Shown here one piece after another: positions 1 through 28,941 of a stretch of DNA of 28,941 nucleotides. Origin of the DNA: a virus. Every line of letters begins with the position of its first letter. The stretch's first letter is position 1. The notes below the pieces were generated by a model that was not told the origin of the DNA, ran no database searches, and saw only the letters and a list, made by a program, of their open reading frames with translations. Where the stretch lies: IMG/VR virus record IMGVR_UViG_3300042291_000136, positions 1 to 28,941 of that record; one strand, written 5' to 3'. The translations under genes and the position numbers were made by a program.

Positions 1-266
1 TTCTCATCCACAGTAGCTTTCTTGCCACTGATGGTCAATTCGCCCTTTAGCGTTTCAATTTCAATTTCGTCTTCCGAGAATCCAGCCACAGCAAGTTCAA
101 CCAAATAATTGTTGTCGTCTAACTTGATGATGTTATGTGGTGGAAAAGTGTTTGCTGGAAGTTTGTCTAGTGCAAGTTGATCGAATGCATCAAAGAAACG
201 ATCAAAGCCGACAGTTTGTGGCACCAATGGTGCAAAGTTTAAGCGTCCTAGATTTAGGTGCGTCAT
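1..266 (-). CDS. hsp20: Small heat shock protein Hsp20/IbpA-like, N-terminal part (truncated by window edge)
   Basis: This open frame starts with ATG at 266 behind a good ribosome site (AGGAG, about 8 bases upstream) and runs off the left edge, leaving 88 codons. The N-terminal stretch VGFDRFFDAFDQLALDK matches the 'VGFDRLFD' opening of IbpA/Hsp20 proteins. It is followed by the start of an alpha-crystallin domain: PPHNIIKLDDNNYLVELAVAG, then FSEDEIEIE and LTISGKK. Hsp20 proteins are ATP-independent holdases that bind unfolding proteins, and they are common auxiliary genes in T4-like cyanophages. The C-terminal half, including the I-x-I tail motif, lies outside the window. The gene sits after regA and a small ORF, with an untranslated stretch of about 230 bp upstream that holds two candidate promoters. 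Family assignment is confident; the exact role in infection is inferred. Confidence 0.88.
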   Translation of the reverse strand, partial: MTHLNLGRLNFAPLVPQTVGFDRFFDAFDQLALDKLPANTFPPHNIIKLDDNNYLVELAVAGFSEDEIEIETLKGELTISGKKATVDE

Positions 267-499
267 GAGTTTTCTCCTATAAAAGCAAGTTATGAAATAT
301 CTGCCTCGAAAGCACAGAATAAACCGGTTACAAATCCGGTGTTGTCTTATCGGAACAACTGCTCTATTCCCGCTGTGATCATATTCAATGGCGTTGAATA
401 TTATATTTTACGTTGTGATTACAGAGCAACGGACGCCTGAGAAAGATTGCTCATTCTCTAACCGTTAACGTCAAACGGCCCTAAGGTGGGTTCTGTTAT
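267..499 (-). other. Non-coding, hairpin-rich leader upstream of hsp20
   Basis: No credible gene is present in these 233 bp; the short plus-strand frame here has no ribosome site and no recognisable protein. On the minus strand the segment holds several inverted repeats. There is an 8-bp perfect one (ATATTCAA/TTGAATAT, 381-401) and a 5-bp one (CCGTT/AACGG near 462-478). A four-stem arrangement at 294-370 has roughly tRNA size, with stems GGAATA/TATTTC, GTTGT/ACAAC, ACCGG/CCGGT and TCTG/CAGA. The second loop contains TTTGTAA and the third contains TTCGA, but the D-loop lacks GG, the anticodon loop has 8 bases and the T-arm is irregular. This may be a decayed tRNA, a structured mRNA leader or chance. 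Confidence 0.4.
400..429 (-). promoter_or_regulatory. Candidate sigma70-type promoter upstream of hsp20
   Basis: On the minus strand TTGCTC (429-424) is separated by 18 bases from a perfect TATAAT (405-400). An 8-bp perfect inverted repeat (381-401) begins at the -10 box and covers the expected start site, as an operator would. The weak -35 box keeps confidence modest. Confidence 0.35.
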
Positions 500-504
500 T
501 TATA
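497..504 (-). promoter_or_regulatory. Late promoter box TATAAATA
   Basis: This is a perfect TATAAATA on the minus strand, the sequence recognised by T4-type gp55 RNA polymerase. It overlaps the stop codon of the 60-residue ORF and points toward hsp20. The resulting leader would be about 220 nt, much longer than at the other late promoters in this window. Confidence 0.5.
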
Positions 505-682
505 CAATTTTGACAAAGGCAGCACCATTCACAAAGTATTTTCTCTGTGGATTTTGCTCAGTGTACACCTGTATAAATGTCATTGTGCTATCAACACGTT
601 TCTCATACAGGTTGCTTGTTATGACAACTTCACCTGTATAGATGTTCTTTAGCTTCGTTAGTTTCTCTTTCACTTTTTTCAT
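500..682 (-). CDS. Small protein of unknown function (60 aa)
   Basis: This short basic protein has a Lys-rich start (MKKVKEKLTKLKNIYTGEVV) and then alternating hydrophobic residues that suggest a small beta-rich fold (STMTFIQVYTEQN, KYFVNGAAFVKIV). I do not recognise the family. It lies 9 bp after regA in the same direction and is probably translated from the same mRNA; the only ribosome site is a weak AGAGTGA about 12 bases before the ATG. No catalytic motif, signal peptide or membrane segment is visible. Its place in the 45-44-62-regA operon hints at an accessory role in replication or early control, which is inference only. Confidence 0.6.
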   Translation of the reverse strand: MKKVKEKLTKLKNIYTGEVVITSNLYEKRVDSTMTFIQVYTEQNPQRKYFVNGAAFVKIV

Positions 683-691
683 AATATAAAA

Positions 692-1093
692 TCACTCTGG
701 ACTCTTCTTACCTATATTGTATTTGCTGATTAGTTGCCAATCATCCTTCTCACGAAAGGGAATGATCTTGATCTGGTGAATCTCGGCGATCTTGTCTACC
801 ATAATTTCTGGATTGACAATCGTAACTAAGCCCCATTGCTCCAGTAACTTAGCGATTGCATTACGTCTTTCAATATCATTGTCTATGATGCTAGATGGTT
901 TTCCATCCAGTGCAAACAGTTCTTTGAAATGTGTAATGTAGTATTGGCCGCGCTTGTGTAGGATATGACACGACTGGTACAGTATCTTCTCCTTGCGAGA
1001 AGACACACCAATCCGAGTCAATGTTTCACGTACCTTCAAAAAATCATCTTGTTCTTTCAGCTTCACCTCAACAAATGTTGATAAATCTACCAT
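692..1093 (-). CDS. regA: RegA translational repressor
   Basis: The protein is 133 aa, close to T4 RegA (122 aa), and aligns by eye across most of its length. FLKVRETLTRIG matches T4 FLKVKETLTRMG, and LYQSCHILHKRGQYYITHFKE matches T4 LYQSCHILQKKGLYYIVHFKE. Further on, the LLEQWGLVTIV and KYNIGKK segments match T4's LLEDWGLIEIV and KYTIGN. RegA binds the start regions of early phage mRNAs and blocks ribosome loading, including those for genes 44, 45, 62 and itself in T4. The gene follows 62 by 2 bp, the classical order. Candidate target leaders (T-rich stretch, GGAG, TATT before ATG) precede 45, 44 and several other genes in this window. Confidence 0.93.
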   Translation of the reverse strand: MVDLSTFVEVKLKEQDDFLKVRETLTRIGVSSRKEKILYQSCHILHKRGQYYITHFKELFALDGKPSSIIDNDIERRNAIAKLLEQWGLVTIVNPEIMVDKIAEIHQIKIIPFREKDDWQLISKYNIGKKSPE

Positions 1094-1095
1094 GG

Positions 1096-1479
1096 CTACT
1101 TCCCCAATCCACCTTTATCGGCTTTTTCTTTTAGTTCTTGGATTTGTTTGTCAGTAAGCAGTCTGAGGGCATCCCTAGCTTTTGCGTCAGAGAAACCGTA
1201 GAAAGATTTTATACATGATATATCTTCACTTTTTTCAGGCTTTATCCACTTATTGAAAGGCCTTTTCTTAGGCCTGATAGTATTTAGTAAATAATCATTC
1301 TGTAACTTTTTATCCAGTTGGTGTCTACGATTCATTTCATTGGCGTACAACACACAGTCTTTATGATATGACAGTGCTCGGTTGACCATGAATGGCACAT
1401 ATTCAGTCTCAGTAGATTCATCAACAATCAGTTGTTTCTTACCTTGCAGAATTTGATTTGAAAATTCAAATGGACTCAT
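1096..1479 (-). CDS. 62: Clamp loader small subunit (gp62-like)
   Basis: This 127-aa protein opens with MSPFEFSNQILQGKKQLI and has conserved-looking central segments (YVPFMVNRALSYHKDCVLYANEMN; NDYLLNTIRPKKRPFNKWIK). It ends in a helical region, FYGFSDAKARDALRLL. This matches the short gp62 form of cyanophage-like T4 relatives; T4 gp62 is longer, at 187 aa. gp62 joins the gp44 ATPase to form the complex that opens and loads the gp45 clamp. The start codon overlaps the stop of the upstream membrane-protein gene (ATGA, 1476-1479) and regA follows after 2 bp, so translation is probably coupled. Assignment rests on the segment similarity plus the 44-62-regA order. Confidence 0.85.
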   Translation of the reverse strand: MSPFEFSNQILQGKKQLIVDESTETEYVPFMVNRALSYHKDCVLYANEMNRRHQLDKKLQNDYLLNTIRPKKRPFNKWIKPEKSEDISCIKSFYGFSDAKARDALRLLTDKQIQELKEKADKGGLGK

Positions 1480-1763
1480 GCTAACATCCTAATCAAACCG
1501 ATAGTGTCAATGGCAGTAAGCAAGAGGTAGTTAGCCAACATACCAAAAGATTTGCGAGTAAAAGCAGCCCAAGCATAGAGGCTACACCCGATAATCCAAA
1601 TAGGGTAAAGAGCAAGTAGGGGCGGATTCGGGACTGTAAGAGCCATGGTAACGCTACAGCCAATTGAAATAGCCCAAGCAAGCAACTCAACGCCAAAACG
1701 AAAAGGATGAGAGTTGAAGTCATTTTTGATCCATGTTAGTGTGGGTTTGAAAAGTTCTAACAT
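1476..1763 (-). CDS. Small membrane protein of unknown function (95 aa)
   Basis: The sequence has an amphipathic N-terminal part (LFKPTLTWIKNDF) followed by about three hydrophobic spans: FGVELLAWAISIGCSVTMAL, LLALYPIWIIGCSLYAWAAF and MLANYLLLTAIDTIGLIRML. It should therefore be an inner-membrane protein of the infected cell. There is no cleavable signal peptide or catalytic motif. A small membrane protein at this place between 44 and 62 also occurs, as I recall, in cyanophage-type relatives, where its role is unknown. The start overlaps the upstream endonuclease stop (TAATG) and its stop overlaps the start of 62 (ATGA). Membrane anchoring of the replication machinery is a conceivable but untested role. 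Confidence 0.7.
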   Translation of the reverse strand: MLELFKPTLTWIKNDFNSHPFRFGVELLAWAISIGCSVTMALTVPNPPLLALYPIWIIGCSLYAWAAFTRKSFGMLANYLLLTAIDTIGLIRMLA

Positions 1764-2248
1764 TATTTGAGTTCCAGTATATGGGAAATCACATCTCGTT
1801 TGCGATATATTTCATTATTCAATATGGGTTTCATAGTGTGAATCAATTCATGTTCTATTTGTTCCATCGTAACATCACATAACAAAGTATGTTGTTGGAT
1901 AGGCACAATCTTTACACGCAAATTATCGCATATAGGTCCATACAACTTTATGTATTTGTATGCGGCAGGATGCGACTCATCATGTCGCTCTGTTCCTCTA
2001 ACTCCAGCGAAAAAACGACCGAGACGAATTCTCACATTGCTATTAGTGTGTCCAATATAAATTAGATCATCATTCCGATACAGTAAGTATATTCCTGCAC
2101 CATCAATGAAGTCATCTGCAATCACTCCTTTATCTGTATGAAGTTTAGGCTTCACAGAAATAAGATTTGTATGCTTCAATTCTTGTCGGATTTTATCACC
2201 ATAGTCACTAGCAGTAACTATAAAATTTCCAAAAATATCTCTGATCAT
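1763..2248 (-). CDS. GIY-YIG endonuclease, probable free-standing homing endonuclease
   Basis: A GIY-YIG domain sits in the middle of this 161-aa protein. GAGIYLLYRNDDLIYIGHT (about residues 50-68) carries both tyrosine motifs, followed by the catalytic-type arginine in NSNVRIRLGRFF. A candidate metal-ligand glutamate lies in MEQIEHELI. Such enzymes nick or cut a target in an uninfected allele and spread by recombination. The gene replaces the usual 44-62 spacer: its ATG overlaps the stop of 44 (ATGA) and its stop overlaps the next start (TAATG), so it adds no non-coding DNA. No NUMOD DNA-binding tail is evident; the first 45 residues may provide specificity. A repair or resolvase-type GIY-YIG nuclease is the alternative. 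Confidence 0.8.
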   Translation of the reverse strand: MIRDIFGNFIVTASDYGDKIRQELKHTNLISVKPKLHTDKGVIADDFIDGAGIYLLYRNDDLIYIGHTNSNVRIRLGRFFAGVRGTERHDESHPAAYKYIKLYGPICDNLRVKIVPIQQHTLLCDVTMEQIEHELIHTMKPILNNEIYRKRDVISHILELK

Positions 2249-3180
2249 TTGAATTCCACACCAACCATCAACTCAGTCAAACATGCTACGGTGTTGATTT
2301 CAGCATCAGCAACGAATGCATGTTTATACTGATAGTCTGCGAGAATGATTACAGCTTGAGGAATACTCTGTGGCTGCAATACATCATACATTCCATCATA
2401 GAGTTTACGATACAGTGTAGCAGGATCAATGTCAGTTGATGCAACCCACTTACGCAATGCACCAAAGTCTTTGTCTTTCAAAAACTTGATGACTTCACTC
2501 ATGCTTACGTCACCAACTTGCGACAGAATACCCACGTCAATAGTCTTATCTACGTTGGATGAATATCTCTGCAATTCATTCAGTACGCGGCGAAAGTCTG
2601 GGAAGTGTTTCTTCACGACCTCAGCAATTACTTTAGGATCAAACTTGACATTTTCCTCAGCGAGAATACCAGAGACTCGCTTGAAGAATTGACCAGCCAT
2701 TCCAGTTTTCTCTGGAGCTTTCAGAGTGAAGTCAACAACTGCACAGCGACTGTGTAGTGGGTCAATGATCTTGTTTTTGAAATTGCATGTGAAGATGAAT
2801 GAGCAGTTGGATGCAAACTCTTCAATAACATTTCGGAATGCAGCCTGTGCGTTTGGTGAAAGATAATCAGCCTCATCAACAATGATGACTTTTCGCCCAC
2901 CAGTGAATGACATAGTGGAAGCAAAGTCTTTGATCTTGCTTCGTACCATATCAACACCAGTTTCATCTGAGCCGTTGATGACCAGATAGTCTGCATCAAC
3001 CTCATTACACATCGCCTTAGCAACAGTAGTTTTACCAACACCTGCGCCACCATGTAGCAACAGGTTTGGGATTTCATTCTTGTTGACGTACTCTTGAAAA
3101 GGAGCTTTCAGACGATCAGGAAGAATACACTCAGCGATAGTTTTAGGACGATACCGTTCCGTCCACAAAAGATGTTCCAT
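2245..3180 (-). CDS. 44: Clamp loader ATPase large subunit (gp44-like)
   Basis: This 311-aa AAA+ protein matches T4 gp44 (319 aa). It starts WTERYRPKTIAECILPDRLK, typical of the RFC/gp44 family. Walker A is GGAGVGKT (residues 44-51), Walker B is VIIVDEADYL (near residue 100), and the SRC arginine-finger motif is in LHSRCAVVDF. A C-terminal collar domain follows. It hydrolyses ATP to open the gp45 ring and close it on primed DNA for the polymerase holoenzyme. The gene lies 41 bp after 45. Its leader reads T-rich stretch, GAGG, TATT, ATG, resembling the leaders of 45 and other early genes, and is a likely RegA target. An endonuclease gene overlaps its stop by 4 bp. Confidence 0.96.
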   Translation of the reverse strand: MEHLLWTERYRPKTIAECILPDRLKAPFQEYVNKNEIPNLLLHGGAGVGKTTVAKAMCNEVDADYLVINGSDETGVDMVRSKIKDFASTMSFTGGRKVIIVDEADYLSPNAQAAFRNVIEEFASNCSFIFTCNFKNKIIDPLHSRCAVVDFTLKAPEKTGMAGQFFKRVSGILAEENVKFDPKVIAEVVKKHFPDFRRVLNELQRYSSNVDKTIDVGILSQVGDVSMSEVIKFLKDKDFGALRKWVASTDIDPATLYRKLYDGMYDVLQPQSIPQAVIILADYQYKHAFVADAEINTVACLTELMVGVEFK

Positions 3181-3221
3181 AATACCTCATAATAAAAAAT
3201 AAATCAATTTGAACGGGACAA

Positions 3222-3905
3222 TCAGGCTTCGCTGTTTGAACCAATCTCAGTTGCGATCCAATATTGAATCTGCTTTGCGGTATTTTTGAAACTTGCGATA
3301 CCCTTGAATGAGATAGACACATCGTATGTGCCAGGAATCATTTTCAAGTTTTCTGTTTTGAACAACATGGTATATCGCTTACCGTTTCCGTTACCAACAT
3401 CAAGTTGATTTGTATGGGCGGAGGTGTTCTTGTTGTCCAATGCATGTATAAAGATTTTTGATCCATCAGACTTGACAGCAACGTGTGGCGTGGCAAGACG
3501 ACCAGATGCTTTTACAATGTGTTCCAAATCTTCCTGTGACAACTGAAATGATACATCAGGTGCAGGCATAGTAACGCCTTTTTCTGGTGCATTCTTGATG
3601 TTGCTTGCATCACAAATGCGATACACTGTTTTGCTCCGACCAGATGCTGCTGAGACAACAACAGACTTGGTAGATTCATCAAACTCAAGTTGAGAATTCT
3701 CACCCTCAAGATCAAGTGCTGACAAGAAACGATTCAAGTCAAAGATGCCAAAATCGTTGGGAATGCTTTCACCGATTGTAGTCTCAGCGAGAACCTGTTT
3801 CTGTGCGTCACAGGTACGCAAAACATTTCCTTGACGAAAGACAATTCCATCATTGATGTTTGCAAAATTCTTCAAAATACTCAGTGTGTCTTTAGATAGC
3901 TTCAT
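3222..3905 (-). CDS. 45: DNA polymerase sliding clamp (gp45-like)
   Basis: Starting at the ATG at 3905 gives 227 aa, matching T4 gp45 (228 aa). The open frame extends 17 codons further upstream but overlaps the preceding gene, while a GGAG ribosome site lies just before 3905, so the shorter start is chosen. The sequence begins MKLSKDTLSILKNFANINDGI, as in gp45 proteins. Conserved stretches are FGIFDLNRFLSALDL and RYTMLFKTENLKMIPGTYDVSI. gp45 forms the trimeric ring that tethers the polymerase and, with gp33/gp55, activates late transcription. A sigma70-type promoter lies just upstream (3928-3956), so 45-44-62-regA probably forms an early operon. Confidence 0.93.
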   Translation of the reverse strand: MKLSKDTLSILKNFANINDGIVFRQGNVLRTCDAQKQVLAETTIGESIPNDFGIFDLNRFLSALDLEGENSQLEFDESTKSVVVSAASGRSKTVYRICDASNIKNAPEKGVTMPAPDVSFQLSQEDLEHIVKASGRLATPHVAVKSDGSKIFIHALDNKNTSAHTNQLDVGNGNGKRYTMLFKTENLKMIPGTYDVSISFKGIASFKNTAKQIQYWIATEIGSNSEA

Positions 3906-3927
3906 AATATACTCCAATAAAAAATCA

Positions 3928-3956
3928 ATTGTACAACATTCATTCTGCTTTGTCAA
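3928..3956 (-). promoter_or_regulatory. Sigma70-type early promoter for the 45-44-62-regA operon
   Basis: On the minus strand a perfect TTGACA (3956-3951) is followed by 17 bases and TACAAT (3933-3928, one mismatch). An 8-bp palindrome TTGTACAA overlaps the -10 box. It lies within the 3' end of the preceding gene and gives a leader of roughly 16-18 nt before the ATG of 45. Confidence 0.65.
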
Positions 3957-4302
3957 CAGAATATTTCACATCATGCTCATACAGAAAATATAAGCAACAT
4001 GAAGCATGTGCAAGGTGATGAATACCAGATTCTGGATCCAACTTTTCACCTTGTTTCCAAGCCCACAGATGACGTTGCATGGCGGCAAAGTATCTGCGTT
4101 TAGATTCGGGTACTTTTTGCCAGTTGTCTGGCTCATACTTCTGTGCGCCGAACGTCAGAACCTTTACCATTTCCTCTAATGCTAATGGCGGTATCAAATC
4201 GTAACGCAACTTATCGCCATCAAATTTACGACCAGGTGTCGGTCCTGGTGTTGAATCAGTTACACTCACATGGACAATTTCATCATCAGTAAAATTAGGC
4301 AT
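3940..4302 (-). CDS. dATP/dGTP diphosphohydrolase-like protein (MazG-like)
   Basis: The motif GRKFDGDKLRYDLIPPLAL (residues about 25-43), then VLTFGAQKYEPDNWQKV, and YFAAMQRHLWAWKQGEKLDPESG followed by HHLAHASCCLYFLYEH are characteristic of the 'dATP/dGTP diphosphohydrolase N-terminal' family common in phages. These all-helical MazG-like proteins are thought to hydrolyse dNTPs to dNMPs. The Asp, Glu and His residues visible here fit metal binding. In phages this may adjust nucleotide pools or remove modified dNTPs. The start is taken as the ATG at 4302, which overlaps the upstream stop (TGATG); a GTG three bases earlier is possible. It sits between a glycosyltransferase and the sliding clamp. 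Confidence 0.72.
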   Translation of the reverse strand: MPNFTDDEIVHVSVTDSTPGPTPGRKFDGDKLRYDLIPPLALEEMVKVLTFGAQKYEPDNWQKVPESKRRYFAAMQRHLWAWKQGEKLDPESGIHHLAHASCCLYFLYEHDVKYSVDKAE

Positions 4303-5117
4303 CACAGTCTTCCAGTTAGCTCGGCGATCTTGGCCATATTACCAGTGAATGGATATGTACCGATGTGTTGTGTTTTCATCCATGGGCATAGGAAGATTTT
4401 ACCACCAATTTTGCGCCACAGTTGACAGAACATGTAGTCCTCAGACAGATACCGATCAGAACCACCACCAGTTGCACTATCTTTAGTATCAATGATTGTA
4501 TCAAAGTATGCATGAATGTAACGTGAGCCATCAAAGTTGGCTTGCCCAACGTGATCGGGCTTGTAACGCAATTGTGGAAATGCGACTTCTAGTTTCGGGA
4601 ATACTTCACGCTTGATCATCATGTAGCCTGTGCCAATTTCCATGACTTCAAGTGGCTCAGTGACTGAGAATTGTTGAGTGCCTTTGACAACGTTGAAAAC
4701 ATAATCACCCACAAGTGCTTCCAACTCATGTGGAGGCAATTCAGGATGCTTCCGTGCGGCCAGTGCAACGTTTGACCAGTTGATTGATTTCTTTGGATAT
4801 GGTCCACCGATAACATCTTTATCTAGTGCCAACATAGCAATTACATCCTGTGGGCTGTAATGTATGTCAGAATCAATGAATAGCATATGCGTACAATCGG
4901 AACGCAAAAATTCATCGACCAAGTAATTTCGTGCGCGAGTGATTAGCGACTCATTGAATAGGAAGGAGAATCGTGTTTCAACTCCATATTTGGACATGAG
5001 TCCCTGTAAATCTAAACTCGCTTTGATATACATGCCATGGGCCATGCCTCCATACATCGGAGTGGCAATGAACAGTTTGTTCTTTTTCAATTCTTCAATT
5101 TTGACTTTGATTTCCAT
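4302..5117 (-). CDS. GT-A-fold glycosyltransferase-like protein
   Basis: This 271-aa protein begins with a short charged stretch and then LFIATPMYGGMAHGMYIKAS, a typical Rossmann-like nucleotide-sugar entry. Further on are NESLITRARNYLVDEFLRSD, HMLFIDSDIHY with a DxD-type metal site (residues about 95-105), PYPKKSINW, and a late acidic motif, YLSEDYMFCQLWRKIGGKIF. This layout fits phage GT-A transferases of the family 2/Anp1-like type. The substrate cannot be read from sequence; phage DNA bases, host envelope sugars or a virion protein are all possible. A strong hairpin in front (5134-5164) separates it from the winged-helix gene. The leader TTTATTTATGGAAACATT before the ATG lacks a strong ribosome site. 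Confidence 0.72.
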   Translation of the reverse strand: MEIKVKIEELKKNKLFIATPMYGGMAHGMYIKASLDLQGLMSKYGVETRFSFLFNESLITRARNYLVDEFLRSDCTHMLFIDSDIHYSPQDVIAMLALDKDVIGGPYPKKSINWSNVALAARKHPELPPHELEALVGDYVFNVVKGTQQFSVTEPLEVMEIGTGYMMIKREVFPKLEVAFPQLRYKPDHVGQANFDGSRYIHAYFDTIIDTKDSATGGGSDRYLSEDYMFCQLWRKIGGKIFLCPWMKTQHIGTYPFTGNMAKIAELTGRL

Positions 5118-5125
5118 AATGTTTC

Positions 5126-5164
5126 CATAAATAAAGGGAGTGATACAGTATATATCACTCCCTT
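5126..5164 (-). terminator. Rho-independent terminator after the winged-helix gene
   Basis: A perfect 12-bp stem (5134-5145 with 5153-5164) closes a 7-base loop. On the minus strand it is followed by a T-rich run, TTTATTT. It lies 20 bp after the stop of the winged-helix gene and just before the glycosyltransferase start. Confidence 0.75.
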
Positions 5165-5184
5165 GATCAGATTTTGTTGATCAA

Positions 5185-5448
5185 TCAGGCAAAAGTGGCA
5201 ACACGCTTTGTTTTTGTTTGAGTGGCCAACATGCGCTTAGTTGGCTTACCCAAACGATAGAAACTGATCTTGCGACCATCTTCCAGAGTTTTGGTGTTGG
5301 TGTAGATAGCATGACCTTCTTTGCGCAACTCATTGATCCGTGCGGCGACATTGGCAACACCAAATCGTACACGGGCTTGTGCGGTAGTAAAGGTATTGTA
5401 TCCTTCGGTTTTGCTCAGAGCAAGCAACATTTTCTGTTTTACGTTCAT
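5185..5448 (-). CDS. Winged-helix DNA-binding protein (87 aa)
   Basis: The N-terminal part MNVKQKMLLALSKTEGYNTFTT, the recognition-helix-like region ARVRFGVANVAARINELRKEGHAI, and the wing YTNTKTLEDGRKISFYRLG give a compact winged helix-turn-helix. Similar small HTH proteins are common in phages, where a helix with 'RINELRKxG' precedes the wing. The tail (PTKRMLATQTKTKRVATF) is basic and may add DNA contacts. It probably represses or activates phage genes. It is transcribed alone, between a hairpin-rich upstream region and a strong terminator. The leader TTTTATTATGGAGTTCTT before ATG resembles those of 45 and the CobS-like gene. The inverted repeats overlapping nearby early promoters are candidate binding sites, but none is demonstrated. 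Confidence 0.72.
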   Translation of the reverse strand: MNVKQKMLLALSKTEGYNTFTTAQARVRFGVANVAARINELRKEGHAIYTNTKTLEDGRKISFYRLGKPTKRMLATQTKTKRVATFA

Positions 5449-5509
5449 AAGAACTCCATAATAAAATCACACTTTGATATATGAGAGGTGATCGAAATCT
5501 CATAACGCT

Positions 5510-5538
5510 ATGATAGCATACCGCCCAGAGTAAATCAA
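5510..5538 (-). promoter_or_regulatory. Candidate sigma70-type promoter for the winged-helix gene
   Basis: On the minus strand TTGATT (5538-5533) is followed by 17 bases and TATCAT (5515-5510). The -10 box lies in the palindrome GCTATGATAGC, and the -35 box lies in the loop of the 5519-5552 hairpin. Downstream, the leader carries ATGAGA/TCTCAT. This suggests autoregulation, but the hexamers are imperfect. Confidence 0.42.
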
Positions 5539-5552
5539 TACTCTAGGCGGTA
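5519..5552. terminator. GC-rich hairpin between CobS-like and winged-helix genes
   Basis: TACCGCC pairs with GGCGGTA, and after one mismatch AGAGT pairs with ACTCT, leaving an 8-base loop. It starts 13 bp after the CobS-like stop, where a terminator is expected, but no T-run follows on the minus strand. It may be a weak terminator, a processing signal or an operator. Confidence 0.45.
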
Positions 5553-5564
5553 AACATGCGCTAA

Positions 5565-6749
5565 TTAGAAAGGAATTTCCTCATCAGCGGGAATTGGTAC
5601 CGATTTAGGAACAGCTTGTTCATCCGCTGGCAATTTGGCTTTTGTAGCCTCAACATCCAGTTTAGTGTACAGATCAAGGAAGGATGTTTTGGTATCAATA
5701 TCAAAACGATTCAGACACAAGCCAACAGCCTTCAAACGATCACCATGCACACCATAAGTTTTGCAGATGTGCACCAGACGGCGAGTGGAGATAATTTCGT
5801 CCACACCACCTTCAGCAAAGGTCTTCCGTGTGATATCAGCCCAAGTCACCAACAAGTCGGCGAATTCATTATCTTCACGACCGAATGCAGCCATTTCCTT
5901 ACGCACAATTTTCTTTTCAACTGCGGTAGGTGGATATTCTTGTTCATACGTATTTAAGAAACGCTCAAGGAAGGCTTCGTTCAAAACGTTGGTGAACATA
6001 TAGCGACCATCATCGGAGCCTTTACCTTTTGTGTTAGCCGTAGCAACAACGGTAAAGCCTTCAGCGGGTGCAACCAATTCATTCTTCTTTTTCAGCAAGA
6101 ATGGTTTGCCTTCCAGAACACGTTGGAGACAAGCCAAATTCTGTGCACCATAATCGATTTCGTCAATACACAATACAGCGCCTTGGCGGGCTGCTACAGT
6201 AACAGGACCATCACGCCATTCCATCTGACCATTGATCAGTACATAGTTACCAAGCAAGTCGCCTTCATCGGTATCAGGTGTCATTGACACACAGATAAAT
6301 TTACGACCAAGTTTGGCACAAGCCTGTTCAACAGACATGGTCTTACCGTTACCAGATTGACCAGTGATAAAGATGGGAAAGAATTGGTTGCTTTTGAAGA
6401 TGGAAACCAAGTCATCAAAATTACCGAACGGAACATAATTCTTGTACTTTTGTGGCACAAGATTCTCAGTTTCCAATTGAGTCACAAGATTGGAAATTCG
6501 TGGTGCATCAACCACTTCTTTTTTAGTATCAGTCTTTTTCATAGGAAGAACATTTTGCACCAATGCAGTGGGCAATTTATACATGCCACGTCCTGCACGA
6601 TTGGCTAGGTCTTTGAGGAACCATTGAGGTTCCTTGATATCATTTTCGGCACACAGGTTTTTGACTTCCTGCAGTGTCATAAACTCTTTACCAGTTGCGC
6701 TGGCAATGGCAATAAACTTCTCACGCTTGTCCATCTGAATGGTACGCAT
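5565..6749 (-). CDS. cobS: CobS/MoxR-like AAA+ ATPase
   Basis: This 394-aa protein has an N-terminal helical/winged-helix-like region (residues 1-65) and a AAA+ core. Walker A is TGQSGNGKT (129-137). Next come MTPDTDEGDLLGNY (the MoxR/CobS 'pre-sensor' region) and Walker B AVLCIDEIDY (191-200). Sensor 1 is in VVATANTKGKGSDDGRYMFTN, followed by an FLERFLNTYEQEYP arginine-finger region. It closely resembles the 'CobS' genes of T4-like cyanophages. Real CobS drives cobalt insertion with CobN and CobT, but no CobN is visible here. The gene follows a VWA/metallopeptidase gene, the pairing expected for MoxR-VWA chaperone systems. It has its own sigma70-type promoter. Cobalt chelation is therefore doubtful; protein remodelling is a better inference. 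Confidence 0.85.
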   Translation of the reverse strand: MRTIQMDKREKFIAIASATGKEFMTLQEVKNLCAENDIKEPQWFLKDLANRAGRGMYKLPTALVQNVLPMKKTDTKKEVVDAPRISNLVTQLETENLVPQKYKNYVPFGNFDDLVSIFKSNQFFPIFITGQSGNGKTMSVEQACAKLGRKFICVSMTPDTDEGDLLGNYVLINGQMEWRDGPVTVAARQGAVLCIDEIDYGAQNLACLQRVLEGKPFLLKKKNELVAPAEGFTVVATANTKGKGSDDGRYMFTNVLNEAFLERFLNTYEQEYPPTAVEKKIVRKEMAAFGREDNEFADLLVTWADITRKTFAEGGVDEIISTRRLVHICKTYGVHGDRLKAVGLCLNRFDIDTKTSFLDLYTKLDVEATKAKLPADEQAVPKSVPIPADEEIPF

Positions 6750-6784
6750 AATATAAACTCCAAATCAATCAAATCAATAAACTA

Positions 6785-6823
6785 ATTATACAAGGAACAT
6801 ACCACATAGTCAAGTGGTATGTT
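6785..6823 (-). promoter_or_regulatory. Sigma70-type promoter with overlapping 10-bp inverted repeat (CobS-like gene)
   Basis: On the minus strand TTGACT (6813-6808) is followed by 17 bases and a perfect TATAAT (6790-6785). A perfect inverted repeat, AACATACCAC (6796-6805) and GTGGTATGTT (6814-6823), brackets the -35 box. No T-run follows on the minus strand, so an operator is more likely than a terminator. Confidence 0.68.
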
Positions 6824-6830
6824 GTAAAAA

Positions 6831-9128
6831 TCATACAGCGATTTCTGTAATGAATCGGTTCACAAGAACGCGGCTGACTTGCTTCTTTTTATTCATCTTG
6901 ATAAATGCATTCTTTAGTTTGCTTGCTGTGAAGTTACCAGAAATTTCCAGTTCACCATCATCGGCTTGCAGGTCAGCATCACCAGGAATAAAGAAAAACT
7001 TATTGTATCCAAGATTGAAGGATTCCACAAACCGTTCTTCCTTCAAATCCTCAGTAAGTTTTTTAGCCACGTCTTGGCGTCTGTGGTAGCCACCATCACG
7101 ATCAGGATATTTCTCATACAAGTTTTGACCTGTAGAGTCTGTGTATCGGCGAGACAAGTTAGACCGTGCTGAGGCACCAGTACCAGCAATATAGAAACCA
7201 ATGATTTTGGCACCAGTTGCATTGCGATACCAATCAAAAATTACACTGCGCAAGGAAGTATCGTAATTGCCATAAGGAGACAACTTCTGGAACTTAGTTT
7301 TAGTGTCAACCAAAACATAGTTTTTACTACCGAAATAATTGTGCATTATGTTGCTACCACTATTTACATAATGATGTGAAATTTCATCAGCATCACCATC
7401 ATGAATCAAAGCAAGGTTCACAATATCAAGATTGTTGACTCTGCGAAATTGCTCAGTCAAAGGCTTCAATGCAACCATTGCCTCCATCATCGGCGTTGCA
7501 GACAATGGCTCACTCAAAGGAACACTAAAATTAGGTGGATCTGGCCAATTCTTTTTAGTATATGCATCAGCCAATGTAACCATGTTGCGAACACAGTTAT
7601 TGAATTCAACATTACCCATACGTGAATTCAAATATTCACGCAAGAACACATGAGAGAATCCCAACTCATTTTCGCCACGGGTAAATGAGTCTTTTGCGTG
7701 ACGACCATGGTCTTTTCTGAATCCATCTGTCTCATTACCAAAACCATAAACCACAAAAGGAATACTGACTTTGCGGCAGAACATAACAAGAATCAAAATC
7801 TGTTCAATAGCAGCCGCCATTTGGCTCTTCATTGAACCAGAACGATCAAGCACCAGAATCAAACCATGTGATTTACCTTTCGGCACACGGTTCATTTTCT
7901 TGAAGATGTTATCATCAATTTGGTATTTGTAGATGCGATTCACATCAATGTCACCAGTATTGGACACTTTGGTCTTGGAAAACTTTTCTGCGGCTTTACG
8001 CATTTCAAATTCTTTGGCCAACAGACTGATATAACGGTCATTGTTGTTTTTGAATTCTTTGACCAATGCATCTTGTTCGGCGCGCTTATTTGGGCTCCAA
8101 AACTCTTGCATTTGTTTATGCACAATGGATGCTGGTGTCAGAATCTCAGACATGATCGGAGTAGGAACATTCAGATAAGAATAGTCTTTAGACTTTTCAT
8201 CCAAAAGTTTGTACTCATTTTCACGATAGGCTTCATCCGTTTCGCAAGTTGGCTCAAAGTCATCTTCACCAGCAACAGATTTTGTTGGCTTGAAACGATT
8301 GATTTCATTGCCAGATTTTGTGTCTTCGGATTTTTTATCAGACTTTTTGGCATCAGTATCTGACTTTTTATTGCCAGGCTTTTGCTCACCGTCTTCGGAA
8401 GATTCCTCAGTCTCTTTACCTGGACCATTGCCGGTTGATTCATCAGATTCATCGGACTGATCCGAATCACCAAAGTCGTCAGACTCAGACTCAGAGAATT
8501 CATCATCATCCATGTCCATATCAGACTGCATGGATGGAAGTTTGTTTTGTTTTTGTTGCTCTTGCTTAGAGTAATCAAAAATTGCACCAGTGATTTCTAC
8601 AACATCATCCCAAGTCTCAGCGGCTTCAACTTTGCTAACAAACACGGACTCTTCATCCGTAAATTTGACGCCAGTTGAAATACCACCTTTGGTATATACG
8701 TTCAGGCGGTCAATGAATGGGAAGGTATTGATATCACGATCACCGAGACCGAAAAAGTCACGGGACAACAATTCGCCATATGCTTTGACGAATGAATTAC
8801 GGAGACCAGGGAAGCGGCGCTTGATTTTCTTTTCAATGCGGGCATCTTCAACCACATTCAGGAAATGCTTAAAGTTGCGGCTGATTTTTTTATCTTTGCT
8901 TGTTACGGCATTGTGCCAACCTTCTTCAGGTGTTTCCAATGCGTGACCAACTTCATGACCCAGCAACAGGTCATAAAGTTCACCAGACATATCTGTCCAG
9001 ATAGGGCAGTAAAGTGTGCGATTCTTCAAGTCAAAAGCCGCAGTTTGCATCTTGCGGTGTTCAACTCGGATGTTTTCAGTAGCCATCAACTTGGCTAACT
9101 GTGACTTGGATTCTTGGGAAAAATTCAT
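6831..9128 (-). CDS. CobT-like protein with N-terminal zincin motif and C-terminal VWA domain
   Basis: This 765-aa protein has three parts. Residues 1-185 contain LLLGHEVGHALE (HExxH at 58-62), and 35 residues later NVVEDARIEKKIK, a plausible third-ligand Glu, as in gluzincin-type metallopeptidases. Residues about 186-290 form a low-complexity acidic Ser/Asp/Lys linker like that of CobT. Residues about 415-765 form a von Willebrand A domain with an intact MIDAS motif, DRSGSMKS (428-435). In MoxR-VWA systems the VWA protein binds the AAA+ partner, here the next gene downstream. A protease or chaperone that remodels host or virion complexes is the best inference; a chelatase subunit is the alternative. 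A sigma70-type promoter inside an inverted repeat lies just upstream. The ribosome site (GAAAG) is weak. Confidence 0.78.
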   Translation of the reverse strand: MNFSQESKSQLAKLMATENIRVEHRKMQTAAFDLKNRTLYCPIWTDMSGELYDLLLGHEVGHALETPEEGWHNAVTSKDKKISRNFKHFLNVVEDARIEKKIKRRFPGLRNSFVKAYGELLSRDFFGLGDRDINTFPFIDRLNVYTKGGISTGVKFTDEESVFVSKVEAAETWDDVVEITGAIFDYSKQEQQKQNKLPSMQSDMDMDDDEFSESESDDFGDSDQSDESDESTGNGPGKETEESSEDGEQKPGNKKSDTDAKKSDKKSEDTKSGNEINRFKPTKSVAGEDDFEPTCETDEAYRENEYKLLDEKSKDYSYLNVPTPIMSEILTPASIVHKQMQEFWSPNKRAEQDALVKEFKNNNDRYISLLAKEFEMRKAAEKFSKTKVSNTGDIDVNRIYKYQIDDNIFKKMNRVPKGKSHGLILVLDRSGSMKSQMAAAIEQILILVMFCRKVSIPFVVYGFGNETDGFRKDHGRHAKDSFTRGENELGFSHVFLREYLNSRMGNVEFNNCVRNMVTLADAYTKKNWPDPPNFSVPLSEPLSATPMMEAMVALKPLTEQFRRVNNLDIVNLALIHDGDADEISHHYVNSGSNIMHNYFGSKNYVLVDTKTKFQKLSPYGNYDTSLRSVIFDWYRNATGAKIIGFYIAGTGASARSNLSRRYTDSTGQNLYEKYPDRDGGYHRRQDVAKKLTEDLKEERFVESFNLGYNKFFFIPGDADLQADDGELEISGNFTASKLKNAFIKMNKKKQVSRVLVNRFITEIAV

Positions 9129-9181
9129 GACATTCTTTCTATCAACAGGATCAATTATATCAGGTGCAGAAAGAATGTCAA
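9128..9181 (-). promoter_or_regulatory. Consensus sigma70 promoter framed by a 13-bp perfect inverted repeat
   Basis: On the minus strand TTGACA (9181-9176) and TATAAT (9159-9154) are both perfect and are 16 bases apart. TGACATTCTTTCT (9128-9140) and its exact reverse complement (9168-9180) flank the region, 27 bp apart. One arm covers the -35 box and the other covers the ribosome site up to the ATG. Only the proximal arm would be in the mRNA, so this looks like a two-site DNA operator rather than an RNA hairpin. Confidence 0.7.
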
Positions 9182-9218
9182 GTACTACAAAAGTATTAGT
9201 TCACTAAAAAACAACACA

Positions 9219-10124
9219 TCATGGCTTCCAATTGCGAGTCAGTTTCATTCCGTACTCATTATTACCTTCTGGAAGTACCACACCAGGCTTGAATCTCAGT
9301 TCATTCTTTTTGAATGGATTGTAGTCAACATAATGGTGCCACCTACCATAACGCCAAACAACTCGCGCAACATCAGGATGCATTTCTTCCAACATCTTTG
9401 ATTTGTTGATTGTACCGCTACTGTTGTAGCCAGTCTTTTTGAAATTTTCATCCTCATCAGCAAATTCTTTGTGATAGAATTCTTCGGTGTTTCCACCCTT
9501 GACTGTTTGTGTAGCGGCTTTGCCTTGCAAAAATGCATTGAATTGAATTGTACAGTCACCATCTTTCAGTACACGCAGGCAGATATCAGTGTCTTCATTG
9601 TAACGACCTCGCCAGCGATGCTTGCAGTCATTTGAAATCAACAGGCACGAATAGATTCGGGTGTTCGTCACATATGGTGGATATTTAGAGTTTGGTGCAA
9701 TAAAGAAGCGGTATTGAAAGCCTGAGATTGGCACGTTCTCATAACGATCAACAAAGTCCTCAGCAGCCTTAAAGATTGCACCGGACTCAACACGATACCG
9801 TTTGTTTTGTTGCAAGCGATAGAAGTCTGTGATGTTGTCATCAAGAACCCAATGCTTTTCAGCGCCGATTGAAATCGCATGATCCCAGCACCAGTTTCTT
9901 GCACGACCTGGACCATCACCGTGATTGCTGAATGGTGCGATCAACAGTGTCACATATGGACGAATACCAAATTCATCAAGTGCTTTTTCGTAGTTGACTT
10001 CATCTTGTGGCTCAATAGCGATGTAATGAGGAATCTTCATTCTAGCCAAAGACCTAGAGGTCAGCATGGACTCATGGCGACCTTTAGAGATAATGTAAAC
10101 AGGATGTTTTGGGTTGATGGTCAT
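9219..10124 (-). CDS. Glycosyltransferase resembling TET-associated glycosyltransferases (DNA hypermodification type)
   Basis: The start is taken as the ATG at 10124, overlapping the upstream stop (ATGA); a TTG at 10136 would add four residues. Recognisable blocks are HPVYIISKGRHESMLTSRSL at the N-terminus, GPGRARNWCWDHAISIGAEK with HWVLDDNI (DxD-like metal site), and RIYSCLLISND. Later blocks are GRYNEDTDICLRVLKDGDC, GKAATQTVKGGN and YGRWHHYVDY. This order is what I recall for the TAGT family, GT-A transferases that add sugars to oxidised 5-methylcytosine in phage DNA. No TET/JBP dioxygenase or cytosine methyltransferase is in this window, so the modified base is unknown. It follows an HWKGMP-motif protein in a tight operon. 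Another GT-A substrate remains possible. Confidence 0.7.
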   Translation of the reverse strand: MTINPKHPVYIISKGRHESMLTSRSLARMKIPHYIAIEPQDEVNYEKALDEFGIRPYVTLLIAPFSNHGDGPGRARNWCWDHAISIGAEKHWVLDDNITDFYRLQQNKRYRVESGAIFKAAEDFVDRYENVPISGFQYRFFIAPNSKYPPYVTNTRIYSCLLISNDCKHRWRGRYNEDTDICLRVLKDGDCTIQFNAFLQGKAATQTVKGGNTEEFYHKEFADEDENFKKTGYNSSGTINKSKMLEEMHPDVARVVWRYGRWHHYVDYNPFKKNELRFKPGVVLPEGNNEYGMKLTRNWKP

Positions 10125-10483
10125 TCTACAATCCAACGATTCAATGAGTTATCTTCAATTTCTAGTTTAGGATACCAGATGCTTTTTGTTTTGTCTGTGA
10201 GTTTCTGGTCAACAAGTTTTGCAAATTCATTGTAGTCTTCCTCACTACGAAAGCTCAAATAGATTTGTCTCCAAGGAGGGTTATCATTCTGGTCATATGT
10301 TGGCATGCCTTTCCAGTGCTTCTTCCAAATCTGGTCACGGGTCAGCAAAGAATCGTCTGGTTCAGCGATCAAATTTTCTTCTATGCCACCATCAATGAAT
10401 TTTGTTACATCGGCATAATCATCAGCTTGAAAGTCTAGGCAACTTTCATATTCAGTTGTTTCTTCAACTTTTATATCTGTCAT
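10121..10483 (-). CDS. HWKGMP-motif protein of unknown function (120 aa)
   Basis: The first 45 residues are acidic and probably disordered. The C-terminal part carries IWKKHWKGMPTYDQND, then WRQIYLSFRSEEDYNEFAKLV, and ends TDKTKSIWYPKLE. I recall the same 'HW.GMP / I.V.F.SEEDY..FA / TKSIWYP' pattern in short proteins or domains of phages and mobile elements near DNA-modification and ParB-like genes, but I cannot name a function. It overlaps the deformylase stop and the glycosyltransferase start by 4 bp each (ATGA), so the three are almost certainly co-translated. A role in binding DNA or supporting the adjacent glycosyltransferase is speculation. Confidence 0.65.
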   Translation of the reverse strand: MTDIKVEETTEYESCLDFQADDYADVTKFIDGGIEENLIAEPDDSLLTRDQIWKKHWKGMPTYDQNDNPPWRQIYLSFRSEEDYNEFAKLVDQKLTDKTKSIWYPKLEIEDNSLNRWIVE

Positions 10484-11055
10484 TTGTTTCTCCGAACGTG
10501 TTTCTTGATTACCTTAGCTTGGCGCTTCCTGGCTAGCTGCATTGCTACAGGTTTGACATGCTGAGTATACACTACACCGTTCATGTGGTCAAGCTCATGC
10601 TGGTAAACTTGTGCAGTGAGTCCATCAAAATGTGTACTAACTAAGTTTGCATTTTCATCATAATATTCAACATCAATGCTTCCATATCTAGGAACGTTCA
10701 AATACAGACCTGGAAATGATAAACATCCTTCAGCTTTACGAATTGTTTCACCATGTGTGGCAACAATTTTTGGATTGAAGCACACGATGCCATCACCGAT
10801 CACGAACATCCTAAAGCCGATGCCGACTTGATTTGCAGACAAGCCAAGACCATTGTATGCAGCCTGCGTCTTTCGCATTTGACGAATAAATTTTTGTATC
10901 TCAGGCTGCATGATCTGAGTGATGTGGAACTCAGGCATGACTTGCGACAACTTAGAATGTCCTTCAGCTAAAATAGGTAGTATTGAAATAACTTCCTCAA
11001 CGATCTTTGTCGGTGAGTTTGTATTGATCGTTAGAATATCGTCATCATTCATCAT
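10480..11055 (-). CDS. def: Peptide deformylase
   Basis: This 191-aa protein has all three deformylase motifs: GLGLSANQVG (69-78), EGCLSFPG (109-116) and QHELDHMNG (152-160). The Cys in motif II and the two His of HELDH are the metal ligands, and the Glu is the catalytic base, so the enzyme should be active. It removes the formyl group from the first methionine of new proteins. Phage deformylases are known from marine cyanophages, where turnover of photosystem proteins has been proposed. No photosynthesis gene is visible here, so a general boost to maturation of abundant virion proteins is an alternative. An N-terminal extension of about 45 residues precedes the core. The start overlaps the end of the small upstream gene. 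Confidence 0.92.
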   Translation of the reverse strand: MMNDDDILTINTNSPTKIVEEVISILPILAEGHSKLSQVMPEFHITQIMQPEIQKFIRQMRKTQAAYNGLGLSANQVGIGFRMFVIGDGIVCFNPKIVATHGETIRKAEGCLSFPGLYLNVPRYGSIDVEYYDENANLVSTHFDGLTAQVYQHELDHMNGVVYTQHVKPVAMQLARKRQAKVIKKHVRRNK

Positions 11056-11245
11056 TTATCCAGTCCTCTGCGAAGTCTTCCGCTTTCTGTTGTTCCATAA
11101 AATATTCAGCGTGATTGTAATCAGTGTCAGCATCATAACAAAGTACCATATACTTGTGTCTGCCATTCACTAAAAAAATCTGAGCAGTCTTTGCTCCGTT
11201 AAAAAATTCACTCAATGCTTTCAACACAGTGTAATCTCCATGCAT
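11045..11245 (-). CDS. Small acidic protein of unknown function (66 aa)
   Basis: The protein reads as a small alpha/beta domain: KALSEFFNGAKTAQIFLVNG, HKYMVLCYDADTDY, then an acidic helix, AEYFMEQQKAEDFAEDWIND. I do not recognise a family. It is 2 bp from the end of gene 46 and overlaps the deformylase start by 11 bp, so it is part of the 47-46 transcription unit. No motif suggests catalysis, membrane location or DNA binding. Confidence 0.6.
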   Translation of the reverse strand: MHGDYTVLKALSEFFNGAKTAQIFLVNGRHKYMVLCYDADTDYNHAEYFMEQQKAEDFAEDWINDE

Positions 11246-11247
11246 AA

Positions 11248-12960
11248 TTATTTCGCAATCCTAGAAAAATTGTTGACCTTCTCAAATCTTATCAGATTTC
11301 TAAACTTATCTTGTAGAATGTCACCCTTGTGACTGATAACAAACAAATTGACATCCTCTAGCATTTGTAGAATGGTCATGAGATAGTCTGTACCATTTGT
11401 ATCAAGTGATGAATCAAACACTTCATCTAGAATCAGTAAGTTGGTATTTGTTGAATTCTTCAACTTAGCAACCGCTCTCCATGTCAACATAAGTGCCATA
11501 TCAATACGTTGTTTTTCACCTTCACTGAATGACGCATAGCTAAATTCATCACGGTGTCTTGACTTGATTGTTTCTTTGAATGACTCATCCAAATTGAAGT
11601 TAACAAAGAAATCTAGAGAAGCCAAATACTTATTCACCAATTTGTTGATGATCGGCAGATATTGTTTGATAATCTTAGTCTTGATGCCTGTGTCTTTCAA
11701 TAGAACAGCCGCAGCATCAAGATATGTTTTCTCTTCAATCAGTGCTTGCTTTTCACCAGTCAGTGCAGATAGCTTATTGCGCAATTCATCCAGCTTCATG
11801 TTCTCGGCATCCAAATCATCCTTTGTTGACGAGAGTGATGCAATTTCTTTTTGCAGTCTACCAATGTATTTGTTTGTCTCAATGATCGTTGCATTGTTTG
11901 AAGCAAGGCTTACTTGACGAACGCGAATTTCATTTGACACACGAATGATTTCATTCAGGTTGTTTTGTTGATCGGTTATCTCAGTCGCAATTTTTTCCAG
12001 ACCATCAGACATTTGCTTTGATGCACCAGACAATGTGGCTATCTGTTGCTCTTTGAAATCTTGCTGAATCTCCTGTTTGCAAGTTGGGCAACTATCACTG
12101 TCATGAAAGAACTTCAAGTCTTTCTTGTGCTTACTCAGATTAGTTTCAATCTTTGTTTCAAACTGGTGCAGCTTTTTTATTTTGCCTTCAATAACATCGC
12201 GATCAACAATTCCAGCTTGAAGGTGTTGCACCTCAGCATTCAGAGTTTCAATAACAGACTGCACTGTCTCCATCTGCAAAAGAACTACACTGATTTCACG
12301 ATTCTTCTCAGCAATCATATCATCATTGTTCTGCTTCAACTTAGTGATATGGCTGTTCTGCATATCATATTTTGATGTTGTCAGTTCAATGTTGTGCTTG
12401 TTTGTTGCAATTGCATCCTTGTTTGTGCTACTCTTATCCTTCAACACAGTGTTCATTGTGGAGAAGATTTGAATGTCCAGTAAGTCTTCAATGATTGCTC
12501 GGCGATCAGCAGCCGACAACTGCATGAATGGTACAAAAGATGCTGAACCTAGAATCACAATCTGAGTAAACGACTTGTAATTCAGTTTCAGAATTTGTTT
12601 CTCAAGTGTTTCTTGATAATCTCTAGAAGCAGCGTCCTGATTCATGAGTTCACCATTGAGATAAATCTGAAACACTGTGGGCTTTATTCCGCGAACAATC
12701 TTGTATTGCTTTGTGCCAATAGTGAATTCACATTCAACAACACAATCTTTTTGATTGATGGAGTTCACCAACTGTGGCTTATTGATATTACGAAATGCTT
12801 TACCAAACAGCACGTAGCACAGTGCGTCCAGCATAGTTGACTTGCCTGCACCGTTAGTTCCCACAACAAGTGTGTTTGCAGAGTTGTCTAACTTGATTTC
12901 TGTCCAGTAATTACCAGTTGACAGGAAGTTTTTAAATCTAATTGTTCTAAAGAAAATCAT
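11248..12960 (-). CDS. 46: Recombination endonuclease subunit gp46 (Rad50/SbcC-like ATPase)
   Basis: The 570-aa length matches T4 gp46 (560 aa). Walker A is GTNGAGKSTMLDALCYVLFG near residue 35. A long coiled-coil interior of about residues 170-430 is interrupted by the zinc-hook motif SCPTCKQE. The ABC signature is FSEGEKQRIDMALML, followed by Walker B NLLILDEVFDSSLD and the H-loop VISHKGD. With gp47 it forms the Mre11-Rad50-type complex that resects DNA ends for recombination-dependent replication and degrades host DNA. It overlaps the end of 47 by 4 bp (ATGA), so the two subunits are translationally coupled. Confidence 0.95.
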   Translation of the reverse strand: MIFFRTIRFKNFLSTGNYWTEIKLDNSANTLVVGTNGAGKSTMLDALCYVLFGKAFRNINKPQLVNSINQKDCVVECEFTIGTKQYKIVRGIKPTVFQIYLNGELMNQDAASRDYQETLEKQILKLNYKSFTQIVILGSASFVPFMQLSAADRRAIIEDLLDIQIFSTMNTVLKDKSSTNKDAIATNKHNIELTTSKYDMQNSHITKLKQNNDDMIAEKNREISVVLLQMETVQSVIETLNAEVQHLQAGIVDRDVIEGKIKKLHQFETKIETNLSKHKKDLKFFHDSDSCPTCKQEIQQDFKEQQIATLSGASKQMSDGLEKIATEITDQQNNLNEIIRVSNEIRVRQVSLASNNATIIETNKYIGRLQKEIASLSSTKDDLDAENMKLDELRNKLSALTGEKQALIEEKTYLDAAAVLLKDTGIKTKIIKQYLPIINKLVNKYLASLDFFVNFNLDESFKETIKSRHRDEFSYASFSEGEKQRIDMALMLTWRAVAKLKNSTNTNLLILDEVFDSSLDTNGTDYLMTILQMLEDVNLFVISHKGDILQDKFRNLIRFEKVNNFSRIAK

Positions 12961-14024
12961 TCAATAATTTCAACGTTCAGTGACTCAACATAGAGTTCAC
13001 GCATAAGACCTTTTAGCTTTGTTGAGTCAACGTTTGTTGCTAATCCATCAATGTACTTTGATAGAATTGTCATAGTATCCTCAGCTTGATCAACCAAGTC
13101 ACCATCGTCAATGATAGTATCTGTAAAATCTTCAACGACAGCAACGTCTGCGACACCACCTTTATGTAGGTTGTCAATCACAGTATCAAACATGTATGCA
13201 TTCTGTTTGTTGACAACGATGACTTTCACAAAAGTGTTTGCGTATTGGTCAAAATCATATGCATTCCAAAAAGCAAAATCTTGCTGACTGTCATCATATA
13301 TGATCTTATGAAACATTTTATATGGATTTGCAACAAATGTCAAGTCTCTTGTGTCGGTATCAAAGATGTGGAATCCACGTTGATCACCATAGTCAATCCA
13401 GGTGATTTCGTATTGATTTCCAAGGTAGGTGATGGTTCCATCTGTAGATTTATGATGAAAATGACCAGATAGTACCATATCAAAACGATTGAAAGTCTTA
13501 CGATCCAAGCCTTCATGTGCAATGTTTCCTTTATCCATTTCAAATCCAGCAATTTCAAAATGGCCCATTACGATCTCTGCTGTTGTTTCCTGTAATGCTT
13601 GTATTGACTGATCATAATTTGATGCATTGATCCAAGGCACCAATTGGACTTTCAGACCATCATACAGATTTTCCTGTGGCTCAGTATAAACTTTGATGTT
13701 ATCATAATGATCAAACAACTCATGCATTGCATTGATTTCATTTGTGTTCTTGTATGTCACATCATGATTGCCAACAATAACATCCATTGTGATGCCTTCA
13801 CTCAAGAGGACATCAAAGAATCTTTTGCGCCACTGATTCAGAATAACATAGTTGATAAACTTGCGGCGATCAACAACGTCACCCAAATGAATGATGTGTT
13901 TGATGCCATGTTCCTTCAGATAGGGAAAGAACGTATTCTCCCAAAACTTGAAGAAGAATTCGTTGAACAAAAGGCTATCACCTCTTGCACCCGCATGAGT
14001 ATCATTTATAAGGGCAATTTTCAT
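12957..14024 (-). CDS. 47: Recombination endonuclease subunit gp47 (Mre11/SbcD-like)
   Basis: This 355-aa metallophosphoesterase is close to T4 gp47 (339 aa). Metal-binding motifs appear in order: INDTHAGARGDS (motif I), HLGDVVDRRKFINY (II), VIVGNHDVTYK (III), VMGHFEIAGF (IV) and LSGHFHHKS (V). It provides the nuclease active site of the gp46/47 complex that processes ends for strand invasion by UvsX with UvsY. Its start overlaps the stop of the nucleotidyltransferase gene (ATGA) and its end overlaps 46. All catalytic motifs are intact. Confidence 0.95.
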   Translation of the reverse strand: MKIALINDTHAGARGDSLLFNEFFFKFWENTFFPYLKEHGIKHIIHLGDVVDRRKFINYVILNQWRKRFFDVLLSEGITMDVIVGNHDVTYKNTNEINAMHELFDHYDNIKVYTEPQENLYDGLKVQLVPWINASNYDQSIQALQETTAEIVMGHFEIAGFEMDKGNIAHEGLDRKTFNRFDMVLSGHFHHKSTDGTITYLGNQYEITWIDYGDQRGFHIFDTDTRDLTFVANPYKMFHKIIYDDSQQDFAFWNAYDFDQYANTFVKVIVVNKQNAYMFDTVIDNLHKGGVADVAVVEDFTDTIIDDGDLVDQAEDTMTILSKYIDGLATNVDSTKLKGLMRELYVESLNVEIIE

Positions 14025-14470
14025 GAGCGAACTTTACTTGCGACACGATTGCGCAACTCAGTCGTTGAAAAACTGTGCTTACGTTGATTGTAGTAAATCT
14101 TGATACTACGCTGTTCGCATATGTTCTTGCCTGTAAAATTCTTATCCTCATACTCTTCACCAATAACGCGAATGGTGATAGGCAAAAACATCAACAAGTC
14201 TTCCAAATCTTTCTCTGTCTGATATACAATGATTTCATCAACGTACTTGACTGCGCTCAATTGGACATGGCGCTCAACAATAGACTGCACAGGAGAATTC
14301 TTAGTATCGGGACGATCAATAGATGGATCCAGTTGTAAGCCCACAATCAGATAGTCACATACAGACTTGGCTTCAGCCAACATGAGAATGTGACCCGCAT
14401 GAAGCAGATCAAAAGTGGAACAGGTGAATCCGACTGGCTTTCCAGTCATGTTGTCGGGTAAAGATAGCAT
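14021..14470 (-). CDS. Cytidylyltransferase-like nucleotidyltransferase
   Basis: The HxGH active-site motif is present as STFDLLHAGHILML, and the C-terminal signature as FSTTELRNRV, marking the cytidylyltransferase superfamily (TagD/glycerol-3-phosphate type). DYLIVGLQLDPSIDRPDTKN and VIGEEYEDKNFTG complete the usual fold. The start is set at the ATG at 14470, because GGAG lies 6 bases before it, whereas the earlier ATG at 14482 has no ribosome site; this gives 149 aa. Such enzymes transfer CMP or another NMP to a phosphorylated small molecule. Similar genes occur in T4-like cyanophages next to 55 and 47, with unproven substrates. It may supply a CDP-activated intermediate or act on a nucleotide cofactor. 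Confidence 0.8.
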   Translation of the reverse strand: MLSLPDNMTGKPVGFTCSTFDLLHAGHILMLAEAKSVCDYLIVGLQLDPSIDRPDTKNSPVQSIVERHVQLSAVKYVDEIIVYQTEKDLEDLLMFLPITIRVIGEEYEDKNFTGKNICEQRSIKIYYNQRKHSFSTTELRNRVASKVRS

Positions 14471-14485
14471 AGTGAACTCCATGAT

Positions 14486-15049
14486 TTATAATTCGTCAGG
14501 CAACGGGTCTTCTAGTATATCAGATTCCATGAATTTTTCAAGACCTTTGACCTTTGGTTTCTTCTTTTCGTTCTTCTTTTCCTCATAAGTTTGAATGAAT
14601 TCCGAAATGTTGTCATACAACACGAACTGTTTCATATTACCATCCGAGTCTTCATACATTTCACCAGAATCTAGAATACCAAACTGCTGAGTCGCTTTGT
14701 ACTTCACATACAATTGTTTCTTTTCTTTTTGAATTCTGCGTAAGAATGCAAAGTAAATTACCTGTGTAAAGTATGCGAACGGATTGGAAGACTTTGTTGG
14801 ATCAAAGTTTCTGAAATACATGATGCAGTTTTCAATACCATCACAGATCATCTCCTCACGGAAAGAATATGAAATGAAGTTTGGCTTTCTGGATAGATGG
14901 TTTGCAATCTTCAGGAAGCACTCACCAATGTAGTTTGGTATGATTGGCTCTTCTTTGCCCGCTTCTTTGGCAGCATCACATGCGGCTCTGTAGCTGATCA
15001 GTGCGGCTAGAAAGTCCGCGTTGTTTACGTAGTGTTTCGCTTTTGTCAT
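14486..15049 (-). CDS. 55: Late transcription sigma factor gp55
   Basis: This 187-aa protein is the size of T4 gp55 (185 aa) and has the family's reduced sigma70 layout. The sigma region 2-like core includes YIGECFLKIANHLSRKPNF, EEMICDGIENCIMYFRNFDP and NPFAYFTQVIYFAFLRRIQKEKKQLYVKY. The C-terminal tail is acidic and probably contacts the polymerase and clamp. gp55 directs host RNA polymerase to TATAAATA boxes, and several of these occur ahead of virion genes in this window, which supports the call. The ribosome site is weak (TAGGTAAT). It lies between the nucleotidyltransferase and the LSm-like gene. Confidence 0.92.
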   Translation of the reverse strand: MTKAKHYVNNADFLAALISYRAACDAAKEAGKEEPIIPNYIGECFLKIANHLSRKPNFISYSFREEMICDGIENCIMYFRNFDPTKSSNPFAYFTQVIYFAFLRRIQKEKKQLYVKYKATQQFGILDSGEMYEDSDGNMKQFVLYDNISEFIQTYEEKKNEKKKPKVKGLEKFMESDILEDPLPDEL

Positions 15050-15070
15050 TATGATTACCTAAAATATCAC

Positions 15071-15100
15071 TTGACAGGTCATGGAGTACTGTCATATAAT
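15071..15100 (+). promoter_or_regulatory. Consensus sigma70 promoter on the plus strand (antisense)
   Basis: TTGACA (15071-15076) and TATAAT (15095-15100) are both perfect, with an 18-base spacer. TGACAG and CTGTCA (15072-15077 and 15089-15094) form an inverted repeat between the boxes. It points away from gene 55, into the antisense strand of the LSm-like gene and the uvsW C-terminal fragment. No plus-strand gene follows. Confidence 0.5.
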
Positions 15101-15121
15101 GGGGGTGTTGGGTGTTTAGAA

Positions 15122-15535
15122 TTAGTGTATTGTTTGTTTAGTAGTACTTGGTTCTTGAAGTAGTTCTTCTGAATCATCTTCTAGATCAAGTTCTTCATCA
15201 GAGTCAAAATCATCAAGTAGTGATTCATCAATCTGATCAGTGAAGTTTGAAATCATTTCGTTAGCTTCAACGACTGCATTGTTATAGTATTCAATCAATG
15301 CTGTTCTTGGCTCAACGATAGTAAGAACCTCATTCATAGAAATACATGCGGAGTTTGTTTGAACGAGTTCCATAGGTAACCATGGAGACATTAGCAACAT
15401 TGATTTACCGGCAGACAGCCTCTTATAAAAGAGTGTCATCGGGTCATACATCTCTATGATGCCATTGCTATTCAGATGGTAAGAAGTAATGATATCTTCA
15501 CCATCTTTGAGCCTAATAATTCTAACATTATCCAT
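15122..15535 (-). CDS. LSm-like (Sm-fold) conserved phage protein
   Basis: The N-terminal 80 residues look like a small Sm/LSm-type barrel: MDNVRIIRLKDGEDIITSYH, then GIIEMYDPMTLFYK, MLLMSPWLPMELVQTNS and ISMNEVLTIVEP. The last 45 residues are strongly acidic (DESLLDDFDSDEELDLEDD). A protein with this N-terminal pattern is a regular neighbour of gene 55 in T4-like cyanophages, where it is described only as a hypothetical LSm-like protein. RNA binding or interaction with the late transcription machinery is inferred from fold and position. The ATG overlaps the stop of the uvsW C-terminal fragment by 8 bp. It is the first gene read antisense by the plus-strand promoter at 15071-15100. Confidence 0.7.
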   Translation of the reverse strand: MDNVRIIRLKDGEDIITSYHLNSNGIIEMYDPMTLFYKRLSAGKSMLLMSPWLPMELVQTNSACISMNEVLTIVEPRTALIEYYNNAVVEANEMISNFTDQIDESLLDDFDSDEELDLEDDSEELLQEPSTTKQTIH

Positions 15536-15830
15536 TTTTTATATCTATCTTGTAAAACTTATAAGAGAATTTCTCCTCTTCATATATTTTAGCACGGGCC
15601 ACAAAATGTTTCAAGGTAAAATTGGTGTGTTTACCTGTTCTAAAATCATCAGCAATATCATATAAAGTCGCAGAGTCTTTGTTGTCACCCTTACGTAAGA
15701 CACGACCTAGAGATTGCAGATTACGAATCCGAGACTTTGATGGTGATGCAAAGATCGCATTGTGTAGATTCTTTATATTTATGCCCGTAGAAAAAGGTGC
15801 CGAAAGAAGCAATAATAATGCAACCTTCAC
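15528..15830 (-). CDS. uvsW: UvsW helicase, C-terminal fragment (separated and frameshifted)
   Basis: From FSTGINIKNLHNAIFASPSK onward this is the C-terminal part of UvsW: motif V is STGINI and motif VI is NLQSLGRVLRKG, matching T4 'STGISVKNL...QTIGRVLRK'. The conserved residues just before it (GCIIIASFGTF, coded at 15825-15792) are in another frame. A T5 run at 15791-15795 shifts the reading by +1, and reading only four Ts would restore GTFSTG. No good start codon exists in the C-terminal frame: the GTG at 15830 overlaps a strong AAAGGAGG. Separate translation, frameshifting, or a sequencing or genuine mutation are all possible. Alone it cannot be a helicase, since motifs I-III are on the other fragment. 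Confidence 0.75.
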   Translation of the reverse strand: MKVALLLLLSAPFSTGINIKNLHNAIFASPSKSRIRNLQSLGRVLRKGDNKDSATLYDIADDFRTGKHTNFTLKHFVARAKIYEEEKFSYKFYKIDIKNG

Positions 15831-16702
15831 CTCCTTTCGTAATTTTATCCGGCTTCATTTTGTTTCCTTTTATTTTTTCTAGACTCTAACATATTGTTTC
15901 TCCAAACAGGATCATTCCACTTTTCCTTCAGTGCGCTTCCATCTGATCCTCGTGGTTTTCGGGTTTTCATTTTGTCGCGAAAGTTTGGATCATTTTTCCA
16001 CTTTTCTTTTATTTTCTCACTAGCAGCTTTTCTCTTGTTTTCATCACCATTTACTTCACTCATTTTTGACTTAAATTTTTGTAAAAAAGCCTCATCCTCA
16101 TAGCGTTTTTTGGTTCCAATAACCTGTTTATGTGCACCATGTGTTATGTAGTGGTTTACCATTTGTTCAGATTTACTTCGCTTTTTGTCTTCTGTCCAAT
16201 ATTCCATCATCGCAGTTTTTCTTTTTTTCACAGATTCATCTGTGTGGGACAACCTATTTTGATTGACATAAGACCAACCTCCTTTTCCTCCAGAATTTAG
16301 ATTATATGACATTTCATCATCCGGAGAAATCAAACTATTTTCAACATCATTCATCTGAGACTCATCCTCACATAACTGAATAATTTGTTTTTCAAAATTT
16401 TCAATTCCATACTTAGCTATGGCTTTTCTTATGAGTGTTCCTGAACCCATGTAATTGTCGTTAGGATTTTCTGTAATATGTTTACCTATGTAAAATCTGC
16501 CGTTTATTTTGTTTATTATCCTATATATCGTGTAGTATTTCATATTGACTCCAGTAGACTACTTTTTATTATTTAGTATCCAACGGGCATCAATATCATC
16601 AGTTTCAGTAATATATTTTGCTTTTTTTGTTGTGCCGTCTGTCAGCGGTATCAATTCGTTTTCCGAACATTTGATTTTAGTGTCACCAAACTCAAAAAGT
16701 AG
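15826..16702 (-). mobile_element. Endonuclease-carrying insertion inside uvsW
   Basis: The 7-bp sequence AGGTGAA occurs at 16703-16709 (end of the native N-terminal part) and at 15826-15832 (start of the C-terminal part), in the same helicase frame. Removing one copy plus the sequence between would join PLEGE directly to GCIIIASFG, as expected for intact UvsW. The 877-bp insert holds 49 codons fused to the N-terminal fragment and a GIY-YIG endonuclease gene. There is little non-coding space, so a group I intron core is unlikely. Confidence 0.7.
15845..16543 (-). CDS. GIY-YIG homing endonuclease inside uvsW
   Basis: The N-terminal catalytic domain has YTIYRIINKINGRFYIGKH (GIY and YIG equivalents), then NYMGSGTLIRKAIAKYG, and a metal-ligand Glu in MNDVENSLI. 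The C-terminal half is lysine-rich, with repeated short helices such as SKMSEVNGDENKRKAASEKIKEKW and SALKEKWNDPVWRNNM. These are NUMOD3-like DNA-binding modules continuing to the stop codon. The size (232 aa) fits T4 Seg/Mob-like enzymes. The ATG lies 15 bp after the uvsW N-terminal stop with TGGAG as ribosome site. The AT-rich, Lys-rich coding differs from uvsW itself, which fits recent acquisition. It probably cuts intact uvsW alleles. Confidence 0.87.
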   Translation of the reverse strand: MKYYTIYRIINKINGRFYIGKHITENPNDNYMGSGTLIRKAIAKYGIENFEKQIIQLCEDESQMNDVENSLISPDDEMSYNLNSGGKGGWSYVNQNRLSHTDESVKKRKTAMMEYWTEDKKRSKSEQMVNHYITHGAHKQVIGTKKRYEDEAFLQKFKSKMSEVNGDENKRKAASEKIKEKWKNDPNFRDKMKTRKPRGSDGSALKEKWNDPVWRNNMLESRKNKRKQNEAG

Positions 16703-17887
16703 TTCACCTTCTAGTGGATGTGAGTCCGTAAGGTGACGAATCTGTTCACGAGTTTCAACATCTGTGCCACCATGCACAAAGAATACCTTACGATCTTTCT
16801 TCTCAGCGTCAATCAGTCGCATCAATTCTTTGCCGTGTTTTTCAACCAACTGAAACAAAATCAGTGAGTTGCCTTTCAGCGACAGTGCTAGATTCTTGAT
16901 GAATGCATTTCGCTGTGGACACTTTACCAAGTAATCTATCTCAGCTTGATAGTCCCAACCACGACTCAGTTTACACACTTCATCTGAGTATTTCAGTATC
17001 AAGCATTTGATTTTCAATGATGATACTTGATCATTGTCCATCAATTCTTTTGTTGTAATCACCTTCAGTACAGGACCAAACAGACCCTCTAAGACTAGCT
17101 TGTGTGTCTGTGTGCCATCTAGTGTGCCTGTACAACCTATGCGATATTCTGTGTTCTCCAGATTTGACATGATAGTTGACAAGGACTTTGCTTTGAAGTC
17201 GTGTGCTTCATCGCCTAGAACAAAATCAAACTGTTCAAAATATTCTTTAGGTAAATTGTATATTGATTGCCATGTGGTGATGGTCAAAAACTTATCTGTG
17301 CTTTTGTCTTTGCCTGCATACTGTCTGTGACAGTATTGATCTGAGTCATAACCATATGATTTGAAATCAGAAAACATCTGTTCAGCAAGTGATGTTCTCG
17401 GAACAATTAGCAATCCTTTCTTGCAATTCTGTTGAATGTGACGTATAATCAGATACAGAATGAAAGACTTGCCACTTGATGTAGGAGATAGTAACAGTGC
17501 TCTCTTGTTACGTATTGCATGAACGAACGCATCAATCTGATAGTCACGCTGCTCTAGATGCTTTGGAATGCCCAGGGTCTCAATAAAGTCTTTTGCTTCT
17601 TTGATTGAGAAATTTTCTAATGCGTCTATTGACTTATCGTACACGACGGTGTACTCTCGGTCATCACAGAATTTTTGAATATATGGAATTAGCCCATAGT
17701 AAATTGTGTTGTCTTTGATCGAGTAAAGTCTGATCCTGCCGTCCCAAAGTTTGTTCTTGAATGCTGGAACAAACTGGTATCCTGGAACCATAAAAGTAAA
17801 GTGGTCTGATATTTCTTGAGCCAGACTTCGCTCACACTTTATATGCACAAATGCTTCATTCACTTTACTAATAATTAGATCACTCAT
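16559..17887 (-). CDS. uvsW: UvsW recombination helicase, N-terminal fragment with extra tail
   Basis: Residues 1-395 are the N-terminal domain and RecA-like domain 1 of UvsW plus the start of domain 2. Motif I is SPTSSGKS (134-141), motif II is LGDEAHDF (224-231), motif III is GCTGTLDG (251-258), and VFFVHGGTDVETREQIRHL (368-386) corresponds to T4 VFYVSGEVDTETRN. UvsW is a DExH branch-migration helicase that dissolves R-loops and D-loops and drives the switch to recombination-dependent replication. After PLEGE the frame continues for 47 non-UvsW residues (LLFEFGDTKIKCSENELIPL, then TDGTTKKAKYITETDDI), vaguely like intein block B. Motifs V and VI are missing and lie in a separate fragment about 0.73 kb downstream. 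The start overlaps the uvsY stop. Confidence 0.88.
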   Translation of the reverse strand: MSDLIISKVNEAFVHIKCERSLAQEISDHFTFMVPGYQFVPAFKNKLWDGRIRLYSIKDNTIYYGLIPYIQKFCDDREYTVVYDKSIDALENFSIKEAKDFIETLGIPKHLEQRDYQIDAFVHAIRNKRALLLSPTSSGKSFILYLIIRHIQQNCKKGLLIVPRTSLAEQMFSDFKSYGYDSDQYCHRQYAGKDKSTDKFLTITTWQSIYNLPKEYFEQFDFVLGDEAHDFKAKSLSTIMSNLENTEYRIGCTGTLDGTQTHKLVLEGLFGPVLKVITTKELMDNDQVSSLKIKCLILKYSDEVCKLSRGWDYQAEIDYLVKCPQRNAFIKNLALSLKGNSLILFQLVEKHGKELMRLIDAEKKDRKVFFVHGGTDVETREQIRHLTDSHPLEGELLFEFGDTKIKCSENELIPLTDGTTKKAKYITETDDIDARWILNNKK

Positions 17888-18321
17888 TATACACCCTGTA
17901 TGAATCGCTCCCAGTCAATTAGAGATTTTAGTTGGAACGTTCTACTATGTAGTTCTTTCAAAACAGACTCGCAGTAGCTAATGATCTGCTCATTCATTCG
18001 TCTAGCAGCAAGATACTTGTTCATGTCCTCATCAGCGTCCATGTAAGTTGCGATATCAGACTTCAGTACAAATGGAAATGGTTCCCATCCATGCCTCTTC
18101 AAGTCTTCATTTGTCATCTTACCTGTGTAGTATTCCCACTTGATTTTCTTCATGCGGTTGTACTTGAACTCCAAGTCTTGAAGCTGGTACTTGTGGTGTG
18201 ATAAGATGTTTAGGTACTTTGCGTGGAGCTTAGGTATGTCTAACATTGCTTTGCCAGGTTCTGTCCTGTCAACGTTAGCATCTTTTATCCACTCATTCAT
18301 AATTTCATCAAGTTTGCTCAT
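17887..18321 (-). CDS. uvsY: UvsY recombination mediator
   Basis: This 144-aa protein is the size of T4 UvsY (137 aa) and lies immediately before uvsW, as in T4 relatives. It is largely helical, with LDIPKLHAKYLNILSHHKYQ, the family-typical KIKWEYYTGKMTNEDL (T4 has KARLDYYSG), FVLKSDIATYMDADEDMNKY and a C-terminal CESVLKELHSRTFQLKSLIDW (T4 has CSGALDAIKSRGFAIKHI). UvsY helps UvsX displace gp32 from single-stranded DNA during strand exchange. A good AGGAG ribosome site precedes the ATG. Its stop overlaps the uvsW start. Confidence 0.92.
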   Translation of the reverse strand: MSKLDEIMNEWIKDANVDRTEPGKAMLDIPKLHAKYLNILSHHKYQLQDLEFKYNRMKKIKWEYYTGKMTNEDLKRHGWEPFPFVLKSDIATYMDADEDMNKYLAARRMNEQIISYCESVLKELHSRTFQLKSLIDWERFIQGV

Positions 18322-18350
18322 AATAATCTCCTAACTGGAGTCTACACTAA

Positions 18351-18887
18351 TTAGGTTATTTTTTCAATGTTATAGTAGGTAAATCTGATGGACACATCAG
18401 CCGTCAGTACGTTGTCTGGTGTATCTTGTGAAGACAACACAAAAGATGATAGTGACGTTGGGAATGCATCAAAGAATTTGAATCTGACAATAGGCGTATA
18501 TGATGATGAATACACTGTCAACGTTGCATCGGAGAACTGTGGTTGTGGCTTATCTGCATACTTGTTTAGCTTAGACAAGTTTTTATACTCTTCAAATTTT
18601 TCTGGAAAAGTCATACCTCTGATCCAGTCATGAATCTCTAGCCAAGAGGACATCTTTTCATCTATGGCAAAAGTCACGTTCATGATATCATATATTGCTT
18701 TTTCACCAGGTGAATACATCTCAACAAATGGTGTAACGATTGGAATCTCACCCAAAGAGATGCCAGGAACCGAGACTGCTTGGCAAAAGAATTGCAAGTT
18801 AGGAACTCTACTGAACGTCAAGTGAAACTTGTTCGGGTGTAGAAAGTTCTGATTGTCTGGTGTGTTTGATAGTGCTATACTTGTCAT
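18351..18887 (-). CDS. 3: Tail-tube-fold structural protein at the gene 3 position (tail completion)
   Basis: This 178-aa protein resembles the tail-tube fold: NKFHLTFSRVPNLQFFCQAV, SVPGISLGEIP, YDIMNVTFAIDEKMSSWLEI with HDWIRGM, and a final strand pair VLTADVSIRFTYYNI. The tail tube protein in this window has comparable 'LPG' and 'IINDEDFIIRNAFERWMNG' positions. In T4-like cyanophages the gene between 23 and uvsY is gene 3, the tail-terminator/completion protein, which supports that label. A baseplate tube initiator (gp48/gp54-like) is the alternative. The start is unusual: a TATAAATA late box ends 6 bp before the ATG and no ribosome site is visible, suggesting leaderless translation or coupling to the upstream endonuclease gene. 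Confidence 0.65.
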   Translation of the reverse strand: MTSIALSNTPDNQNFLHPNKFHLTFSRVPNLQFFCQAVSVPGISLGEIPIVTPFVEMYSPGEKAIYDIMNVTFAIDEKMSSWLEIHDWIRGMTFPEKFEEYKNLSKLNKYADKPQPQFSDATLTVYSSSYTPIVRFKFFDAFPTSLSSFVLSSQDTPDNVLTADVSIRFTYYNIEKIT

Positions 18888-18892
18888 GATAC

Positions 18893-18900
18893 TATTTATA
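18893..18900 (-). promoter_or_regulatory. Late promoter box TATAAATA
   Basis: A perfect box on the minus strand overlaps the stop codon of the HNH gene. The next ATG (18887) begins 6 bp further on, so the expected transcript start lies at or near the start codon itself. Confidence 0.6.
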
Positions 18901-19447
18901 CAATCTTTTTACATGTCCAGCCTTTGATGTGACTTCTGGACATATTGCCTTGATCAAATCCATTCTCCCTACAAAACTTAGTCAAGTTAGTTACTTCAAA
19001 TGATACACCCTCTGGATTGGTCATTTGATATTTCTTCTGTCTGGTCTCAGCAACTCTTTGTTTTTGATATTCAGTATTCTTTTTACCCCAACGCCTTGTT
19101 TTTTGAACATGTTCTGGTGTAAGTTTTTTGCCTTTTTTGGCTAAACTCATTTTTTGTTTAGATTCTTCTGAGTATTTGAAAGTCTTCCTGAATGCACTGA
19201 TCTTTTCTCCGAAACCATCCGGCTTCTTGACTCCTTTCTGCGACATAGCGATCTGTCTTAGAATTTCGTCTTTTCCTATTTGACCAGTTAGTCCTAGCCA
19301 AGCCCAGCGATCCTCATCTCTGCCGTTTGTCTCATACAATATTCTATGAGCTTCCGCATGTTCCTCTATTGTCAACTCTATCAAATTTGATGGATCATCT
19401 GAGCCACCGGCATGCCTTGGTACTATATGGTGTTTATGTTTTATCAT
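18896..19447 (-). CDS. HNH homing endonuclease
   Basis: The N-terminus holds the compact HNH motif KHKHHIVPRHAGGSDDPSNL, followed by IELTIEEHAEAHRILYE, with His and Asn residues in the expected order. The middle contains NUMOD3-like repeats (YSEESKQKMSLAKKGKKLTP, EHVQKTRRWGKKN). The C-terminus has a helix-turn-helix-like module (SFEVTNLTKFCRENGFDQGN, then MSRSHIKGW). This is a typical phage free-standing homing endonuclease of 183 aa. It lies between the capsid gene and the gene 3 position, after the capsid terminator, and has its own late promoter box 33 bp upstream. The ribosome site is poor. Its end supplies the late box for the next gene. Confidence 0.88.
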   Translation of the reverse strand: MIKHKHHIVPRHAGGSDDPSNLIELTIEEHAEAHRILYETNGRDEDRWAWLGLTGQIGKDEILRQIAMSQKGVKKPDGFGEKISAFRKTFKYSEESKQKMSLAKKGKKLTPEHVQKTRRWGKKNTEYQKQRVAETRQKKYQMTNPEGVSFEVTNLTKFCRENGFDQGNMSRSHIKGWTCKKIV

Positions 19448-19479
19448 CTTATAATTTGTTTTAGTTTACGAATTATATG

Positions 19480-19487
19480 TATTTATA
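19480..19487 (-). promoter_or_regulatory. Late promoter box TATAAATA
   Basis: A perfect box on the minus strand lies between the capsid terminator and the HNH gene, 33 bp before its ATG. It allows expression past the terminator of gene 23. Confidence 0.7.
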
Positions 19488-19489
19488 CA

Positions 19490-19517
19490 ACAAAAAGAGG
19501 GAACCGAAGTTCCCTCT
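19490..19517 (-). terminator. Rho-independent terminator of the capsid gene (UUCG tetraloop)
   Basis: On the minus strand a perfect 9-bp stem, AGAGGGAAC with GTTCCCTCT, closes a TTCG tetraloop and is followed by a T-run. The stem arms are 19509-19517 and 19496-19504. It lies 43 bp after the capsid stop codon. Confidence 0.9.
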
Positions 19518-19559
19518 AAAATATCTCTCTTTATGGAGATTTATTTCCTTACATAATGC

Positions 19560-20885
19560 TTACATTATGTTGACGATTTTAAATGCGCGATAGTAGTTGT
19601 TCTTACCTGCGTTCAAGTTGCCTGCGCCTTGCGCTGTACCTTCAGCGAATGGGTTAGCAACTAGACCGTAACGAGTCTTGAAGCCAATTTTTGGCTGGAA
19701 GGTGTTAGTGTCAACTGCGCGAACCATTTGCAAAGGAACGTATGGGCAGTAGAACATACCTGCGTCATATGCGTTAGAACCTTTGTAACCAACAACTGCG
19801 AACTCAGATGTGGATGCTGTTGGGAAGTATGGATCGATATAGACCTTGATACGACCGAACAATGTACCAGCAAATGTGTTGCCTGTGTCGTCAACTTGCA
19901 AGCTAACTTGGCTAGCCAAAGCGGATTGATAATCCAACAGACCTGCCATTGCAAATGCGGAAGCAACATCAGAAGAGCAGATTAGGGTGTTACCCTTACC
20001 GCGACGAGTCAACTTAGCAATTTGGTTAGCTTCGCGTTCAATTTGGAATGCCAAACCTTTAACTTTTTCAACCATCCAACGACCGTTAGAGTCTGTGTCC
20101 AAGTCAAAAGTACCAGCTGTTGTAGTACCAACCAATGCGCCTGGCTTAGCAACTGTGTAAACAGTACGCAGAACTTCGCGGTTGATTTCAGCAAGAATTT
20201 CGCTAGAAAGGATGTTGCTCAATTCAGTTTCAGCGTCAAGACCATGAACTGCTTTCAAGTCTTGTGCCAATTCCATTGAGTACTCAGCCTTCAATGCGCG
20301 AGTCTTAGCTGTAACGGTAACTTTCTCGATAGAGAAGCCCATTTCAACTGGAGTCAAGCCTTCAGCAGTAGCTGTAGGCATTGCAGTTGCTGTGTTAGCG
20401 TTAAAAATCTGGAATGGACCGTCAGAAGTTGTGGACTTCATCGTCAATGCTTGCTGCGCACCTTCACCGGAGAAGCTGGTGTTAGCTTCGTTGTAAAAAG
20501 CCTCAGCGCCGCTTGATGCTGCACGGTCAGTACCATACATAGAACGCATTGCGAAAATCATGCCGGTAGGTCCAGTCATTGGCTGAACACCGCAGATATC
20601 GTAAGCGATCAAGTTAGGTAGCGAACGGCGAACCAAGCTGATCAAGATTGGATCGAAACCTGCTACTGGACCAGTAGTAGTTGCACCACCACCAAAACCA
20701 CCTGTACCGGCAGAGTTAGTTGGAGCAGTTTCGTTTAGCATACCAGCGTCTTTTTGCATCGCTTGAATTTGGTTCTCAAGAACGACCGCAGTAACGGCGC
20801 GCTTGTATGGATCTGTGATCTTTGGAAGATCAGCATGTTCTAGGACCGGAGCCCATTTTTGTTGTAGTTGTTCGGAAAGAAACAT
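19560..20885 (-). CDS. 23: Major capsid protein gp23
   Basis: This 441-aa protein of the gp23 family (T4 gp23 is 521 aa) is nearer the size seen in cyanophage relatives. Signature segments are LISLVRRSLPNLIAYDICGV, QPMTGPTGMIFAMRSMYG, IEKVTVTAKTRALKAEYSME with LAQDLKAVHGLDAE, and the C-terminal CPYVPLQMVRAVDTNTFQPK. The N-terminal propeptide is probably removed by gp21 after LNE (Glu52), matching the family's L/I-x-E cleavage rule. Upstream is scaffold gene 22 and a good AAGGAG ribosome site; downstream is a strong UUCG terminator. Codon use appears more regular and GC-richer than in the endonuclease genes, fitting high expression. Confidence 0.96.
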   Translation of the reverse strand: MFLSEQLQQKWAPVLEHADLPKITDPYKRAVTAVVLENQIQAMQKDAGMLNETAPTNSAGTGGFGGGATTTGPVAGFDPILISLVRRSLPNLIAYDICGVQPMTGPTGMIFAMRSMYGTDRAASSGAEAFYNEANTSFSGEGAQQALTMKSTTSDGPFQIFNANTATAMPTATAEGLTPVEMGFSIEKVTVTAKTRALKAEYSMELAQDLKAVHGLDAETELSNILSSEILAEINREVLRTVYTVAKPGALVGTTTAGTFDLDTDSNGRWMVEKVKGLAFQIEREANQIAKLTRRGKGNTLICSSDVASAFAMAGLLDYQSALASQVSLQVDDTGNTFAGTLFGRIKVYIDPYFPTASTSEFAVVGYKGSNAYDAGMFYCPYVPLQMVRAVDTNTFQPKIGFKTRYGLVANPFAEGTAQGAGNLNAGKNNYYRAFKIVNIM

Positions 20886-20907
20886 CTAATATCTCCTTGT
20901 TATATGA

Positions 20908-21897
20908 TTAGATTCGGGTTGTTTTTGAAATTGACTGAACGATAGAATTCATGAATGCATCAGAAACTACTTTCTTTTCTGCAACATCTTCTACTTGTTC
21001 GTGAAGTGCAGTGGCATCAGCCTTCTTTACTCCGGAAGGGAAATAGTTTTCACGGATAGTATCAAGTTTAGTTCTGTACTCTTCCTCTGTGGAATAGTCT
21101 ACACTCTCTGCAAGTGCTTTGATCTTCTCAACTTGTGTCGCGGTCAAACCTTCGCATACTTCGCGGGTTACTTCAGCTTTGTGAGCTTCAAAGAGTGCAT
21201 TACGGTACTCAATAGAACGCTCAACTTCTTCGTCCAACTTGCCGCTTAGTTCTTCAACTTTAGCTGCTAGTTCGTCAACGAGGTCAACTTTTTCAGCAGG
21301 AACATCAATGTAGTGTTCTGCAAATAGATTCTTCAAGCCATTGATGAAGTCTTCGGCCAACTCTGAGCGAATACCATTGTCAATAGCGATTTGATTTTCT
21401 TCCATCCATTGTTCAACAACGTATGAAAGGTAGTCATTTACTTTGTCTGTTAGTTCTTCTTTGACAGATTCAACAGCTTCTTCTAACATGGAAGCATAGT
21501 GTGTCTCAATCTGTTCTTCAATCTGAGCAACGCGATCTAGTACGCGAGCTTCAAAGATTGTGGAAACTTTTGTTCTGAATTCTTCAGAGATGGTTGAGTC
21601 ATCAGCAAAGATCGCATCAATATCTTCCGATACGAAATTGCTTTCTTCTTGCTCAACTTCTTCACTCTTCATAGAATCCATTTTACTAGATGCAGCAGAA
21701 GGCTTAGTTGTTGGTGCAGTTGCGCTCTTAGATGTAAAATTCATCTTATGTGAGTTGTCATCTGGTTTAGCGTTTTCCGGTGTTGGACCACCAGCATCTG
21801 TAATTTCGCCTTCCAGCTTTTGTGGAGGCATTGCATTCTTTCCCTTGCCAGAAGCAAGAATTTCAGCAGCAGCCTCAAAAAGTTTATTAGTAGCCAT
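20908..21897 (-). CDS. 22: Prohead core scaffolding protein gp22
   Basis: This 329-aa acidic protein has long predicted coiled-coil stretches from residue 100 to 280 (VDELAAKVEELSGKLDEEVE, and EERSIEYRNALFEAHKAEV-like helices). The N-terminus (MATNKLFEAAAEILASGKGK) and the Pro/Gly/Ser-rich residues 20-80 look flexible. It sits directly before 23, as in T4. gp22 forms the inner scaffold of the prohead and is degraded by gp21 during maturation. A perfect late promoter box and an AAAGGAG ribosome site precede the ATG, so 22-23 is probably the main late unit for capsid production. Confidence 0.88.
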   Translation of the reverse strand: MATNKLFEAAAEILASGKGKNAMPPQKLEGEITDAGGPTPENAKPDDNSHKMNFTSKSATAPTTKPSAASSKMDSMKSEEVEQEESNFVSEDIDAIFADDSTISEEFRTKVSTIFEARVLDRVAQIEEQIETHYASMLEEAVESVKEELTDKVNDYLSYVVEQWMEENQIAIDNGIRSELAEDFINGLKNLFAEHYIDVPAEKVDLVDELAAKVEELSGKLDEEVERSIEYRNALFEAHKAEVTREVCEGLTATQVEKIKALAESVDYSTEEEYRTKLDTIRENYFPSGVKKADATALHEQVEDVAEKKVVSDAFMNSIVQSISKTTRI

Positions 21898-21919
21898 TTA
21901 GGAATCTCCTTTGTTTGTT

Positions 21920-21927
21920 TATTTATA
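21920..21927 (-). promoter_or_regulatory. Late promoter box TATAAATA for genes 22-23
   Basis: A perfect box on the minus strand ends 22 bp before the ATG of 22, with AAAGGAG in between. It lies in the 34-bp gap between genes 21 and 22. Confidence 0.8.
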
Positions 21928-21931
21928 TAAT

Positions 21932-22585
21932 TTACAGTTTCGTTAGAAAATTTTCAAAGAGGCGCGCAGCCACTTTTTCAATGTCTTTTCTTGAGGCACT
22001 TTGTATTGCTTGTTTCGTTCTATCAATATCCATTTCAACGAAACGACCTTCAATGAACAACCACTCTTTGTTTTCCATAATACCATTGACGAATGCGCCT
22101 GGTGCAGATGGATCAGCAACAACGTCAGCAGCCGTAGCTAGTCTGAAGTCATCGGAAACAATATTGATACCGTCACGTCCTTGGACAAGTGAACCCATAC
22201 CTCTTGAAGATACGCCTAGACTAACACCAGAATCAATAAAGTTTCTTACGATATTACCGTAAGGTGTATCCAAAACCTTAGCTCTGCCGATAAATCTATT
22301 CTGATCATCTTCAGTTAGCGATTCAATCTTGATACATACACGCTCAAGGTTGATTGATGGTGTGTCAGGATGTCCTAGTTCACCCAATGCGCGGTTTGTT
22401 GTGATGTACTCTTGTGTGTAACGCCCAACTTCTTCACGCAATGTGCCGATCTTATACATTCTGCGATTACGGTTAGCTTGTTCACCAACCAGAAATACGC
22501 CTTGAATGTATAGATTCTTTTTGCCGTCTTCAGCACTTTCAGTCAAGTACTGTACGTCTTCAATTGTTTCTGTAATTAGTTTCAT
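21932..22585 (-). CDS. 21: Prohead core protease gp21
   Basis: This 217-aa protein matches T4 gp21 (212 aa). Catalytic-region motifs are RALGELGHPDTPSINL (His72) and DSGVSLGVSSRGMGSL (Ser126 region), with a later Asp-containing stretch, GINIVSDDFRLATAADVVAD. These belong to the herpesvirus-like serine protease family that matures phage heads. gp21 is built into the prohead and then cleaves 22, 23, 67, 68 and others. The start overlaps the end of the preceding 120-aa gene by 4 bp. Confidence 0.93.
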   Translation of the reverse strand: MKLITETIEDVQYLTESAEDGKKNLYIQGVFLVGEQANRNRRMYKIGTLREEVGRYTQEYITTNRALGELGHPDTPSINLERVCIKIESLTEDDQNRFIGRAKVLDTPYGNIVRNFIDSGVSLGVSSRGMGSLVQGRDGINIVSDDFRLATAADVVADPSAPGAFVNGIMENKEWLFIEGRFVEMDIDRTKQAIQSASRKDIEKVAARLFENFLTKL

Positions 22586-22944
22586 AGGTCTATACTGTAT
22601 GTTGCTGTTTTGCTCATAACCATAATCAATGTGCCACCAGTTCCATCATTTGTTGCGAATACATTCGATGTTGCTGCATTAGCAATTGCACCGATGCCCA
22701 TATCTTCTAAGTTGATCGTGTGATTCTTATTCAACTCAAGAACAAGTGTTCCTGTTGCATCATTACCGCGATAAACTCTCCACGTGCCATCACTGCTTGA
22801 TGAAACGTGTGCAATTGCTGCTGCGGATACAGTTTCAAGCTGTGTGTTAGATGACAGTTGTGCCAACGTAACCAGTGTGTTTGCATTTCCGGTTACACGG
22901 ATCGTAGACTTCGATCTTAGTGTGTTATTAATTTCTTTTGGCAT
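22582..22944 (-). CDS. Beta-rich protein of unknown function in the head cluster (120 aa)
   Basis: The sequence alternates polar and hydrophobic residues in short strands with many Thr, Asn, Ala and Gly: STIRVTGNANTLVTLAQLSS, TWRVYRGNDATGTLVLELN and GGTLIMVMSKTATYSIDL. There is no catalytic motif, signal peptide or membrane span. It lies between 68 and 21, where T4 has no gene, and is translationally linked on both sides (stop-start spacing under 5 bp). The position suggests a virion or prohead component, perhaps a small capsid-binding or decoration protein. This is inference from context; I do not recognise the family. Confidence 0.65.
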   Translation of the reverse strand: MPKEINNTLRSKSTIRVTGNANTLVTLAQLSSNTQLETVSAAAIAHVSSSSDGTWRVYRGNDATGTLVLELNKNHTINLEDMGIGAIANAATSNVFATNDGTGGTLIMVMSKTATYSIDL

Positions 22945-23376
22945 TTATCGTATTCCCATTGATTTGCGGCGGCGCATTGACATTTTTCTTTTCAACAATG
23001 TTCTATTCATTCTAGCGCGACCTTTTGTTTTCCAGTATCTCTTTAGCTTTCTAGCTTTTTGTATTCTTGCTGTTGCGGGTATTCTCTTAACAGTATTGCC
23101 GGAAATTCTGTAGCCTTTGATTGCAGAACGTCTAACGTTTCGTTGTACAACGATTCTTCCTTTAGCGTTTCTACGAATTCTTCTACGAATCTTTTGGATT
23201 CTACCCTGCTTCACGATATTAGATTCATCTAAATCTTCCACAACATCATATATATCTACCGCAATAGCTCGCTTTTCTTCCTCAAGCCTTTTTGCAACAA
23301 CAGAGTTCATGTGAGCAAAGATAAAATCTCTTGCTTCACTGAGTTTATTCTGTGATATAAGTTCTATAAAATTCAT
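22945..23376 (-). CDS. 68: Prohead core protein gp68-like
   Basis: At 143 aa it is the same size as T4 gp68 (141 aa) and occupies the same place in the 67-68-21 order. The N-terminal 45 residues (FIELISQNKLSEARDFIFAH, then VAKRLEEEKRAIAVDIYDVV) match the helix found in gp67 and gp68 proteins. The rest is extremely basic, with runs of Arg and Lys (KIRRRIRRNAKGRIV; RTLLKRKMSMRRRKSMGIR). This would suit binding to nucleic acid or to the acidic gp67 and gp22 in the prohead core. It begins inside the stop of the preceding gene (ATGA-type overlap). Confidence 0.75.
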   Translation of the reverse strand: MNFIELISQNKLSEARDFIFAHMNSVVAKRLEEEKRAIAVDIYDVVEDLDESNIVKQGRIQKIRRRIRRNAKGRIVVQRNVRRSAIKGYRISGNTVKRIPATARIQKARKLKRYWKTKGRARMNRTLLKRKMSMRRRKSMGIR

Positions 23377-24083
23377 TGTACTTTACTAAGTGCAAATTCT
23401 CTAGCTTGTTCAAATGTTTCCGGTGATGTGTGTATCAAATCTACAAACTTTTCTTGATTTTCTTCTGTCAAACTGAGGTACACAGCTTGAAATGCTTCTA
23501 AAGTTTCCTCATCAAGCTCAACAATATCACCTGTATCAAGTTCAATCTGTTCAGCTTGAATCATACCAGCATCGTCTTGTGTGAATGGAATAGCAAAATC
23601 TTTATCCAATCTATCGTTGTGATAGACTGCAACTTTCATACCATTAGGATATAAGCGAATAGCTTTTCTTTTCAGTATCAAAATGAATGGAGGATCTTTT
23701 GCAATACTCTCATCTAGAATAATCTCTTCTTTGACTTCTTCAGCGTCATCAAATTTAATACGGTGTGCTCTGACTTTTTTACCAGATGCGGATAATTTGA
23801 AATCGCTAGTGTCAACAACAGATTCTTTTACAGACTTACGTGCTTGACGGTGAATCTGTGGATTATTTGTAATAAGATCAACCATCTTCATAAAAATGTT
23901 TTGAATGATTGATCTGTCTGCTTGACTGAAGTTAGGGCGCTCTTCTTCCATCTTAGCTAGAATCTGGTGCATACGTTGAATCTGTGCTTTGTTGCCTAAT
24001 CCGGCACGAACCAAAGCATCAAACTTTGAAAAGTCTTGTTTCTCTTCTTCAACTACACTCTTAAATTCTTGCAACGACTTCAT
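23373..24083 (-). CDS. Conserved-looking head-cluster protein of unknown function (236 aa)
   Basis: The N-terminus (FSKFDALVRAGLGNKAQIQRM, then HQILAKMEEERPNFSQADR) resembles a protein found near 67/68 in cyanophage-like T4 relatives. The central part has strands such as PPFILILKRKAIRLYPNGMK and VAVYHNDRLDKDFAIPF, and the C-terminal 60 residues are acidic helices (DTGDIVELDEETLEAFQAV). No enzyme motif is evident. It is joined to 67 by a TAATG overlap and to 68 by a 4-bp overlap, so it is made with the core proteins. A prohead core or assembly role is inferred from position alone. Confidence 0.65.
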   Translation of the reverse strand: MKSLQEFKSVVEEEKQDFSKFDALVRAGLGNKAQIQRMHQILAKMEEERPNFSQADRSIIQNIFMKMVDLITNNPQIHRQARKSVKESVVDTSDFKLSASGKKVRAHRIKFDDAEEVKEEIILDESIAKDPPFILILKRKAIRLYPNGMKVAVYHNDRLDKDFAIPFTQDDAGMIQAEQIELDTGDIVELDEETLEAFQAVYLSLTEENQEKFVDLIHTSPETFEQAREFALSKVQ

Positions 24084-24292
24084 TACTCGCCCTGTGTTTC
24101 TTCTTCAGATTCAATTTCTTCTTCAGATTCTGGCTGTTCTTCAGTTCTGCCGTTGAACAACGCTGAAGCAACGTCTTGTTTTTTAGCTTCTAATGCATCA
24201 AATGCTTTTGCAGATAGCAACTCTTCTAAAGCACTCTTTGCCTCTGCATTTTGACCTGCACCCAACATATCAATTACTTGTCTTGCATCCAT
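24083..24292 (-). CDS. 67: Prohead core protein gp67-like
   Basis: This is a 69-aa protein (T4 gp67 is 80 aa). Its helical N-terminus, AEAKSALEELLSAKAFDALEAKKQDVASALF, parallels T4's 'AARKLFAEAMAARTIDLIKEEKIAIA'. The C-terminal tail is almost pure Glu/Ser, ending QPESEEEIESEEETQGE. gp67 is an internal core protein cut to peptides by gp21. It directly follows portal gene 20 with an AAGGAG ribosome site, as in T4. Confidence 0.82.
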   Translation of the reverse strand: MDARQVIDMLGAGQNAEAKSALEELLSAKAFDALEAKKQDVASALFNGRTEEQPESEEEIESEEETQGE

Positions 24293-24302
24293 AATTATCT
24301 CC

Positions 24303-25979
24303 TTATTTTCTATTTAGCACTCTGCTGAATCTTGTTACAACAGCATCATGCTCTGGTGTATCCGATTCATTTGAACCACGATCTGAGATATTATCTTCAG
24401 GTGGAAAATCGGCTGAATTTACTTGTTCCTGATCTTGCTCTTGGCCCTGATCTGGTGATAATGGTCTTCCATCAGGACCCATCTGTACAGGCTCTGGCTC
24501 ACTTCCTATCTGTTTGTCCATTGCTTTGATATCATCGTCAGTCAATTGTAGAATGTTTTTCTTGACCCACTCTTGTGAGAAATATCTTCCAACATATGGA
24601 TCAACCATGCCTAACATCTGCAATCTATTTTGCCACAATTCAGCATCGCGCAACTCAGTGAAGTTATTATCTTTTCTGTAGTCGTAATAAATCTTATCTC
24701 TAAATTCATCCCACTCTTCTGAAGTGCAGATTCCTTTTAGAACCAATTGCGTCTTCAGTGCATGATCAAAAATCTGTGAGAACTTGTTACGAATCTTGGT
24801 AATGAACTTGTTGAATTTTAATTCATCTCTAGTGACTTCGGTTGATCTACCTAGACCAACCATACCACCACTTTGTTGTTCCATACGTGAGTAAGGAACA
24901 TTCATTGACTGTAGTAGTTTCTTTTGAAAATACTGTACGTCTTCCATCTGACCCAAGTTTTGACCAGCAGGAAGCGTTGTGATTTCTGTACCTTTACCAC
25001 CTTCGCGTCTAGGTAACCAGAAGTCTTCAAGCATTGACATGTGTTTACGATCATCACGCAACTCACCTGTGTTTGCGTCATAGACCATTTTGTTTTTGTA
25101 CTTGACCATTACGTCACGTAGATATTGTTCAGCTTTACCTTTTGGCAAATTACCTACGTCAATGTAAAAAATTCTACGCTCTGGTGCACGACTAATTCTG
25201 TAGATAACAACAGCATCTTCAATCATGCGCAACTGATTCAGTGGCTTGATTGCTTTGTGTAGATGTGATATGACGAATGTATTTTTTGCATCCATCATGC
25301 CTGAGTTGACATTGATGATTGCTTCTGGAGCAATTCTCAATCCAGCATTAGCTGCGGCTGTGAATGCTTGTGTGGTTGTACCACGATCATTGTAAAGATA
25401 GTATTCAGCAACAGACTTGATAATATCTGCGCCAGTTTTTAGATCACGGCCCTTTTGAACTTCACGAACTTTTCTAATTTTTCGTGGATCAATGTATCTT
25501 AGTTCCTGAATACCCTCTTTAGGGTTTTGTTCATTGACGATAACATGATAGTAAATTCTACCATCAATGTACCATCTGCGGAAAATATCGTCAGCTAAGT
25601 TTGAAAAGTTCAACATCTTAGTGATAGTGTCAAACTCTTCTCTTATTTTCTTCTTGATTGTCTCTGGTTGTTTTAGATCATCAAGAACGATATCTACAAC
25701 TTTACCATCTTTATCATGTGTAATGGCTTCATCAACAATTTCGGTAATTGCTTGGTCACACTCAGGATGATTAGACATTTCACGGTATCTTGTGATCAAT
25801 TCAAGTTCATTACGAACTGAGCCTTCCAAGTCTACGTATGTACCGTAGTGTGCGTTTTGCGTTATCGTTACTGCGCCATCATCCAACGCTTCAGTTGGAA
25901 GCGCAAACGAGGACTGTTTAGGATCCTCTTTTTTGATAATGTCTTTATCACCTAACGTGAAACCGAATAATTTTATCAT
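24303..25979 (-). CDS. 20: Portal vertex protein gp20
   Basis: The start is taken as the ATG at 25979 (MIKLFGFTLGDK, as in the family), giving 558 aa; an earlier in-frame ATG at 25994 lies inside the endonuclease gene. T4 gp20 is 524 aa. Characteristic parts are REMSNHPECDQAITEIVDEA, IYYHVIVNEQNPKEGIQELR, MIEDAVVIYRISRAPERRIF with YIDVGNLPKGKAEQYL, and PYSRMEQQSGGMVGLGRSTE. gp20 forms the dodecameric portal for DNA packaging and tail joining and nucleates head assembly. The C-terminal 60 residues are Gln/Asp/Pro-rich and probably disordered. The start overlaps the endonuclease stop (ATGA). Confidence 0.95.
   Translation of the reverse strand: MIKLFGFTLGDKDIIKKEDPKQSSFALPTEALDDGAVTITQNAHYGTYVDLEGSVRNELELITRYREMSNHPECDQAITEIVDEAITHDKDGKVVDIVLDDLKQPETIKKKIREEFDTITKMLNFSNLADDIFRRWYIDGRIYYHVIVNEQNPKEGIQELRYIDPRKIRKVREVQKGRDLKTGADIIKSVAEYYLYNDRGTTTQAFTAAANAGLRIAPEAIINVNSGMMDAKNTFVISHLHKAIKPLNQLRMIEDAVVIYRISRAPERRIFYIDVGNLPKGKAEQYLRDVMVKYKNKMVYDANTGELRDDRKHMSMLEDFWLPRREGGKGTEITTLPAGQNLGQMEDVQYFQKKLLQSMNVPYSRMEQQSGGMVGLGRSTEVTRDELKFNKFITKIRNKFSQIFDHALKTQLVLKGICTSEEWDEFRDKIYYDYRKDNNFTELRDAELWQNRLQMLGMVDPYVGRYFSQEWVKKNILQLTDDDIKAMDKQIGSEPEPVQMGPDGRPLSPDQGQEQDQEQVNSADFPPEDNISDRGSNESDTPEHDAVVTRFSRVLNRK
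24311..24318 (-). promoter_or_regulatory. Possible late promoter variant (GCTAAATA) for the 67-68-21 genes
   Basis: GCTAAATA on the minus strand differs at two positions from TATAAATA and lies 19 bp before the ATG of 67, similar to the spacing at genes 18, 19 and 22. It is inside the last codons of 20, so coding constraint could explain it. Confidence 0.3.
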
Positions 25980-26623
25980 TCTATGTAATTCCATCCATCA
26001 TTTTTTTGCACTCTGTTCCATATCATTCTATATGTATGACCTTCAATTTTATGAGATGCTTCTATGATGCTTCCAAATATGCCAAATGGAGTTTTTATTT
26101 TTTTTGAATTATTGTTATTGGAACCAGATTGTGTCACATGAGGTCTTAAACCACGCATTTTTTCTCTATGTTCTTCTGTTTTTGCAAGTCCAGACAGTTT
26201 TTTCTTTGCTGCTGCGGCAGCTTTTGGCTGAATCACTTTCAGATGATTCTCCAAATGCTTCAATACTTTTTCTTTTACTTCAGGTCTTTGGTGCACCATT
26301 TTCATTATTTTTCCATGTGCAACTTTATCTGTGATTGTATCACCGCCCTGTCCTTCTTCAATAGTTAAATTGGCCCAATCTTTTGACTTTACCACATCAA
26401 ATTTTAGAGAATACTCTGTAGCAATTTTTCTAAAAACTTCTTTACTCTCAGTTATGAAAATACATTCTGTGCTAACATTATTTCCATATTTTTTTATATG
26501 CTTTGTCCAATATACACCCGACCCACGATATCTCACACACTCATCAAGTGAATGTGCTTCATGCTTACACAAGTATTTCAAACCTGTGACGTTGTGTTGT
26601 TTGATCAGTAAATATATTGCCAC
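25976..26623 (-). CDS. GIY-YIG-like (Seg-type) homing endonuclease
   Basis: The N-terminus IYLLIKQHNVTGLKYLCKH is a divergent GIY...YIG pair. It is followed by the signature YRGSGVYWTKHIKKYGNNVS, a segment with SKEVFRKIATEYSLKFDVVK, and DWANLTIEEGQGG with a likely metal-binding Glu. The C-terminal half has NUMOD3-like lysine-rich helices (SGLAKTEEHREKMRGLRPHV) and a final HTH-like module (TPFGIFGSIIEASHKIEGHT, then YRMIWNRVQ). It starts with GTG at 26623, behind GGAAAG. It lies between 19 and 20, downstream of the 19 terminator with no late box of its own, so it should be expressed only by read-through. Its stop overlaps the portal start. Confidence 0.82.
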   Translation of the reverse strand: MAIYLLIKQHNVTGLKYLCKHEAHSLDECVRYRGSGVYWTKHIKKYGNNVSTECIFITESKEVFRKIATEYSLKFDVVKSKDWANLTIEEGQGGDTITDKVAHGKIMKMVHQRPEVKEKVLKHLENHLKVIQPKAAAAAKKKLSGLAKTEEHREKMRGLRPHVTQSGSNNNNSKKIKTPFGIFGSIIEASHKIEGHTYRMIWNRVQKNDGWNYIE

Positions 26624-26646
26624 AGAAAATTTCTTTCCATTATGAA

Positions 26647-26673
26647 AAGATAGGAGCGATGTGCCCCTATCTT
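26647..26673 (-). terminator. Rho-independent terminator after the tail tube gene
   Basis: An 8-bp stem, AAGATAGG with CCTATCTT (26647-26654 and 26666-26673), is extended by a GC pair after one mismatch. On the minus strand a short T-run follows. It begins 2 bp after the stop codon of gene 19. Confidence 0.8.
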
Positions 26674-26674
26674 A

Positions 26675-27220
26675 TTAGACTACTAGGTCCTCTACTGCTT
26701 CCCACCATTGATAGGTCAAGTTCACAGTAAATTCTTCAATAGTATCGTTAGAACCCCAATCAACATCAATTGCTGATAGGTCTGTTGGAAATAATCCAAC
26801 AAATTTGTACTTCTTGATCACATCACCAGCTTTGCTGTATTGACGAACTTCACCATCAGTGCTATAACCCAGTGCAGTTGCTGCGGCTGGATTACGGATG
26901 TTGGTTGCATGTCCATTGATACCGTTCATCCAACGCTCAAAGGCGTTACGGATTATAAAGTCTTCATCATTGATGATTGTGATAGACCAATCTTGGAAGG
27001 TTCTGTTACCAGCAAACTTCAATTCACGACCAAAATATTGGACAGGAACCGAGTTAACTGTAGAGCCTGGCAGTTGAGCAGTCTTACACATGAAGCTCGT
27101 TTTTTGTTGTGCGTTTCCTGGCAAAGCGAATGCTGGAAATGGTAGCGTAACCTCAAATAAATTTGGGCGGGCTCCATCTCCCTGCATTTGAGAGCGGAAT
27201 TCGTTGATGTTAAATGCCAT
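26675..27220 (-). CDS. 19: Tail tube protein gp19
   Basis: This 181-aa protein (T4 gp19 is 163 aa) directly follows the sheath gene, the universal order in T4-like phages. Typical segments are MAFNINEFRSQMQGDGARPN with LFEVTLPFP, CKTAQLPGSTVNSVPVQYFG, RTFQDWSITIINDEDFIIRN with AFERWMNGI, and SAIDVDWGSNDTIEEFTVNL with TYQWWE. It forms the rigid inner tube through which DNA passes. It has a late promoter box, a TAGGAG ribosome site and an immediate terminator, so it can be made in large amounts independently of its neighbours. Confidence 0.95.
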   Translation of the reverse strand: MAFNINEFRSQMQGDGARPNLFEVTLPFPAFALPGNAQQKTSFMCKTAQLPGSTVNSVPVQYFGRELKFAGNRTFQDWSITIINDEDFIIRNAFERWMNGINGHATNIRNPAAATALGYSTDGEVRQYSKAGDVIKKYKFVGLFPTDLSAIDVDWGSNDTIEEFTVNLTYQWWEAVEDLVV

Positions 27221-27237
27221 TTAGTTTCTCCTATCTC

Positions 27238-27245
27238 TATTTATT
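27238..27245 (-). promoter_or_regulatory. Late promoter box AATAAATA for the tail tube gene
   Basis: One mismatch from TATAAATA on the minus strand and a match to the NATAAATA form used by cyanophage-like relatives. It overlaps the sheath stop codon and lies 18 bp before the ATG of 19. Confidence 0.6.
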
Positions 27246-28905
27246 AGAACTTACCAACAACTTCTTCGAATGCTACGCCAGTGCGTACTGCAACAAAGTT
27301 CAGTTGGATAAAGTTTATTGAACGAGCAGGCTTGATGTAAATGTCACCGACAAATTCGTTACGGTCAATTACTTCACCTGTGTTGTTTGTGGTATCACAT
27401 ACAACTCTGTAATCATACACACCACGGCGACCTTTTACATCACGTAGATATGGCTCAACCAAGTTTACAAATGCTGCGCGTGTGAAGTCATCATTGAATT
27501 CAAACAATGAAGAACGTGCTGCTCTAGCAATTGACTTTTCTAGTACGATGAACAATCTACGAACGTTGATGCGATCAAATGCACTTGGGCGATTCAAGAA
27601 AGTCTTATCACCATATAGAATTGTGCCTTCACCTGGGAAGGTAACAACTGAGTTTACGCCTTTTTGATACAGAGAATCTCGTTCAGCTTTGTTTGGATTC
27701 CAAGCTAACTTGACAACGTTTTTGATAACACCGCGAGTTGTTCCTGCTGGTGAGAACCATGGATCGCGCTCACTATCTGTACGAACACATAGACCAGCAA
27801 TATCACCATTCAACGGTACCCAACGATATACGTCATTGTACTTATCGTATTGATATTTCCATCCACTATCCACAACTGCATATGAGGATGATGTGAATGT
27901 TGCTACTGTTGATGTAATGTCAACTGATTCAGAGCCTGCATTGTCAACAACGTCTGCCTTATCTGGTGAAATGAATACCATGCAGTCTTTACGTGACTCT
28001 GCTAGAGCAACCAGCTTGTTTGGAATAACAGCACTGTTTGTAGCTCCAGCCATCAACAATGATACATCAATAGAATCTGCGTTTGCAAACAAGTCTAATG
28101 CTGTGCTAGTATTAGCTGCAACTGGTGATACATCTGCGCCGTTAGCTAAAGTTGCACTGAATGCTGCTACTAGTACTGCATAAGAAACTGCACCAGATGC
28201 TGCTGTACCCCAGTTACCTAGTCTGTGACCACCAAACCACAAGTACTTTGAACGATTGTTGATAACATCTTTGTAGTAATTGCTTGAACCGTCTGCTGAT
28301 TTCGCATCAGATGCCTTTGAAACGTAACCAAATCTCTCAAGAATTGTGTTTGCTGTTCCTGAAATTTTACCTGTAGTGTCCACAACGATAATGTGCATCT
28401 CATCATTTGAAGATGAACGATCCGTAGCAAAGTCTGATGTTGCTGGAGCAGAATCAAAATTACCTGCATATGTCCAGCCAGTATACGTGTTTGAATCTAC
28501 CATCGAAACACGGATAGAGTTGCCTAGTGTGCCTGGATATTTTGCGTAGAATGTTTCGCCTGCAGTGTTTGCGCTGTGATTTTGTTGATAGTCAGTTTCG
28601 TTCTCTATCAAAACCGCTGTACCCGTTGCTGCATTAAGTGCACCTGCACCGACCGCACGAACAACGCGCAAATCACTACCGTAAGATAGGAAGTTGGCTG
28701 CTGTGAAGAAAGTTTCGTAGGTGCTATCGCTTGGTTTACCGAATCTGTTTGCAAGTTGAAGTTCGTCAGTGATGATTGTTACCTCATTGACTGGACCCCA
28801 TGCAAAATCTCCAGCTAAACCACCAATAGTAGTTGCAACAGAGGGAACAACTGTTGTCAAATCTACTTCGGAGGTTTGAACTCCTGGTGACAATTGAAAA
28901 GCCAT
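27244..28905 (-). CDS. 18: Contractile tail sheath protein gp18
   Basis: At 553 aa this is somewhat shorter than T4 gp18 (659 aa). The N-terminus MAFQLSPGVQTSEVDLTTVV and ATTIGGLAGDFAWGPVNEVT is the conserved sheath opening. The C-terminal part has the conserved core: RINVRRLFIVLEKSIARAAR, SLFEFNDDFTRAAFVNLVEP, the YLRDVKGRRGVYDYRVVCDT region, and DIYIKPARSINFIQLNFVAV. The middle (residues 100-330) is variable, Ser/Thr/Ala-rich, and likely surface-exposed. The sheath polymerises around gp19 and contracts to drive the tube into the host. An AAGGAG ribosome site and a probable late box precede it. Confidence 0.96.
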   Translation of the reverse strand: MAFQLSPGVQTSEVDLTTVVPSVATTIGGLAGDFAWGPVNEVTIITDELQLANRFGKPSDSTYETFFTAANFLSYGSDLRVVRAVGAGALNAATGTAVLIENETDYQQNHSANTAGETFYAKYPGTLGNSIRVSMVDSNTYTGWTYAGNFDSAPATSDFATDRSSSNDEMHIIVVDTTGKISGTANTILERFGYVSKASDAKSADGSSNYYKDVINNRSKYLWFGGHRLGNWGTAASGAVSYAVLVAAFSATLANGADVSPVAANTSTALDLFANADSIDVSLLMAGATNSAVIPNKLVALAESRKDCMVFISPDKADVVDNAGSESVDITSTVATFTSSSYAVVDSGWKYQYDKYNDVYRWVPLNGDIAGLCVRTDSERDPWFSPAGTTRGVIKNVVKLAWNPNKAERDSLYQKGVNSVVTFPGEGTILYGDKTFLNRPSAFDRINVRRLFIVLEKSIARAARSSLFEFNDDFTRAAFVNLVEPYLRDVKGRRGVYDYRVVCDTTNNTGEVIDRNEFVGDIYIKPARSINFIQLNFVAVRTGVAFEEVVGKF

Positions 28906-28921
28906 ATTTTGTTCTCCTTAT

Positions 28922-28929
28922 TATTTTTA
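28922..28929 (-). promoter_or_regulatory. Possible late promoter variant (TAAAAATA) for the sheath gene
   Basis: One mismatch from TATAAATA on the minus strand, 17 bp before the sheath ATG, which is the same spacing as at gene 19. An AAGGAG ribosome site lies between. Confidence 0.4.
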
Positions 28930-28941
28930 TAGAACTGAATC

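Follow-up and report, generated by a model that had tools for sequence, protein, structure and literature searches.

A CobS-like ATPase and a zincin-VWA protein of a T4-like phage: a probable early-expressed remodelling machine with its own peptidase domain

INTRODUCTION

The phage gene cobS is a core gene of the T4-like cyanophages, is used as a community marker of the myo-cyanophages and is tabulated under 'Vitamin B12 synthesis'. In the window studied here (the whole 28,941-bp IMG/VR fragment of an uncultured T4-like phage), a CobS-like ATPase is encoded next to a protein that combines a zincin motif with a VWA domain, which raises the question of whether the two proteins belong to cobalamin metabolism at all. 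Such a pair is not new: Iyer et al. 2021 (PMC7824862) described one in jumbo phages, and the genes of cyanophages have long carried annotations. However, two published views clash, one of a metallopeptidase-chaperone and the other of a mis-annotated CobT. Iyer et al. reported a MoxR plus metallopeptidase-vWA pair in group 2.2 jumbo phages and proposed a function in virion assembly, whereas Liu 2021 contests the peptidase reading and calls the partner 'CobT mistakenly annotated as peptidase'. If the two proteins make up a protease motor, the B12 metabolic reading of cobS is wrong. A direct means of deciding is offered by two features: HExxH, invariant in the phage proteins but lost from real CobT, and the conservation of early promoters.

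RESULTS

The two genes form a conserved pair among the replication genes

A sequence-only reading of this DNA had placed a MoxR/CobS-type ATPase with intact Walker motifs beside a 765-aa zincin-VWA protein. We found both open reading frames exactly at the positions given there, and the motifs were confirmed.

5565..6749, minus strand: CobS-like MoxR-clade AAA+ ATPase (PHROG 249), 394 aa; AAA_5 match at 3.8e-21
6339..6362, minus strand: Walker A motif of the ATPase, GQSGNGKT, residues 130-137
6831..9128, minus strand: zincin-VWA protein (PHROG 459, 'peptidase'), 765 aa

The ATPase gene lies downstream of the zincin-VWA gene, from which it is separated by a gap of 81 nt. The two proteins are members of T4-GC 150 and 146 and of PHROG 249 and 459 (E 5e-101 and 3e-175), respectively. 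In the relatives, all 166 loci with both genes (166/166) have them in the same order and on the same strand. In 19 loci the zincin-VWA gene has no adjoining ATPase gene; we searched 12 such records, one of which (87 kb) has the ATPase ∼18 kb away, while the remaining viral records among them are fragments.

By synteny, the neighbourhood is the gp47-gp46...gp45-gp44-regA replication cluster and not the head or tail genes. The cobS and 'peptidase' genes of cyanophages and pelagiphages have the same PHROGs, the same gene order and the same gp46...gp45 location as those of the window, with divergent sequences. A midasin-like role at the ribosome, hinted at by the gene for ribosomal protein S21 beside cobS in HTVC008M, was considered and rejected; S21 was not seen to recur in the analysis of neighbour clusters.

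The zincin-VWA protein was found in 463 phage records, nearly all of T4-like cyanophages and pelagiphages, and the record counts for the two genes are equal in Synechococcus, Cyanophage and Prochlorococcus phages.

The ATPase belongs to the MoxR clade

The ATPase has an AAA_5/AAA_3 core with Walker A, Walker B, sensor 1, an Arg finger and sensor 2, as expected of the MoxR clade. Its Walker B (...CIDE) ends at residue 197. Among 43 non-redundant sequences, Walker A, Walker B, sensor 1 (N239), the Arg finger (R263) and R323/R324 are invariant. Its relatives in the PDB are midasin, CbbQ, CobS and NorQ, and by analogy with NorQD it is predicted to form a hexameric ring with ATPase activity.

The partner retains a complete zincin motif and an intact MIDAS

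The first reading had listed an HEVGH, a downstream EDARIE, an acidic linker and an intact MIDAS in the partner, all of which were found.

8544..9128, minus strand: N-terminal gluzincin-like domain, residues 1-195; AlphaFold pLDDT 88, pTM 0.82
8943..8957, minus strand: HEVGH, residues 58-62, proposed zinc/catalytic helix (modelled helix 49-65)
8832..8849, minus strand: EDARIE, residues 94-99, with E94 as the proposed third ligand, plus D95/R97 (helix 84-105)
8259..8543, minus strand: acidic disordered linker, about residues 196-290; pLDDT <50 at 198-287
7866..7994, minus strand: conserved pre-VWA segment, residues 379-421, proposed AAA+ pore 'finger', adjoining strand beta1
6834..7868, minus strand: VWA domain, residues 421-765; top PDB match by Foldseek, the NorD VWA
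7833..7847, minus strand: MIDAS DRSGS, residues 428-432, completed by T545 (7494-7496) and D577 (7398-7400)

In an alignment of 79 non-redundant phage proteins, 32 of the 765 columns are invariant. H58, E59, H62, N91, E94, D95, R97, D428, S430, S432, T545 and D577 are present in 79/79, and metal-site residues account for 10 of the 32 invariant positions. Judged from this alignment, the zincin and MIDAS motifs are not there by chance. The HExxH with a downstream Glu, kept across the relatives, is the sequence signature of a gluzincin; the VWA fold, the DxSxS...T...D MIDAS and the MoxR gene alongside are those of a MoxR-associated VWA protein. The linker is acidic throughout the family (median 84 aa, 38% D/E), and some HMM matches within it were disregarded as compositional.

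In structure prediction, also suggested at the outset, the modelled N-domain resembled HExxH metallopeptidases; neither this model nor the search for cobN (below) refuted the first reading. The best Foldseek matches of the model are the minigluzincins selecase, jannalysin and abylysin, and the top eleven PDB matches (minigluzincins, ArdC, PprI and BlaR1) all have an HExxH metallopeptidase fold, with weak E values of 0.09-1, none significant singly, and a probability of up to 0.97. NorD is the best PDB match of the VWA domain (E 1e-4). The pre-VWA segment carries a 'G.ld..r' pattern that it shares with CobT-type proteins, and, to go by NorD, it may act as a finger in the ATPase pore. Neither a single-sequence nor a profile search of the zincin-VWA protein against PDB sequences gave a related entry.

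It may be argued that the pair is a pure remodelling or metal-insertion chaperone of the NorQD kind, whose zincin fold would bind a metal or a peptide without cutting. NorD and CobT do function without a protease, and Pseudomonas phage nickie has kept the pair and lost the HExxH, which suggests a non-catalytic role of the N-domain in some pairs. However, the catalytic E59 and the ligands are invariant in 79/79 of the T4-like members, and a domain used only for binding need not keep the general base; we therefore regard this explanation as quite improbable. We think it likely that the pair is a working protease and that this is coupled to the ATPase.

'Cobalt chelatase' is a poor name for the pair

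The suspicion that the annotation 'cobalt chelatase' may be wrong was strengthened by the model searches: the ATPase scores 66.9 against the TIGR01650 CobS model, whose cut-off is 558.55, and the Pfam CobT models PF06213/PF11775 (CobT/CobT_C) matched neither the partner in the window nor three relatives. CobN (PF02514), which had not been visible in the first reading, is indeed absent from the 28,941-bp record and from all 16 viral records of relatives that were searched (50-178 kb); as the window is a fragment, the conclusion for the whole phage depends on these 16 records. In addition, HExxH is missing from alphaproteobacterial CobT in 30/30 sequences, whereas it is invariant in the phage proteins.

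The two N-domains are nevertheless distantly related. That of CobT aligns as a degenerate zincin, with 'GHADxxAL' against 'GHEVGHAL' and HExxH-bearing relatives bridging the two. The direct profile-profile comparison is weak (16.6 versus 6.3 for the reversed control, P 0.003), and the phage-CobT relationship thus rests on the intermediates.

These data bear on the view, held by Liu et al. 2021 and implied by the common auxiliary-metabolic-gene annotation, that the pair is a true CobST motor using the CobN of the host for cobalamin. The distant homology of the partner to CobT through intermediates, the occurrence of CobS among PDB proteins related to the ATPase, and a Prochlorococcus single-cell genome that has a relative and also CobN-family proteins all speak for it. 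On the other hand, the CobS equivalog cut-off is missed, CobT/CobT_C have no match, and a chelatase role leaves unexplained why the phages keep HExxH invariant when real CobT lost it. Moreover, plasmid-like records of Klebsiella and Escherichia, as well as phages of Pelagibacter and Vibrio cholerae, contain a pair or partner of this kind, and these hosts are not known to have CobN. We consider a CobST motor very unlikely; the tests favour the peptidase reading over the CobT reading, and on sequence grounds 'cobalt chelatase' is a poor name for the pair.

Conserved sigma-70 promoters precede both genes

Each gene of the pair is preceded by a near-consensus sigma-70 promoter.

9154..9181, minus strand: sigma-70 promoter of the zincin-VWA gene, TTGACA-16-TATAAT, 12/12, with TG preceding the -10
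6785..6813, minus strand: sigma-70 promoter of the CobS-like gene, TTGACT-17-TATAAT, 11/12, in the 81-nt gap

These are the top two sigma-70 promoters among the 31 genes of the window. A promoter of at least 10/12 precedes the zincin-VWA gene in 55/75 relatives (3.2% of shuffles) and the CobS-like gene in 46/60 (4.6% of shuffles). The promoters of the pair recur in 65-73% of the relatives, compared with 0-44% for neighbouring genes; those of HTVC008M and P-SSM2 are less perfect (8-9 of 12). The late motif was found upstream of the pair genes in none of 141 cases across the relatives. In the window, the late motif TATAAATA precedes gp22, and a variant precedes the gene at 26675-27220; its count over the whole window (7 versus 5.4 expected) is not above chance, and hence its positions alone were taken into account, as weak support. 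Our search of the open literature returned no infection-time expression data for cobS. The conserved sigma-70 promoters are new evidence on the pair; with the lack of late promoters, they point to an early and probably host-directed action and weaken the idea of virion assembly.

According to that idea (Iyer et al. 2021), the ATPase and VWA protein remodel structural proteins, which the metallopeptidase then processes, so that the pair serves as an assembly chaperone and maturation protease. It has been published for the same architecture, and p618/p892 of ATV, acting in tail development, provide a precedent (PMC7824862). Against it, the pair lies within replication genes, away from the head and tail genes, and has sigma-70 promoters with no late motif. 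An early gene may encode a morphogenesis chaperone in T4: gp31 is such a gene, and is required for head assembly. By this precedent, early promoters are compatible with a virion role. A gp21-type prohead protease, however, is already encoded among the head genes, and the MoxR ATPase does not appear in the text on the 14 virion proteins found in S-CREM1 (the proteins named are of baseplate, capsid and tail; others have no known function). Taken together, virion assembly seems to us an unlikely function.

DISCUSSION

Our analysis showed the domain make-up, the invariant active sites, the partnership in gene order, the lack of CobN in the viral records searched and the conservation of early-type promoters; the models have a probable zincin-like fold and a NorD-like one. 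We consider the pair to be, with reasonable probability, an early-expressed MoxR/VWA remodelling machine with its own zinc peptidase domain and not a B12 enzyme. Of the proposal in the first reading that it remodels a host or virion complex, the MoxR/VWA pair stands; the target, which was left open there, is tilted by the promoter evidence towards early and probably host-directed action. Whether the pair acts early on a host target is in our view an evenly balanced matter, and the target may be either a complex of the host or a factor at work in the replication stage.

By analogy with NorQD, the CobS-like ATPase would form a hexameric ring, the pore of which would be plugged by the segment ahead of the VWA domain. 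The MIDAS may grip a carboxylate of the target protein or complex, and ATP-driven twisting of the ring would put strain on it, so that the zincin domain, on its flexible acidic linker, could cut an exposed segment. Ring assembly, pore insertion, zinc binding and proteolysis are all predictions.

Several known systems share parts of this design. In the pair of Iyer et al. (ASV44729/ASV44728), a MoxR AAA+ likewise adjoins a VWA protein that begins with a metallopeptidase domain; this likeness is one of described architecture, and PMC7824862 treats jumbo phages without mention of CobS or CobT. CobS/CobT are also an AAA+/VWA pair with a linker, but CobT has no HExxH and the phage pair comes with no CobN. 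NorQ/NorD share the MoxR ring, VWA partner, flexible linker and MIDAS; the N-domain of NorD, however, has no described zincin motif, and the target is nitric oxide reductase. ATV p618/p892 are a viral MoxR/VWA chaperone pair, from an archaeal virus, but lack a peptidase domain (Iyer et al. 2021, PMC7824862). Bacterial DUF2201 (PF13203) proteins combine an HExxH metallopeptidase-like domain with a VWA-like MIDAS next to a MoxR gene, but are shorter (about 400-440 aa) and carry HEALH. PF13203 gave no match to the zincin-VWA protein and no profile similarity to the N-domain, and DUF2201 was rejected as its homologue.

The phage zincin suggests an origin for the N-domain of CobT. A tentative possibility, which we put forward with some reserve, is that an ATP-gated zinc protease, produced as infection begins, dismantles a specific host complex, and that the cobaltochelatase CobT descends from such a machine by loss of the active site. 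In that case the cyanophage gene long taken as a 'B12 auxiliary metabolic gene' marker would encode a protease motor for host takeover.

The window pair is distant from named phages, with identities of at most ∼59% over the AAA core for the ATPase and ∼35% for the partner. A genome scan for cellular relatives gave 12 loci, in metagenome bins and one single cell; these are probably phage contigs.

The pair and its surroundings

The source record is a 28,941-base fragment in IMG/VR. It comes from a T4-like phage and carries genes for RegA, the clamp loader gp44, the clamp gp45 and SbcCD-like gp46/47, together with head proteins (a gp21-type protease and the portal among them) and the tail sheath. 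The sequence-only reading had placed a CobS-like ATPase gene beside a gene for a 765-aa zincin–VWA protein (the partner) at 5565–9128, and we found both as described. The ATPase matched PHROG 249 (E 5e-101), labelled 'porphyrin biosynthesis', and its partner matched PHROG 459 (E 3e-175), labelled 'peptidase'. Other genes of the window are as follows:

3940–4305 (−), protein with a dATP/dGTP diphosphohydrolase N-terminal domain (PF18909), a possible nucleotide-pool enzyme
4302–5117, second glycosyltransferase, Anp1-like; family recurrent in 38 of 81 loci
9219–10136 (−), TET-associated glycosyltransferase (PF20691), the gene immediately preceding the pair; this suggests modified DNA bases
10480–11055 (−), peptide deformylase; of 81 loci, 37 have a member of its family upstream of the pair
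15845–16543 (−), homing endonuclease
18896–19447 (−), homing endonuclease, adjoining the major capsid gene

Key residues of the Walker, HEVGH, EDARIE and MIDAS motifs, all noted earlier, proved to be invariant among relatives. This holds for the Walker, sensor and arginine-finger residues in 43 non-redundant ATPases. In 79 non-redundant partners it holds for zincin residues H58, E59, H62, N91, E94, D95 and R97 and for the five residues of the MIDAS (D428, S430, S432, T545 and D577), although invariance is limited to 32 of the 765 positions. The acidic linker of the partner keeps its character but not its sequence. The pair is a real, intact and conserved machine.

Public phage records gave 463 matches for the partner and 541 for the ATPase. 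Both genes had the same number of records among Synechococcus (365), Cyanophage (61) and Prochlorococcus (24) entries, which make up the three main groups; pelagiphages and a few other phages were also present. Such pairs are already described in outline, and that of the window is a divergent member of this kind, its identity to named relatives being low (about 30–35% for the partner, about 44–59% for the ATPase). Order and strand were the same in all 166 metagenomic viral loci having both genes, related loci each being counted separately. Fourteen partner loci without the ATPase lie at a contig edge, and 19 more (L182, L187, L169, L202 and others) have none nearby. Records were searched for 12 of these 19, and one of them, the 87-kb record of locus L176, carries the ATPase about 18 kb from the partner. 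The two genes are thus usually, but not always, immediate neighbours.

Peptidase or cobaltochelatase

Published views of such pairs conflict. Liu et al. 2021 (PMC8651126) considered the cyanophage partner to be cobT 'mistakenly annotated as a peptidase' and suggested hijacking of host CobN, whereas Iyer et al. 2021 (PMC7824862) described a MoxR plus metallopeptidase–vWA pair in jumbo phages. The earlier doubt about 'cobalt chelatase', raised when no CobN was seen, was strengthened: 16 related viral records contained no CobN, and the CobS equivalog model scored the ATPase at 66.9 bits against a cut-off of 558.55. Pfam CobT models matched neither the window partner nor three relatives. HExxH was absent from 30 of 30 alphaproteobacterial CobT proteins, and CobN-family proteins were present in 28 of their 30 genomes. 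This test separating the phage pair from cobaltochelatase is new here.

The full-length partner model was of moderate quality (pLDDT 73), its top PDB match (E 1e-4) being the VWA domain of NorD from a structure of the NorQ complex. Modelled alone from an alignment of 73 diverse sequences, the N-domain (residues 1–195) was confidently predicted (pLDDT 88, pTM 0.82), with three strands, HEVGH on helix 49–65 and EDARIE on helix 84–105. In a blind PDB structure search with this model, the top eleven rows were all minigluzincins (selecase, jannalysin, abylysin), ArdC, PprI or BlaR1, a consistent list of predicted likenesses with individually weak E-values (0.09–1).

A direct profile comparison of phage protein and CobT was weak alone. 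Via HExxH-bearing intermediates, the CobT N-domain 'RGHADSIALKLACHD...FEAVEQARVEA' aligned with the zincin core 'LGHEVGHALETP...LNVVEDARIEK'; CobT-model matches retaining HExxH were a Klebsiella phage protein (81 bits) and the bacterial sequences L219 and L221. Judged by alignment, the phage partner and CobT are distant relatives, and 'peptidase' is the better annotation of the former because it keeps invariantly an active site that CobT is without. Sequence comparison also gives evidence, new here, for a degenerate zincin in the N-domain of CobT.

Early promoters and the possible target

The pair is flanked by gp46/47 and gp45/44/62/regA in the window phage, HTVC008M, P-SSM2 and many contigs; pairs of other lineages lie near DNA ligase, DNA polymerase III and primase (phage nickie) or near primase and DNA polymerase (ICP2). 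A near-consensus sigma-70 promoter precedes each pair gene separately, with the top two scores among 31 window genes. At least 10 of 12 promoter bases were found before 55 of 75 partner genes of relatives (3.2% in shuffled sequence) and 46 of 60 ATPase genes (4.6%), the rate for neighbouring genes being 0–44%. The late motif TATAAATA is found before a homing endonuclease gene as well as before gp22, and AATAAATA precedes the gene at 26675–27220. In the 60 nt upstream of each of 141 pair genes there was no late motif. Recurrent sigma-70 promoters and the absence of late motifs are thus evidence for early expression of the pair by host RNA polymerase.

Virion assembly has been proposed as the role of the jumbo-phage pairs (Iyer et al. 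2021, PMC7824862). Against this published role speak the conserved early promoters, a new observation here, and the position in the replication cluster. Early expression is nevertheless compatible with assembly, as T4 gp31, an assembly chaperone, is the product of an early gene. Early expression and the replication-cluster position make assembly less likely than a target in the host or at the replication stage.

In NorQD structures the VWA finger sits in the MoxR pore, the target is probably bound by the MIDAS and the linker is stretched by ATP-driven rotation (PMC13036017; PMC9976466). The phage partner has a NorD-like layout, with N-domain, disordered linker, conserved pre-VWA segment and VWA in the same order. 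By analogy, the phage pair would be a NorQD-type ring-and-finger engine, on which the zincin domain may act as a tethered, putative cutter.

Other CobT-like relatives

In a set of bacterial CobT sequences (L212–L218, L220, L272–L301) the N-domain resembles a zincin without HExxH, and five others (L219, L221, L307, L308, L312) fit the CobT Pfam model yet retain it. CobT without detectable CobN occurred in the control genome, Caulobacter vibrioides, and in genomes G421 and G481, whose completeness is not known; therefore, cellular CobST may do more than insert cobalt. A relative of the CobT-like partner, named 'porphyrin biosynthesis protein' or CobT, is carried on plasmid-like records of ~110 kb from Klebsiella, Escherichia, Acinetobacter and others (plasmid matches H161–H179; 969 plasmid records match). 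HEVGH is intact in its Klebsiella phage copy (L231). The CobT-like protein of Pseudomonas phage nickie (L210:3358-5442) has lost HExxH and retains its AAA+ partner.
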